From assembly GCA_938028665.1 (NCBI GenBank), contig CALIMB010000012.1, positions 1 to 52,561 on the forward strand: 52,561 nt of DNA, in the 5' to 3' direction. The stretch's first letter is position 1. Each line of letters begins with the position of its first letter. Shown piece by piece: positions 1 to 52,561 of this stretch. The notes beneath the pieces are model-generated. The model was not told the origin of the DNA. It did no database searches and saw only the letters and a program-made list of their open reading frames with translations. Source of the stretch: an uncultured Thermomicrobium sp. (GTDB taxonomy: Bacteria > Chloroflexota > Chloroflexia > Thermomicrobiales > Thermomicrobiaceae). The position numbers and the translations under genes were made by a program.

Positions 1-2368
1 GAACCCGCCGGTGTACCGTCCCGTCAGGATAGCTCCCATCCGCCTGACGCTCTCCAGCAGCTACCCCCGTGAGAATCTCGATCCCCTGGTCAATCGTCTC
101 CACCGCCCAAATGTGGAAGCGCCCCTCCCTAACCGCCTGAATCACCTCCTCATCCAGCATCAGGTGCTGGACATTGGCTGCCGGAATGATGACACCTTGA
201 TCGCCGGTCAGGCCCTGCTCTTTGCAGACGGCAAAGAATCCCTCGATCTTCTCATTGACTCCACCAATCGCCTGAACCTCTCCGTATTGGTTTACTGAGC
301 CAGTCACCGCGATTCCTTGCTTGATCGGCAATCCCGAGAGCGTGGAGAGGAGGGCATAAAGTTCCGTCGAGGAAGCTGAATCACCTTCGATCTCCTCGTA
401 AGCCTGTTCAAAGGTGATCGAAGCACTGATAGCCAGGGGGAAGTCCTGTGCATAGGCACTGGCGAGATAGTTCGACAAGATCAAGAAACCCTTCGAGTGA
501 ATGGGACCAGAGAGTGCGATCTCCCGCTCAATACTGATCAGATTGCCTCGTCCAAGCGAGACACGCGCCGTCACTCGTGATGGCTTACCAAAGGTAAAGT
601 CGCCAAGTTCAATGACCGCCAAGCCATTAATTTGACCGACCCGCTCACCCCGGGTCAAGATCTTCAGTGTGCCTTCGGCGATGAGTTCGCGCACCCGTTC
701 GGCAATCAGATCAGAGCGATACCGCTTCTTACGAATCGCTGTCTCCACATCTTCGGCTGTTACGATGTCACGACCAGCCTTCCCCGCCCAATAGCTGGCT
801 TCAGCAACGAGATTGCCAATTTCGAGCAGCTGAGAGGAGAGCTTACGCTGGTGCTCGACCTGCCGAGCCCCATACTCAATAACCCGCGCCACCGCACCTC
901 GATCAAAGTGCCGTAGTCCCTGTTCCCGCACCACACGGCTGATAAACGCCGCATAGCCCATCACATGCTCGTCAGTCCAGTCCATATCAGGCGCAAAGTC
1001 GGCTCGCACACGAAAGAGCTCGCGGAAGTCATCATCGTAGGCTGACAACAAGAAGTACATGAGCGGCGAGCCAAGGAGCACAACCTTCACGTCAAGTGGG
1101 ATCGGATCAGGACGCAAGGTGGCAGTCGGGAGCACGGCATACTGTTGCCCAAGATTCTCGATGACAATCTGACGCGTGATCAGGGCACGCTTTAACGCCT
1201 CCCACGCGAACGGGTTGGAGAGCACCTCAAGAGCATGCAGAACCAAGAAGCCACCATTCGCTCGGTGTAGCGCTCCAGCACGGATCTGGCTGAAGTCAGT
1301 CACCATCGCCCCGAAGGTCGCGCGATAGTCAATTCGTCCCACCAGGTTGTAATACGATGGATTGCGCTCAAAGAGAACCGGCGCACCCCGTGTCTGACTA
1401 TTGTCCACAAAGACGTTCACACGGTACCGCGCCAGATGCTCCTGCTGTTGAAGTGCCTGGAGCTGGGCAATGGGAGCCGGAACACCAGGCAGCTGTGGTG
1501 GGAAAAAGTCGTGGAGATGCTCCGGGATATCCTCCCGCACCTGCTCGAGAAACTGAATAACTTGCGGCAAATCCTGATACCTCTCGCGGAGCTCCTCAAA
1601 GAGCCCACCTACTGCAAAGAGCGCGACCTCACGATCAAGCTGACGTAAGCGCTCTGCTACCTCACGCTCCAGACGCCGCACTTCACGCAACGCATCGGCA
1701 ACGCGATCTTGGATCCGCTGGTTGCGACGCTCGAGTTCCTCACGGACCGGTTCAGGAAGCCGTTCATATTCCTCCGGCGACAATGGCCGCCCTTGGATTA
1801 CGGGCACGCTGATGACACCAGCTGGTGTCAGTTCGACAGCAAAGCCGAGCTGCTGTGCGAACTGTCGCACTCCTTCCCACAGGCGTTCCCGTTCCTGGCC
1901 GAGTCGTTCCACAATAGCCCGACGTCGTCGGTCATACTCTTCACTCTCGAACGCCCGTGGGATCGCTTGCTGCGCTGCACGGAGGAACTCGTCCATGTCG
2001 CGTGCAAGCTGGGTCCCGCGTCCGGCAGGCAAGGAGATCGCGATCGGTCGTTCTGGATCCTGGAAGTTGTGCACGTACACCCAGTCGGGCGGCGTCGGAC
2101 GCGTGGCCGCAATCTGCTCAACAAGCCGCAGCACAGTACTTTCACGCCCCGACCCTGGCCGTCCCGCGACATAGACGTTATACCCATAGGTTGGGACCTC
2201 CAGTGCAAATTCGAGTGCTTCCAGCGCTCGTGGCTGTCCCACCGTCCCCACGATCGGCTCAACGTCGGCTGTCGTCTCGAATGGGAGCGTAGCTGGATCG
2301 AGTCGCCGCCGCAGTCGCTCAACCGGCACCCGAAGCTGTGTCGGTAGATCGAGCCCAGACCCGTCCAT
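1..2368 (-). CDS. Lon-type ATP-dependent protease (AAA_32/LonB-like), 3' end outside window
   Basis: The 789 visible codons run off the left edge, so the C-terminus is missing. The protein is a fused AAA+ ATPase and Lon-type serine protease, which would unfold and degrade damaged proteins. The N-terminal part has a Walker A-like segment (GRPGSGRES, about residue 68) followed by a long charged coiled region, as in the AAA_32/LonB-like family rather than LonA. The protease domain carries the dyad: Ser664 in an EGDSAS motif and Lys707 in NEKIEG. The 43-residue spacing equals that of E. coli Lon (Ser679/Lys722), so it should be active. The ATG at 2368 follows a GGGAGGGG ribosome site. It is the last visible gene of a minus-strand run starting at 5128. 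There is no Lon N-terminal substrate domain, and the membrane segments of archaeal LonB were not seen. Family assignment is firm; substrate unknown. Confidence 0.93.
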   Translation of the reverse strand, partial: MDGSGLDLPTQLRVPVERLRRRLDPATLPFETTADVEPIVGTVGQPRALEALEFALEVPTYGYNVYVAGRPGSGRESTVLRLVEQIAATRPTPPDWVYVHNFQDPERPIAISLPAGRGTQLARDMDEFLRAAQQAIPRAFESEEYDRRRRAIVERLGQERERLWEGVRQFAQQLGFAVELTPAGVISVPVIQGRPLSPEEYERLPEPVREELERRNQRIQDRVADALREVRRLEREVAERLRQLDREVALFAVGGLFEELRERYQDLPQVIQFLEQVREDIPEHLHDFFPPQLPGVPAPIAQLQALQQQEHLARYRVNVFVDNSQTRGAPVLFERNPSYYNLVGRIDYRATFGAMVTDFSQIRAGALHRANGGFLVLHALEVLSNPFAWEALKRALITRQIVIENLGQQYAVLPTATLRPDPIPLDVKVVLLGSPLMYFLLSAYDDDFRELFRVRADFAPDMDWTDEHVMGYAAFISRVVREQGLRHFDRGAVARVIEYGARQVEHQRKLSSQLLEIGNLVAEASYWAGKAGRDIVTAEDVETAIRKKRYRSDLIAERVRELIAEGTLKILTRGERVGQINGLAVIELGDFTFGKPSRVTARVSLGRGNLISIEREIALSGPIHSKGFLILSNYLASAYAQDFPLAISASITFEQAYEEIEGDSASSTELYALLSTLSGLPIKQGIAVTGSVNQYGEVQAIGGVNEKIEGFFAVCKEQGLTGDQGVIIPAANVQHLMLDEEVIQAVREGRFHIWAVETIDQGIEILTGVAAGERQADGSYPDGTVHRRV

Positions 2369-2394
2369 CGCACCCCTCCCAGTTGGCTGCTTAT

Positions 2395-2901
2395 TCATGC
2401 ATTCGCGACCGGGAGCAGGAAGCTACTCACCACCATCGCCGCCGTATACGAAAGCACCGCCACCAGCAGAGCTCGCAAGATCCCCACACCAAGCGTCTCA
2501 CGTAAAGCCATGAGTGTGGCAAAGAACACCCAAAGGAATGTCAGCGGAACAACCACCACCTGGAAGGCGGGGACAATCCCTAAGATGAGCAGAAGCGACG
2601 GTGTGAGCGCAAAACCCAATGTGCGTACCAGCTCACCGAGCGTCGCCTGTGTCTCCGGCCCAGGCAACGCCTTAGTACCAAAAACGTAGGATGCTACCAC
2701 GAAAATGGTCCAAGAAATGAAGGCTGAGGCCGCAACGGTCCCAAAAGCAGCGAGCCCGCCAAAGGGAAGAACTGCAACCCCCGCCGCCAAGACACAAAGA
2801 GCAACAACCAACAACGCCGGTATTGTGGCCGTTGGATCACCCTTCAGTTCCCGATAGATTGCAGGGTCAAGGCGCAGTGCACCGACGATCCGCCTGAGCA
2901 T
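2395..2901 (-). CDS. YIP1-like multi-pass membrane protein
   Basis: This 168-aa protein consists mainly of hydrophobic helices, about five membrane segments, after a short amphipathic start (MLRRIVGALRLDPAIYREL). The layout of an N-terminal 'aL.ld...y..l..dp' segment followed by membrane helices matches the bacterial YIP1-domain family, whose members have no established biochemical role. The start at 2901 follows a GAGGGAGAGG ribosome site. It lies 26 bp upstream of the Lon-type protease and 15 bp downstream of the recombinase-like gene, so all are probably co-transcribed. A supporting membrane role for the protease is possible but is only inference from the neighbourhood. The family call rests on overall pattern rather than a diagnostic motif. 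Confidence 0.7.
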   Translation of the reverse strand: MLRRIVGALRLDPAIYRELKGDPTATIPALLVVALCVLAAGVAVLPFGGLAAFGTVAASAFISWTIFVVASYVFGTKALPGPETQATLGELVRTLGFALTPSLLLILGIVPAFQVVVVPLTFLWVFFATLMALRETLGVGILRALLVAVLSYTAAMVVSSFLLPVANA

Positions 2902-2916
2902 CCTCTCCCTCTTTCG

Positions 2917-3324
2917 CTAGCGCCGCTCACGCGGCCAGCCATATTCCTTCACGATCCAGGCATAAAGTGGAGGTACATCCAGGAACTCAACGCGAAGGCC
3001 GAGTGTCCGTGCCTCAATGAGGAACGACTTCAGACGCTCAGGGTCACGGTACAGCCGTTCTGGCGAGTCGGCGAGAACAACCGTCATCCGGCGGAGCCAC
3101 ATTGCTGTCCGCAGCCCCTTCAGTGCTGGCCGCTCTTCTGGGAACTCCGGAAGAATCTCACTGAAAACGTGTGCAACTGTGTAATTCGCCTGTTGGGCAT
3201 AAATCCGGAGTCGCCGCTCTTGCTCTGCAAGATCCTCTTCTGGTGCCAGCCGCCGCTTCGCTTCTTTGGGATTACTCGGCACCCGGGCTGAGAGAAAGAG
3301 CGCTGCTGTCTCGGCGCTCATCAT
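2917..3324 (-). CDS. Small protein resembling a degenerate serine-recombinase (resolvase) N-terminal domain
   Basis: The gene encodes about 135 aa with no recognised assigned function. The order of elements follows the catalytic domain of serine resolvases: an N-terminal strand (AALFLSARVPS), an EQERRLRIYAQQ helix, a 'Y.V..VFSE' strand, a 'P..RPALKGLR' segment like the SGk..RPgLq motif, and 'RLYRDPERL' like the DRLsRd motif, then 'LGLRVEFLD'. The expected Y.R.S catalytic motif is not intact (ARVPS) and there is no DNA-binding domain, so recombinase activity is unlikely. A GTG at 3333 is also possible; ATG at 3324 was chosen because a purine-rich GTGAG lies just upstream, but the ribosome site is weak. 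It sits between the dUTPase-like and YIP1-like genes in one minus-strand run. The homology is my reading of motif order and needs profile or structure comparison. Confidence 0.7.
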   Translation of the reverse strand: MMSAETAALFLSARVPSNPKEAKRRLAPEEDLAEQERRLRIYAQQANYTVAHVFSEILPEFPEERPALKGLRTAMWLRRMTVVLADSPERLYRDPERLKSFLIEARTLGLRVEFLDVPPLYAWIVKEYGWPRERR

Positions 3325-3356
3325 CCGACTCACTTCATGGAATCCATACCGACCAC

Positions 3357-3884
3357 TTAGCCGCGCTCACCGCGGTAGATCCCACGATACCCTTCGGCAA
3401 CCGGCTGCTCCAGCCGGTGGAACACCAGCTGCGCGACCCGTGCCCGGCGCTGTAGCCGGAACCCTGCCGGGTTGTATACGACCAGCAGGGCAACGCCTTG
3501 CCCGCTGTATCCAGCATCCCACACCGCCGTGTGCAATGCCACTCCACAACGAAGGAGGCTCGACCGTGGCCGAGCATACGCCATGCAGTCATGCGGCAGT
3601 GAGACTGTCTCGCTGAAGCGCAAGAGATACGGTCCGGGCAGAAGCTCCCACCATCCTTCGCCATCCGGCTCAAGCGGCTCGACCATTGGCAGCCGTCGTT
3701 CCGCCTCCCCTGCACCAATCTGGCCCATCCCGGTGAAACGCGCCACAGCTGCGACTGTGAGATCAATCCCGTGCGGTTGGAGCTGCTCCTCTGGAGCAGG
3801 GAGATCTTGCACCAATGGCGGATCGCTTGCAAGTAGCCCCACTAACTGCTCCCGGGTCAATACCCCGTCACGCTCTGGCATCAT
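3357..3884 (-). CDS. dUTPase/dCTP deaminase superfamily protein, dUTPase-like (archaeal type)
   Basis: The 175-aa protein belongs to the trimeric dUTPase/dCTP deaminase superfamily, which keeps uracil out of DNA. Conserved pieces are QPHGIDLTV (36-44), ARPRSSLLRCG (104-114) and the HTAVWDAGYSGQG loop with Asp123. In true dCTP deaminases the strand after this loop carries a catalytic Glu (VLE-F-N); here it reads ALLVVYN with no Glu, so dUTP hydrolysis to dUMP plus diphosphate is more likely than deamination. The start ATG (3884) overlaps the stop of the upstream amidohydrolase by 4 nt (ATGA), indicating translational coupling. A second Met directly follows and could also serve. Superfamily is secure; the dUTPase choice is inferred from the missing Glu and from resemblance to archaeal dUTPases as I remember them. 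Confidence 0.85.
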   Translation of the reverse strand: MMPERDGVLTREQLVGLLASDPPLVQDLPAPEEQLQPHGIDLTVAAVARFTGMGQIGAGEAERRLPMVEPLEPDGEGWWELLPGPYLLRFSETVSLPHDCMAYARPRSSLLRCGVALHTAVWDAGYSGQGVALLVVYNPAGFRLQRRARVAQLVFHRLEQPVAEGYRGIYRGERG

Positions 3885-5128
3885 CGACCCTCCAAAGCCA
3901 TTGGCTGAGCACGGAACGGATGCCCGATCTTCCCAATCACTCGCTGGTGCTCTGGCAGTTCCGCCCAGAGATGCAACGAGGTCGACTCAACCTGTGGCAA
4001 AATGCGGCCCTCGACCATCGTTAAGGTGTTGACCAGGAGCTGCTGACCGCGCCGCGGCTGCATCGCGACGTCATAGAAGGTGAAGTGACCTTCAACCAGA
4101 CGAAAGAGTGCGATGTCCGCCGGCGTCCCCTCGGCTAGGCTTCCCAGCTCGGGTCGACCGATGATCGCGGCCGGCCGCACTGTTACCCGCTCGATGACCT
4201 CCGACAAGCTCAGACCGAGCGCCAGGAACTTGGAGAGCGTGGTTGGTAAGTCGAACATCGGCCCTTGGACCGCCAGCTGGTGAATATCGCTCGAAATGAC
4301 ATCTGGCAAGATCCCTTCAGCCAAGAGCGCCTCGGCGACTGAAAAGTCGAACGATCCGGCACCATGCCCAAGATCGAGCACTAACCCGCGCTCGCGCAGT
4401 GCACGGATGGTGGGATGAAGCTTCCCCTCGTCCGTAAGGATTCGCATCGTACCACCGGTGAAGCAGTGGGTCAGGATATCTCCTGGACGCAAGAGCGCCG
4501 CAACCTCGTCAATCGTTGGCGGGCCGTTGCCGATATGCACCATCAAGGGCAAATCAAGCTCGTCAGCGAGTTTGCGCGCCAGTTCCAGAGGTTGAATACC
4601 CACACCCCGTGTGGTATTGGCATCGATGCGTGCCTTCACACCAAGAATGATTTCTCGGTTAGCCTCGATCACCTGCGCTGCCAACTCTACGTCACAGTAG
4701 TCCAGATTCACAAACTCCCACGTCGGCGCGACCAGTCCAATCGAGGAGAGGTTCAAGAGTGCAAAGATCCGGACTCGACTCGGCTCGATCACATAGCGCC
4801 GTAGCCCAGGGAAGGTATACGCACCAGCACTCCCAGCATCGAGCCACGTCGTGACCCCTGTCCGGGCAGCCACCGGATCAGCCTCGATCCCCCAGTAGGT
4901 CACTCCCCAGTACACATGCGTGTGTAAATCAATCAATCCCGGAGTCACCAACTGCCCACGCGCATCCACTACCTGCTCTGCTGGATAACCAGCAAGTGAC
5001 GGAGCAACGCAGGCGATACGCCCCTCGCGAATCCCAATGTCAAAGCGTCCAAAACGCCCTGTCCCCGGATCGACGAGTTCTCCACCGAGAATGACGGTGT
5101 CGAACCGCTCCAGACATTCTTCCCGCAT
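3881..5128 (-). CDS. Amidohydrolase/deacetylase family metallohydrolase
   Basis: The 415-aa protein is a binuclear metal hydrolase of the dihydroorotase-like amidohydrolase superfamily. Metal-site elements are present in order: His69 and His71 (DLHTH), a Lys165 suitable for carbamylation (GVKAR), His198 (VHIG), His221 (THCF) and Asp281 (SSDIH). This pattern matches the amidohydrolase/deacetylase subgroup typified by EF0837 and Atu3266, for which hydrolysis of N-acyl or O-acyl substrates is known; the substrate here cannot be read. Upstream in-frame GTG at 5143 would add five residues; ATG at 5128 was preferred because it fits the family N-terminus and has GGGG nine bases upstream. It is the first gene of the five-gene minus-strand run and overlaps the next gene by 4 nt. 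Confidence 0.88.
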   Translation of the reverse strand: MREECLERFDTVILGGELVDPGTGRFGRFDIGIREGRIACVAPSLAGYPAEQVVDARGQLVTPGLIDLHTHVYWGVTYWGIEADPVAARTGVTTWLDAGSAGAYTFPGLRRYVIEPSRVRIFALLNLSSIGLVAPTWEFVNLDYCDVELAAQVIEANREIILGVKARIDANTTRGVGIQPLELARKLADELDLPLMVHIGNGPPTIDEVAALLRPGDILTHCFTGGTMRILTDEGKLHPTIRALRERGLVLDLGHGAGSFDFSVAEALLAEGILPDVISSDIHQLAVQGPMFDLPTTLSKFLALGLSLSEVIERVTVRPAAIIGRPELGSLAEGTPADIALFRLVEGHFTFYDVAMQPRRGQQLLVNTLTMVEGRILPQVESTSLHLWAELPEHQRVIGKIGHPFRAQPMALEGR

Positions 5129-5630
5129 GACCTCATTCCCCACTTTACCGCTTGAACGTTCCTGGCCTATCTTGAGCTACTTGAGCCCGTGCGACCAGCG
5201 GCGGGTCATGTCTGGCACTTTACCCCCCAGGCAATGCTCATCCATCCGGTCACTAATCGTCAATGAGGAGGCTCACCTCTCCAACTGCAGCATGACGTCC
5301 CCAAGAACCTCGCGCGCATGCCCGGCTCGGCGCAAGCCGCGAATCGCCACAACCCTCGTCAACCTCGTGCCCCCCTTCCACAACTCCTGGACCGGAGAAG
5401 GATCCACGACGACAAGCGAGGAGGAATGGTGACCCATGCCGTGCAAGCGATTTCTATGCCCCAAGAAGTGCCGACCCCCAGCTATACCAGAAAATAGAAG
5501 GAGAATGACCAATACTACCTGATTGCTCGCCCCAAAACACACGAAATCGCGTGAAAACCTTTTTGGTCCCTCACCGAGATTCGCAATCCGTAGCTACTTG
5601 CCGTTCGATTCTGTATCCATTGAAGCTTTG

Positions 5631-5728
5631 GGTTGTACAACGGCTTTGCATCTTAGTCATAGCGGCGATGAGAGCGGGTACCTCCCAGCACGCGTCCGGT
5701 TGTACAGCGGCTTTGGATCATAGTCATT
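5631..5728. repeat. Pair of ~31-nt imperfect direct repeats, 67-nt period
   Basis: The copies at 5631-5661 and 5698-5728 share GGTTGTACA(A/G)CGGCTTTG and then (C/G)ATC(T/A)TAGTCAT, differing at only a few positions, with a unasserted unique spacer of about 36 nt. A TATCCATTGA word upstream of the first copy recurs at 5747, 133 nt later, roughly two periods, followed by a GGTT at 5763 that may be a worn third unit. The 66-67 nt period is compatible with a decayed CRISPR unit but no cas gene is in the window. Confidence 0.6.
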
Positions 5729-5972
5729 GACCAACAGTCGCTCCTTTATCCATTGATACTTGGGTTCTTGCCACCTCATCGGGTCCCACCCGCACGTCCG
5801 TCCGATCAAAGACGTCTCATTTCACGCCCCGAGCCCTGGCGCAGAAGACCTCGTTCCAGTCGATCACTGAGTGCATGAGACACTCCATCTTGACGCAGAT
5901 GGCAAACCAGCACCATCGCGTGAAAGCCTCACGCGTCTAGCATGCCGATGACGTTGTCCTTTCTTCGACTAC

Positions 5973-6067
5973 TCGTCCCTCGCTGGAGACCAGCCAACCG
6001 GCATGCGATCATGCGCTTGCCCTTAACAACCAGCCTGCTCCTCCCTCGGTGGAGACCAGCCAGCGGC
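5973..6067. repeat. Pair of ~29-nt imperfect direct repeats, 66-nt period
   Basis: The copies at 5973-6002 and 6039-6067 share the core CCCTCG-TGGAGACCAGCCA with few mismatches and a unique stretch of about 37 nt between them. Spacing is nearly the same as in the neighbouring pairs at 5631 and 7268, although the repeat sequence differs. Read on the minus strand the core contains GGCTGGTCTCC, loosely like the GGTTGCGGCTTTCC of the third pair. Confidence 0.55.
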
Positions 6068-6452
6068 GAAAGACACCGAGTTTCCGCTCTCAACCTTTGT
6101 CACGCAGTCAGACGAACTGTCTTCGACGATGAGCTTCTCATCATCCATATCACCACTGCGGCTCGCTTCAACTGGCACAAACAGCCGACAGCTTCCTCTC
6201 CCTGCCCTTGATCTCGAGTAGGCTGCATCAGGAGCTCCTGTCACGATCCTTGGAATGAGTCGGATGGTAGAGTTCTCCGCCATCGCTGGCTTGAGCCACA
6301 CCGCTCAGAGGAGATCGGCGTAGCACTCGCATCGGTCCTGCTTTGCACAGGATGCCCGGACTCACTGAGTTGCGGCAAGACGGGCACTCAGCAAGAGGGT
6401 CGGCTGACAGGAGGATGGATTGCTCGTTCCGTCTGACAGCTTGGCTACTCGC

Positions 6453-7238
6453 TCAAGCCTGAGCAGCGGAGGATCCGGTCAGGGAACTCGCTTGCCGTAT
6501 CCACTCCACCAGTTCCTCGATCCGTTCGCAGTGGGTGCCATACCAGTAGACTTGCCCACAACCGGAGCAGGTCCAGAAGACTTCGGCTCGTGCCCAGCTC
6601 CGCGGTGGCACTTGCCCCCGTACTGCCGCGCGCGGCAATTGCTCTAAGATCCCATTGCACCGCGGACACCGCGTGAATGGTTGCAGCTGGCGAGTCAAAT
6701 CGAACCGACGCACCACCTCAAGGAGCTGCTCGCGGGGACGGATAGCTCGGATCCAATACCCATGCGTCACCTCTCGTCGCTTCAGAAGCTCGCGGTCCCG
6801 TGTCAGCAGGATCCGCCGTTCGCTCGCTGCACATGCTGCCAGTGTTGCGTCATCCGATCCGCGTTCGTAGCGCGTATCGAATCCGAGCAACCGCAGGTAT
6901 CGTGCCAAACGGCCGAGGTGCACGTCGCAAACGAACCGTGGTTCCCGAAGCGGGCGGGGCCGTAACCGCTGCACGGGGCTGATGTCAATCGACTCGAACA
7001 CAGGATAGATACTCACTCGATCACCGTTGACCAAATGCTGGGTCCATTCGGCCGGCTCACGGTTCACCAGCACGAGATCAACCTCCGCACGCGGGATCCC
7101 CAGCGCCTCAACCAAGTCCTTCACCGTCCAACCGAGCGGTAGCGCTCGTTCAAAGGAGGTGTAACGAAGCGGCGGAGGAAGGTGGTCATTCAATTCTGCG
7201 TAGACGCGCACCGTGACTGTGCCGTTGGCCCAACGCAT
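6453..7238 (-). CDS. Ubiquitin-fold/Mut7-C RNase domain protein
   Basis: The 261-aa protein has two parts. Residues 1-90 resemble a MoaD/ThiS-like beta-grasp domain (TVRVYAELNDHLP ... LVNREPAEW ... GDRVSIYP). Residues about 98-245 are a Mut7-C domain: a PIN-like nuclease fold (FVCDVHLGRLARYLRLLGFDT ... RILLTRDRELL) followed by a zinc ribbon with CPRC and CSGCG cysteine pairs. This domain pair is known as the Ub-Mut7C family; an RNase role is predicted for Mut7-C, and the partner of the beta-grasp part is unknown. The start at 7238 has only a weak ribosome site; no better in-frame start was seen. It is a single gene flanked by gene-poor, repeat-bearing DNA on both sides. Confidence 0.88.
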   Translation of the reverse strand: MRWANGTVTVRVYAELNDHLPPPLRYTSFERALPLGWTVKDLVEALGIPRAEVDLVLVNREPAEWTQHLVNGDRVSIYPVFESIDISPVQRLRPRPLREPRFVCDVHLGRLARYLRLLGFDTRYERGSDDATLAACAASERRILLTRDRELLKRREVTHGYWIRAIRPREQLLEVVRRFDLTRQLQPFTRCPRCNGILEQLPRAAVRGQVPPRSWARAEVFWTCSGCGQVYWYGTHCERIEELVEWIRQASSLTGSSAAQA

Positions 7239-8455
7239 CGTTGTCTTGATCCGATGCTATTCCGTTTCGGGGAAAGCCGCAACCAATAGTACCGTACAAC
7301 GCAGTAAGCTGCACCAGTGTGAGGACGCGGCGTCGTTGCGGAAAGCCGCAACCAATAATACCGTACCAACGCTTCAGCCCCTCAGCCAAAGTCTACGGAA
7401 CGGCCGTCAGCATCACTGGACAATGCTCCATTGCATCGAGACTTAGGCTCGTCCCAACACCCAAGACTCCAGTGCCACCAATCGAGTGAGAGCTAACTAC
7501 ACTGTCCATACTTCCCACAGCCACCGCATACTGAACCCACCGGCGCACCCCTCCGCAGCCCGCTTCACCAGCTTCAGGAGCCCCACCCGGAGCACGCCAA
7601 TCAGTCTCACCTGCGGCAACTGCGCCGCGTGACCGTCGCAGTCTGCATAATCAGCGATTCCCACAAGCAAGACAAGAAGTCCATCGATTAGCCTGTACTG
7701 TGCAGACAAGCCTTTCTCAGCTCACAACAGCAAGTCTGCACGGTACCGTCTACTCTTTTTCCCGCACCGACCTCTGAGTTGAACAACAGCGTGTCCCACT
7801 CATATCCCTGAGAACTGCTCAACCGGTCACCTTATCGGAGCTCACGCGGCAATGCGCGGCATTCGTACCAGCTCCTCATCCACCGTTTTCCCCACTCGTC
7901 CTCATGCCGGAGTTCGGCTCGCCTCGAGTTGATAAACGTCCTGAGCGTCACGTTGCAGCACTCCACACGAAAAGCGGATTGCCTGCTATCACCGCAGTGC
8001 TCAGCATCCTTGGCCTGGCTGCTACGCAGACACGACACGCGATCGGTCGGCCTCCAGTGTGAGCGTTTTCTGACCCGACCGTGTGATTGAAGTGAATAAC
8101 CAGGTGCTGTGTCACGTTGAGCAACGTGCAAGTCCAGGAGGGTGCACAGCGACATCAATCCAAAACTCTTTGGTCACGACAGTGTCCTGTACTGAGTAGA
8201 CCGGCTTACGCCCAACCCGGCCGCAAACCAGCCTGGCCAGTATCGCTCCCTGGACGCCAGTTGAGCAGGCGGGAGAACTGCGGCACCGGAGCAGGGTGTG
8301 CACCTCCCTGCCGAACACGGACCCTCTGATCCTCTGGAAGCTTGCTCAGGGAGCACCTGCACTGTGCCTGGCAGCACCCATCTCCTGCGTCCCACTCCGC
8401 TGCAATCGCGTCAGCGACTTTCTGGCAAGCTCTCTTGTTGCGAGGCACGATCGGA
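7239..8455. other. Noncoding region with one repeat pair
   Basis: About 1.2 kb separates two minus-strand genes. Apart from the repeat pair at 7268-7372, I see no gene, tRNA or clear regulatory element. Open frames of 60-150 codons overlap each other on both strands and have no recognisable product. Confidence 0.5.
7268..7372. repeat. Pair of ~34-nt near-identical direct repeats, ~70-nt period
   Basis: The copies at 7268-7302 and 7339-7372 match at all but a few positions over GGAAAGCCGCAACCAATA, then GTACCGTA or ATACCGTA and CAACGC, with one-base insertions. The intervening ~36 nt are unrelated to the repeats. This is the best conserved of the three repeat pairs in 5.6-7.4 kb, and it lies just upstream of the Mut7-C gene start. 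Confidence 0.7.
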
Positions 8456-9442
8456 CTACGCCATCGTCTCTGCCCCAGCAGCCTTTAGCGGTTGGAGAAC
8501 GACACGTTGACGGAACTCCTCGACACGTTCCGGGTTCAACGCTCCGGGCTGTAACGTCTCAACACTCGCCGAGCCTGCCGCAACTGCGAGTCGTACGGCT
8601 TCCTCGAACGGCCATCCTCGTGCAAGGCCAACCGCCAACCCAGCCACAAAGGCATCTCCCGCTCCGATCGGGTTCCTCACCTGCGCTTGGGGAGCTGATG
8701 CGAACCATAACCCCACAGCTGACGCTGCTGCAGCCCCGGCTACCCCTGCCTTGACGACCGTCGCACGTCGAGTCTTTCCAGCCAGCGCTCGTGCAGCTGC
8801 CAATGCCCGGACCTCCAGCTCCTCCCGTCTCGCTGTGACGCGCTCAGCACTGACGTTCCCGAGCACCGTTTCTGCCTCAAAGACATTCGGCGTCACAACG
8901 TCCGGCTGTGCCTCGAGCGCAGCCGCGAGTGCTTCCCCCGTTGCGTCCACAATGATGGGAAGATCGTGTTCGCGAGCCAAGCGCACGCACTCGGCGTACA
9001 CCGCCGGCAGCAGACCCGGTGGCAATGAGCCCGTCACGACAACCAGGGTACTGCCGGTCAACTCGGCAACGAGCAGTTGGAGCAGCGGGTCCGCCAGATC
9101 TAAGGAAAGGTCCGGCCCCGGTTCGTTGAACACCGTGACCCGTCCTGAAGCTTCAATCACGATGGTATTCACGCGCGTCTCCTGCTCGATCCACAGCGGT
9201 CGAAGGGCCAACCCCTCCCGCTGCGCGAGCCCCGCCACCAGTCGGCCGATCCAACCTCCAAGGATCCCCACAACGACCACTCGCTCGCCGAGCGCCGTCG
9301 CCGCACGCGCCAGGTTCAGCCCCTTCCCACCCGCAGAACTCTCCACTGAACGGAATCGCATGACAGCACCTGGCTCAAGTTCACCCAGCATTCCTATTCG
9401 ATCGAGTCCCACATTCGGTGCGAAAACCACAATTTTTGCCAT
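8456..9442 (-). CDS. PfkB-family sugar kinase, 1-phosphofructokinase/tagatose-6-phosphate kinase type
   Basis: The 328-aa protein is a ribokinase-fold kinase. The N-terminal signature with substrate Asp14 (NVGLDR) and GGKGLNLARAATALG (38-52) and the C-terminal signature NPIGAGDAFVAG with catalytic base Asp263 are both intact. The GGKG-NLARA form and the 'TP N..E' middle (VVTPNVFEAE) are typical of the 1-phosphofructokinase/LacC branch, which phosphorylates a sugar phosphate with ATP; the exact substrate is not decided. The ATG at 9442 was chosen over a GTG at 9451 because a GGGGG tract lies eight bases upstream. No PTS or sugar-specific partner gene is adjacent, so it stands alone between noncoding regions. 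An inverted repeat at 9558-9583 upstream could be its operator. Confidence 0.87.
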   Translation of the reverse strand: MAKIVVFAPNVGLDRIGMLGELEPGAVMRFRSVESSAGGKGLNLARAATALGERVVVVGILGGWIGRLVAGLAQREGLALRPLWIEQETRVNTIVIEASGRVTVFNEPGPDLSLDLADPLLQLLVAELTGSTLVVVTGSLPPGLLPAVYAECVRLAREHDLPIIVDATGEALAAALEAQPDVVTPNVFEAETVLGNVSAERVTARREELEVRALAAARALAGKTRRATVVKAGVAGAAAASAVGLWFASAPQAQVRNPIGAGDAFVAGLAVGLARGWPFEEAVRLAVAAGSASVETLQPGALNPERVEEFRQRVVLQPLKAAGAETMA

Positions 9443-9918
9443 CCGCCTCACCCCCAGCCGTCACACTGAGAAAGCCACCATACACCGACGGCCACCACTC
9501 TCCGGCGCTCGCTGTTCTTGTGCCAGGTCTCGCTCTACACTCCCACTTACTCCTCGCTAGCATCCAGACAGTTACCGATGCTATCCTGCGCCCAGAGTAA
9601 GAACAGTCCTAGGCGTCTCCGGTATGGCACACCTTGCGCACAGGCGAGTTCCCTCAGGCGCTCAACGTGGTGCAAGATGTTCGGTGGTGAGCTCATCCCT
9701 TCACGGTGACTTTGTGCCGCTCCCCCAGCACGCGCATCAAGAATTGGCGCTCATGAGACTGCTATCATCGTATGGCTTACCAACATTGTGGGAGAACCGC
9801 TCCCGCAGGAGCTGGGAGCCCAAAGCAATTCACCTCTACCTCAGAGAACACGTCCCACACGCACGCTCACCACAGCTATACTAACGCAGCTGTCTGCAGT
9901 GTCGAGGGGAGAGAAGCG
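9443..9918. other. Divergent intergenic region with a candidate operator
   Basis: This 476-bp region lies between the divergent kinase and molybdenum-hydroxylase genes and should hold both promoters. It contains an inverted repeat TAGCATC-N12-GATGCTA at 9558-9583. A TATCAT at 9763-9768 could be a -10 element for the plus-strand gene, but no well-spaced -35 was found. Confidence 0.4.
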
Positions 9919-12192
9919 GTGCAGGCAACAACATTGCTCGCGCAGCCAGTCCGACGACTCGATGGAGAAGCCAAGGTACGGGGGATCGCGCGGTACACCG
10001 ACGATCTCCACCTCCCTGGCCTCCTGCACGCCCGTCTGGTGACAAGTCCCTACGCCCACGCTCGCATCGTTGGTATCGATACGGACGCTGCCCGTGCGAT
10101 CCCGGGCGTCGTCGCTGTGTTCACCGGTCAAGACCTACTCCCGACCGGGCCCGAACCAGCCGAACGAGCCCGTCACCTCCTTGCGCGCGACAAGGCTCTC
10201 TACGCAGGTCAGCCTGTCGCGGTGGTCATTGCTGAGTCCCCCTACGTCGCTGCTGATGCTGCCGCCCTTGTCTCCGTCGAGTACGAGGTGCTACCTGCCG
10301 TCACCGATCCCCTCCGGGCCATGCAACCAGACGCACCAGTGATTCGCCCGAGGGAACACCAGAGTGAGTGGGCCGAAGCCGGCATGCATGCAACGGTCGC
10401 AGGAGGCCAAGAACTGGATGTCCGCCGCCTGTCTGCCAACGTCACCGATGCTGTCCGCTTCCAGCGCGGCGACGTAGAACAGGGATTCGCTCAGTCTGAC
10501 GTCGTTATCGAGCGTATCTATCGGACTCCATTTGTCCATCAGGCCTACATTGAGCCGCATGCCTCGGTTGCTCTTCCTCGGCCTGACGGCGGCGTGACGA
10601 TCTACACCACGACACAAGGGATGTTCTATTGCCGCAACGTCACCGCGACCACGCTCGCTCTGCCACAAGAGCTGGTCACGATTGTCCCGATGGAGGTTGG
10701 CGGTGGCTTTGGTGGTAAGACGGTACTTCTCGAACCTCTTGTCGCCGCGGTTGCCCTGCGGTTGGGTCGGCCGATTAAACTCACATTGACACGGACAGAA
10801 GAGTTCTTGTTGGCTACACCAGCACCAGCGGCAATCTTCGAATTGCGCGGTGGTGTACGGCGGGACGGGACGCTCACTGCACTCTGGGCACGCGTTGTCT
10901 TCGACTCGGGGGCCTATCCTGGTGCACCGGTCACCATTGCACTTCTTCTCCTTGGCGGCACCTATCGCTGGCAACACCTCGATCTGCTCGGATACGAGGT
11001 GTTGACCAACAAACCTGGCACCGGTGCCTATCGGGCTCCTGGCGTGCCACAGGCAACCTTTGCTGTCGAGCAGCTGGTCGACGAGCTCGCCCAGGCTGTG
11101 GGAATGGATCCGCTCGAATTGCGGTTGCACAACGCCGCGCGTACGGGCGACCCACAACCGAATGGTGCTCCCTGGCCGCCGATCGGTCTGGTTGAAGTGC
11201 TCGAGCGCGTCCGCCACCACCCGCTTTGGCAAAACCGGCAGCGCGGTGTCAACGAGGGGTGGGGTATCGCTGTCGGGGGCTGGCCAGGCGGCATCGAGCC
11301 CTGTGCCGCAAACGTCCGATTGAACCACGATGGGACTTTTACGGTCACACTCGGTGCCATTGATATCACTGGCACCCATACCGTCCTCGCCATGATTGCG
11401 GCAGAAGTCTTGGGCCAGCCACTCGAGCGCATGCGCATCGCGCTCCTACCGAGCGACGCTGCTCCGTATGCGGGGATGAGTGGCGGCAGTAAGATCACCT
11501 ACACCGTTGGGCTGGCCGTCAAGGCAGCCGCTGAGGAGGCACGTCGCCAGCTCTTGGAGATCGCCGCGAATGAGCTTGAGGCAGCGCCGGAGGACCTGGA
11601 AGTTGTTGACGGGGCCATTCGGGTACGTGGTGTTCCCGATCGCCAGATCACGCTCCAGCAGATCGCAACCCTGAGCATGGCGTTCGGTGGTCGTTATGCA
11701 CCGGTGTACGGGACGGGACGGGTAGCAGTCACTCAGCAGTCTCCCGGATTCAACGCCCAGATCGCACACGTCCGAGTCGACCCCGAGACAGGGCAGGTAG
11801 AGCTTCTCGACCTAGTCGCCGTTCAAGATGTAGGACGCGCACTCCATCCAGCGCTCGTTGAAGGTCAAGTCCATGGTGGTGCAGCACAGGGCACCGGTTG
11901 GGCACTGCATGAGGCGATGCGCTGGGATGAGAGCGGCCAACCGCTCAACCCGACGTTCCTGGACTACGACGTGCCCAAGGCGAGCCAGCTCCCGCCGCTG
12001 CACGTCGAACTCGTTGAAGTTCCGTCTCCCATCGGTCCCTTCGGGGCAAAGGGAGTTGGCGAGCCACCGGTTACCCCGACCGCCGCAGCGATCACCAACG
12101 CCATCGCCAACGCTACCGGTGTGCGCTTCACTGAACTTCCTATCCTTCCTGCGCAGGTACACGCAGCGCTCAGTCGTCTGGAGCGAACATGA
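9919..12192 (+). CDS. Xanthine dehydrogenase/CO dehydrogenase-family molybdopterin-binding large subunit
   Basis: The 757-aa protein is a full-length molybdenum hydroxylase large subunit. It starts with the family opening RLDGEAKVRGIARYTDDL, has the cofactor-binding loop MEVGGGFGGKT (from residue 258), the GAYRAPG segment with Arg372, and the catalytic Glu715 in GAKGVGEPP. The AYRAPG loop lacks the AYxCSFR motif of true form I CO dehydrogenase, so it belongs to the broad xanthine/aldehyde-type group; substrate unknown. In-frame ATG codons lie far upstream, but GTG at 9919 follows GAGGGGAGAG at ideal spacing and gives the usual family N-terminus. The FAD (CoxM) and [2Fe-2S] (CoxS) subunits that normally accompany it are absent on both sides, which is odd. 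A hairpin at 12358-12388 probably ends the transcript. Confidence 0.9.
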   Translation: MQATTLLAQPVRRLDGEAKVRGIARYTDDLHLPGLLHARLVTSPYAHARIVGIDTDAARAIPGVVAVFTGQDLLPTGPEPAERARHLLARDKALYAGQPVAVVIAESPYVAADAAALVSVEYEVLPAVTDPLRAMQPDAPVIRPREHQSEWAEAGMHATVAGGQELDVRRLSANVTDAVRFQRGDVEQGFAQSDVVIERIYRTPFVHQAYIEPHASVALPRPDGGVTIYTTTQGMFYCRNVTATTLALPQELVTIVPMEVGGGFGGKTVLLEPLVAAVALRLGRPIKLTLTRTEEFLLATPAPAAIFELRGGVRRDGTLTALWARVVFDSGAYPGAPVTIALLLLGGTYRWQHLDLLGYEVLTNKPGTGAYRAPGVPQATFAVEQLVDELAQAVGMDPLELRLHNAARTGDPQPNGAPWPPIGLVEVLERVRHHPLWQNRQRGVNEGWGIAVGGWPGGIEPCAANVRLNHDGTFTVTLGAIDITGTHTVLAMIAAEVLGQPLERMRIALLPSDAAPYAGMSGGSKITYTVGLAVKAAAEEARRQLLEIAANELEAAPEDLEVVDGAIRVRGVPDRQITLQQIATLSMAFGGRYAPVYGTGRVAVTQQSPGFNAQIAHVRVDPETGQVELLDLVAVQDVGRALHPALVEGQVHGGAAQGTGWALHEAMRWDESGQPLNPTFLDYDVPKASQLPPLHVELVEVPSPIGPFGAKGVGEPPVTPTAAAITNAIANATGVRFTELPILPAQVHAALSRLERT

Positions 12193-12357
12193 ACCGGCGC
12201 GGCTCCCCGCAGAGGGCCCAGAGGGAACGAGGATCGCCCACCAAACAGGAAGCGAGTCGTGGCCTCGCGCGGTCAGGTCGTTGGCGCTCGCTGTCCTCGA
12301 TCCTTCTTGACCAACAAGCCTGTCGCTCCGGTACGCCCCGCGTCACGAGCGCTGACG

Positions 12358-12388
12358 CTCTCTTCTGCCAAGGTACGCCAGAAGAGAG
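12358..12388. terminator. Perfect 10-bp hairpin between convergent genes, likely bidirectional terminator
   Basis: The arms CTCTCTTCTG (12358-12367) and CAGAAGAGAG (12379-12388) pair perfectly around an 11-nt loop. The hairpin sits between the molybdenum-hydroxylase stop and the PHP phosphatase stop, which face each other. There is no U tract in either direction, so termination strength is uncertain. Confidence 0.55.
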
Positions 12389-12415
12389 ATCCGCCATGCG
12401 CTGCAGCCGCATCAC

Positions 12416-13282
12416 TTACCAGACCGACGCTGTGTGCCACCTCCCCTGCCCCAGAACGAGGATCTCTTGGTAGCTGATTGACCGAAGAAGCTTCAACGCC
12501 TCCTCGAACCCCGCCGCCACGTCTGCGGGCTGGTGTGCATCTGCCCCAATTGTCACCGGGATCCCCAGTTCCCAGCACCGCCGCAGGATCCACTCACTCG
12601 GAAACGGTGCACCGATCGGACGTCGCAGGCCAGCCGTGTTGACTTCGATCGGAATATCGGCCCCTCTGATTGCGCGGAGTGCGCGCTCGACAGCCTCCCG
12701 GTACCAGGGTGCTGCTTCACTGAAATACCGCCCGCCCACGTTCCACTGCTTTACCTTGTCTAAATGCCCCACCACCACTGGTACCCCCAGTCCCCTGGCC
12801 CACGCAGCAAGATATTCCATCAACCGGTAATAGTCCTCAACCAGTCGTTGCACGTCACCCCGATAGACGGCGTCCACTTGCCGTGCGAACGACTCTGCCG
12901 ACTCATCAACCGCCCAGGGTCGCCCCTCGGGATCACGGCCGACAAAGTGGAGACTCACGACCGCATAGTCCAGCTGGACTGACAAGATCTGTGCTCGCTG
13001 GAACACATCAGCCGCTGGCACCAGCTCAACATCCAAGTAGTCAAGTTCCACACCAACCCATACCGGGTAACTGGCGCGCCAACGCTCTTGCACCCCACGC
13101 GCGTCAGCGACGTACTCGCGAAATCGCTCGAGTGTCATAGTCCAGCTGCATGGAAATGGGACCGGCGCGTGCGAGGAGACACCAACCGCCGCTAGTCCAG
13201 CCTCCCGCGCCGCCGTTACAAACTCCTCAATGGTTCCCGATCCATCACAGTAGCCAGGATGGTTATGATAACTTCCACGCAT
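12416..13282 (-). CDS. PHP-family phosphatase, histidinol-phosphatase (HisJ)-like
   Basis: The 288-aa protein is a PHP-domain metal-dependent phosphoesterase. Metal-site elements appear in order: His6 and His8 (YHNH), Asp13, His38 (SSHAP), a Glu in GVELDYL, a His in VSLHF, GHLDK, and a C-terminal GADAH. Total length and order match the HisJ/K-type histidinol-phosphatases, which take L-histidinol phosphate to histidinol, but other phosphate esters are possible since no other his gene is in the window. An upstream GTG at 13336 would add 18 residues that do not fit the family; ATG at 13282 follows GAGGGAG directly. It is a single-gene unit, convergent with the molybdenum-hydroxylase gene. Confidence 0.88.
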   Translation of the reverse strand: MRGSYHNHPGYCDGSGTIEEFVTAAREAGLAAVGVSSHAPVPFPCSWTMTLERFREYVADARGVQERWRASYPVWVGVELDYLDVELVPAADVFQRAQILSVQLDYAVVSLHFVGRDPEGRPWAVDESAESFARQVDAVYRGDVQRLVEDYYRLMEYLAAWARGLGVPVVVGHLDKVKQWNVGGRYFSEAAPWYREAVERALRAIRGADIPIEVNTAGLRRPIGAPFPSEWILRRCWELGIPVTIGADAHQPADVAAGFEEALKLLRSISYQEILVLGQGRWHTASVW

Positions 13283-13822
13283 CGCTCCCTCATTTCCCAA
13301 TTCACGCGTACGCACCGGATACCGTAGCCCCCGCAAAGGCCCTTACTCTCCGTGCACACAGCACGTCGCTTCTCCTTGGTCAGCCTCCCATGCACGAATG
13401 TACTCCCGCGCGGCAGTAGTGTGCATGGTCTCCGTCTCTCAGAGTCACCGCTCGATCCGTGAGCGTGGTTGCGACTTGCCCTCGCCAAACACACCGTGGC
13501 AGGCATCACCGCAAGAAAGAAGCCTCCGAAAGTTCATGCCTTCCTTCATAGAGCAGTCTACAACATTACCAGAGTATGGCTAACGACAATTACATCACTA
13601 TTGTCCTATGATATCTCCATTTATCATTAGCATATCACCAGAGACCTACAGTTGAACCCGAACGTATCGCCGGTTGTTGGTCTCCTCTGCGAGCGTGTGC
13701 GTCTGCCGCTGAGAGCTTCTCGCCACTCCTCCACCCTAGGCAGCTACACGGACGTCTTGCATCAGGTCAGCCCACCGGCCACAATGCCACGGGACGGCAC
13801 CGATCCATGGAGGACAGACGCA
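13283..13822. other. Divergent intergenic region, AT-rich in the middle
   Basis: The region between the divergent PHP and DDAH-like genes contains an unusually AT-rich stretch at about 13555-13645, which is a likely promoter zone. TTGTCC and TATCAT words occur there, but their spacing does not allow a firm promoter call. No gene was recognised. Confidence 0.4.
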
Positions 13823-14857
13823 GTGAACAGCGGACAAAGTGAATCGCCTCTCCGCCACACCGAAGCGTACTACCACCTCGTTGTCGAGCGGATGACTCCT
13901 CGGGCCTCGCCAGCGTTCGAATCTCCGGAGATGCAGCAACGCGTCTGGGGTCGCCGTTGGGGTGTCGAGAATGATGTCGGGCGTCTCAGGCTCTGCGTCC
14001 TGCACCGACCCGGGGATGAAATGCGTGCGATTGACCCGGCTGGTCACTACGACCCCACCATCGGCGCCTACATCGACGAGGAGGAGCAGTGGTATTGGCG
14101 TGACAGCTCACCCCCCAACCTCGCCCGTATGCAAGCCGAGCACGACGCCTTGGCCGCTGCACTGCGTGCTGAGGGTGTCGATCTGGTGTACGTCGACTGC
14201 CCACCACGTGATCCGCATGCCGTCTTCACCCGTGATATGGCGGTCGCTGTCAAGGGCGGCGCCGTCGTCTGTCGACTTGGTCTGGTCGGTCGCCATCCTG
14301 ACTCCGGCCGGCGCGGCGAGGAACGATACATTACTCGGCTCCTCGTCGAGCTGGGTATGCCGATCCTCCATACGATCCACGGCACCGGACTCTTGGAAGG
14401 GGGTTCCGTCTGCTGGCTCAACAGCACGACTGTTGCCGTCGGCATGTCCTATCGCCAGAACGAGGCAGGTGTCCGACAACTGGAAGCGGTGCTCGCCGAG
14501 CAAGGGGTCCGTGTGATCCGCGTCCCCCTGCCCGGATACGCTCTTCATCTTGACGGCGCCTGCGTCATGGTCGATTACGACAAGGCGCTTATCAACGTGA
14601 CGCGGCTCCCCTATTGGTTCTTGGACACACTCCGTGACCTGGACATCCGTGCCATTCACGTCTGGCCTACCGAGCCACAGGCTGTCAACTGCCTCGCCGT
14701 TCGGCCAGGGCGTGTCCTCATGCCGGCAAACTGCCCACGCACACGCGAGCGGTTAAGCGCTGCCGGTATCGAGACAATTGAAGTCCCCTACGACGAGATC
14801 TTAAAGAATGGTGGTGGCATCCACTGCTCGACGCTCCCTCTTATCCGCGACCCATGA
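13823..14857 (+). CDS. Amidinotransferase/dimethylarginine dimethylaminohydrolase (DDAH)-like hydrolase
   Basis: The 344-aa protein has the pentein fold of guanidine-modifying enzymes. Characteristic pieces are TRDMAV, LEGGSVC, His242 in HLDGACV and the C-terminal nucleophile Cys335 in GGGIHCST, giving a Cys/His/acid active site. Such enzymes hydrolyse arginine, methylarginine or related guanidines to citrulline-type products, or act as amidinotransferases; the LEGGSVC and GGGIHCST forms suit a DDAH-type hydrolase, but arginine deiminase-like activity cannot be excluded. The start was set at GTG 13823, which has GGAGG nine bases upstream; an ATG at 13784 and a TTG at 13652 are in frame but lack ribosome sites, and an ATG at 13892 is a shorter option. 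No arginine-pathway neighbour is present. Confidence 0.85.
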   Translation: MNSGQSESPLRHTEAYYHLVVERMTPRASPAFESPEMQQRVWGRRWGVENDVGRLRLCVLHRPGDEMRAIDPAGHYDPTIGAYIDEEEQWYWRDSSPPNLARMQAEHDALAAALRAEGVDLVYVDCPPRDPHAVFTRDMAVAVKGGAVVCRLGLVGRHPDSGRRGEERYITRLLVELGMPILHTIHGTGLLEGGSVCWLNSTTVAVGMSYRQNEAGVRQLEAVLAEQGVRVIRVPLPGYALHLDGACVMVDYDKALINVTRLPYWFLDTLRDLDIRAIHVWPTEPQAVNCLAVRPGRVLMPANCPRTRERLSAAGIETIEVPYDEILKNGGGIHCSTLPLIRDP

Positions 14858-14944
14858 GCCATACAGCGACACACCGATCGTGTCAGCACAGCAACGGTGG
14901 GGCGTCAGATACCCAACTCCCGCACTTCAGTCGATGCAGACTGC

Positions 14945-15995
14945 CGTTTCATGCGTCCCTGCGCGCGGCTGGTACGGGGAGAACGAATCGCTCGCGAAGG
15001 GGGCTTCCGTCACCGCCCATGCCCACGCACCGCAGATGACGTGAATTCACAGCGTCCGCCTTTCCCGCGAAACCTCTCCGGGTCACGCAAGGAGATGAAG
15101 AGCGGATGACTCCGCTACAGGCGCACCACTCGTCCGCATATGACCGACCAGAGAAGAAAGCCTGCTGGGTACACTTTGCCGGTGTGCGCAATGAACAGTA
15201 TCCCACCCCCGTCCCGAACACCATGGCCACGTCGGGCCGAGCGTGGTGGCGACGACGCACCCAGCCGCGCCCATCGCTGGACAACCACTTGCCGGTAACA
15301 GGGGGCCTCGGTTGTCTTTAGAGGACCCGGAAACTGCTCGGCCTCCACAAGCCAGGCAAGCACGGCCTCGGCTTCGTCCGGTGCCAGCGACGGCAGCAGA
15401 CGCGCGCGTTCCACCGGTACGAGGAACAAGAGACTCCAACGCTCGACACCGGGGTCTCTAACGAATTCCACTATGGCGAGCAGATCATCCCTAGTTTCCA
15501 CACAAACCAGCGTGTTCACCCGGAGAGGCAGGCCAAGTTCTCGTGCTGTGCGGGTAGCGGGGAGTGTCCAGGCGAACCTGCCCTTCACAACCCGCAGAGA
15601 ATCGTGTCGCTCCGCTGTTGATCCATGGAAGCGTCATGCCAATCGCGATTCCTGCCTCACGGAGGCGCCTGACCACGTCAGGCGTCAGCGCATCTGTCCC
15701 GCTCGGCGGGATCGAGACAGGGAAAACCCTGCTCACGAGCCGCAGCAATCAGCTGGGTGAGATCGGGACGAGCGAGCCAATCGCCAGCCGTTAGCGTCAG
15801 ATGCAGCAACGGCTGGCCAAAACCTCGCATGGTATTGCGGAGCTGCAAATCTTTGGTGGTTGAGGGCTCACCCAGGTGTCTTAAGGGAACAGCTTCCGCT
15901 CGGCAGTGACGACATACCAAGCGGCGCACCCGTATCAGTTCCCCGTCGACCAAGAGTGACCGTTTAGGGAACTACCAACCCCGCTCCAGTCGCAA
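14945..15995 (-). pseudogene. Decayed radical SAM/SPASM protein (heme-pathway AhbD/TIGR04053-like)
   Basis: Three overlapping frames together recover most of a ~355-aa radical SAM/SPASM protein. The first frame (about 15678-15990) gives LLVDGELIRVRRLVCRHC, where the first Cys of CxxxCxxC has become Arg, and LTAGDW in place of the usual LTGGDP, then meets a stop. A second frame continues with VSIPPSGTDALTPDVVRRL, and a third (from about 15620) carries the middle to GGGILFIAHTGKVYPAGF. The SPASM region is worn further: LRDPERF and RCEF are readable in yet another frame near 15055-15090, and only one or two of its cysteines survive. At least three frameshifts plus loss of a cluster Cys make it nonfunctional. 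It directly follows ctaA-ctaB, so it was probably the last gene of that run. Confidence 0.85.
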
Positions 15996-16008
15996 CGCCC
16001 CTCATTAC

Positions 16009-17829
16009 TCAGAAGAAGACAGCATCCAGAACCATCGCCGCAAAGAGCAGCCCGAGATACTGCATGGAATAGAGGAAGACCCGCTTGGCAAGCTGATCGC
16101 TCCGCTCGCGGTAGAGTCGAGCGACAAGCCAGAGAAAACGCGCACCCAGCACTGTGGCAGCAACCAGATAGGGAAGCCCAAGAACACCAAACGGATAGAA
16201 GAGCAGGCTCGTGAGCACCATCGCCAGAGTGTAGAAGAGGATCTGCCGTCGCGTCTCTTCCTCGCCACGAACTGCCGGCAACATCGGCACCCCTGCTGCA
16301 GCGTAGTCACCACGCTTATAGAGCGCCAGCGCCCAGAAATGTGGTGGAGTCCAGGCAAAGATCAGCAAGAACATCAAGATAGCCGGCAGCGCCACCTGAC
16401 CCGTCACCGCGGCCCACCCAACCAATGGTGGTACAGCGCCGGCTGCTCCGCCGATCACAATGTTCTGAGGTGTACTCCGCTTGAGCCAGATCGAGTAGAC
16501 AAAGACGTAGAACAGGTTACCTGCCAGCGAGAGCAGCGCCGCCAGTGGATTGACGAAAGCGGTGAGCACATAGACAGCTAGGACGCTCAGGGTCACGCCG
16601 AAAATCAGCGCAAACTCCGGTGCCAGCCGACCACTCGGCAACGGTCGCCGCCGTGTCCGCGTCATAATCGCGTCGATATCCCGATCGACATAGTGATTGA
16701 TTGCCCCGGCGCCGCCTGAAGCGAGCGCACCGCCGATGAGTGCCCAGAAGAGGGTGTCAACGGCTGGTAGCCCCTGTGCCGCGACCAGCATGGCGCAAAG
16801 CGTCGTCAGCAAGAGTAAGACCATGACACCCGGCTTCGTGAGGATCAGGTAGTCACGCAGTACCTCCCCGAGCGGACGGCCTGACCCAGCACGCTGTGCC
16901 GTTCGCATTGTGGCAGCTGCCGCTTCAGCTAGCGGCGTTGCTCGATCGACCAGCGCAGTCAACACCAGGAAGACCCAAATGATCGTCGCCACGGCTAGGT
17001 GTGCCACACTGACGGCCGGATGCAGGTGGAACCAAATATTCGCTGCACCCACAAAGACTTGCGCAACCATCAGCACGGCAGCAGCCAGGGAAAGACCGAC
17101 AACCCACGGCGCATCACTGCGTAGACGACGCGCTTGCCAAGCCAGTACCACAACGAGGAAGACGGCAAGCACGGCAATCAGGCGATGTGTCAGATGCACA
17201 TCCACGTTTGTCCAACCAGTCGGAAACCAGAAGCCACCACAGAAGGGCCATTCCGGGCACGCAAAGCCAGCACCACGTTTAGCGGTGTAAGCGCCACTGA
17301 GCATCAACACAAAGATCGCACCGATCGCGGTGAAGATCCACCATCGGGCTGGTGAGCGCACTGCACGCTGCGCCAGCTTTGGCCACCACGCTCGAAAGGT
17401 CAAGACAATCGCAACCGCCAGATAGCTCAATGCCACGCCGAGATGCAGCGCAACGATCGCCGCTTCCAGATGCGTCCAGACCGTCACTGCACCCAATAGT
17501 GCCTGGACAACGACCAGCCCCGCAGCAAGCAATGGTAACCGCCGGAGCCATGGGTCCGCAGTTCGCAGGCGCCAGCCGGCCAGGGCAACTGCGCCAGTCA
17601 GCAGGATTACTCCGAGCGCGATCAATCGGTGTATGTACTCAATCCAGGCAAGGAGATCCCAACCAGGAATCACTCGTCCATTGCACAGCGGCCACTCTGG
17701 CCCACAACCGAGCCCAGCCCCCGTGACACGTACCGTCCCGCCTACGACAATCAAAAGATACCCGGAAATCGCCACCGCCAGCGCTAGCCAACGGATACGC
17801 TGCCCTCGCTCCTCCACTGCGCTGTGCAT
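16009..17829 (-). CDS. ctaA-ctaB: Fused heme A synthase (CtaA) and protoheme IX farnesyltransferase (CtaB)
   Basis: The 606-aa membrane protein joins two enzymes that act in succession on heme. Residues 1-300 are CtaA: eight predicted helices with His67, His120, His129, His212/215 and His270/277 as heme ligand candidates and cysteine pairs Cys42/Cys49 and Cys191/Cys197. Residues about 320-606 are CtaB, with the prenyl-diphosphate motif NHYVDRDID (378-386) and PLPSGRL. CtaB farnesylates heme B to heme O, and CtaA oxidises it to heme A, so the fusion covers both steps. ATG at 17829 follows GGGGGCGGCA. The order CtaA then CtaB differs from separate genes. It lies 99 bp after subunit I on the same strand, so heme A or O made here probably serves that enzyme. 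Confidence 0.95.
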   Translation of the reverse strand: MHSAVEERGQRIRWLALAVAISGYLLIVVGGTVRVTGAGLGCGPEWPLCNGRVIPGWDLLAWIEYIHRLIALGVILLTGAVALAGWRLRTADPWLRRLPLLAAGLVVVQALLGAVTVWTHLEAAIVALHLGVALSYLAVAIVLTFRAWWPKLAQRAVRSPARWWIFTAIGAIFVLMLSGAYTAKRGAGFACPEWPFCGGFWFPTGWTNVDVHLTHRLIAVLAVFLVVVLAWQARRLRSDAPWVVGLSLAAAVLMVAQVFVGAANIWFHLHPAVSVAHLAVATIIWVFLVLTALVDRATPLAEAAAATMRTAQRAGSGRPLGEVLRDYLILTKPGVMVLLLLTTLCAMLVAAQGLPAVDTLFWALIGGALASGGAGAINHYVDRDIDAIMTRTRRRPLPSGRLAPEFALIFGVTLSVLAVYVLTAFVNPLAALLSLAGNLFYVFVYSIWLKRSTPQNIVIGGAAGAVPPLVGWAAVTGQVALPAILMFLLIFAWTPPHFWALALYKRGDYAAAGVPMLPAVRGEEETRRQILFYTLAMVLTSLLFYPFGVLGLPYLVAATVLGARFLWLVARLYRERSDQLAKRVFLYSMQYLGLLFAAMVLDAVFF

Positions 17830-17928
17830 TGCCGCCCCCGAGAAATGCGTTGTTACCCGACACGCGCCGTTCGTTCCCAGTCTACTACATGGAGGGTACC
17901 CAACAAATGCCCTGAAGAGTCTCCGGAA

Positions 17929-19659
17929 TCACCCGATCTTCCACGGGACACGGCTCAACTCGAACCAGGAGAAACCGTAGAGGAAGATGAAGAGCATCAA
18001 GAAAACGACCGAAATCACCAGCGTTCCAGGCACCTCAAAGGAGCGATGGGCAGCCACTGCTACCGATTCTCCACTTCCGCTGGCATTGGCTGGATATGGG
18101 CTGAACGCCTCGGGAACAATTCGGCCCACTGCTGGCCGCGCTGTGCGCTGCCCCAGAAAGACGGTCGCCACTGCGATCGCGACAAACATCGCCCCGCCGA
18201 CGACCGCAATGATGCCACCGACGCCCATCATCGCCAGAAAGACAGCGATCTCCGGTCGGAGTTCCTGCAAGTTCATACCGAGCACCGGTGCCGTGGCGAA
18301 GGTAATATCCCAGTGCCGCCGCGGGACACCCCAATGCCCGGCCAATCCCATCCCGATGCCAAAGATCAGCATGCCCAGGCCATAGACGTAAGGCTGCCAC
18401 TGCGCCAGCCGCCGGAACAAGAGCTGGCGTTGGAAGATGAGTGGAACAAGATAGTAGGCAATCCCCATGAACGCCAACGTTGTCCCCGCAACGACCGTCA
18501 TGTGGAAGTGCGCTGGAACAAGCAGGGTGTTGTGCGAAATCATGTTCACCTGTGGTCCACCAATAATCACTCCGCTGATCCCACCCAAGAGCCCAAAGAG
18601 AACCATGCTCACAACAAGCGCTGCAAATCCCGGCTCACCCCATGGCGCTCGACGTAGCCACTCGAACAGACCACGGCGATACCCTCGTTCACGCAGTGCA
18701 AGCTCCATCGAGGCTGGGATGCTAAAGGCATGGATGAGACTACCCATCACCGCCGCATACATGAAGTAACTTGCGTTGACATTCTTGACCCAGGTTCCTA
18801 AACCCGGATCAACGAGCAAGTGGTGCATCGCTCCCATGTTGATGAAGAGGACATACAGCACAATCGCGATGCGGCTCAACCCCTCATTCAACGGTCGTGC
18901 ACCGGTCGTAAGGCTCGCCAGTCCGTACCACACGCCAACCATTGCAGCAAGATTCACCTGCTGTGCACCATGACCAAGCCCCCAATACAACAACCGGTAG
19001 ATTCCTGGATCGACTTCCGGGATGACGCCAAGCGTCCACAGGAATACCGGGAACAAGGCAAGTGCACCGGAGAGCAACGACCAGAGCGCAATGACCGCCG
19101 CACCCATCAAGGCGAACGTAAAGAGCGGTAGGCTCCCGACATCACCGCGCAAGCGCGCGGCAACGATATTGATAAAGAAGTGCACGACCGCGAGAATAGC
19201 TCCCACCGCGAAAACGAGCACTGCTGCGTAATACCACGGCGTCTCGGCTCGCAGTGGCGGGTACGAGGTGAACATCACTGTCGCCTTGCCACCCAGCATC
19301 AACACCGTGGCAATGACCGAGCCCCCAAGCATCATCGCGTAGGCAATCCAGCTGAGCCATGGAATGACCATTCGTGTGCTGAGGAGAACGGTACTCGCAA
19401 AGATCAATCCTGCAACCTCAAAAAAGAGGATCCAGAAGATCAACATCACCATTCCATGAGCCGATACAAACTCGTAGAACCGTTGCGGAGCGAGGAGATG
19501 CACTGCTTGCCATCGCGTCAAGGCGATCAGCAAGGCAAGTACACCCCCGATCGTGAGATAAACGACTGCTGTCACCGCATTCAGCATGATCAACCGCTCA
19601 GCGGCCCGATCAACCGAGAGGCCTGTTATCTCGCACCGTCGCATCGCTGCTGTCGCCAT
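17929..19659 (-). CDS. Heme-copper oxidoreductase subunit I, B-family-like, lacking the active-site Tyr
   Basis: The 576-aa protein has at least twelve predicted membrane helices. All six metal ligands are present: His68 (SAHGM, low-spin heme), His230 (GLGHGAQQ, CuB), His279-His280 (CuB), His384 (high-spin heme) and His386 (low-spin heme). In B-family oxygen reductases such as Thermus ba3 the motif is HPIVY, with the Tyr cross-linked to the His. Here the +4 position is Gln234, which is the site of a conserved Glu in NorB. That points to NO reduction (2 NO to N2O) rather than O2 reduction, as proposed for Tyr-less families such as eNOR. ATG at 19659 follows GAGGTGGGACG. It lies 9 bp after the CuA subunit gene. 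An oxygen reductase with a displaced Tyr is not excluded. Confidence 0.93.
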   Translation of the reverse strand: MATAAMRRCEITGLSVDRAAERLIMLNAVTAVVYLTIGGVLALLIALTRWQAVHLLAPQRFYEFVSAHGMVMLIFWILFFEVAGLIFASTVLLSTRMVIPWLSWIAYAMMLGGSVIATVLMLGGKATVMFTSYPPLRAETPWYYAAVLVFAVGAILAVVHFFINIVAARLRGDVGSLPLFTFALMGAAVIALWSLLSGALALFPVFLWTLGVIPEVDPGIYRLLYWGLGHGAQQVNLAAMVGVWYGLASLTTGARPLNEGLSRIAIVLYVLFINMGAMHHLLVDPGLGTWVKNVNASYFMYAAVMGSLIHAFSIPASMELALRERGYRRGLFEWLRRAPWGEPGFAALVVSMVLFGLLGGISGVIIGGPQVNMISHNTLLVPAHFHMTVVAGTTLAFMGIAYYLVPLIFQRQLLFRRLAQWQPYVYGLGMLIFGIGMGLAGHWGVPRRHWDITFATAPVLGMNLQELRPEIAVFLAMMGVGGIIAVVGGAMFVAIAVATVFLGQRTARPAVGRIVPEAFSPYPANASGSGESVAVAAHRSFEVPGTLVISVVFLMLFIFLYGFSWFELSRVPWKIG

Positions 19660-19668
19660 CGTCCCACC

Positions 19669-20220
19669 TCAATCCGTCACAATGATCCGGCCGATCATCA
19701 GATGATGTCCCAAGCCGCAGTACTCGTTGCAGATCAGTGGGAACTCTCCTGTTTTTTCGGGTGTCAGTTCCAGTACCGTAACGTACCCTGGTAAGACCTG
19801 TACGTTGATGCTATGCGGCGGCATAACCAGGGAGAAGCCATGCTGCACATCACGTGAACTGATGAGAAACCGGTACGACTCGCCACGCTTCAGTTGGAGA
19901 ACCGGCTGCCACGCAAAGGCTCGCGCATCCAAATACACATCACTACCCGGAGGCGGTGCAACCACTGGCACTCCATCACGCTGCCCCACCTGGTAGTGCT
20001 GAATGAACGCCTCCGCCTGCCCCGCAAACGTCACCGGATCAACCCGATAGGAGCGAAGGCGATTTTGTTCTTCGCCAATGAGCGGCCAGACAAACGCAAT
20101 CATCAGGAACATTGCAATGCCCCAGATGACCGTCAACCACACCCAGAGCCGCTCATCACGACCTAATGCCTCCCACCAGACACCGCGCGGCTTAGCCAGC
20201 GTACTGACTCGGCTCGCCAT
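19669..20220 (-). CDS. Heme-copper oxidoreductase subunit II with CuA domain
   Basis: The 183-aa protein has one N-terminal membrane helix (about residues 26-47) and a periplasmic cupredoxin domain. The CuA ligands are complete: His127 (VQHGF), then Cys164, Glu166, Cys168, His172 and Met175 in CNEYCGLGHHLM. It would accept electrons from a soluble donor such as cytochrome c or a cupredoxin and pass them to the low-spin heme of subunit I. Length and single helix match B-family subunit II. The start ATG at 20220 follows GGGGGAGG with good spacing. It is the middle gene of a small-subunit/II/I run with gaps of 24 and 9 bp. The intact CuA shows the enzyme is not of the classical cNOR type, which uses a heme c subunit. 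Confidence 0.94.
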   Translation of the reverse strand: MASRVSTLAKPRGVWWEALGRDERLWVWLTVIWGIAMFLMIAFVWPLIGEEQNRLRSYRVDPVTFAGQAEAFIQHYQVGQRDGVPVVAPPPGSDVYLDARAFAWQPVLQLKRGESYRFLISSRDVQHGFSLVMPPHSINVQVLPGYVTVLELTPEKTGEFPLICNEYCGLGHHLMIGRIIVTD

Positions 20221-20244
20221 CTCTGTACCTCCCCCGCCTACCCG

Positions 20245-20403
20245 TCACTGACCAAAGAGCGGGATAAAGCCGAGATCGATTAGGCCCCAGATCAGATAGA
20301 ACAGTGTCGGAATCACGAGCCCCACCATCAAAATCAGGAAAATGTCATCCAAGAGCAGCTGTGGCCACGGAACGCGCTCCGACCGCTCCTCGCGCCCTTC
20401 CAT
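20245..20403 (-). CDS. 52-aa single-helix membrane protein, probable third subunit of the oxidoreductase
   Basis: This short gene encodes a charged N-terminus (MEGREERSERVPW) and one hydrophobic helix (about residues 19-42), ending with GLIDLGFIPLFGQ. It has no recognised family. Its place directly in front of subunit II, and its size, parallel the single-helix subunit IIa of Thermus ba3 oxidase, so a structural role in the same complex is likely by position. An in-frame start 63 nt upstream (20466) overlaps the promoter; the ATG at 20403 is preferred because it follows GGGAGGAGG. It is the first gene after the promoter at 20439-20466. Confidence 0.8.
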   Translation of the reverse strand: MEGREERSERVPWPQLLLDDIFLILMVGLVIPTLFYLIWGLIDLGFIPLFGQ

Positions 20404-20438
20404 CGCTGCCTCCTCCCAAGTGCCACACTCGATGGAAT

Positions 20439-20466
20439 ACTGTAGGCATACAACCCACTTCGTCAA
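20439..20466 (-). promoter_or_regulatory. Sigma70-type promoter of the oxidoreductase operon
   Basis: On the minus strand TTGACG (20466-20461) and TACAGT (20444-20439) are separated by 16 nt, close to the TTGACA/TATAAT consensus. The predicted transcript start near 20432 leaves a short leader with the GGGAGGAGG ribosome site before the ATG at 20403. Confidence 0.55.
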
Positions 20467-20523
20467 GGGGAAGTATCACCAGGAGCGTTACAAAATTGCG
20501 ACAACTCCCTTTGGAAATATTAA

Positions 20524-20535
20524 AGTTATGTAACT
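20524..20535. promoter_or_regulatory. Palindrome AGTTA-N2-TAACT, possible regulator site
   Basis: A perfect 5+5 palindrome around a two-base centre lies about 60 bp upstream of the -35 element, in an AT-rich stretch. A wider inverted repeat, TTGCGA ... TCGCAA, flanks the same area. Position suits an activator or NO/redox regulator, but it matches no operator I can name. Confidence 0.3.
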
Positions 20536-20998
20536 CGCAAAACAGCGAATTGCTCACCGGTACTATTCTCTCCTTTCCTACTCACCCTGCTCTTTTTCAC
20601 GCGTCCCAGTATGGTCACACACAATCCTCCCATCCGCGGTTGACCTTGGACACGGAACGCTCACTCTTCTCTCGGCAACAAGCACTCACGCCCGAGCGCA
20701 CCGGGGGTTGCGATCCCCAGCCTCGATCGACAGAATCTCCTCTCCTGGAACTAGCTGCGGGGAAAAGAGACATGCAGAACCGCAAGGTGATAGCTCAGGA
20801 CGAGGTCCCAAGGATGGCCAAGCCACTCACCACTGCCCTGTCAATGACAACGGGTATTCCGATGCTTCAAGACGCCTGTGCCACACGCCTCACTGAAGAT
20901 TGATCTCCACGGATCCCACGCTCGGCGTTGTCCTTTGTGGAATGTTCTCGCCCCGGCTGATCCCACTAACCATCAGAGGCCTAGTACTCCCACCTCGC

Positions 20999-21037
20999 AA
21001 GTCGCTCGGAAAGGGTCACTCCGGTGGGGAGCGACTT
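20999..21037 (-). terminator. Hairpin downstream of the CtaG-cupredoxin gene
   Basis: Arms of nine bases (20999-21007 and 21029-21037) pair perfectly as AAGTCGCTC/GAGCGACTT around a 21-nt loop that itself holds a short CAC/GTG stem. It begins 24 nt after the stop codon at 21062. No U tract follows on the minus strand. Confidence 0.5.
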
Positions 21038-21061
21038 TTCACCCCATGATCGACACAATCA

Positions 21062-22417
21062 CTACTCGGTCACAATCACGAGCCCGGTCATCTCTCGGAA
21101 TGCAGGACCACACAGTTCTGTGCAGAGCAGTGGATATTCCCCCGTTCGTTCGGGTCGAATGGTGATGATTCCAACTGTTCCCGGAGCTACCCGAACGACC
21201 AGTCGCCGGTCGCCAAAATCGACAAGGAGGCCGTGCGTCACGTCACTGGCTGAGACATACAGCCGATACTCAACGCCCCGGCGGAGCTGCAGTATCGGAT
21301 ACCAGCCATCGGCTCGCCCAACAAGATAGACTTCCCCAGGTGGCGGAGCGACAACCGGGAGCCCGTTACGCTCCCCTACCCAGTACGCCGCAACGAACGT
21401 GGCGACCTGCTGTTCGAAGCGCTGTGGATCCTCTTGTTGCCAGCGGAGATCAGTTGTACCCCGTGCCAGAACCGGTGCGACAACCCCAAAACCGATAAAG
21501 GCAAGTGGAATCACAAGCAGGGCCACCGTCGCGACGGAAAGAGATATTCGCCAGAGACTCGGAGCTTGCGAAAGGCGGCGCATCGAGCTGGGTCGCACTG
21601 CCCGAAGAAGCACCACGAGAAGCACCGTAGCATAGAGCGCTCCACTACCTACCCACATCATTGCCCCGCCGAGCCGCTGATCGGCAAGCGGGTCGATCCC
21701 CCACAGTGCAGCTGTCTCAGCGTACACACCGTAGAGGGGGCGCGGTGCCAGGGTTACGGTCGCACACACCAGATCGGTCGCCATCCAGGTGGCGAACACA
21801 AGAAGAACAGCAGTCATTGGAGAAAACCGGCGATGCCGTGGGAACGGATCCAGCAGTACCCACCAGAAGAGAAACGCACCGCCGAGCATGCTCAGGTGCT
21901 CGATCTGGTGAAGCCAGGGAACACGAACTGCTTCAGCGTAGAGCGGAGGGTAGTGCCACAGCGCAAAGGGCCCGGTCACGGCGAGGAAGACGGTCACAGG
22001 ATGCGTGAGTACGCCCAACAGCCACACAAGGCCGCGCCGCTTACTGAGCCAACGCAGCACCCCGGCAGGCAAGCCACGGAGGAACGTGCGAACTGGTTGC
22101 CCAAGCGACAGCAAAGGCGCCGCGACCAGCATGAGAAGCATATGCTGCACCATGTGCACACTGAACCGCACCGTATTCCCGTGGTCCGGAGGGCCCATGA
22201 GAGCAACTGCGACCACTTCCAGGCCGGCAAGGAAAGCGATCACCCGCCAGCGTGACGCGAGCGGACGGCCGGCACGCGCTACTCGGCGGCGAGCAGCCCC
22301 ATACGCAACCGCCAAACTCAGAAGAAGAACCGTCACCGGCGGATCAAGGTGCCAGGCACGGACGAGATCGGTCGACGTGACCGTGGCGTGCAAGAGTGGA
22401 AGAAGCGGCGCCGGCAT
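21062..22417 (-). CDS. CtaG-type copper chaperone fused to a CuA-like cupredoxin domain
   Basis: The 451-aa protein has two modules. Residues 1-275 form a multi-helix CtaG_Cox domain (caa3-type assembly factor) with His-rich segments HMVQHMLL (88-95), HYPP and WLHQIEHLSML (169-178). A further helix (about 292-318) leads to a periplasmic cupredoxin domain that aligns with subunit II of the neighbouring operon: GLPVVAPPPGEVYL, DVTHG with His395, and CTELCGPAFREM with Cys432, Glu434, Cys436 and Met443. The second CuA histidine is replaced by Phe440, so a normal binuclear CuA is unlikely. It may hold one copper for delivery, or be a redox-inactive scaffold. The ATG at 22417 follows GGAGGAG. It is separated from the oxidoreductase genes by 660 bp but points the same way. 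Confidence 0.9.
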   Translation of the reverse strand: MPAPLLPLLHATVTSTDLVRAWHLDPPVTVLLLSLAVAYGAARRRVARAGRPLASRWRVIAFLAGLEVVAVALMGPPDHGNTVRFSVHMVQHMLLMLVAAPLLSLGQPVRTFLRGLPAGVLRWLSKRRGLVWLLGVLTHPVTVFLAVTGPFALWHYPPLYAEAVRVPWLHQIEHLSMLGGAFLFWWVLLDPFPRHRRFSPMTAVLLVFATWMATDLVCATVTLAPRPLYGVYAETAALWGIDPLADQRLGGAMMWVGSGALYATVLLVVLLRAVRPSSMRRLSQAPSLWRISLSVATVALLVIPLAFIGFGVVAPVLARGTTDLRWQQEDPQRFEQQVATFVAAYWVGERNGLPVVAPPPGEVYLVGRADGWYPILQLRRGVEYRLYVSASDVTHGLLVDFGDRRLVVRVAPGTVGIITIRPERTGEYPLLCTELCGPAFREMTGLVIVTE

Positions 22418-22459
22418 TGTTCGCTCCTCCAGGAAGGCGCCGCCTGCGGGAACCGCACG

Positions 22460-22936
22460 CTAACTCTTCGGAACCGGCTGCCCCAATCGCTCTTCAAGCG
22501 CCCGAATCGCTTCGCGGTCCCGCGCGATCAGCGTCTCCAGATAAGCCCGCAGCGTCATACGCCCGCGGGGCGTCTCGAACTCCTCCTGCCACACAGTATC
22601 AGGGAGGTCACGCACCATGGCGAGCGTCGCCTCGCGCGCCGTCCCAAACTGACTCAGCAGCACCGTTGCGGTCAATCCCAAGGCAGTCTGATGAATGGTA
22701 AGGAGCGGCTCACCCTCGTCATCGAGGATCGTCCGCTCACCTCCCCGCAGCATCTCCTTGATCGCTTGCGACGCATTCAATTCTCGGTTGCGAAGCCGGT
22801 AGAGGATCCCCACGGGGCTCGACGGGTCATCGATCGATCCTGAGTCCGCATTCATCGCCGCAAGTGCCGACCGGAAGCGCTGGTTGAGCTCCCGGTACGT
22901 TGCGATCAGCGCTTCTATCACATCTCGATCGGCCAT
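22460..22936 (-). CDS. DinB-like four-helix protein
   Basis: The 158-aa protein appears largely helical. The C-terminal part (VRDLPDTVWQEEFETPRGRMTLRAYLETLIARDREAI split over about residues 107-145) follows the DinB/maleylpyruvate-isomerase pattern in which a 'tP.G..tl...l' segment precedes the last helix. The usual HxxxH metal residues are missing at the end, so metal-thiol chemistry is doubtful. An upstream in-frame start at 23008 was rejected because ATG 22936 has GGAGGGG five bases before it. It is 42 bp upstream of the CtaG-fusion gene and probably in the same transcript. The function is unknown. Confidence 0.7.
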   Translation of the reverse strand: MADRDVIEALIATYRELNQRFRSALAAMNADSGSIDDPSSPVGILYRLRNRELNASQAIKEMLRGGERTILDDEGEPLLTIHQTALGLTATVLLSQFGTAREATLAMVRDLPDTVWQEEFETPRGRMTLRAYLETLIARDREAIRALEERLGQPVPKS

Positions 22937-23299
22937 CGACGCCCCTCCACGGCGACCAAAATCCCCACGATCGCTGTCTACGATAGCGGAAGGCAAAGCG
23001 ACACGCAAGGTGTCCGCGTCGCAGCTCAGGAAGTCACCTCAAGCCTTCTCGGAGATTCCGTCCAACGGTCGGCAATTCAACGTGGAACCATCTGATACTC
23101 CCGCGCCCAGATTACGGCTTGTGTCCAGCCACCGCAGAGCCCCCAAAAGAAGTGCCGAAAGCTCGCTATTCTCGGCTCCAGTGTCATGTCATCGCCGTTC
23201 TCCTCTGCTGCACAAACAAGTTGCTCTACTAGCATCGTGCTACAACCCGTTTCGCTAGCTTGCGGTTCATCACTGAACCTCAACGCAAGGTAGCCTCCA
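22937..23299. other. Intergenic region, no supported gene
   Basis: The 363 bp between the DinB-like gene and the decayed dehydrogenase show one short minus-strand frame of 36 codons (about 23077-23187) with a distant GAGGAG. It is not supported enough to call. No clear promoter was found. Confidence 0.4.
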
Positions 23300-24418
23300 A
23301 TGAAGTCTCGACCGGCAGTTCTGTATGGTCTGACGCGCTCCTTCAGTATCGAGAAGATCGAGGTTGACCAGCCGAAGGAGGGCAAGGTCCAGGTCAAACT
23401 GGTGACAACCGGGTTCGGCTACTCCGACTGGCACTTCGCCACTTGGGCTGCACCAGTACGCTTCCGATGGTAGCGAGACACGACGGTGCAGGACCATCAA
23501 GAAGGTCGGACCCCATATCACCGACCTCAAGCCTGATGACCATGTGGTCCTCTGCCACATCCCAGCCTGTGGCAAGTGCCGCTGGTGCTTAAACGGGCTC
23601 GCTGCCCTCTGCGATCGCGGTATCGTACTCACCCAGGGTCCCCAACTGGACGGCACATTCCACCGGTACAAGGACGGGCAGGACCTTGCGCAGTTCGCGC
23701 TCGTGTCCGCGTTTTAGTGAGTACACAGTCTGCCCGGGAGACTCGGTGTTAAAGATCGATCCTACTCTCCCGCTAGATCGGGCCCATCTTATTGACTGTT
23801 GACTGTGCGGTCCCCACCGCTCGGGGTGTTGCCGTCAACTGCGCCCGCGTGCTTCCCGGGGAGACGGTCGCGATCGGGGGCACCGGTGGAGTCGGGGTGA
23901 ATGCGGTGCAGGGCGCCGCCATAGCCACGGTTGAGGTGGTGATCGCCGTCGATCTGGTCGACTGGAAGGTAGAGAGGGCTAGGGTATTCGGAGCGTCGCA
24001 CACCAGCAACCCCTTGCGGGAGGGTCCTGTCCCACGGATTGTGGAGATCACCCATGGGATCGGCGTCGACGCCACGATCCTGACCCCACGCGTCGTGACG
24101 CCAGCCCTCTTGGCTATAGCCATGCGCGCAACACGCAAGGCTGGTCAGGCGGTCATCGTAGAGGTAATTGGTCGTGCCCCAAACGAGCCGGAGACGCACT
24201 CCACCTCATGTTCATGGCAAAGGAGGTTTTGGGAACAATCTTTGGCCATAATCTGCCACGCAGCAGCATTCCCCGCCTCCTCGCGTTCTCCTGTGACAGC
24301 AAACTCAAGCTTGACAAACTCGTGTCGCGACGCTATCAGCTTGATTCAAGAGATCAATCAAGCCTACCGAGACGTCGAACAGGAGCGTGTCATGCGTGGC
24401 GTGTTGATCTTCGACTGA
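23300..24418 (+). pseudogene. Decayed zinc-dependent (NDMA-type) alcohol dehydrogenase
   Basis: Pieces of one MDR alcohol dehydrogenase (~370 aa) are readable in successive frames. Frame 1 begins at ATG 23300 (MKSRPAVLYGLTRSFSIEKI ... SDWHFAT) and ends at a stop near 23473. The VGPHITDLKPDDHVVLCHIPACGKCRWCLNG segment (structural zinc, split here) follows in another frame to a stop at 23717, and the SEYTVCPGDSVLKIDPTLPLD segment in a third. The cofactor region GETVAIGGTGGVGVNAVQG and VIAVDLVDWK is open from about 23790, and the C-terminus (KEVLGTIFGHN, then INQAYRDVEQERVMRGVLIFD) needs two more frame changes. The glycine-rich catalytic GHEGAG stretch is lost. At least four lesions make it nonfunctional. 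Confidence 0.87.
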
Positions 24419-24502
24419 GACAGAACACGCCCTTATTGGAGGGTTACGTCCCTGAGGAGCGAACGGCCGCGAAACAGAGACTCCTCTATCGCAGGACACA
24501 TC

Positions 24503-24531
24503 GGACAGGCCATCCGTCCTCATGCTAAGAT
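24503..24531 (+). promoter_or_regulatory. Weak candidate promoter before the zinc-ribbon/mutM pair
   Basis: CGGACA (24502-24507) and an extended -10, TGCTAAGAT (24523-24531), are separated by about 18 nt. The -10 is good and the -35 is partial. Position, about 70 bp before the ATG at 24600, is suitable. Confidence 0.3.
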
Positions 24532-24599
24532 CGCGTTGAGCGACCGGTGCTCTCCTGAGTGCCGACCGGGTGAGGTTCTGTTCGACAGGCAGGCAGACA

Positions 24600-25016
24600 A
24601 TGGCTTCGACGAGGCCGAACAGGTCGACACCACTCCGCTGCCCACTCTGCCGTCGGGAGCTCCAGGACGTGATCGTTCGCCAGATTGGTCAAGTTACGGC
24701 CCGACTTCCTTGGCAGCTCCACGCCGGCCGCTGTCCTGAGCATGGTTGGTTTCAGGCGGAAGTGATCAGTCGCCCACCCCGCGAGATCTTCCCAGTGAAC
24801 CGACCGGGTGGGATCGCTCGCCGCGTCGTGCTGGACGGTAGAGAGTTCTACGCATTCCCGACCATGTGGAACCGTCTTGACACGCGGCAGGAGGTCGACC
24901 CCTTCGATGCCCGATTCTGGGAAATCGACTGGGAGCGATTGGGCGTCCGGCCCCCAGCCTCGACACCCGTCGTCGAAGCCCTACAGACGGTCGAGCGGAG
25001 TGGGCGTCATGCCTGA
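24600..25016 (+). CDS. Small zinc-ribbon protein upstream of mutM
   Basis: The 138-aa protein has no named family that I recognise. Near the N-terminus a CPLC pair (about residues 14-17) and a CPEHGWF segment (about 45-51) give a CxxC...CxxH zinc ribbon, followed by a region with ISRPPREIFPVN and FYAFPTMWNRLD. A GTG at 24570 is also in frame; ATG 24600 was chosen because the family-like zinc site is close to the start, but neither has a strong ribosome site. It overlaps the Fpg gene by 8 nt in another frame, so the two are likely translated together and a link to DNA repair is possible by position only. Confidence 0.7.
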   Translation: MASTRPNRSTPLRCPLCRRELQDVIVRQIGQVTARLPWQLHAGRCPEHGWFQAEVISRPPREIFPVNRPGGIARRVVLDGREFYAFPTMWNRLDTRQEVDPFDARFWEIDWERLGVRPPASTPVVEALQTVERSGRHA

Positions 25017-25917
25017 ACTTCCAGAGGTGGAAGCAGCTCGGCGGGGCATCGCCGAGCAGCTTGTCGGTCGCACGTGCATCAGCTATGAGCTGTACCGTCC
25101 ACGACTCGTCGTCGCGCCACCTGATCTGACGCTCGACGCGATCGTGGATCATCCTCTACAAGCTGTCGGCCGTTGGGGAAAGTACCTCTGGCTTATCTTC
25201 CCGCCCTGTGCGCTCCTCATACACCTGAAGCTCACAGGGCAACTCGTCGGGTGTGGAACGAGTATTCCTGGCTTCGCAGCCGGGCATCCAGTTCCCCCAT
25301 ACAATACATCGCTCCCGCATAAGTCGACCGCGTTGCGCATCGACTTCGCGCCCGACGCACACCTGTATCTGACCGACGTGCGGCACTTCGCCCGTGTCCA
25401 GCTCCTTCCACCGGCCGAACTCCCCGCGACCTTGCGTGCGTTGCGCCTTGGGCCCGATGCCGCCAGCCCGGACTTCACCCTTGAAGCCTTCCACGCTGCG
25501 CTTGCCCGCCGGCGTGGAACACGCCTCAAGGCGGCACTTCTCGACCAGCACATCGTGGCCGGACTAGGCAACATTTATGCCGACGAGAGCTTATGGGTCG
25601 CCCAGCTTCACCCCGAACGCCTGGTTATGAGTCTGACCGACGACGAGCGTACACGGCTCTACTGGGCAATCCATGAGGTGTTGAAGATCGCGGTTCCACT
25701 CGGAGGAGCAAAGATTCTGCACGGACGGGCGGTTCCCCCAGTAGGTGAGTTTCCGTACGTCCATGGCCGTGCCGGACAACCGTGCGTCCGCTGTGGAAGT
25801 CTCATTCGCAAGCGTACTGTCGCCGGACGCGGAACCTACTTCTGTGCCTGCTGCCAGTCCGCGAGCGAGCCGGCCCTCAAACCGAGCCCTGAACTCCCGG
25901 CACGTGTCGCCCCCTGA
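25009..25917 (+). CDS. mutM: Formamidopyrimidine-DNA glycosylase (Fpg/MutM)
   Basis: The 302-aa enzyme removes oxidised purines such as 8-oxoguanine and cuts the abasic site. Key elements are all visible: N-terminal MPELPEVE with Pro2 nucleophile and Glu3, LKLTGQL with catalytic Lys, the H2TH region ending in GLGNIYADE, and the C-terminal zinc finger CVRCGS ... RGTYFCACCQ with four cysteines. The ATG at 25009 has GGAG eight bases upstream and lies inside the end of the zinc-ribbon gene. A longer frame start at 24808 is not real because the enzyme must begin with MPELPE for Pro2 to be the amino-terminal nucleophile. It is convergent with the HPRT-fusion gene, with only 7 nt between stops. Confidence 0.97.
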   Translation: MPELPEVEAARRGIAEQLVGRTCISYELYRPRLVVAPPDLTLDAIVDHPLQAVGRWGKYLWLIFPPCALLIHLKLTGQLVGCGTSIPGFAAGHPVPPYNTSLPHKSTALRIDFAPDAHLYLTDVRHFARVQLLPPAELPATLRALRLGPDAASPDFTLEAFHAALARRRGTRLKAALLDQHIVAGLGNIYADESLWVAQLHPERLVMSLTDDERTRLYWAIHEVLKIAVPLGGAKILHGRAVPPVGEFPYVHGRAGQPCVRCGSLIRKRTVAGRGTYFCACCQSASEPALKPSPELPARVAP

Positions 25918-25930
25918 AACCACCTCAGGG
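25912..25930. terminator. Short hairpin spanning both convergent stop codons
   Basis: CCCTGA (25912-25917) and TCAGGG (25925-25930) form a 6-bp stem around a 7-nt loop. The stem contains the stop codon of mutM on one arm and that of the HPRT fusion on the other. No U tract follows, so its effect on termination is uncertain. Confidence 0.35.
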
Positions 25931-26875
25931 ACTCTCCTGCCGGCCGGTTACGACGTGCTGTCCGTGTCCATTCGCCTCATAGACTTCGCGCTTGAGCACG
26001 CAGATGAATGGGAGATTCCGGTACAACTCTCGATAGTCAAGACCGTAGCCCACCACGAACTCGTTCGGAATAGTGAACCCCACGTATTTGACCGGAACCG
26101 GTACAAGTCGCCGCTCCGCCTTATCCAGCAAAGCACAGACCTCAATACTTGCGGGATTTCGTTCCCGCAGCGTGCGGAGGATGAAGTCGAGTGTCAGTCC
26201 GGTGTTGACTATGTCCTCAACCAGAAGCACATGTTTGCCACTGATGTCGAGATCAAGATCCTTGCGGATCGCGACCCCTTCGCGGAGATCACGGGAAAGC
26301 TGGAGGTAATCAATCGCGAGCGGCCGCGTGATCGCTCGCGCAAGGTCAGCAAGGAAGAACGTAATCCCTTTCAGTACACCGATGAGTACCAGCGACTCCC
26401 CTGCATAATCCTCAGAGATTTGGCGGCCAAGCTCTGCGACCCGGCGTTGAATTTCGGTCGGACTCAAGAGTACCCGCTCGATCTGCTCTGGCCGGAGCGA
26501 GGTGATATCGACGGAACCATACCCGAAGCGTGACAAGAGCTCATGATAGTCCTTCCGGTAGAGCAGGACGATATTCACATGAGGGTAGAGCTCTTTGAGG
26601 CGCCGAACCTTGCGGTGCTTGCGCGTGACGAGGCTCTGCTTCATTGTGGTCAGTTCGACGTAGAGATCTTGCTCTGGGAGATAGAAGTCTGGCGTGAACT
26701 GTTCGACGACACGTCCGTCCTGCCAGCGAAGGGGAAATGAATGAGGTTCGTACTCCCAAGCAATGCGGAAGAAATCGAGAAATGCTGCGAACTCAGCCTC
26801 AGCCGGATGCGCAAAGCGTACCCGCTGCGTCCGCTCTTCCAGGGCCGCCAGCGGGCGCTGCACCTCTGCTGTCAT
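25925..26875 (-). CDS. Nuclease-like (PD-(D/E)XK) domain fused to hypoxanthine phosphoribosyltransferase
   Basis: The 316-aa protein has an N-terminal domain of about 125 residues before a full HPRT. The N-domain shows a helix with Glu26/Glu28 (PAEAEFAAFLDF), then TPDFYLPEQ with Asp63 and LYVELTTMK with Glu74 and Lys79, spaced like the PD...ExK motif of restriction-endonuclease folds. Residues about 130-300 are HPRT-like: LIGVLKGITFF, the PRPP loop VLLVEDIVNTGLTLDF (216-231) and YVGFTIPNEFVVGYGLDY. HPRT converts hypoxanthine or guanine with PRPP to the nucleotide. The ATG at 26875 follows GAGGAGGG. I do not know this fusion as a standard form. The nuclease reading is from motif order; the HPRT part is secure. 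Confidence 0.9.
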   Translation of the reverse strand: MTAEVQRPLAALEERTQRVRFAHPAEAEFAAFLDFFRIAWEYEPHSFPLRWQDGRVVEQFTPDFYLPEQDLYVELTTMKQSLVTRKHRKVRRLKELYPHVNIVLLYRKDYHELLSRFGYGSVDITSLRPEQIERVLLSPTEIQRRVAELGRQISEDYAGESLVLIGVLKGITFFLADLARAITRPLAIDYLQLSRDLREGVAIRKDLDLDISGKHVLLVEDIVNTGLTLDFILRTLRERNPASIEVCALLDKAERRLVPVPVKYVGFTIPNEFVVGYGLDYRELYRNLPFICVLKREVYEANGHGQHVVTGRQESP

Positions 26876-27169
26876 CAGCCCTCCTCATCACTGACTCTCC
26901 CGCTTCCACTTCTCCTTACCCTCCCTGCTATCAGTGTAGCACAATGGAGACTGCAAAGAGCATTCATAGTGCAGTGCCATTCCGTCACACTACTCGTACG
27001 GACGCCACGAACCCATTCCTCATCCTCTGTAGTCTCCAAAGACATCGCCCGTACCCTCACAACTCTTCCATCAGCTGTTCCCAGTCGGACCAGTGCCCAC
27101 TGGGCACGCATCCCCGTTCCTGTGCCACATTCCCCGCCTGGCTTCGCTCACACCGCTCCGCTCACCCAA
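26876..27169. other. Intergenic region, no supported gene
   Basis: The region upstream of the HPRT-fusion gene (minus) and downstream of the [2Fe-2S] gene contains a TGTAGCACAATGGAG stretch but no gene or clear promoter pair that I can support. Confidence 0.3.
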
Positions 27170-27688
27170 TTACTCCTCCATCATGAGGCCGTACCGGTGC
27201 CGCGCCTTGCTCGTCACCGTGATCCGGTCTCCGGATTCGCCAGGCTTCCGCGCGATGAACCCTCGCCGCGCTTGTTCAGCGACCCAGACTTCGTCAAAGC
27301 CGTACCGCTCCGCTAATGCAGCAAACGCCTCAACCGAGAGCGCTCCTGCTTCCACCGCTTCCCGATAGAGCTCACGCCGCCGCACTTCATCCTCAGAGTC
27401 CGGTCGCAGCAGCAGGCGCTCAACCGGACACCCACCTGATCGCAGCGAATCGATGACCTCCGGAAGGTCACTCACTTGGACGTTTCGGTAAATCCAGCCG
27501 TAGGGATACACGACGATGTTTGGCCCCAAATCACAGAGATCGATCGAATCACAGGTATTCACCATGATCTCGGCATCCATCCCCACCCGCTTCAGTTCGA
27601 GCCGCAGTCGCGCCACAACCTGCTGCGCCCCCTTCTGCGTACAGTGGTTGGCTGTGCAGACCAACACGTGCGCCCGGCACCAGTACAT
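27170..27688 (-). CDS. Thioredoxin-fold [2Fe-2S] ferredoxin-domain protein
   Basis: The 172-aa protein begins with a thioredoxin-like ferredoxin domain: HVLVCTANHC (Cys11, Cys16), then NTCDSIDLCDLGPNIVVYP (Cys46, Cys52) and GWIYRNVQ with EVIDSL. NuoE-type domains use C-x4-C and C-x3-C; here the second pair is C-x5-C, with Ser48 where the usual third cysteine would be, so Cys46 may take its place. The C-terminal 80 residues (ELYREAVEAGALSVEAFAALAERYGFDEV) are helical and unassigned. ATG 27688 follows GAAAGGA eight bases upstream; GTG at 27694 would add two residues. It is one of two iron-sulfur genes on this strand, 540 bp downstream of the FixX-like gene. Electron partner is unknown. Confidence 0.8.
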   Translation of the reverse strand: MYWCRAHVLVCTANHCTQKGAQQVVARLRLELKRVGMDAEIMVNTCDSIDLCDLGPNIVVYPYGWIYRNVQVSDLPEVIDSLRSGGCPVERLLLRPDSEDEVRRRELYREAVEAGALSVEAFAALAERYGFDEVWVAEQARRGFIARKPGESGDRITVTSKARHRYGLMMEE

Positions 27689-28228
27689 GTGCACGTCCTT
27701 TCGACCTGCAACGCTCCATCAACCTGTGCTGTTGAACACAGTGGAGCGTCCTCCACGTCTCGGAAAAGTGTAAATCTCCTGCACCTGCCTGATCTCGCTC
27801 ACCCCCGTGTTTCTCCTCTCTCCACTCCAGTACCCAGACTGCACTCGATTCTAGAGGGCTCTCAGCCTCGTTTCTCGATACCCACCTGCCCGATTCAGCC
27901 ATCACCTGCACCACGTCCGCTCCCTACAACAGCGGGGCCGAAGCGCGGCGTCCTCGGCTTTCTCGACCCGAGCGCCAAACCACGGCAGCCTGATCCCGAG
28001 ACGAGAAGCCACATTTCGTCCGGTATCCATGATCACACGCTGCTTTGTCTATACCCACGGGACAGTGATCGGCGTTCCAGGGAACTTTGATCGATAGAGA
28101 CGACAGACAGGTGACGCTCTCCTCACAACCCACAACAAAGAACGCGAGCTGATCTAGTCCTTGCGAATCACACCGATCCACCATCAGGAGCACGCTCAAC
28201 CGGTGTGTCGTCAAAACCGCTGGCACTG
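27689..28228. other. Intergenic region between two iron-sulfur genes, no supported gene
   Basis: The 540 bp hold no frame that translates to a recognisable product on either strand. I looked for remains of fixABC genes here and found none. Confidence 0.4.
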
Positions 28229-28543
28229 TCAGCCGTAGCGGTAATGGACTCCAAAACCACCCCGCGGATACGTCCAGGCGATATTCCGGAACTCGGAACA
28301 GACGATGCGGCAGGTGCCGCACTCTACACATCCTTCGTAGGAGAACTTAACTCGACCATCCGGAAGTGGTGTGTAGCACGCCGCCGGGCAGCAGACGATA
28401 CATTGCTGGCGTTCGCACTGAAGGCAGAGATCAGGATCAATGATCCAGATGTGGGCACGCTCACGGTCGATGTGGTAGGGCGTCGTGGCAAGTTTACGCT
28501 CAAGCCCGGCGCGATCCTGAATGGGATCGATCACTCGTACCAT
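28229..28543 (-). CDS. fixX: FixX-like ferredoxin (electron transfer flavoprotein:quinone oxidoreductase type)
   Basis: The 104-aa protein is a small 4Fe-4S ferredoxin of the FixX family. The second cluster motif is complete (Cys72, Cys75, Cys78, Cys82), and the first part has Cys40, Cys43, Cys48 and Cys51/52 with CP, typical of the family's altered first cluster. FixX normally works with FixA/FixB (electron-transfer flavoprotein) and FixC (quinone oxidoreductase), none of which are near. The start at 28543 follows a GGAGAGGAAGAGGG tract; a longer form from 28582 was rejected. It could still serve fix genes elsewhere. Family confidence is good; physiological partner unknown. Confidence 0.85.
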   Translation of the reverse strand: MVRVIDPIQDRAGLERKLATTPYHIDRERAHIWIIDPDLCLQCERQQCIVCCPAACYTPLPDGRVKFSYEGCVECGTCRIVCSEFRNIAWTYPRGGFGVHYRYG

Positions 28544-29254
28544 CCCTCTTCCTCTCCGCTCATGCAGAGTCTCACCCAGCAAACAGGACTTCGTGCAACC
28601 TCATGCCCAAACTTCCCGCTGCCTTATACCACACCTGCTCGTCGATCGACGACTGAAACGCGCTCTTGACAGCACCGTCTCGTCAGGGCTTCCGCGATAA
28701 AGCGCATGAGCAGAGGATCACCACCAGCCCCCCTTGCACTACTCACAGGCGGCCGAATTGCACCACCTTAATCGTCCTCATGATCCGGGGGCGAAGGGCA
28801 TCGAACAGACGAGTCTTATTCAGTCAGGCGAGGACGGGAGAACGGAAAGGCATCATAGTTCATCTCTTGGACGGCGTCCTTCCTCGGCCCTGCAAACCAG
28901 AGAACGGGAAAAATAACTAGGAGGAATCCCAGCTACTACCGCGTAAGATCTCGCTCACAGCCTCCTTCCAGCAACACTAGCACGTTCCCGGTGCTCACGG
29001 CTGCTCCACGTGAGCGCCGAACACTCGCGCAGATGCTCCACCAACACACATCCCACCCCGGTCACGCTGTCTCCAGCCTGGCGTGAGAAACACCGACTAG
29101 GGGAACACCCCTTGTTCTGAAACCGGTCGTCACTGCTCAGCCGCCTGATACCACATTACACTTGACGTCGCGCCCTCCCACAACACCTCGTCCAAGCGGT
29201 ACACTCTGCGAACCGGGGCTTTCCCGCCCCAGCGGGTGAAAGGCGGCACGATCG
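28544..29254. other. Divergent intergenic region, ends in a structured leader
   Basis: About 700 bp separate the fixX-like and LOG genes. Most of it has no recognisable content. The last 45 bp, annotated separately, form mutually exclusive hairpins over the LOG ribosome site. Confidence 0.4.
29215..29246 (+). promoter_or_regulatory. Leader with two alternative hairpins, one masking the ribosome site of the LOG gene
   Basis: Hairpin 1 pairs GGGGC (29215-29219) with GCCCC (29226-29230). Hairpin 2 pairs CTTTCCCGC (29219-29227) with GCGGG-TG-AAAG (29232-29242), nine pairs with a 2-nt bulge, and covers the AAAGGCGG ribosome site. They share bases and cannot form together, so the leader could control translation. 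No ligand or known riboswitch class was recognised. Confidence 0.4.
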
Positions 29255-29860
29255 ATGTCCAATACGGTCACTCCTCCGGAACGGATCTGTATCTTTTGCG
29301 GTTCCCGCCTCGGCAACCGGCCGATCTATCGTTTACATGCCGAGCGACTCGCCCGGCTCCTCGCCGAGCGTGGCATCGGGGTTATTTATGGTGGCGGAAG
29401 CATTGGGCTGATGGGTGTCGTTGCCGACGCCGCGCTCGAAGCAGGTGGTGAGGTGATCGGTGTCATTCCCGAGGTCCTCATGGCCCGTGAATTCGCCCAC
29501 CCGAACCTTACCCGCCTCCATATTGTCCGCACGATGCACGAGCGCAAGGCACTCATGTCAGATCTCGCCGATGGATTTGTCGCACTCCCCGGTGGCTTCG
29601 GCACGCTCGACGAACTCTTTGAGATTGTGACTTGGGCGCAGCTCGGTATCCATAGTAAACCAGTGGTGCTTCTCAACTCCGCCGACTACTATCGGCACTT
29701 ACTTGCCAGTATTCGTCACGCGGTTGAAGAGGGTTTTATTGCACCAGAGCACGCTCGGCTACTCGTGGTGACAGACGACCCCGAAGAGGCAGTCGAAGCA
29801 CTACTCACCTATCGCCCACCAATTGTCATCCCACGTTGGGTGGGACGCGAAGAGCGCTAG
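29255..29860 (+). CDS. LOG-family (TIGR00730) nucleotide phosphoribohydrolase
   Basis: The 201-aa protein is a Rossmann-like member of the LOG/TIGR00730 family. Defining motifs are ICIFCGS at the N-terminus, GVIYGGGSIGLMG, MHERKALM and PGGFGTLDELFE (from about residue 113), the latter with the catalytic Glu. LOG enzymes split nucleoside 5'-monophosphates, including cytokinin ribotides, at the N-glycosidic bond; in bacteria the natural substrate is usually unclear, and AMP or pyrimidine nucleotides are possible. Translation begins at ATG 29255 after AAAGGCGG, which lies in a possible structured leader. It is convergent with the VOC gene and overlaps it by 4 nt, sharing the CTAG sequence that contains both stop codons. 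Confidence 0.93.
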   Translation: MSNTVTPPERICIFCGSRLGNRPIYRLHAERLARLLAERGIGVIYGGGSIGLMGVVADAALEAGGEVIGVIPEVLMAREFAHPNLTRLHIVRTMHERKALMSDLADGFVALPGGFGTLDELFEIVTWAQLGIHSKPVVLLNSADYYRHLLASIRHAVEEGFIAPEHARLLVVTDDPEEAVEALLTYRPPIVIPRWVGREER

Positions 29861-30621
29861 CCCTCCAGTCGCCGTAGCTGGAACCGCGCGGCGCCAAGCA
29901 CCATCTCCGCATCGGTCCAGGCCCACAAGCGCGCCAGCACTGGACCCGGCCCGAGTCGCTCCAAGCGCTCGACGAGGAGAGAGTTTCGCTCAGCAGCGAG
30001 CCCAATGCGATGCGGACCAACTGCGAAGCGATACACCGGTACACCCAGTTCAAGATCGTGCACCAGCTGACCATCGCTCGCCGTTACTGCTCGCCACGCT
30101 TCAACCACTCGAGACAGTTCGGGTACCGCAATGAGGACCTCTGCCAGACCACGCGTTCCGTTCGCATGCTCAACCTGCCTCCCATGCGGCACACGTTCGC
30201 GGCGTGGTGTCACATCTTCGATGAGGAAAGGGGCAAGGCCGGTAAGCTCGTCCGCCGGCGTCGCCCCCTTCCAGGCGATCGTCGCTCCATCAGGCCGTCG
30301 CCGGCTTCCCTCATTGATCCGCAACTCGAGTCCGCGTGCACTGATTTGCTCCACATCACCCTCAAGGTCGTTACTCAGCAGGCAGAGGTCAACAATCCCT
30401 CCTCCCAGCTCAAGGTAGCGGTACCAGCGGTGCTCCGGCTTCGGCTCACGGAAAGCGATGAGCTCCAGGTACGACCCGTCCGCGAACCCGATCAGGGCAT
30501 TGTGGGTACCCGTCGGATGCTCACCCCCACGAACGACAGTAAACCCAGCCTTCTCATAGACACTGATAGCTTCGTCTAGATCAGACACCAGCACGACGAG
30601 ATGGTCGATCTGCAGCAGCAC
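29857..30621 (-). CDS. Glyoxalase-like (VOC superfamily, Glyoxalase_3 type) protein
   Basis: The 254-aa protein has a glyoxalase-like beta-alpha-beta pattern at both ends: N-terminal IDHLVVLVSDLDEAISVYEKAGF with His7, a GSYLELIAF strand with Glu, and a C-terminal copy containing ANGTRGLAEVLIAVPEL. The length and the shape of the second half fit the Glyoxalase_3 group, whose members have no agreed substrate. The start at 30621 is in a GGAGTTGAC context with a usable GAGAGGAG upstream. It stands alone on the minus strand, its stop overlapping the LOG stop by 4 nt. Confidence 0.8.
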   Translation of the reverse strand: MLLQIDHLVVLVSDLDEAISVYEKAGFTVVRGGEHPTGTHNALIGFADGSYLELIAFREPKPEHRWYRYLELGGGIVDLCLLSNDLEGDVEQISARGLELRINEGSRRRPDGATIAWKGATPADELTGLAPFLIEDVTPRRERVPHGRQVEHANGTRGLAEVLIAVPELSRVVEAWRAVTASDGQLVHDLELGVPVYRFAVGPHRIGLAAERNSLLVERLERLGPGPVLARLWAWTDAEMVLGAARFQLRRLEG

Positions 30622-31370
30622 AAGTCAACTCCTCTCAGGAAACCAACTTCATCGCTGCTACCGAGTGTACTCAGCTCATCCCCAGCTCGCTCGAGCGGTC
30701 CTCAGCGAGCAGTGAGGCGAGCCGAAAACTCTGTACCCCCCTTGAGGCAGGCGGTGCGACACGCATGGACGCCTGCCTTTCCCTCGCTAAACACCGTCTC
30801 AGCAACCATGGGAACGCTGCCCGGTACCGCTGCCGTAGTAACTGGTCCTCATTGCGCAGGCGGCACAGGCACTGCCCCGAATTCTGGTGACACCCGAAAG
30901 GAGGGCGAACTGGACGCCCAGTGTTGGGTGGCAGAGAACGGTGCGCCAGCCATTCGCCGAAAGTCACGCACCACCCCTGTACTCCAGCCAGCACGCGCAC
31001 TCGCCCATTCATGCTCCCACAGCCTTCGCCGCAGCTGGATCTGCCTCGACGCACCACGACCCGTGTGTCATTCCCCGCTGCCACGCTGCCCCATCTGATA
31101 TTTGCTGCTCACCGTTCTGAAGCCTTCAACCACAGACCACTGCGCATCCCATTCCTTCCTGCCGGGCATCGAACGCTACCCCTTGCCGTTACAGGATAGA
31201 CATCAGTAAACTGGCCGAAGCCGCGCCCGCGGCCCGCTTTTTCGAGGCCTCCGCGAGACGACCGACGGTTTCACGGCCGTCCCGCGGGAGCACTCGGGAC
31301 CTAGCGATCGGGTGCCCTCCAGCCGTTGCAGTCGCAGTGCTACGGTCGCCCGCACGCGAAGGGTCAGGTG
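30622..31370. other. Divergent intergenic region ending in the mrp leader
   Basis: The first 570 bp hold no recognisable gene. From about 31200 the DNA is GC-rich and hairpin-dense, annotated separately as the mrp leader. Confidence 0.4.
31213..31320 (+). promoter_or_regulatory. Structured leader of the mrp operon, possible riboswitch or attenuator
   Basis: A GCCGC-N4-GCGGC hairpin (31220-31233) is followed by CCGC and TTTTT (31238-31242), like an intrinsic terminator with an offset U tract. CCGCG at 31251-31255 could pair with its right arm instead. Further down are GACGG/CCGTC and a long hairpin at 31287-31320 (GGAG and CACTCG pairing with CGGGTG and CTCC). This arrangement ahead of a Na+/H+ antiporter operon suggests regulation by a cation, but no named riboswitch class was matched. 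Confidence 0.4.
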
Positions 31371-33695
31371 ATGATTGCGAGCATCGTGTTTCTGAGTCTG
31401 CTCACCGCGAGTGCGCCGTTGGCTGTTCCATACCTCCGCCGTCGTTTTGGGTATCTCGTCGCAACTGTTTCCCTCGCGGTCTTCGCCTGGTTTCTCACAC
31501 AACTCCCCGAGGTAGCCGAGGGATCGGTACGGAGTGAAGAGATCCCGTGGCTCCCAACGCTTGGGAGCACCCTGAAGTTCCAGCTCGACGGGCTCGCCCT
31601 GGTTTTTGCGCTTCTCATCACCGGCATCGGAGCGCTTGTCGCTCTTTACACCGTTGGCTACCTGGAAGACCATCCTCGTCTTGGGCGCTTCTGGACTGCA
31701 CTGCTCTTGTTCGAGACAGCAATGCTCGGGCTGGTCCTTGCCGATGATGTCATCCTTTTCTTTATCTTCTGGGAGCTCACCAGTGTCAGTTCATTTTTCC
31801 TAATCGGATTCGCCGATGAACGGCCACGTGCACGTGCCAACGCACAACAGGCCCTCATTGTGACCGGTGCAGGCGGGCTTGCACTTCTTGTTGGACTCCT
31901 CTTACTCGTCCAAGAACGAGGCAGTTTCAGTTTGCAGGAACTTCTCGCTGCCGGTCCTCTCACCGCCGCGAACATGCTCGGTACAGCTGCTTTACTGCTG
32001 ATACTCTTTGGCGCAGCCACCAAGTCTGCTCAGTTCCCGTTTCATTTTTGGCTACCTAATGCGATGGAAGCACCGACGCCGGTCAGTGCCTATCTGCACT
32101 CGGCAACGATGGTCAAGGCAGGCGTCTACCTCCTCGCGCGAGTCGCACCTGTCTTCCGGGACCATCCCTGGTGGCAGCCAACTCTCCTCGCACTGGGGAT
32201 AACGACCGCACTTGTTGGAGTGCTGCTCGCTATACCGCAGCGTGACCTGAAGCGCCTCCTGGCCTACAGCACTATCAGTGCTCTCGGCACGCTTGTGTTC
32301 CTACTCGGCTTCGGTACGACAGGGTATAAAGCGTTTAGTCTCTTCCTCATCGCGCATGCATTGTATAAGGGTGGCGCCTTCCTTGTCGCTGGAGCATTTG
32401 AGCATAGTACAGGATACCGGACACTCGATATACTTGGCGGGCTCTGGAAAAAGGCACCAGCATTTGCAGCCATCACCGGACTTGTGGTGCTGGCCGCTGC
32501 TGGCATTCCCCCAACAGTTGGCTTTGTCGCCAAGGAGACTATCCTGGAGCTTGGCCTGGAAAGCATACCTTGGTGGCTATTCCTGCTGCTCTTCCTGGTG
32601 TCCATCGGGCAGACTGCTGTTGCCTGGCTTCTCTTGCGTCCGCTTCTGGCAAGGCCGATCCAGTCTGTCCATCTCCACTCAGCACACTGGTCCCTGCTCA
32701 CCGCTCCTTTTCTCCTCGGCCTCGTCGCGCTGATGAGCGGGGTTTTGCTCCCACTGCTCCAGCCGCTTGTTTCAGCAACGGTTGCAACTCTCCAGGGATC
32801 AGCCCCAACTCCAGTAAAGCTTGTTCTCTGGCATGGATTCACAGCCGCATTCGCTGTGAGCCTCGTGATCCTTGTGAGTGCAGGAGGGTTCGCACTCATC
32901 TGGCCACAGCTCGCACGTATCGGTGACCGACTCGCGGTTACAGAACCGTTCTCCGAGGAGGAACCACGGGGTCTTGCGCGCCTCGGCAGCGAGCGTGCCT
33001 ACCGTGATCTCATGACGGGCCTTATGAGCCTCTCCTCTCTACAAACCCGCTTGCTCCAGAACGGCTATTTGCGCGTCTATGTCACGACCATCATCGCAAC
33101 CGTGCTTGTGTTGATCACAGCTAGCCTAATACGCGCTGGATTGGGCTGGGCCATGACGCTGCCACCATGGACACCCATTGACCTTGTGGATGGCATTCTC
33201 ATGGTGATCATCCTGGTGAGTAGCATGGTTGCAGTGAGAGCGACCGAGCGCCTGGCTGCCATTGCGGCACTGGGAGCCCTCGGATTCAGCCTGGCTCTGC
33301 TTTACGCACGCTATGGAGCGCCCGATCTTGCTATCACTCAGGTTTTAGTCGACACCCTGACCGTTGTTCTCCTGGTATTCGCTTTCTATCGCCTACCGCG
33401 TTATGCACGCCTCTCATCGACCCCAGCACGGATCCGTGATGCGTTCGTGGCCACTGCTTTTGGTACCATGATGGGTCTTTTTGCTCTGGCAGTTCATCTC
33501 TTTCGCTACCCGGAACGGATCTCGACCTTCTTCGCTGAACAGGCCTTTCCTGCAGCCCATGGCCGCAATGTAGTCAACGTGATCCTTGTCGACTTCCGCG
33601 CCCTGGATACGCTTGGGGAGATCACCGTCCTTGGTCTGGCCGCACTGGGAGTAGCCGCTCTCTTGGCTGTTGGGAAAGGAACACGGGGACGATGA
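31371..33695 (+). CDS. mrpA: Mrp Na+/H+ antiporter subunit A
   Basis: The 774-aa membrane protein is the largest Mrp subunit, related to complex I subunit NuoL. Residues expected for proton transfer are present: Glu135 (FFIFWELTS), Lys218 ([14 protein letters not shown]) and Lys249. The C-terminal part beyond about residue 560 is the extra MrpA-specific extension (NuoJ-like plus MrpB-like helices) that distinguishes it from NuoL. The complex exports Na+ (or other cations) in exchange for H+. The ATG at 31371 has AAGG and GG upstream and replaces a TTG at 31326. It heads a seven-gene operon with 4-nt overlap with mrpB, and a structured leader lies before it. Confidence 0.94.
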
Positions 33696-34114
33696 GCACA
33701 CTTCCGTCTCTCATCTTACGGACCGCCGTTCGTTGGATCTCTCCACTGCTCTTGTTGTTTAGCCTGTTTCTGTTACTACGCGGACATCACGAGCCGGGAG
33801 GGGGTTTTTCTGGTGGGCTTGTTGCTGCCACCGGCTTTGCACTACTGACGTTTGGGTTTAGTCTCGAGACTGCGCGTCGCGTGCTCCGGGTGGCACCAAC
33901 AACACTCGTCGCGGTCGGCATTGCCGTGGCGCTGGCAAGTGGTGCCGGTGCCTTTTTGCTTCGTAGCCCTTTCCTTACCGGTATTTGGTTCAAACTCCCG
34001 TTAACATCGACGATGGTTATCGAACTGGGCACTCCCCTCCTCTTTGATGTCGGTGTCTATCTTACTGTGATTGGTGCGACGCTAACTATGCTCTTCAGTT
34101 TCGCGGAGGAATGA
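33692..34114 (+). CDS. mrpB: Mrp Na+/H+ antiporter subunit B
   Basis: The 140-aa protein has four predicted helices and the family signature [14 protein letters not shown] (about residues 29-42), with a polar loop between helices 1 and 2. MrpB is a small membrane subunit needed for antiport, resembling part of the MrpA C-terminus. Its ATG overlaps the mrpA stop by 4 nt (ATGA), and its own stop overlaps mrpC by 4 nt, so translation is coupled. Length matches the usual 140-145 aa. Confidence 0.94.
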
Positions 34115-34539
34115 CGATGGAAGTGCTATTTGCCATTATGGTGGGAACACTATATGGCTGTGCCCTTTATCTTCTTCTGCGGAGGAGCATTGTCAAGCTC
34201 ACGGTTGGCCTCATTCTCATCGGAAATGGTGCTAACCTCCTCCTCTTCAGCGCCGGCGGGCTGGTACGCGGCCGTCCGCCACTCGTGCTCGAGGGCACTT
34301 CTACTGTCCCCGCACCGTATGCAGACCCACTCCCACAAGCGCTCATTCTCACCGCTATCGTCATTAGCTTTGGTGTCCTGGTCTTCGCGGTTGCACTCAT
34401 TTACCAGACGTACCGTGCTTTAGCTACCGACGACCTTGATGATCTCACGACGACAGATCGGCTCGGAGAGGTTTCAGAAACCGCACACCAGCCAGTCGTC
34501 CCCGTCGGCACCTCACTCTCCTCGGACCAGGGGAGCTAG
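34111..34539 (+). CDS. mrpC: Mrp Na+/H+ antiporter subunit C (NuoK-like)
   Basis: The 142-aa protein is the NuoK-like subunit. Three helices are visible, with [18 protein letters not shown] typical of the second and a [20 protein letters not shown] third helix (the PQALtLTaiVI motif is conserved in MrpC and NuoK). It carries the C-terminal acidic tail common in MrpC. The ATG overlaps mrpB by 4 nt; a second Met two codons later is possible. A 2-nt gap separates it from mrpD. Confidence 0.95.
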
Positions 34540-34541
34540 CG

Positions 34542-36059
34542 ATGGATCTGTTGCTCACTCTGCCCATCCTCATCCCACTGACCTGGAGTCTCGTGCTCTA
34601 CCCCGTCAGACGGCGCCGAGCACTGAGTCACGCCATCGCCATCACTGGTGCAACCCTCCTCCTCGGCGCTACTGCACTCCTTCTCGTCTTCTTGGTCAGC
34701 GGCAAGGGTATCGAAGTTGTTACCATTGGGAGCTGGCCTCCCCCCTACGGGATTGTCCTGGTTGCCGATCTTTTGAGCGCAGCGATGCTTCTGGTCTGCG
34801 CTCTGGTCTCTTGGGCCGCCGTCGTCTACTCGACCGATTGGATCGATCCCGGACGGGAGCAAGCAGGATACTATTCGTTAGTCTTCGCGCTTCTCCTTGG
34901 TGTTAATGGCGCCTTTCTCACTGGTGATCTCTTCAACCTGTATGTCTGGTTTGAAGTGATGCTGATGGCCTCCTTTGTCCTACTCGTGCTCGGAGTTGAG
35001 CGGGGGCAAGTCGAGGGTGGAATCAAATATGTCTCCCTGAATCTCCTTGCGTCAACGTTCTTTCTCAGTGCTACTGGCATCCTCTACGGCATCGCCGGAA
35101 CACTCAATTTCGCCGACTTGAGTCGCGTGCTGGAATCAGTTGATCCGCACATCCTCAACGTGGTTGCCGCCTTGTTCGGAATTGCTTTTGGCATCAAGGC
35201 CGGGGTCTTCCCACTCTTTTTCTGGCTGCCAGCCTCCTATCACACCCCACCTGTGCCCGTTTCAGCTCTCTTTGCGGGGCTCCTCACAAAAGTTGGTGTC
35301 TATGCCCTCATTCGCGTTTTCACCCTCCTCTTTGTCCATGACCCAGGTTGGACCCACCGAATCCTGCTCGCCTGCGCTGCCCTGACGATGCTCACTGGCG
35401 TATTGGGAGCGCTTGCCCAACATGATGTACGCCGCATTTTGTCATTTCACATCATCAGTCAGATTGGCTACATGATCTTCGGTCTTGCGCTCCTGACACC
35501 ACTTGGCTTGGCAAGCAGTGTCTTCTATCTCATCCACCATATTGTTGTCAAGACCAATCTCTTCTTCATCGGTGGTCTCCTGGAACGCCGGTTCGGCACC
35601 GGTTTGCTGGATCGAGTTGGTGGACTCTTTCGCACTCAGGCTTGGCTGGGTGTGTTGTTCCTCATCCCTGCATTCTCCCTTGCCGGCATCCCACCACTCT
35701 CTGGGTTCGTGGCAAAACTCCTTGTCATCCGAGCAGGACTTGCCGCCCACGCCTATCTCGCGACGACTATCGCCGTCGTCGTGGGACTCTTGACCCTTCT
35801 CTCAATGCTGAAGATTTGGAATGAGGCCTTCTGGAAAGCACCACCAGTTCCTGCCGTGGTCAACGAACGTCCTGGACCATACAGCGTACAGGTCCTGTTG
35901 CCAATCTTTGTGCTGGCCAGCGTCACCGTCTTTCTTGGTCTTGCTGGGGAACCAATCCTGGCAGTCGCCCAGCGCGCCGCCGAGCAACTTCTTGATCGTC
36001 ACGGATATCAAGCCGCGGTGTTCAGTATCGTAGCAGAGTCTGTCGGCACGGGAGGTTGA
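34542..36059 (+). CDS. mrpD: Mrp Na+/H+ antiporter subunit D
   Basis: The 505-aa protein is the second NuoL/N-like subunit with about 14 helices. The key Glu138 (FNLYVWFEVML) matches the essential Glu137 of Bacillus MrpD, and FPLFFWLPASYHTPPVPVSALFAGLLTKVGVYAL (split: FGIKAGVFPLFFWLP and LLTKVGVY) supplies the conserved lysines. It forms part of the proton-translocating core with MrpA. Start ATG at 34542 lies 2 nt after mrpC, with GGGGAGC upstream as ribosome site. It overlaps mrpE by 4 nt. Confidence 0.95.
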   Translation: MDLLLTLPILIPLTWSLVLYPVRRRRALSHAIAITGATLLLGATALLLVFLVSGKGIEVVTIGSWPPPYGIVLVADLLSAAMLLVCALVSWAAVVYSTDWIDPGREQAGYYSLVFALLLGVNGAFLTGDLFNLYVWFEVMLMASFVLLVLGVERGQVEGGIKYVSLNLLASTFFLSATGILYGIAGTLNFADLSRVLESVDPHILNVVAALFGIAFGIKAGVFPLFFWLPASYHTPPVPVSALFAGLLTKVGVYALIRVFTLLFVHDPGWTHRILLACAALTMLTGVLGALAQHDVRRILSFHIISQIGYMIFGLALLTPLGLASSVFYLIHHIVVKTNLFFIGGLLERRFGTGLLDRVGGLFRTQAWLGVLFLIPAFSLAGIPPLSGFVAKLLVIRAGLAAHAYLATTIAVVVGLLTLLSMLKIWNEAFWKAPPVPAVVNERPGPYSVQVLLPIFVLASVTVFLGLAGEPILAVAQRAAEQLLDRHGYQAAVFSIVAESVGTGG

Positions 36060-36535
36060 CCATGTCCAGCTTCCTCCTCAACGTCCTCCTCGCCCTGATT
36101 TGGACGATGGCCGTGGGTAGGTTTACCTTGCAGCAACTTGTCCTGGGTTTTCTCCTCGGCTTCCTCGTCGTGGCGATCGTTGAGCCACTGCAAGGAACCT
36201 CAAGATACACTCGGCGTGTTACCCGTGGTCTCCGTTTCGCGGCATTTTTCCTGAAAGAACTTGTCCTAAGCAACCTCCGCATCGCATATGATGTCATTAC
36301 ACCACGCCTTCACGCGCGTCCGCAGATCGTCGCCGTGCCACTTGATGCCCAAACTGAGAGTGAAATCACACTGCTCGCAAACTTTCTGACCCTCACTCCA
36401 GGAACTCTCTCGCTTGACCTCTCCAGCGATAAGCGTGTGCTTTACGTTCACGCTATGTACGCGGAGAATCCGGAGCAGGCCATCAACCAGATCAAGCAGG
36501 GAATGGAAATGCGCCTCCTGGAGGTCCTGCGATGA
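36056..36535 (+). CDS. mrpE: Mrp Na+/H+ antiporter subunit E
   Basis: The 159-aa protein has two or three N-terminal helices and a cytoplasmic domain with the MrpE pattern LANFLTLTPGTLSLDLSSD and LYVHAMYAENPEQA. MrpE has no complex I counterpart and is important for antiport in Bacillus. It overlaps mrpD and mrpF by 4 nt each. Length matches the family (~158 aa). Confidence 0.94.
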   Translation: MTMSSFLLNVLLALIWTMAVGRFTLQQLVLGFLLGFLVVAIVEPLQGTSRYTRRVTRGLRFAAFFLKELVLSNLRIAYDVITPRLHARPQIVAVPLDAQTESEITLLANFLTLTPGTLSLDLSSDKRVLYVHAMYAENPEQAINQIKQGMEMRLLEVLR

Positions 36536-36825
36536 CCGAGCGCCTCGTCGGCCTTCCAGCCACATCACTGCCACTAACCGCCGCCATGGTTATTCTCGTT
36601 GGCGCACTGCTCCTCGCTCTCATCCGAATTGTGCGTGGACCAACAATTCCCGACCGAGTGATTGCACTTGACCTGATGGCGTCGCTGGTCGTCGGGCTGC
36701 TCTTGCTCCTCGGCGCAGTTCTGGACCTCCTCGCGATCGTTGACATCGCGATCGTGCTTGCTCTGATCGCCTTTCTCAGCACTGTGGCCTTTGCTTCACT
36801 GATCGAACGGAGGACACGGGAATGA
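36532..36825 (+). CDS. mrpF: Mrp Na+/H+ antiporter subunit F
   Basis: The 97-aa protein has three helices with the family motif IVRGPTIPDRVIALDLM (about residues 24-40), which contains the conserved Asp thought to take part in cation transfer. It overlaps both neighbours by 4 nt. Length and helix count match MrpF. Confidence 0.95.
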   Translation: MTERLVGLPATSLPLTAAMVILVGALLLALIRIVRGPTIPDRVIALDLMASLVVGLLLLLGAVLDLLAIVDIAIVLALIAFLSTVAFASLIERRTRE

Positions 36826-37223
36826 TCGTATTCGTCACCGGGCTCCTCGCCTTGAGCGGCGCACTTCTGATGCTGATCGCTGCCGTGGGTCTTCTCCGGA
36901 TGCCGGACTTCTACACGCGCATGCAAGCTGCGGCCAAGGCCGGCACACTAGGCATCCTCCTTATCGTCGCTGCTACGGGAATCACCCTCGGAAGCGTCTC
37001 CGCATTGCTGCACGCCTTCCTTGCAAGCCTCTTTTTCGTGTTGACAACACCCGTCGCCGCCCATCTCCTCGGGCGCGCCGCCTACCTTTCTGGGGTTCGC
37101 CCGTGGGTCCTCCAAGACGAACTTGCAGGGCGTTACCACACGCAGACACATGAACTTGGCAGTGGCCGCGCCCCAACAGCCTCCCTGCCGGGCATCGATC
37201 AAGCCGAGCAGGCCTCCTCCTAG
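36822..37223 (+). CDS. mrpG: Mrp Na+/H+ antiporter subunit G
   Basis: The 133-aa protein has three helices and the family core LLRMPDFYTRMQAAAKAGTLG followed by PVAAHLLGRAAYLSGV, with a longer hydrophilic C-terminal tail than most MrpG. It completes the seven-subunit operon in the order A-B-C-D-E-F-G, with 4-nt overlap with mrpF. It is convergent with the small basic gene, with only 13 nt between stops and no clear terminator. Confidence 0.94.
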   Translation: MIVFVTGLLALSGALLMLIAAVGLLRMPDFYTRMQAAAKAGTLGILLIVAATGITLGSVSALLHAFLASLFFVLTTPVAAHLLGRAAYLSGVRPWVLQDELAGRYHTQTHELGSGRAPTASLPGIDQAEQASS

Positions 37224-37236
37224 GCGCCGCTGTGCG

Positions 37237-37482
37237 CTACCGTTTCCCCGTGGCTGCCTTCTGTGCTGCTTCTCCCGCCTGCTGCTTCCGCTCCTTACGG
37301 GCAGCCCGCCACCGCAACATCGCCACAGCATCTTCGGGGGTAAGCGGCACACGCCCCTCCTTCGTTTGCCGGTATTTAAACGGATACCGGTGAGGCACAC
37401 TGTGCTTCGGTTGCTTGAGCCGTTGGTTCACTCGCTTTACTGCCTTCCGGCGAAGTTTCTTGACCATCGATTCGACCGACAT
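37237..37482 (-). CDS. Small lysine/arginine-rich protein of unknown function
   Basis: The 81-aa protein is very basic, with clusters such as KKLRRKAVKRVNQRLK and RWRAARKERKQQ. It has no membrane segment or named motif that I recognise; a nucleic-acid-binding role is plausible from charge alone. The ATG at 37482 follows a strong GGGAGGGAG site, which argues that it is translated. It is the third gene of the trpS-cupin run, 25 bp after the cupin stop. Confidence 0.7.
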   Translation of the reverse strand: MSVESMVKKLRRKAVKRVNQRLKQPKHSVPHRYPFKYRQTKEGRVPLTPEDAVAMLRWRAARKERKQQAGEAAQKAATGKR

Positions 37483-37507
37483 CGGTTCTCCCTCCCGTTA
37501 CCTCACT

Positions 37508-37852
37508 TCACGGCGCAAGAGGGCGCCGTGGTACGAACAGGTTTAACGTCTCGACTTCTTCGTCACCACTGACGTACGCCCCATGCGGGACATTGGAAGC
37601 AATCACGACCACATCGCCTGGCTTGCAAATCACCTCCGAGTCATCCAGCCGCAGCACGAGCTGCCCGCGCAGCACGACGGTGACCTGCTCTTCGGGGTGT
37701 GCGTGCATCGGAAAGACTGCCCCCGGAGCATAGCGATAGCGTACCAGCGTCTGCCGTTCGCCGTGCACGGTTTGGCGTATGACACCCGGTTGCGGATACT
37801 CCGGTTCGATAGCTTCCCAGCGATACAGTGTGACTGCTGGCCGGTCTCTCAT
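37508..37852 (-). CDS. Small cupin-domain protein
   Basis: The 114-aa protein is a single cupin barrel. Motif 1 reads MHAHPEEQVTVVLRGQLVL (His/His/Glu) and motif 2 GDVVVIASNVPHGA with a His, giving a complete metal site. The substrate is unknown; such proteins may act as dioxygenases, isomerases or sensors. Although the open frame continues to 38038, ATG at 37852 has GGTGGAG two bases before it and gives the standard cupin length. It begins 19 bp after the trpS stop and is probably co-transcribed. Confidence 0.88.
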   Translation of the reverse strand: MRDRPAVTLYRWEAIEPEYPQPGVIRQTVHGERQTLVRYRYAPGAVFPMHAHPEEQVTVVLRGQLVLRLDDSEVICKPGDVVVIASNVPHGAYVSGDEEVETLNLFVPRRPLAP

Positions 37853-37871
37853 CGCTCCACCTGCTTCCCCG

Positions 37872-38876
37872 TTAGTCAAGTGGCGGAAGCCCAAGTCCAC
37901 AACGCTCACGCACGACCGCCATCTTGGCTGCGGCCAACTCGCGTGCTTTGGCCGCACCCTCCTGAAGCGTTCGGATGACGATCGCCGGACTTGCGATGAG
38001 CTCCTCCAGCCGTTCCTGGAGGGGTGCCAGCGCCACAATGATCACCTCGGCCAAATCCTGTTTGAACTGGCCATACCCTTTGCCTGCATACCGCTCCTCA
38101 AGCTCGGGAATCGAAATCCCGGAGAGCAGCGAGTAGATCGTCAACAGATTCGAGATCGCCGGCTTATGCTCCTCATCGTAGCGAATCACCGTCTCTGAGT
38201 CGGTCACCGCCTTGCGGATCTTCCGCCGAATCACATCAGGCGGATCGCGTAACTCGATCCGGCTATCTGGATCAGGATCGCTCTTGCTCATCTTTTTCAG
38301 CGGATCAGTCAGCGACATGATCCGTGCCCCAGCGGGCTTGATGTCTGCTTCCGGTACCACGAACGTCTCGCCAAAGGTGTGGTTGAAACGTATCGCCACA
38401 TCGCGCGTCAATTCAATGTGCTGTTTCTGGTCTTCCCCAACCGGCACAACCGCCGCGTCGTAAAGCAGGATGTCGGCTGCCTGCAGAACTGGATAGAAGA
38501 ACAGGCCTGCGCCAACGCGTTCCTGCCCCTTGGACTTTTCCTTGAACTGGGTCATACGCCGAAGCTCGCCAAACGTCGCCAGCGTTCCCAAGATCCAGCA
38601 GAGTTCTGCGTGTTCCCGCACATCAGACTGTACAAACAAGATCGAACGTTCCGGATCGAGCCCCGCAGCAAGCAACACACTCGCCACTTCGAGCGTCCGC
38701 TGGCGAAGCTCCTTCGGGTCATACGGTACTGTCATCGCGTGGAGATCAACAATGCTGAAGATATTGTCGTACTGATCCTGTTGGAGCACCCAGTTCCGGA
38801 TCGCCCCGAGATAGTTCCCCAGGTGAATGCCACCAGTCGGCTGGATTCCCGAGAACGCACGCGGCTTGCCCGCCAT
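37872..38876 (-). CDS. trpS: Tryptophanyl-tRNA synthetase
   Basis: The 334-aa class I synthetase attaches tryptophan to its tRNA. The HIGH motif is PTGGIHLGNY near the N-terminus, the KMSKS motif is KKMSKSDPDPD, and GEDQKQHIELTRDVA is the typical connecting segment. Length matches bacterial TrpS. Starts at 38903 (GTG) and 38891 (ATG) are in frame but ATG 38876 follows GGGAGGAGCGAGG and starts directly with AGKPRAFSGIQPT. No T-box or attenuator was seen upstream. It is the first gene of a run with the cupin and the basic protein. Confidence 0.96.
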   Translation of the reverse strand: MAGKPRAFSGIQPTGGIHLGNYLGAIRNWVLQQDQYDNIFSIVDLHAMTVPYDPKELRQRTLEVASVLLAAGLDPERSILFVQSDVREHAELCWILGTLATFGELRRMTQFKEKSKGQERVGAGLFFYPVLQAADILLYDAAVVPVGEDQKQHIELTRDVAIRFNHTFGETFVVPEADIKPAGARIMSLTDPLKKMSKSDPDPDSRIELRDPPDVIRRKIRKAVTDSETVIRYDEEHKPAISNLLTIYSLLSGISIPELEERYAGKGYGQFKQDLAEVIIVALAPLQERLEELIASPAIVIRTLQEGAAKARELAAAKMAVVRERCGLGLPPLD

Positions 38877-39586
38877 CCTCGCTCCTCCCATATTCCGACC
38901 CACGAGGATACCATGAGAACGAGAATGCGATCGCCACGGCCGTCCTGATCGGAAACACTGGCGCTGGCTGGACTCCTACTGGGACGTCGCAATCGGCGTG
39001 TCCGTCTCTACCAGACTCCGTCCACCGTCACCGCGGCCGCTTTCGGGATTCCAGCCTTCTCGCCATTCAGCGCTTTCCCCCCGGCGTTGAGCGCGCACCC
39101 CCGGTATTCGTGTTGCCAAGACATTGGTGCGATCATCTTGCCACACAACACGGGTGACGGCTGAGCACCTACGAGATACCGAGAGATACGTCACCCTAAC
39201 GAACTGTCCCCGCTCCACGTACCTGAACGTGCACCACGTACCGCGCCAGTACCGCCCCTCGGGAAGTGCAGCACCTCGGCGAGGCACACTAGATTCTGCC
39301 TCCCTCTCACCATGGAGGTGGTCTGCACCAGGCTCCAATGCTGTATCCGCGTGAAGCCAGCGGTGTGCGGTTCCTCACATTCCCTACAAGACCGACCACA
39401 CATTTGGGGCGCCGGTCGCACCCTGCCTCCTTCTCCTTGGTGAGCGGTACAGGATTCCCAAACAGTGGTCTGAGAAGCGAAAACCCTGAGACTGGGGAAA
39501 CCGACGAGACTAGCTCGTGGTCAGCCAGTTGCCATGCCTCTCGCGGCTGCGTCGCCAGGACACTCGCCAAACTGCGCACCGTAAAC
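38877..39586. other. Intergenic region, no supported gene
   Basis: The 710 bp between trpS and the thioesterase gene, both on the minus strand, have no open frame with a recognisable product. The trpS promoter should be here, but no clear pair of elements was found. Confidence 0.4.
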
Positions 39587-39997
39587 TCAGCGCTCCTCCC
39601 CGGCGAACCTTCGGCGGAGCTCATCCGGCACGGGTACCGGCCTCATGGTTCGTGCATCGACGAAAACCTGCACCAGATGCCCGATGACTGCTGGCTCCTC
39701 CTCACCGTCCTTGACCAGAGCGAAGTCCAGCCGGAGCGATGACCGCCCGATCTTACTCACCCAGAGTCGGCAGATACCACGGTCGTGGACCCAGAGCGGT
39801 TTCCGGTAGTCAGCCTCAACATGGACACGTGGGTTGACTACGCCAAGCTCGCGCATCGTCTGTAGCGTATACCCAAGTTCTCGGTACAAGGCATACTCGG
39901 CCTGCATGACGTAGCGGAAAACGTTTGGGTAGAAGACGAGCGCTGCCGGATCCGCATCGCCCCAGTAGACCACAAATGGGACTTCCACCTGCCGCAC
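39587..39997 (-). CDS. YbgC/4HBT-family acyl-CoA thioesterase
   Basis: The 136-aa protein is a hotdog-fold thioesterase. The motif VVYWGDADPAALVFYPNVFRY carries the likely catalytic Asp16, and the fold continues with HVEADYRKPLWVHDRG typical of 4-hydroxybenzoyl-CoA thioesterase relatives. It would hydrolyse acyl-CoA or acyl-protein thioesters; the acyl group is unknown. The start is GTG 39997, after AGGAGCAGGAG. It lies 45 bp after an MFS transporter gene and is the last of a three-gene minus-strand run. Confidence 0.9.
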   Translation of the reverse strand: MRQVEVPFVVYWGDADPAALVFYPNVFRYVMQAEYALYRELGYTLQTMRELGVVNPRVHVEADYRKPLWVHDRGICRLWVSKIGRSSLRLDFALVKDGEEEPAVIGHLVQVFVDARTMRPVPVPDELRRRFAGEER

Positions 39998-40042
39998 AGG
40001 TGCTCCTGCTCCTCTCTCCTCATACCTATTCTCCCCTTCAGC

Positions 40043-41257
40043 TCACCGCATTACTGGCTCCAGCACCTCCTCACTCCTTGGAGACCGCTCGCTCCGTCGC
40101 ATGAGCAGGGCAGCCGGCAAAGCCAAGACGATTAACGTCACTCCTGCCACGGCAAAGGGGAGCCACTGACCGTACGCATAGAGGACGGAGCTTCCAAGTG
40201 CACTCAAGGCTGCCCCAAAGATACCAGCCGTGGTATAGGCACCCTGCACACGTCCCTGGTATTGTGGCCCGGCAATCGTCGACAGATAGGCATCGACTGA
40301 TGGAGTCAAGAGTCCCGCGATCGCCCCCTCTACCGCACCGAGTGCCAGCAGCGCCGGCACCGAAGGGATACCGTACCCGACGATCACGACCCCTAGGAAC
40401 AACGCCAACATGGTCACCCGACGCCAGCGCGGCTGATGGTTCGCCAGCCGCGCCCCGACCGGCAGTGTCAAGATGTTGGCAACCGAGAAGGTCGTGTAGC
40501 TGATCCCCAGCATGAAGTCGCTGGCACCCAGCTCCTTCAAGTAGATACTCCAGATTCCGCTAAAGATTCCCACTGGTACCTCAAAAGCGAAGGCGAGCAG
40601 CATCGCGGCAACCAAGGCTCCACCCAAGACGGCCCGGAACGATCCCCTTTCGGAGTGCGCTGAGACACCCACTCCAGCACCAAAGCGTCGGAACGCCAAG
40701 AACACCGGAACTGCGAGAAGCATTTCGCCAAGTCCGCTAAGGAGCAAGAGCGGAGTTTTGCCAACAAAAGTCGCTAGTAGCCCACCAAGTGCTGGGCCAA
40801 GTAACCAACCAACGTTGAGCATGCCCCAGAAGGCAGCAAACGCTTCGCCCCGCCGCGGTACCGGTGTGATGTCGGCAAGCAGTGCCCGCATGGCTGGATA
40901 CACCAGGGAGAGGCCCACTCCCTGTAACACGCGCAGGACGATAAACGCCTCCGCTGTCTCTGCCCAGATGAACGCTGCTGTTGCTAACCCCTCGATGAGT
41001 AGCCCAGCAACGACCGGTCTCACCCGTCCAACCCGATCGGCAAGGACACCAGCCGGGAAAAAGAAGACCAACTGAGCGAGCATGAAGGCTGCGGCCATTA
41101 GCCCGACTGTCCCATACGATGCTCCGCGCTCCCGTGCGACGAGTGCGATGAACGGCACCACCAAGCCGGTGATCAATCCGGCCAGCAACGTCAAACCAAG
41201 TACGACGCGGAGGATCGGCTGCTGGAGCACCCACGGACGAGGAATCAGCTGTCGCAT
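40043..41257 (-). CDS. MFS-family drug/metabolite transporter
   Basis: The 404-aa protein has twelve predicted helices and the MFS inter-helix motif GVLADRVGRVRP (motif A) after helix 2, plus a conserved GVGLSLVYPAMRALLAD segment. It resembles the DHA1-type exporters; the substrate is not predictable. The ATG at 41257 lies 22 bp after the stop of the second MFS gene, with GGGGGTGTC upstream. The tandem pair and the following thioesterase probably form one operon. Confidence 0.9.
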   Translation of the reverse strand: MRQLIPRPWVLQQPILRVVLGLTLLAGLITGLVVPFIALVARERGASYGTVGLMAAAFMLAQLVFFFPAGVLADRVGRVRPVVAGLLIEGLATAAFIWAETAEAFIVLRVLQGVGLSLVYPAMRALLADITPVPRRGEAFAAFWGMLNVGWLLGPALGGLLATFVGKTPLLLLSGLGEMLLAVPVFLAFRRFGAGVGVSAHSERGSFRAVLGGALVAAMLLAFAFEVPVGIFSGIWSIYLKELGASDFMLGISYTTFSVANILTLPVGARLANHQPRWRRVTMLALFLGVVIVGYGIPSVPALLALGAVEGAIAGLLTPSVDAYLSTIAGPQYQGRVQGAYTTAGIFGAALSALGSSVLYAYGQWLPFAVAGVTLIVLALPAALLMRRSERSPRSEEVLEPVMR

Positions 41258-41279
41258 CGCATGACACCCCCGGGGCAGC

Positions 41280-42557
41280 TCAACTGATGTGCGGTGCTAT
41301 CCGCGAGCGCTCAGACCACAGTGTCGGTTGCCGGAGAACGGGAAAGCGTAACGTGACCAGGCCGATTGCCAGCATCGCAAGTACGGTTAACATGCTCACC
41401 GCCAACGGTGCACCCCAGGCATCAGCCAGGGCCCCAGCCGGCAATATCCCGATGGGCAGCAGCCCCCAGGTCAAGAGGTAGACACTCAGGACACGCCCAC
41501 GGACCGTGTCCTCCACCGCCAGCTGGAGCAATGTATTCGTGGCTGCCATGTACACAGCACCCGTCACACCAGCCACCAGGAGACAGATCCCCGCTAACCA
41601 GACAACCGGTGCATGGGCAAACGCAAAGACCGCAGCTGCAAAGAGTGAGACACTCACGACAAGAACACGCGGTGACTCCCCATAGCGCCGACGAGCCGCC
41701 ACAACGATCGAGCCCAAGACTGCCCCAAGCCCGTTCAGGGCCATCAAGATACCAAGACCGGTTGCCCCCAACCCAAGCTCGTCCCTGGCAAAAACTGGGA
41801 GGAAGTTCATGTATGGGAAGATGAGCAGTGTCGGGAGCGCTGCCAGCGCCATGAGCGCCAGCAGTTGCTCGCGTCGCCAGACCGTCTCCATCCCCTCAAG
41901 GAATGCTCGCCAGAACGGCCCGCCAGCAGTGGCTGGCGGGATGCGCGGCAGCCGCACTGTGATCACAGCCGAGAGCAGCTGGAACAGCGCACAGACCGCA
42001 AAGGCTCCAGTGAGACCAATGGCCCCAACCAGCGGCCCAGCTAACGCTGGGCCGACAATACGCGGCGCATTCTGTGCCATGGCGGTTAACGCTACTGCAT
42101 TGGCCAGTGCTTCGCGCCCGACAAGGTTCGCCACCAACGCGCTGCGCGTCCCGAAGATAAACGCCATACCCGCACCCGAAAGAAATGAGGCTACGAGGAG
42201 CTCCCACGGCTGCAGCCGATCAAGCCAGAGCAACGCCACCAAAAGAAGCGTCACCATGGCCACAACCACTTGCGCTGTCAGCAACACCAGACGACGATCA
42301 ATTCGGTCGATCACCACTCCGGCCGGGAGACTCACCAAGAGCATCGGGATCCCGTGTAAGAACCCAGTCAGCCCAACAAAAAACGGGGAATCGGTCAGGA
42401 CGAGCGCCAACCATCCGGAGAGCAACGACCACATCCAGAACGCCGCATTGGTCGCGAGCGTCGTTCCGAACAATAGCCTGAACGCTGGATAGGCTTGCAA
42501 CGAGTAGAGTGCTCCATCGCGGCCGCCGCGCCGCCGTTCGAGGGACTCTTCCACCAT
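41280..42557 (-). CDS. MFS-family transporter, EntS-like group
   Basis: The 425-aa protein also has twelve helices, with motif A as AGVVIDRIDRRLVL and GIPMLLVSLP before it, as seen in the MFS_3/EntS-like group of exporters. The sequence is only distantly like the tandem partner at 40043, so this is not a recent duplication. ATG 42557 was chosen; a GTG at 42575 is in frame, but a GGGGGG tract immediately precedes the ATG. It is the first gene of the run. Confidence 0.9.
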   Translation of the reverse strand: MVEESLERRRGGRDGALYSLQAYPAFRLLFGTTLATNAAFWMWSLLSGWLALVLTDSPFFVGLTGFLHGIPMLLVSLPAGVVIDRIDRRLVLLTAQVVVAMVTLLLVALLWLDRLQPWELLVASFLSGAGMAFIFGTRSALVANLVGREALANAVALTAMAQNAPRIVGPALAGPLVGAIGLTGAFAVCALFQLLSAVITVRLPRIPPATAGGPFWRAFLEGMETVWRREQLLALMALAALPTLLIFPYMNFLPVFARDELGLGATGLGILMALNGLGAVLGSIVVAARRRYGESPRVLVVSVSLFAAAVFAFAHAPVVWLAGICLLVAGVTGAVYMAATNTLLQLAVEDTVRGRVLSVYLLTWGLLPIGILPAGALADAWGAPLAVSMLTVLAMLAIGLVTLRFPVLRQPTLWSERSRIAPHIS

Positions 42558-42848
42558 CACGCCCCCCACACGCACCCGATCCTACCATGCCGATGCGCAC
42601 AAGGAACGCCTGTTCCTCCTTTGTATCAGCAAGGGCTTCACCAGGTCCCCTTTTCTGGGCTACAGCGCCCAATCGACAGAGCCTCGCACGCTGCTGCTAC
42701 CACACCGTGCTCACGCCCGGCTCAATGGTCCCCTGACCCATGTCACACGCATCGGGAAAAACATCACACCATGCAATGCGTACGCGCGTTAGAATGAGCC
42801 GAGGTTCGAAGCTTCGGAACCGTCCATGGCGAGGAAAAGGTGAGGAGC
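42558..42848. other. Divergent intergenic region with a small palindrome
   Basis: The region between the MFS and aminotransferase genes holds a TAGAAT (42790-42795), a possible -10 for the aminotransferase without a good -35, and a GGTTC ... GAACC palindrome at 42803-42821. No gene is seen. Confidence 0.35.
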
Positions 42849-44138
42849 ATGCCGATGGGCACCATCGAGAAGTATCGGGAGTATGTCTGTACCAGCTTCG
42901 TCGCTGCCATTGAGCCGATTACGATAGAGCGCGCCAGCAGCGCAACCGTCATCGACGTGAATGGCCGCGAGTATATCGACTGTTTCGCTGGGATCGCCGT
43001 CACAAACGCTGGGCACTGCCATCCCAAGGTAATCGCCGCAGCCAAAGCACAGGCGGACAAACTGGTCCATGCCGCAAGTTACGTCTATCATGTCCCGGTC
43101 GTGGCCGATCTTGCTGAACGCCTGGCCCAGATTACTCCCGGCGCGCTCAAGAAGACGTTCTTCGGGAACAGTGGCGCTGAGGGGATCGAGACAGCTCTCC
43201 GCATGGCTAAAGCGTATACGGGCCGCAACGAGTTCATTGCGCTGACACACTCATTTCACGGCCGCACCGTCGGCACACTCTCGGTCACTGGCAACATGCA
43301 GCGGAAGAAGCGCGGTGGACCCTACCTCCCGGGCATTGCCTTTGCACCGGCACCGTATCTCTATCGGAACCCCTTCGGCACCGACGACCCTGAAGTCCTC
43401 GCCCAGCGCTGCGCCGAGATGGTTGAGTGGGCCATCAAGTATCAAACCTCCGGCAACGTGGCTGCCTTCATCGCCGAACCGGTCATGGGTGAAGGTGGCA
43501 TCATCGTCCCGCCTGCCAAGTACTTCCGCTATGTCAAAGAGATCCTTGACCAGTACGGTATCCTGTTCATTGCCGACGAAGTACAGAGCGGGTTTGGGCG
43601 CACAGGGAAGCTCTTTGCCATTGAACACTATGGCATCGAACCCGACATCATGGTGATGGCCAAAGGCATCGCTGATGGTTTCCCTCTCTCGGCATGCATC
43701 GCCCGCGCCGAGATCGCTGACTCCTTCCAACCTGGCGAACACCTGTCCACCTTCGGCGGTAACCCGGTCTCCTGTGCCGCTGCCCTGGCCAACATCGAAG
43801 TGATGCAAGAGGAAGACCTGCCCGGCCAAGCTGCCCGCAAGGGCGAGTACGTCCTTGCCCAGCTGCGTGAGCTTGCTTCAGAGCATCCGCTGATTGGCGA
43901 CGTACGCGGACTCGGTCTCATGATCGGCGTGGAACTCGTGACGGACCACCGCACGAAGCAGCCGGCAGCCAAGCAGGCAGCTGCATTGCGCGCCTACTGC
44001 CGCGAGCATGGCGTCCTCATCGGCGTGGGGGGTCAGGAAGGCAATGTCGTGCGTCTCCAGCCACCACTGACGATCACCTGGGAGCAACTCGATCGGGCAC
44101 TTGCTGTCTTCGCCGAGGGATTGCGAGCGGTGTCCTGA
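42849..44138 (+). CDS. Class III PLP-dependent aminotransferase (GABA/alanine-glyoxylate type)
   Basis: The 429-aa enzyme is a class III (omega) aminotransferase. The PLP-binding Lys272 (MAKGIADGFPL), Asp243 in FIADEVQSGFGRTG and GNSGAEGIETALRMA are all present. The family includes GABA, ornithine and alanine-glyoxylate aminotransferases; the sequence cannot decide, though the overall form (VDVNG-EYIDCFAGIAV) suits the GabT/AGXT2 group. Two nearby Met codons, 42849 and 42855, are both served by the AAAGGTGAGGAG ribosome site, so the start is uncertain by two residues. It is a single gene. Confidence 0.9.
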   Translation: MPMGTIEKYREYVCTSFVAAIEPITIERASSATVIDVNGREYIDCFAGIAVTNAGHCHPKVIAAAKAQADKLVHAASYVYHVPVVADLAERLAQITPGALKKTFFGNSGAEGIETALRMAKAYTGRNEFIALTHSFHGRTVGTLSVTGNMQRKKRGGPYLPGIAFAPAPYLYRNPFGTDDPEVLAQRCAEMVEWAIKYQTSGNVAAFIAEPVMGEGGIIVPPAKYFRYVKEILDQYGILFIADEVQSGFGRTGKLFAIEHYGIEPDIMVMAKGIADGFPLSACIARAEIADSFQPGEHLSTFGGNPVSCAAALANIEVMQEEDLPGQAARKGEYVLAQLRELASEHPLIGDVRGLGLMIGVELVTDHRTKQPAAKQAAALRAYCREHGVLIGVGGQEGNVVRLQPPLTITWEQLDRALAVFAEGLRAVS

Positions 44139-44781
44139 GACACTGACCAATCGCGGGCCGCACGACACCATTACCACAAAAACTGGAGACTTTGCTGGCA
44201 CGCGCGCCGCGGGGTGCCAAGAGCTACGCCGTGACGCCCAGGCTGACCAGCAGGCACTCTGCCATCCGCAGTACGTGCCTCGGCCTGCTCGTCACCAGGG
44301 TGTTGACGGTACCGCACCAAGACACTACGGTCGAGAAAGGACTACCCCCTCGACCGCTCCTTACGCTGCCGTAGCGGCTTGGGCTCCCTAGGCACCCGCG
44401 GCGCTTCCTGTTCCCTGCTCGTACCGCTTATAACCAGCCAGTTGAGAACCTGCATGACGCTTCTCAATCCAGCGTCACCTACTCGATCACCTCTGGAAAC
44501 CTACCTACACATCCACAAAGCTACCGCGTGAACCGAACAATGCTTGTATCACGACTGCGAACACTAGCAGCAGTAAGTCGGAAGCACCGAGATGCTGAGA
44601 AACTCGCTCAGGATTGTCCTGCTCATCAGATCTTATCCCTATGGTCATCCGCTCATCAGAACGAACACTCAGCGTGGCGCTCTGCAGGCTGCAAGCAGCT
44701 TCCCGCCTTGCGGAACTGGAGCTGGTAGACTTGCAGTACCAGCCAGCAATAATTACCCATCCCGCACGAAAGGAGTTCATC
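44139..44781. other. Intergenic region, no supported gene
   Basis: The 640 bp between two plus-strand genes contain frames of 60-100 codons without recognisable products and a short repeated GCTCATCAGA word (44612-44660). No promoter is clear. Confidence 0.4.
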
Positions 44782-45270
44782 ATGCCGGCACGAGCGCTGA
44801 ACCACGTCAGTATCGTTGCCAAGAATCTTGAGGAGTCTGTGCGCTTCTACGAGGAAATGTTCGGTCTCATGCGTCTCCCTACCCCGAACTTCGGTCACCC
44901 TACCCAATGGCTGCGTGTCGGTGATCTCCAGCTTCACATCTTCGAACGACCGGAAGAAGCGCGTCGCTACGCACATTTCGCGCTGACCGTAGACGACCTC
45001 GCGGCCATCTACGAAAAGGGACGCGAGCGCGGTTGCCTCGATAGCGACACCTTTGGTCACTGGCTGGTGGAGCTACCAAACGGGAACGTCCAGCTCTACC
45101 TTCGCGATCCCGCCGGAAATTTGATAGAGCTTGACTTCCCAAATGTGGAGCTCCTGCCACTTGAGCTCCGTGCCCAGTGCGTCCGCCTCGCTGACCGTTA
45201 CCCTCAGAGCGACTGGAATCGCCAAGCGACACTCTTTCTTGAACCGCTGCCGACGCCATCCGCCGAGTAG
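44782..45270 (+). CDS. Glyoxalase/VOC-family protein
   Basis: The 162-aa protein has one VOC pair: LNHVSIVAKNLEESVRFYEEMFGL with His7 near the start, RYAHFALTVDDL with a second His, and a LIELDFPN strand with a Glu, which together make a metal site. The function is unknown; glyoxalase, dioxygenase and resistance proteins share the fold. ATG at 44782 follows AAAGGAG at ideal distance; longer frames to 44614 lack a ribosome site. A perfect hairpin directly follows the stop codon. Confidence 0.88.
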   Translation: MPARALNHVSIVAKNLEESVRFYEEMFGLMRLPTPNFGHPTQWLRVGDLQLHIFERPEEARRYAHFALTVDDLAAIYEKGRERGCLDSDTFGHWLVELPNGNVQLYLRDPAGNLIELDFPNVELLPLELRAQCVRLADRYPQSDWNRQATLFLEPLPTPSAE

Positions 45271-45271
45271 C

Positions 45272-45295
45272 CGGGTAGACCGATGCGTCTACCCG
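45272..45295 (+). terminator. Perfect 9-bp hairpin directly after a stop codon
   Basis: CGGGTAGAC (45272-45280) pairs with GTCTACCCG (45287-45295) around a CGATGC loop, immediately after the VOC gene stop at 45270. There is no U tract, but position and perfection suggest transcript end formation or RNA protection. Confidence 0.6.
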
Positions 45296-45423
45296 ACCAG
45301 ATGTGCTCGTCACCGCTCGTTGCAAACACTACTCGGGCGCGGTGGCGCGGGCCAGGCGCTTGCGTCGCTCGCCTCATCCCACAGCTGTCCCCACAAATCA
45401 CTACGGAAACTCCTTACCGCACC

Positions 45424-46938
45424 TCACACCTCGGCCCAGCCAAAGCTCCGTTCCACCGCTTTCTTCCAGCCTGCATAGAGCGCTTCGCGTTGCTCGGCCG
45501 ACATTTGGGGAATCCAGCGTCTTGCTTCGCGCCAGCAATGAGCAATTTCCTCCTGGCTCTCCCAATACCCCACCGCGAGTCCAGCCGCGAACGCTGCACC
45601 CAGCGACGTCGTCTCGCTGACCAGAGGACAAACGATCGGAACGCCTAACAGATCAGCCTGGAACTGCATCAGGAACTCGTTGCGCACCATCCCACCATCC
45701 ACACGAAGCTCAGTAAGCGGGAGGCCAGAGTCGGTTACCATCGCATCGACGACATCCCGCGTCTGGTACGCTGTTGCCTCAAGAACTGCCCGAGCCAGAT
45801 GTCCACGGTGGACAAAGCGTGTCAACCCCACAATGACACCACGAGCATCCAAACGCCAGTATGGAGCGAATGCCCCGGAAAAGAAGGGGACAAAGTAGAC
45901 GCCACCATTGTTTTCGACAGAACAAGCCAGCTCCTCTACTTCAGCCGACTCCCGGATCAGTCCTAAGTTGTCGCGCAACCACTGCACCAGAGCGCCAGCA
46001 ATGGCAATTGAGCCTTCAAGGGCATAGATACAGGGGCCATTGCCAAGACGGTATGCCACCGTCGTTAGCAGTCCAGTCTTGGAAAAGATCGGCTCGGTCC
46101 CTGTATTCAGAAGCAGAAAGCAACCAGTTCCGTAGGTATTCTTGGCTATTCCCGGTTGCAATCCGGCCTGCCCCACGAGCGCTGCCTGTTGATCACCAAG
46201 GTCACCGCAGACAGGAACGACTGCACCAACTGGACCATCACTGGTCGTGAAGCCATAAGCCATCGGCTCTGAACTGGAGCGAATCGCCGGCAACATCTGG
46301 CGCGGGATTCGCAGAAGCTGGAGAAGTTCATCATCCCAGTCGAGCGTGCGCAGGTTCACGAGCATCGTACGACTGGCATTCGTCACATCGGTGACGTGCA
46401 CCCCTCCTTTGGGCCCGCCGGTCAGCCACCAGATCAGCCAAGTGTCTATCGTGCCGAAGAGTGCCTCTCCCCGCTCCGCATCAACTCGAAGCTCAGGAAT
46501 GTGGTCGAGAAGCCAGCGGAGCTTGGGCCCCGAGAAATAGGTACTGATGGGCAACCCGGTTCGCTGCCGAAAGAGTAGGCCGTACCCTTCCCGCTCCAGC
46601 TGCGTGCAGATCTGATCGGTACGTGTGTCCTGCCACACAAGCGCATTGGCATACGGCTGGCCGGTTCGGCGATTCCAAACGACGGTTGTCTCGCGCTGGT
46701 TGGTTATCCCAATGGCAGCAATCGCACTTCCCGGCATATCAGCCCGTGCCAGTGCTTCCTGCACAACTTCCTGCGTCCGCTGCCAGATCTCCAGCGGGTC
46801 ATGTTCAACCCACCCTGGCTGCGGATAGATCTGCCGATGTTCACGCTGACTCATGCCAATCACGTGACCTTCACGGTCAAAGATCATTGCCCGGGTACTC
46901 GTCGTTCCCTGATCGATGGCGAGGACGAAACGGCTCAT
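45424..46938 (-). CDS. glpK: Glycerol kinase
   Basis: The 504-aa enzyme phosphorylates glycerol with ATP to sn-glycerol 3-phosphate. It opens with [18 protein letters not shown], has the WVEHDP segment, [13 protein letters not shown] and the [18 protein letters not shown] glycerol-kinase stretch (split at GGMVRNE), with the usual length. A GTG at 46992 would extend it by 18 residues, but ATG 46938 follows GGGGGAGA. It lies 201 bp after glpD on the same strand, completing the route glycerol to dihydroxyacetone phosphate, though no glpF was seen. Confidence 0.97.
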
Positions 46939-47139
46939 TGTCTCCCCCTTCCCGTTTGTCTCCACCCCGGAATTGACGCGCTTGTATGCCAAGCGGACAC
47001 CGCCGCTCTAAGCTCTCCGGTACCACCCAGCACTCTGCTACGTTGCCTATCCTTCAGTACGGCAGAAACACCCTCATCACGATGAAAACCCTGCCGCACG
47101 CACTCTTCACCCTCATGGCGAGTGCGAATGCTCCTCCTC

Positions 47140-48831
47140 TCAGATCACCGTTTGCAATGTCCCTATTCCGTGCACGCTCGCACAGAGTGCTAGAACACGC
47201 TGTCGATAACGCTCGAGCTGGCAGGCAAGCTCATCTGGTCCCCAGCCAAGCTCACGCGCCATCAGCTCACCAACCGCCGAGAGGGCTCCAAGCCCATGCC
47301 GCCAATCGGCAAACAGCACCCACGTGCGCCGCTCCAACACGTCTTCAATCCGCTGCGCAAACTCATTCCGGCATGCATATACGACCTCAGCCAGAAGGTA
47401 TGGCAACCCGGGAACAATCGGCGAGATCAGCTGTTTCTCCTCTGCTGCCAACTCCAGCACGGAGCGTGCATCAGTACCATACGCACGCAAAAGCCACGGT
47501 ACGCTCTCCTCGACACCCAGCTGCTGTGCCCTCGAAACGATCATCGGCACCGTTTGCTCCAGCCCCTCGCGGCCAGCCAGCGGCAATTGCGCCGTCACAT
47601 GGCACACCCGCTGCCCAAGCCGCCGTTGAATTCGATCAACTGTCTCCTCGGCCATCCGACGATAGGTGGTCAGCTTGCCACCGAGAATTGAGATCATCCC
47701 ACTTTCATGCTCGATGAGTTCGTGCGAGCGCGAAAGTCGCGCTGCCACCTCAGCACTGCCACGCCGGATGAGCGGCCGGTAGCCCGCGTAGGCACTGATC
47801 ACATCGACCCGTGACAGCCCTACGTCGAGATACTGGTTCGCATGGTCGAGGAGAAAGGTCACGTCAGCCTCGTCTGCTCGGGGATCATCGAGCGGCCCAG
47901 TACCGGTGTCGGTCGTTCCCAGAATCGCACGTCCCTCGTAGGGTATGACAAACAACAGCCGCCCGTCACTCGTCTCCGGAATCACGACCGCGGCTTGCCT
48001 CACTCCCACTCGCTCCTGCGGCAGAACCAGGTGTACTCCCTTACTCGGAACGATGTGGACTTTCGGCATGCCCAGCGCCAACCGTTCCAGTTCCTCTCCC
48101 CAGATCCCCGTCGCATTGACAAAAACCCGTGCCTGAACCATGAACTCTTCGCCGGTCAATTGGTCCCGCACCGCAGCCGCCCGCAGAAGACCACCACTTC
48201 GCTCAAAGCCAACAACCGCACAATAGTTTGCGATCACTGCTCCATACTGACGGGCCGACATGAGGACGTTCATCACCAAACGCGTATCATTCGTCCGCGC
48301 GTCAAAATAGCCAAAGGCCCCCAAGAGACCGTCCGTTCGCAGTGCCGGCACGCTGTCACTCACCGTCGTGAGACTCAGCCGACGGTGTCGCCCAATGTTT
48401 CGTCGACCCGCCAAAAGATCATAGGTATGCAGACCAAGCTCTAGGTATGCAAGGAGTAGTGGTCCAGCCGGAGGAACATGCCGCAGTCCCAAGGGCCGCC
48501 GGTTGAAGCGGTAGACCGGAAGGATGAACAGCAGCGGATCGACAAGTTGTGGCGCGTTGTGGAGCAAGAGTCCCCGCTCAACAAGCGCCTCACGCACGAG
48601 CCCAATATCAAGCTGTGGCAAGTAACGGATCCCGCCATGGACGAGCTTCGTCGACCAGCAACTTGTGCCGCTGGCAAAGTCACGTCGCTCAACCAGCGCC
48701 ACCCGCAGCCCACGAGCAGCGGCATCAAGCGCCACCCCCGCACCCGTGATCCCTCCACCGATGATCAGGACGTCGAAGACACCTTGGCGAAGTTGGTCCA
48801 CCATGCAGGACCGACTGACGGGCAGTGGCAT
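47140..48831 (-). CDS. glpD: Glycerol-3-phosphate dehydrogenase, FAD-dependent
   Basis: The 563-aa enzyme oxidises glycerol 3-phosphate to dihydroxyacetone phosphate and passes electrons to quinone. The FAD motif is IIGGGITGAGVALDAAARG (from residue 23), followed by DFASGTSCWSTKLVHGGIRYL typical of GlpD. The C-terminal DAO_C-like region (GTDARSVLELAAEE) is complete. The start at 48831 follows GAGAGGA; the next Met (codon 10) is also possible. It is upstream of glpK and probably shares regulation by glycerol, but no repressor site was recognised. Confidence 0.96.
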   Translation of the reverse strand: MPLPVSRSCMVDQLRQGVFDVLIIGGGITGAGVALDAAARGLRVALVERRDFASGTSCWSTKLVHGGIRYLPQLDIGLVREALVERGLLLHNAPQLVDPLLFILPVYRFNRRPLGLRHVPPAGPLLLAYLELGLHTYDLLAGRRNIGRHRRLSLTTVSDSVPALRTDGLLGAFGYFDARTNDTRLVMNVLMSARQYGAVIANYCAVVGFERSGGLLRAAAVRDQLTGEEFMVQARVFVNATGIWGEELERLALGMPKVHIVPSKGVHLVLPQERVGVRQAAVVIPETSDGRLLFVIPYEGRAILGTTDTGTGPLDDPRADEADVTFLLDHANQYLDVGLSRVDVISAYAGYRPLIRRGSAEVAARLSRSHELIEHESGMISILGGKLTTYRRMAEETVDRIQRRLGQRVCHVTAQLPLAGREGLEQTVPMIVSRAQQLGVEESVPWLLRAYGTDARSVLELAAEEKQLISPIVPGLPYLLAEVVYACRNEFAQRIEDVLERRTWVLFADWRHGLGALSAVGELMARELGWGPDELACQLERYRQRVLALCASVHGIGTLQTVI

Positions 48832-49458
48832 GCAAACATCCTCTCCCGAAGCTATCTACGACTTAACGCAACCGATGCAGAGCACGACGCGGTATCGATC
48901 GTCCTCGGCCAGTACTCTCAGACGGTCACACTGTTCACCATCCGCACCACGATGTCTCTATTCCGCTGATGGCTCCAACTTGAGGCACCCGCTCGATAAG
49001 ACAGAGTACCACTGCACCTTTTGTATCGCCGTAGAAACCCGGCCCTCCTTGCTCCAACCTATCTACGACGCAGTCAGGCGACCTCCCTTGCACGATGGCA
49101 CGACTCCTTGACAGGAGCACCCTGGCAAACGTTTGCTCTCCAGGAAAGCGGTACCTTCCCACGGTCCTGCTGTTTCGCCTACCTCCTTGTCCTCAGGTGA
49201 ATTCGGTCACCGTGCTCCCCTCGCCGAGGAGCCGCGTCTCACCTCTGAGATCTCCCCGTCCAAAGACATTGCGCTCGGTGCCCCACCGCAAGCCGCTTAG
49301 TCATCAGTATCTGCTTCATCAACCTACTCACCGCATTCTGGATTCCATGGGATGCCAACGGACTTGTTTGGAGTTGCCGCTTTTCACCGGGTTCCTTGAG
49401 CAACTCGCCGAGCTGCACTACACTCCGCTGCGAGCGACATCGCGTGGAAGGCCCCAGC
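48832..49458. other. Divergent intergenic region, no supported gene
   Basis: The 630 bp between glpD and the lipoprotein gene should carry both promoters. No clear element or gene was found. Confidence 0.4.
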
Positions 49459-51114
49459 ATGCACAGCAGGGTAGCTCAATCACAGCACTTCGGAGCGTCT
49501 AGATCACATTGGAAGATCAGCGTACTCCTTGCCTGGGTAGTCCTGCTTGCGAGTTGCCGCAGCTTACCTTGGCTTAGCAGTGCAACTCCCACCCCCACAC
49601 CCCCGCACCCAAGTGAGACTGAACTGGCCTGGAACGACGTCGAAGCCCGCATCGCTCCCGCTACCGCGTTGATCCGCTTTGAATTTCCGCAAACCGGCCC
49701 GTTCCTCGTGACCGGTGTCGCGTACGCACCAGGGCTCTTTCTCACCATTGCGCCACCGCTGGAGGGCGGAGCACCGCTGGGCGTTCAGGTAGTGCTCCCT
49801 GGATCGCACGAACCCCAGTCAGCTGAACTCCGCGGTGTCAGTCCCTGTGACGGCATCGCCGTCATAGCCGTGCAGCCGGCGACAAACCTCGCACTTGCAC
49901 CCCTGGGAAGCGCAAAGGAAACAGACATTGGCGTCGACGTCCTTGTCTACGGCCACTCTGCATTTGATCCCGACGGTGCAGCAGTCAGTGCACCAGGCGT
50001 AATCGCCGGGGTCACCACCGACGCGCGTCGCATGATTGAAGAGATTGGTGTGACAATCAATCTGAGTGGGTTCACCTACGGGTCGCTCCTGGTAAACCGG
50101 CACGCCGCAGTTCTCGGCCTGTTGCTCCCGACTGGCCGCTTCCTGCCGGCGCAGCGCGCCCGTGCTGCTGCCGACGTCTTGGCCGAAGGACGCGGCCTCC
50201 TCTGGCTGGGCTTAGGTCTCAGCCCGCACCGCAACCCGGAACGCTTTGGGACAGACAAGGGACTGGTTGTGCTCCGGGTTACCCCGAACGGCCCAGCAGC
50301 GAGCGCCGGAATTCAGCCTGGGATGTTGCTCACTCGCGTCGACAGCACCGAACTCGAGTCATTCGCCCAGCTCTGTGACATCCTGCGCCAGCATCGGCAA
50401 GGGGACGAACTGCCAATCGAGCTCCTGCAGGTCACGGATCAAGAACGTATTGTCACTCAGGCTCATCCTCGCATCGGGGAATCCACCCAGGTGTCCCCGA
50501 CCGAGCTGCGCCGCGAGCCACGTCCGCGTCCAGCGACAACTCCGGTGACCACAACCTGGCAGTTCGACCGCCCCGAGGATGCTGCCGACTGGTCGACCGG
50601 ATCCAGTCAGGCGGGAACCAGCGAGGTGCGGGACGGGAGCTACGTCATTACGCTCAAGCAGCCAAACACGTTCGGGATCTTCCCGCCTCTCTCACTCAGC
50701 GCTGGTACCGACCAGCGCATCACCGCCCGTGTCAGCCTACCCGAGAACGCCGGTGCTGGCCTCATTGTCCGTTCGAGCCAGGAGCCAAACGGTTCTCGCA
50801 ACCTGTATCTCTGTACTGTCGTCCGTACGGGAGGACGGCTCGTAGCAACCTGCTCACTGGCCCTCGCTGGTCAACCGGCCGTTCTCCTGCCTGTTACCCC
50901 ACTTGCAGCCATCGATCCAGCGACCGACCCATTAGAGCTCGAGCTTGCAGCCCAAGACACCCGACTCGTCTTCCGTGTCGAGGGGAACACCATCGCCGAA
51001 ATGGACGACCCGCTCCTGGGACATGGTCAGGTCGCGCTTTGGGTTGAGAGCTTTGATACCGTGCCGGTGACAATCCACTTCTCCGAGGTGCACGTCGAAC
51101 TTCTGCCTCGGTGA
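49459..51114 (+). CDS. PDZ-containing lipoprotein related to HtrA, catalytically degenerate
   Basis: The 551-aa protein begins with a charged N-terminus, a helix (SVLLAWVVLLA) and an LASC lipobox with Cys33, so it should be an anchored lipoprotein. After a TPTPTP-rich linker comes a trypsin-like domain (about 60-235) in which HtrA positions have decayed: the catalytic His site reads FLTIAPP, Asp131 is kept (CDGIAVI), and the GNSGG Ser site reads GFTYGS (Thr206). A PDZ domain follows (about 255-330: GLVVLRVTPNGPAASAGIQPGM). The last 180 residues form a beta-rich, laminin/lectin-like domain. ATG 49459 follows GGAAGG. It may bind peptides or sense the envelope without cutting. It points toward the YihY gene 170 bp away. 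Confidence 0.85.
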   Translation: MHSRVAQSQHFGASRSHWKISVLLAWVVLLASCRSLPWLSSATPTPTPPHPSETELAWNDVEARIAPATALIRFEFPQTGPFLVTGVAYAPGLFLTIAPPLEGGAPLGVQVVLPGSHEPQSAELRGVSPCDGIAVIAVQPATNLALAPLGSAKETDIGVDVLVYGHSAFDPDGAAVSAPGVIAGVTTDARRMIEEIGVTINLSGFTYGSLLVNRHAAVLGLLLPTGRFLPAQRARAAADVLAEGRGLLWLGLGLSPHRNPERFGTDKGLVVLRVTPNGPAASAGIQPGMLLTRVDSTELESFAQLCDILRQHRQGDELPIELLQVTDQERIVTQAHPRIGESTQVSPTELRREPRPRPATTPVTTTWQFDRPEDAADWSTGSSQAGTSEVRDGSYVITLKQPNTFGIFPPLSLSAGTDQRITARVSLPENAGAGLIVRSSQEPNGSRNLYLCTVVRTGGRLVATCSLALAGQPAVLLPVTPLAAIDPATDPLELELAAQDTRLVFRVEGNTIAEMDDPLLGHGQVALWVESFDTVPVTIHFSEVHVELLPR

Positions 51115-51284
51115 GCAGGCAGACCTGGTCAGGTCTCTCCCCCACCTGCAGCCAGGCAACCATACTGGTTCTGTTGGTGTGGATCAGAAATGAGCAACTC
51201 GTTGTTCCCATCTCTCATGCTGAGTCGGCATCGCCCCCGCCAGAGAAGAGAGATGCACGACAGGGAATCCGGAAAGGAGACAAG

Positions 51285-52139
51285 GTGCTCGTACCGCGCT
51301 ACGCCCGAATCATCTGGCACACCGCCAGAAATTCCTCCTTGTGGCAGGCATACCAATACTTCGCACAACGTGACGGTGCACTCTATGCTGCAGCCATTGC
51401 CTATGCTGCAGTCCTCTCGCTTGGCCCGTTTCTGCTCGCCTTGGCCATGCTCGGTGGTCTCCTGTTACGCGACTATGTTGCCCCGGCGACCATCATCGAC
51501 TGGGTGACGACGCAACTCCCACAGACTGTTGCCCTCACCCCGGTACTCACATCGATTCTCGAACGGCAAGCCGAGGCATCCAACGGTCTTCTCGCTCTTG
51601 GCAGCTTGCTGCTCACCCTCTGGGCAGCAAGCCTGCTCGGTACGACCCTACGTCGTGCGCTGCATGCCATTACTGCACCAACACTGCCTCGTGCGCCACT
51701 CCGCGAACGTCTCATTGGTCTTTCAGCGACGCTGGTCGCGCTCTTCACCGCCATCCTTTGGCTTGGCAGCTTAGGACTCGTCGGTGGACTCCTCGTCCAG
51801 CTTCCGTTTCTGTGGCGCTCAGTGATTGGTCTGGCTACATCCTGGCTCGTCTTCGCTGCTCTCTACACTTTCCTGCTACCAGGACCACGCGTGCCCTCTC
51901 CTGCGATCGCCTGGAGCAGCCTTCTCGCGGCAGTCTGCTGGGAAGTGACCAAGGCCGTCCTCGCATCCTTTGCCCTCGGCTTGGGACGATCGAGCGAAGT
52001 TTATGGCCTGCTCGGCGCACTTGTCGCGCTCCTCTTTGCTGCCCATGTCGCAGCGATGATTACGCTCTACGGCGCGGCGGTTGCGATTACGTTAGCTGAA
52101 AGAGGTTCAGCAGAGCCGAAGCGGAGGCGTGAGCCCTGA
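51285..52139 (+). CDS. YihY/BrkB-family inner membrane protein
   Basis: The 284-aa protein has about six helices. The N-terminal segment with FAQRDGALYAAAIAYAAVLSLGPFLLALAMLGG and later GLVGGLLVQLPFLW and LVFAALYTFLLPG regions match the YihY/virulence factor BrkB family, once misnamed RNase BN. The role is unknown. Longer frames begin at 51111, but GTG at 51285 follows AAAGGAG five bases upstream and starts with a suitable cytoplasmic segment. It could be co-transcribed with the lipoprotein gene. Confidence 0.85.
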   Translation: MLVPRYARIIWHTARNSSLWQAYQYFAQRDGALYAAAIAYAAVLSLGPFLLALAMLGGLLLRDYVAPATIIDWVTTQLPQTVALTPVLTSILERQAEASNGLLALGSLLLTLWAASLLGTTLRRALHAITAPTLPRAPLRERLIGLSATLVALFTAILWLGSLGLVGGLLVQLPFLWRSVIGLATSWLVFAALYTFLLPGPRVPSPAIAWSSLLAAVCWEVTKAVLASFALGLGRSSEVYGLLGALVALLFAAHVAAMITLYGAAVAITLAERGSAEPKRRREP

Positions 52140-52457
52140 AGCTTTATTGCAGATAGGCACAGAGGTACATCTTCTGCATGAAAGTTTGCATAATTACTGT
52201 ACTCAGTATTAAATTTCTCAGCATTACATCTCTCATCGTGCAAGTGTCTGTGCATTAATGGTTCTGTGAACCACAGAGCTATGCAAGTATTATCCGCGAC
52301 AGCATCCCTGGTACTCTTTCTACACCACGGCATGCTCACCCTCGTCGCGAACGCCATGCCAAACCAGGGATGCATTGACCCAGTGAGCACTACTGCGGTG
52401 AAGCAGCCAGTCCGCGACCTCCTCGTCATCACCACGTGCTGGATGGTGCAGCATTCA
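52140..52457. other. AT-rich intergenic region
   Basis: The first 120 bp are markedly AT-rich compared with the rest of the window, with a TACTG-N4-CAGTA palindrome at 52195-52208 overlapping TTGCAT and TATTAA words that could be promoter elements (15-nt spacer). The remainder has no recognisable gene. Confidence 0.4.
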
Positions 52458-52561
52458 TGAGAGGCTACTAATCTACTGGAAGATAGCGGGATTGACGTCG
52501 AGGTTGTCGACCCCTACTCCCTCCCACCGCTTGACGTCAGCGCGCTGGTCACCGTCGTCGA
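52458..52561 (+). pseudogene. Fragment of 2-oxoacid dehydrogenase E1-beta (transketolase C domain)
   Basis: The last 100 bases translate as LLEDSGIDVEVVDPYSLPPLD followed by VSALVTVV, the conserved opening of the C-terminal transketolase domain of pyruvate or branched-chain dehydrogenase E1-beta, where GIDVEVVDLR-L-PLD is usual. An in-frame TGA lies directly upstream and no start or first two-thirds of the gene precedes it. It is either a truncated remnant or the tail of a disrupted gene; the part beyond the window edge is unseen. Confidence 0.6.

Follow-up and report, generated by a model that had tools for sequence, protein, structure and literature searches.

An operon in the window (the whole stretch of DNA that was analysed, 52,561 nucleotides from an uncultured Thermomicrobium sp.) very probably encodes, to judge from its sequence, a nitric oxide reductase of the eNOR type, an enzyme that would take up electrons at CuA and use them to convert 2 NO to N2O. 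The source assembly comprises 2.78 Mb in 110 contigs and is 99.3% complete; the window is its contig C12. What is already known is the ortholog of Thermomicrobium roseum, which is public and annotated as a cbb3 oxidase. What is new is another member of the known, little-studied eNOR family; some of its accessory genes are unusual, above all a fusion of CtaG with a cupredoxin. The features of the operon are collected in table 1.

Table 1. Features of the Gln-type operon (positions are those of the window; aa, amino acids).
Feature	Position	Strand	Evidence or remark
TIGR04053-type (haem-type) radical SAM/SPASM gene, decayed: stops and frameshifts	14925..16004	minus	
CtaA-CtaB fusion (haem A synthase and haem O synthase), 606 aa	16009..17829	minus	CtaA-type His present; downstream of subunit I
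Gln-type (eNOR-type) haem-copper subunit I, 576 aa	17929..19659	minus	Pfam COX1, alignments, trees, AlphaFold, Foldseek
Codon of Gln234 (Tyr237 of T. thermophilus ba3)	18958..18960	minus	derived from the ORF start at 19659
Subunit II, 183 aa, N-terminal transmembrane helix and cupredoxin with complete CuA set (DVQHG...CNEYCGLGHHLM)	19669..20220	minus	Pfam COX2, alignment
Small one-helix subunit, 52 aa (MEGREERSERVPWPQ...PTLFYLIWGLIDLGFIPLFGQ)	20245..20403	minus	unannotated ORF directly upstream of subunit II
Fusion of the copper-insertion factor CtaG with a second cupredoxin that resembles subunit II (CTELCGPAFREM)	21062..22417	minus	last CuA His is Phe

Subunit I and its place among the haem-copper enzymes

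The reading frame of subunit I opens with ATG. Its translation places the six histidines and the glutamine of the initial annotation (His68, His230, His279, His280, His384, His386 and Gln234) exactly where they had been reported, in the contexts WGLGHGAQQVNLAAMVGVWY, GAMHHLLVDP and VPAHFHMTVV. The protein matches Pfam COX1 at E=6e-60, scores far beneath the cut-offs of the NCBIfam models CtaD/QoxB/CyoB, and finds its nearest solved chain by sequence in subunit I of the Thermus thermophilus ba3 oxidase (E ~1e-41). When the two are aligned Gln234 falls opposite the Tyr of GHPIVY; where the B-family oxygen reductases carry a motif of the HPxVY type, the window protein reads HGAQQ. A 31-sequence AlphaFold model (pLDDT 81, pTM 0.85) has B-family oxidases as its top Foldseek matches. 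The Z scores of VIA-align do not separate A- from B-family oxidases, a separation given by sequence and Foldseek. Rfam and tRNA scans of the whole window returned no matches.

The window enzyme shares with T. thermophilus ba3 its fold, the six histidine ligands, a CuA subunit II, the channel positions Tyr248 and Ser309 and, from a gene upstream of that for subunit II, a small subunit with one helix. It differs in Tyr237 to Gln, Val236 to Gln, Trp239 to Asn, Tyr244 to Val and Thr312 to His (ba3 numbering).

Is the glutamine an accident of one genome? It is not: Gln234 is a family-wide feature rather than a lone mutation, far beyond chance. Glutamine occupies this position in 100% of the clade members sampled, from Chloroflexota, Pseudomonadota, Nitrospinota, Rhodothermota and Thermus. 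It is invariant in all 42 sampled relatives, and 12 further proteins share it from the order to which a Rhodothermales MAG belongs; of 80 genomes of that order, 12 carry Gln-type genes. The active-site helix reads H-x-x-Q-Q-x-N in every relative above about 39% identity; in those at about 28–36% the motif is of the HPIVY type. Mapped on ba3, four changes (Val236 to Gln, Tyr237 to Gln, Trp239 to Asn and Thr312 to His) are present in 42/42 Gln-type proteins, and His72, His233, His282, His283, His376, His384, His386, Tyr248 and Ser309 are kept in the same 42/42. Closer to home, the subunit is 96% identical to that of Bacterium HR28, 94% to that of Thermomicrobium sp. CFH 73360 and 89.5% to that of T. 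roseum DSM 5159, which identifies the bacterium as a Thermomicrobium. Purifying selection on the subunit is strong (dN/dS 0.03–0.04 against close orthologs).

The initial annotation had proposed placing subunit I in a tree, and there it falls outside the Tyr-type oxygen reductases and within a Gln-type clade. A first tree gathered 34 Gln-type rows, the query among them, into one clade with support 99/99. The B-family oxidases that have the Tyr, from Chloroflexota, Deinococcus, haloarchaea and other groups, lay outside it. When Rhodothermota were added, all 46 Gln tips again formed one group, with local support of only 0.55; in this second tree the sister of the Gln clade is a long-branched family marked by GGGHxLQF.

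Several side observations concern other members of the COX1 family. Paralogs with the GGGHxLQF motif, which have Phe at the Tyr position, lie within 8 kb of a Gln-type subunit I in loci L085, L095, L104 and L110. The Gln-type subunits I on T. thermophilus plasmids read HFK, not HFH, so that Lys replaces the low-spin haem ligand His386 (L142:12001-13686, L143:12001-13683). The window genome itself holds two more Tyr-less proteins. One, on contig C39 (L178:3697-5181), has Asn at the Tyr position (GHTLVNLN), seems to share an operon with a CuA subunit II, a formate/nitrite-transporter-like protein and CtaG, and is a candidate sNOR/bNOR/nNOR-type enzyme. The other, on contig C11 (L179:529-1995), has Glu there (AHNLMEAMG), apparently Met where a His would ligate the low-spin haem (AHTMT), and adjoins a small CuA-type cupredoxin. 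The first tree placed these two together, on very long branches, a pairing that is probably an artefact.

Assignment to the eNOR family

The eNOR of Rhodothermus marinus has reportedly been characterized biochemically, and it was to this family that the initial annotation tentatively referred the operon, uncertain of the residue at the tyrosine position. That residue is Gln: in the published definition, subunit I of an eNOR has a conserved Gln where oxidases have the Tyr, its gene directly follows one for a cupredoxin subunit II, and a single proton channel is predicted (PMC8756737). Since published work defines eNOR by exactly this Gln, the proposed assignment is supported. The window operon has both the Gln and the upstream CuA cupredoxin and keeps some, though not all, of the K-type channel residues, and its subunit I shares a clade, separate from the Tyr-type oxidases, with the Gln-type proteins of Chloroflexota, Rhodothermota, Pseudomonadota and Thermus. 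It departs from eNOR in two accessory genes, the CtaA-CtaB fusion and a CtaG that carries a second, degenerate cupredoxin.

The other NO-reducing families differ at the same site, which is Asn in sNOR and bNOR/CuANOR, Glu in cNOR/qNOR and Asp in gNOR (Table A4, PMC8756737). Like the window protein, bNOR/CuANOR and sNOR are CuA-type, Tyr-less haem-copper NO reductases; the Gln of the window protein sets it apart from their Asn and likewise from the Glu of cNOR/qNOR. The eNORs count among the biochemically characterized NO reductases and have been called B-family-related (PMC11388526).

The active site and proton path

If the cross-linked tyrosine is gone, might another tyrosine take its place? 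The cbb3 oxidases supply theirs from helix VII, six residues ahead of the His pair. The corresponding residue of the window protein, position 273, reads Ile. Six tyrosines are invariant in the Gln-type family (Y62, Y133, Y221, Y245, Y298 and Y402). One of them, Y245, corresponds to Tyr248 in the K-channel of ba3 and lies three turns lower. The initial annotation had raised the prospect of a tyrosine reaching the site from another helix; by sequence none appears suitably placed to replace Tyr237.

The ligands are His68 and His386 for the low-spin haem, His384 for the active-site haem, and His230, His279 and His280 for CuB. Gln234 stands where oxidases have the cross-linked Tyr, so that the site would offer no phenolic donor of an electron and a proton for cleavage of the O–O bond, as oxidases use, and such cleavage seems unlikely. 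The invariant Gln233, Asn236 and His310 probably line the same region. Electrons would pass from a soluble donor through CuA and the low-spin haem to the haem–CuB site, at which two NO would be coupled to N2O.

Where might the protons come from? The comparison with the K-channel of ba3 finds Tyr248, Ser309 and a Glu near the helix of subunit II kept, with Thr312 changed to His and Tyr244 to Val, two changes that weigh against the eNOR reading. The likely source of protons is the cytoplasm, by way of a modified K-type channel in which Tyr245, Ser307 and His310, the last in place of ba3 Thr312, are kept. Turnover should then be electrogenic. NO reduction by the enzyme, its electrogenicity, its haem type and its physiological role are all things we infer.

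Subunit II, the small subunit and the accessory genes

The CxxxCxxxHxxM motif of subunit II is present in 83/83 sampled subunits II. Upstream of subunit II a small transmembrane ORF, ending near PTxxYxxWG, was scored in 80 of 83 loci; because at least three of the printed rows are false picks, the true figure is somewhat lower. Since B-type oxidases encode their small subunit IIa at the same place (PMC3128077), the 52-residue subunit of the window is probably the counterpart of subunit IIa/CbaD of the ba3 oxidases.

The order of genes in the window (CtaG fusion, small ORF, subunit II, subunit I, CtaA-CtaB) is also that of T. roseum DSM 5159, where the subunit I ortholog, TRD_RS10985, lies on the 918-kb megaplasmid NC_011961.1. 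The T. roseum locus differs in that a DEAD/DEAH helicase and a small hypothetical ORF separate the CtaG fusion from the subunit genes (L141:6868-10918), both absent there in the window, and in having no annotated radical SAM gene. Among the loci compared, the CtaG–cupredoxin fusion occurs only in the genus Thermomicrobium; the relatives in Thermalbibacter and Sphaerobacter have a plain CtaG. One could imagine the fused cupredoxin as a dedicated partner of the eNOR, either an in-membrane scaffold for copper loading or an alternative entry for electrons, with eNOR and NosZ together respiring the NO of other organisms; we think this unlikely.

Across 80 loci the neighbours of Gln-type genes include a SCO-like copper protein (58), cytochrome b (55), CtaB (CyoE; 46) and hemerythrin (36). 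Two further queries were set aside: NosZ matched 52 of the 80 loci, mostly by its cupredoxin end on subunit II, and was not used; NirS matched in 11 of 80 flanks, matches that may be to the cytochrome c domain alone and were not counted.

Nitrite reduction and the link to NO

What connects a Gln-type enzyme with NO in these organisms? Among 41 relatives, a full-score NirK and the Gln-type gene occur together in 13, the Gln-type gene alone in 3, NirK alone in 2 and neither in 23. The association is significant (Fisher p=2.7e-6; by genus, p=0.0008–0.004), the counts ignoring phylogeny. On T. thermophilus plasmids the Gln-type pair adjoins genes of nitrite reduction and of the response to NO, which, by annotation or match, encode a nitrite reductase, a NirK-like multicopper protein, a TIGR04053 radical SAM protein, an Rrf2 regulator and a ScdA_N/DUF542 protein. 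The likeness of the multicopper protein to NirK is weak (E=1e-39, below the TIGR02376 cut-off). In both Defluviimonas and Thermus the neighbours of the Gln-type genes include ScdA_N and hemerythrin. Against the eNOR reading, the genes that flank the operon in the window are not denitrification genes.

The window bacterium has recently lost its NO-producing nitrite reductase. NirK is intact in Bacterium HR28. In genome G001 it is an ORF of 228 residues that lacks residues 144–327. In the window genome it is a stop-ridden remnant at the syntenic site on contig C31 (L183). Immediately before it come a histidine kinase and a response regulator, 91–93% identical to the pair that precedes NirK in HR28. 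Neither an intact NirK nor an intact NirS was found in the window genome, which puts an endogenous source of NO in question and weighs against the eNOR reading. The radical SAM gene next to the operon has a similar history, being intact in Bacterium HR28 (L031:11673-12755) and disrupted in CFH 73360 as in the window. NosZ is intact in the window genome. The simplest story is that nitrite reduction was lost and the reduction of NO and of N2O retained. Because NirK is a pseudogene in this organism, the enzyme probably removes exogenous NO, passing N2O to the retained NosZ.

Alternative readings

Could the enzyme reduce oxygen even though it lacks the cross-linked Tyr, for instance as a high-affinity or microoxic oxidase using some other redox-active residue? 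Its fold and sequence are closest to the ba3/B-family oxidases, and the T. roseum ortholog bears the name of a cbb3-type oxidase. Yet the Tyr site and several residues around it have changed together and invariantly, Ile273 leaves no Tyr at the helix VII position of cbb3, and the distribution of the Gln-type gene tracks NirK. Moreover, the window genome encodes both an A-type (aa3) oxidase and an HPIVY ba3 oxidase, so O2 reduction is already covered. We consider an oxidase of this kind quite improbable. Still harder to credit, and already strongly contradicted, is the notion of a vestigial subunit drifting after the loss of denitrification. Two genes have indeed become pseudogenes, NirK and the radical SAM gene beside the operon, but the low dN/dS, the full set of ligands and the intact subunit II and accessory genes speak against drift.

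A more serious contender concerns the role of the enzyme: that NO reduction is part of a dual or detoxifying activity, which just protects the cell or its other oxidases and plays no part in energy conservation. The decay of NirK and of the haem-type radical SAM gene while subunit I was conserved would suit such a role, as would the ScdA_N and hemerythrin genes near the Thermus and Defluviimonas homologues. On the other hand, the modified K-channel and the input through CuA suggest an electrogenic, respiratory design, and NosZ has been retained. A purely protective role seems to us a real possibility, somewhat short of an even chance.

Implications

Because the genes of eNORs mostly go by the name of cytochrome oxidases in annotations, the turnover of NO and N2O by Chloroflexota and Thermomicrobia in hot springs is under-counted. 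The ortholog can be put to the test in T. roseum, which is in culture. The genus, moreover, amounts to a natural experiment, in which NirK is intact, internally deleted or, as in the window genome, shattered, and the Gln-type enzyme is kept in each case. These three states of NirK allow one to ask what eNOR is retained for, respiration or the removal of NO.
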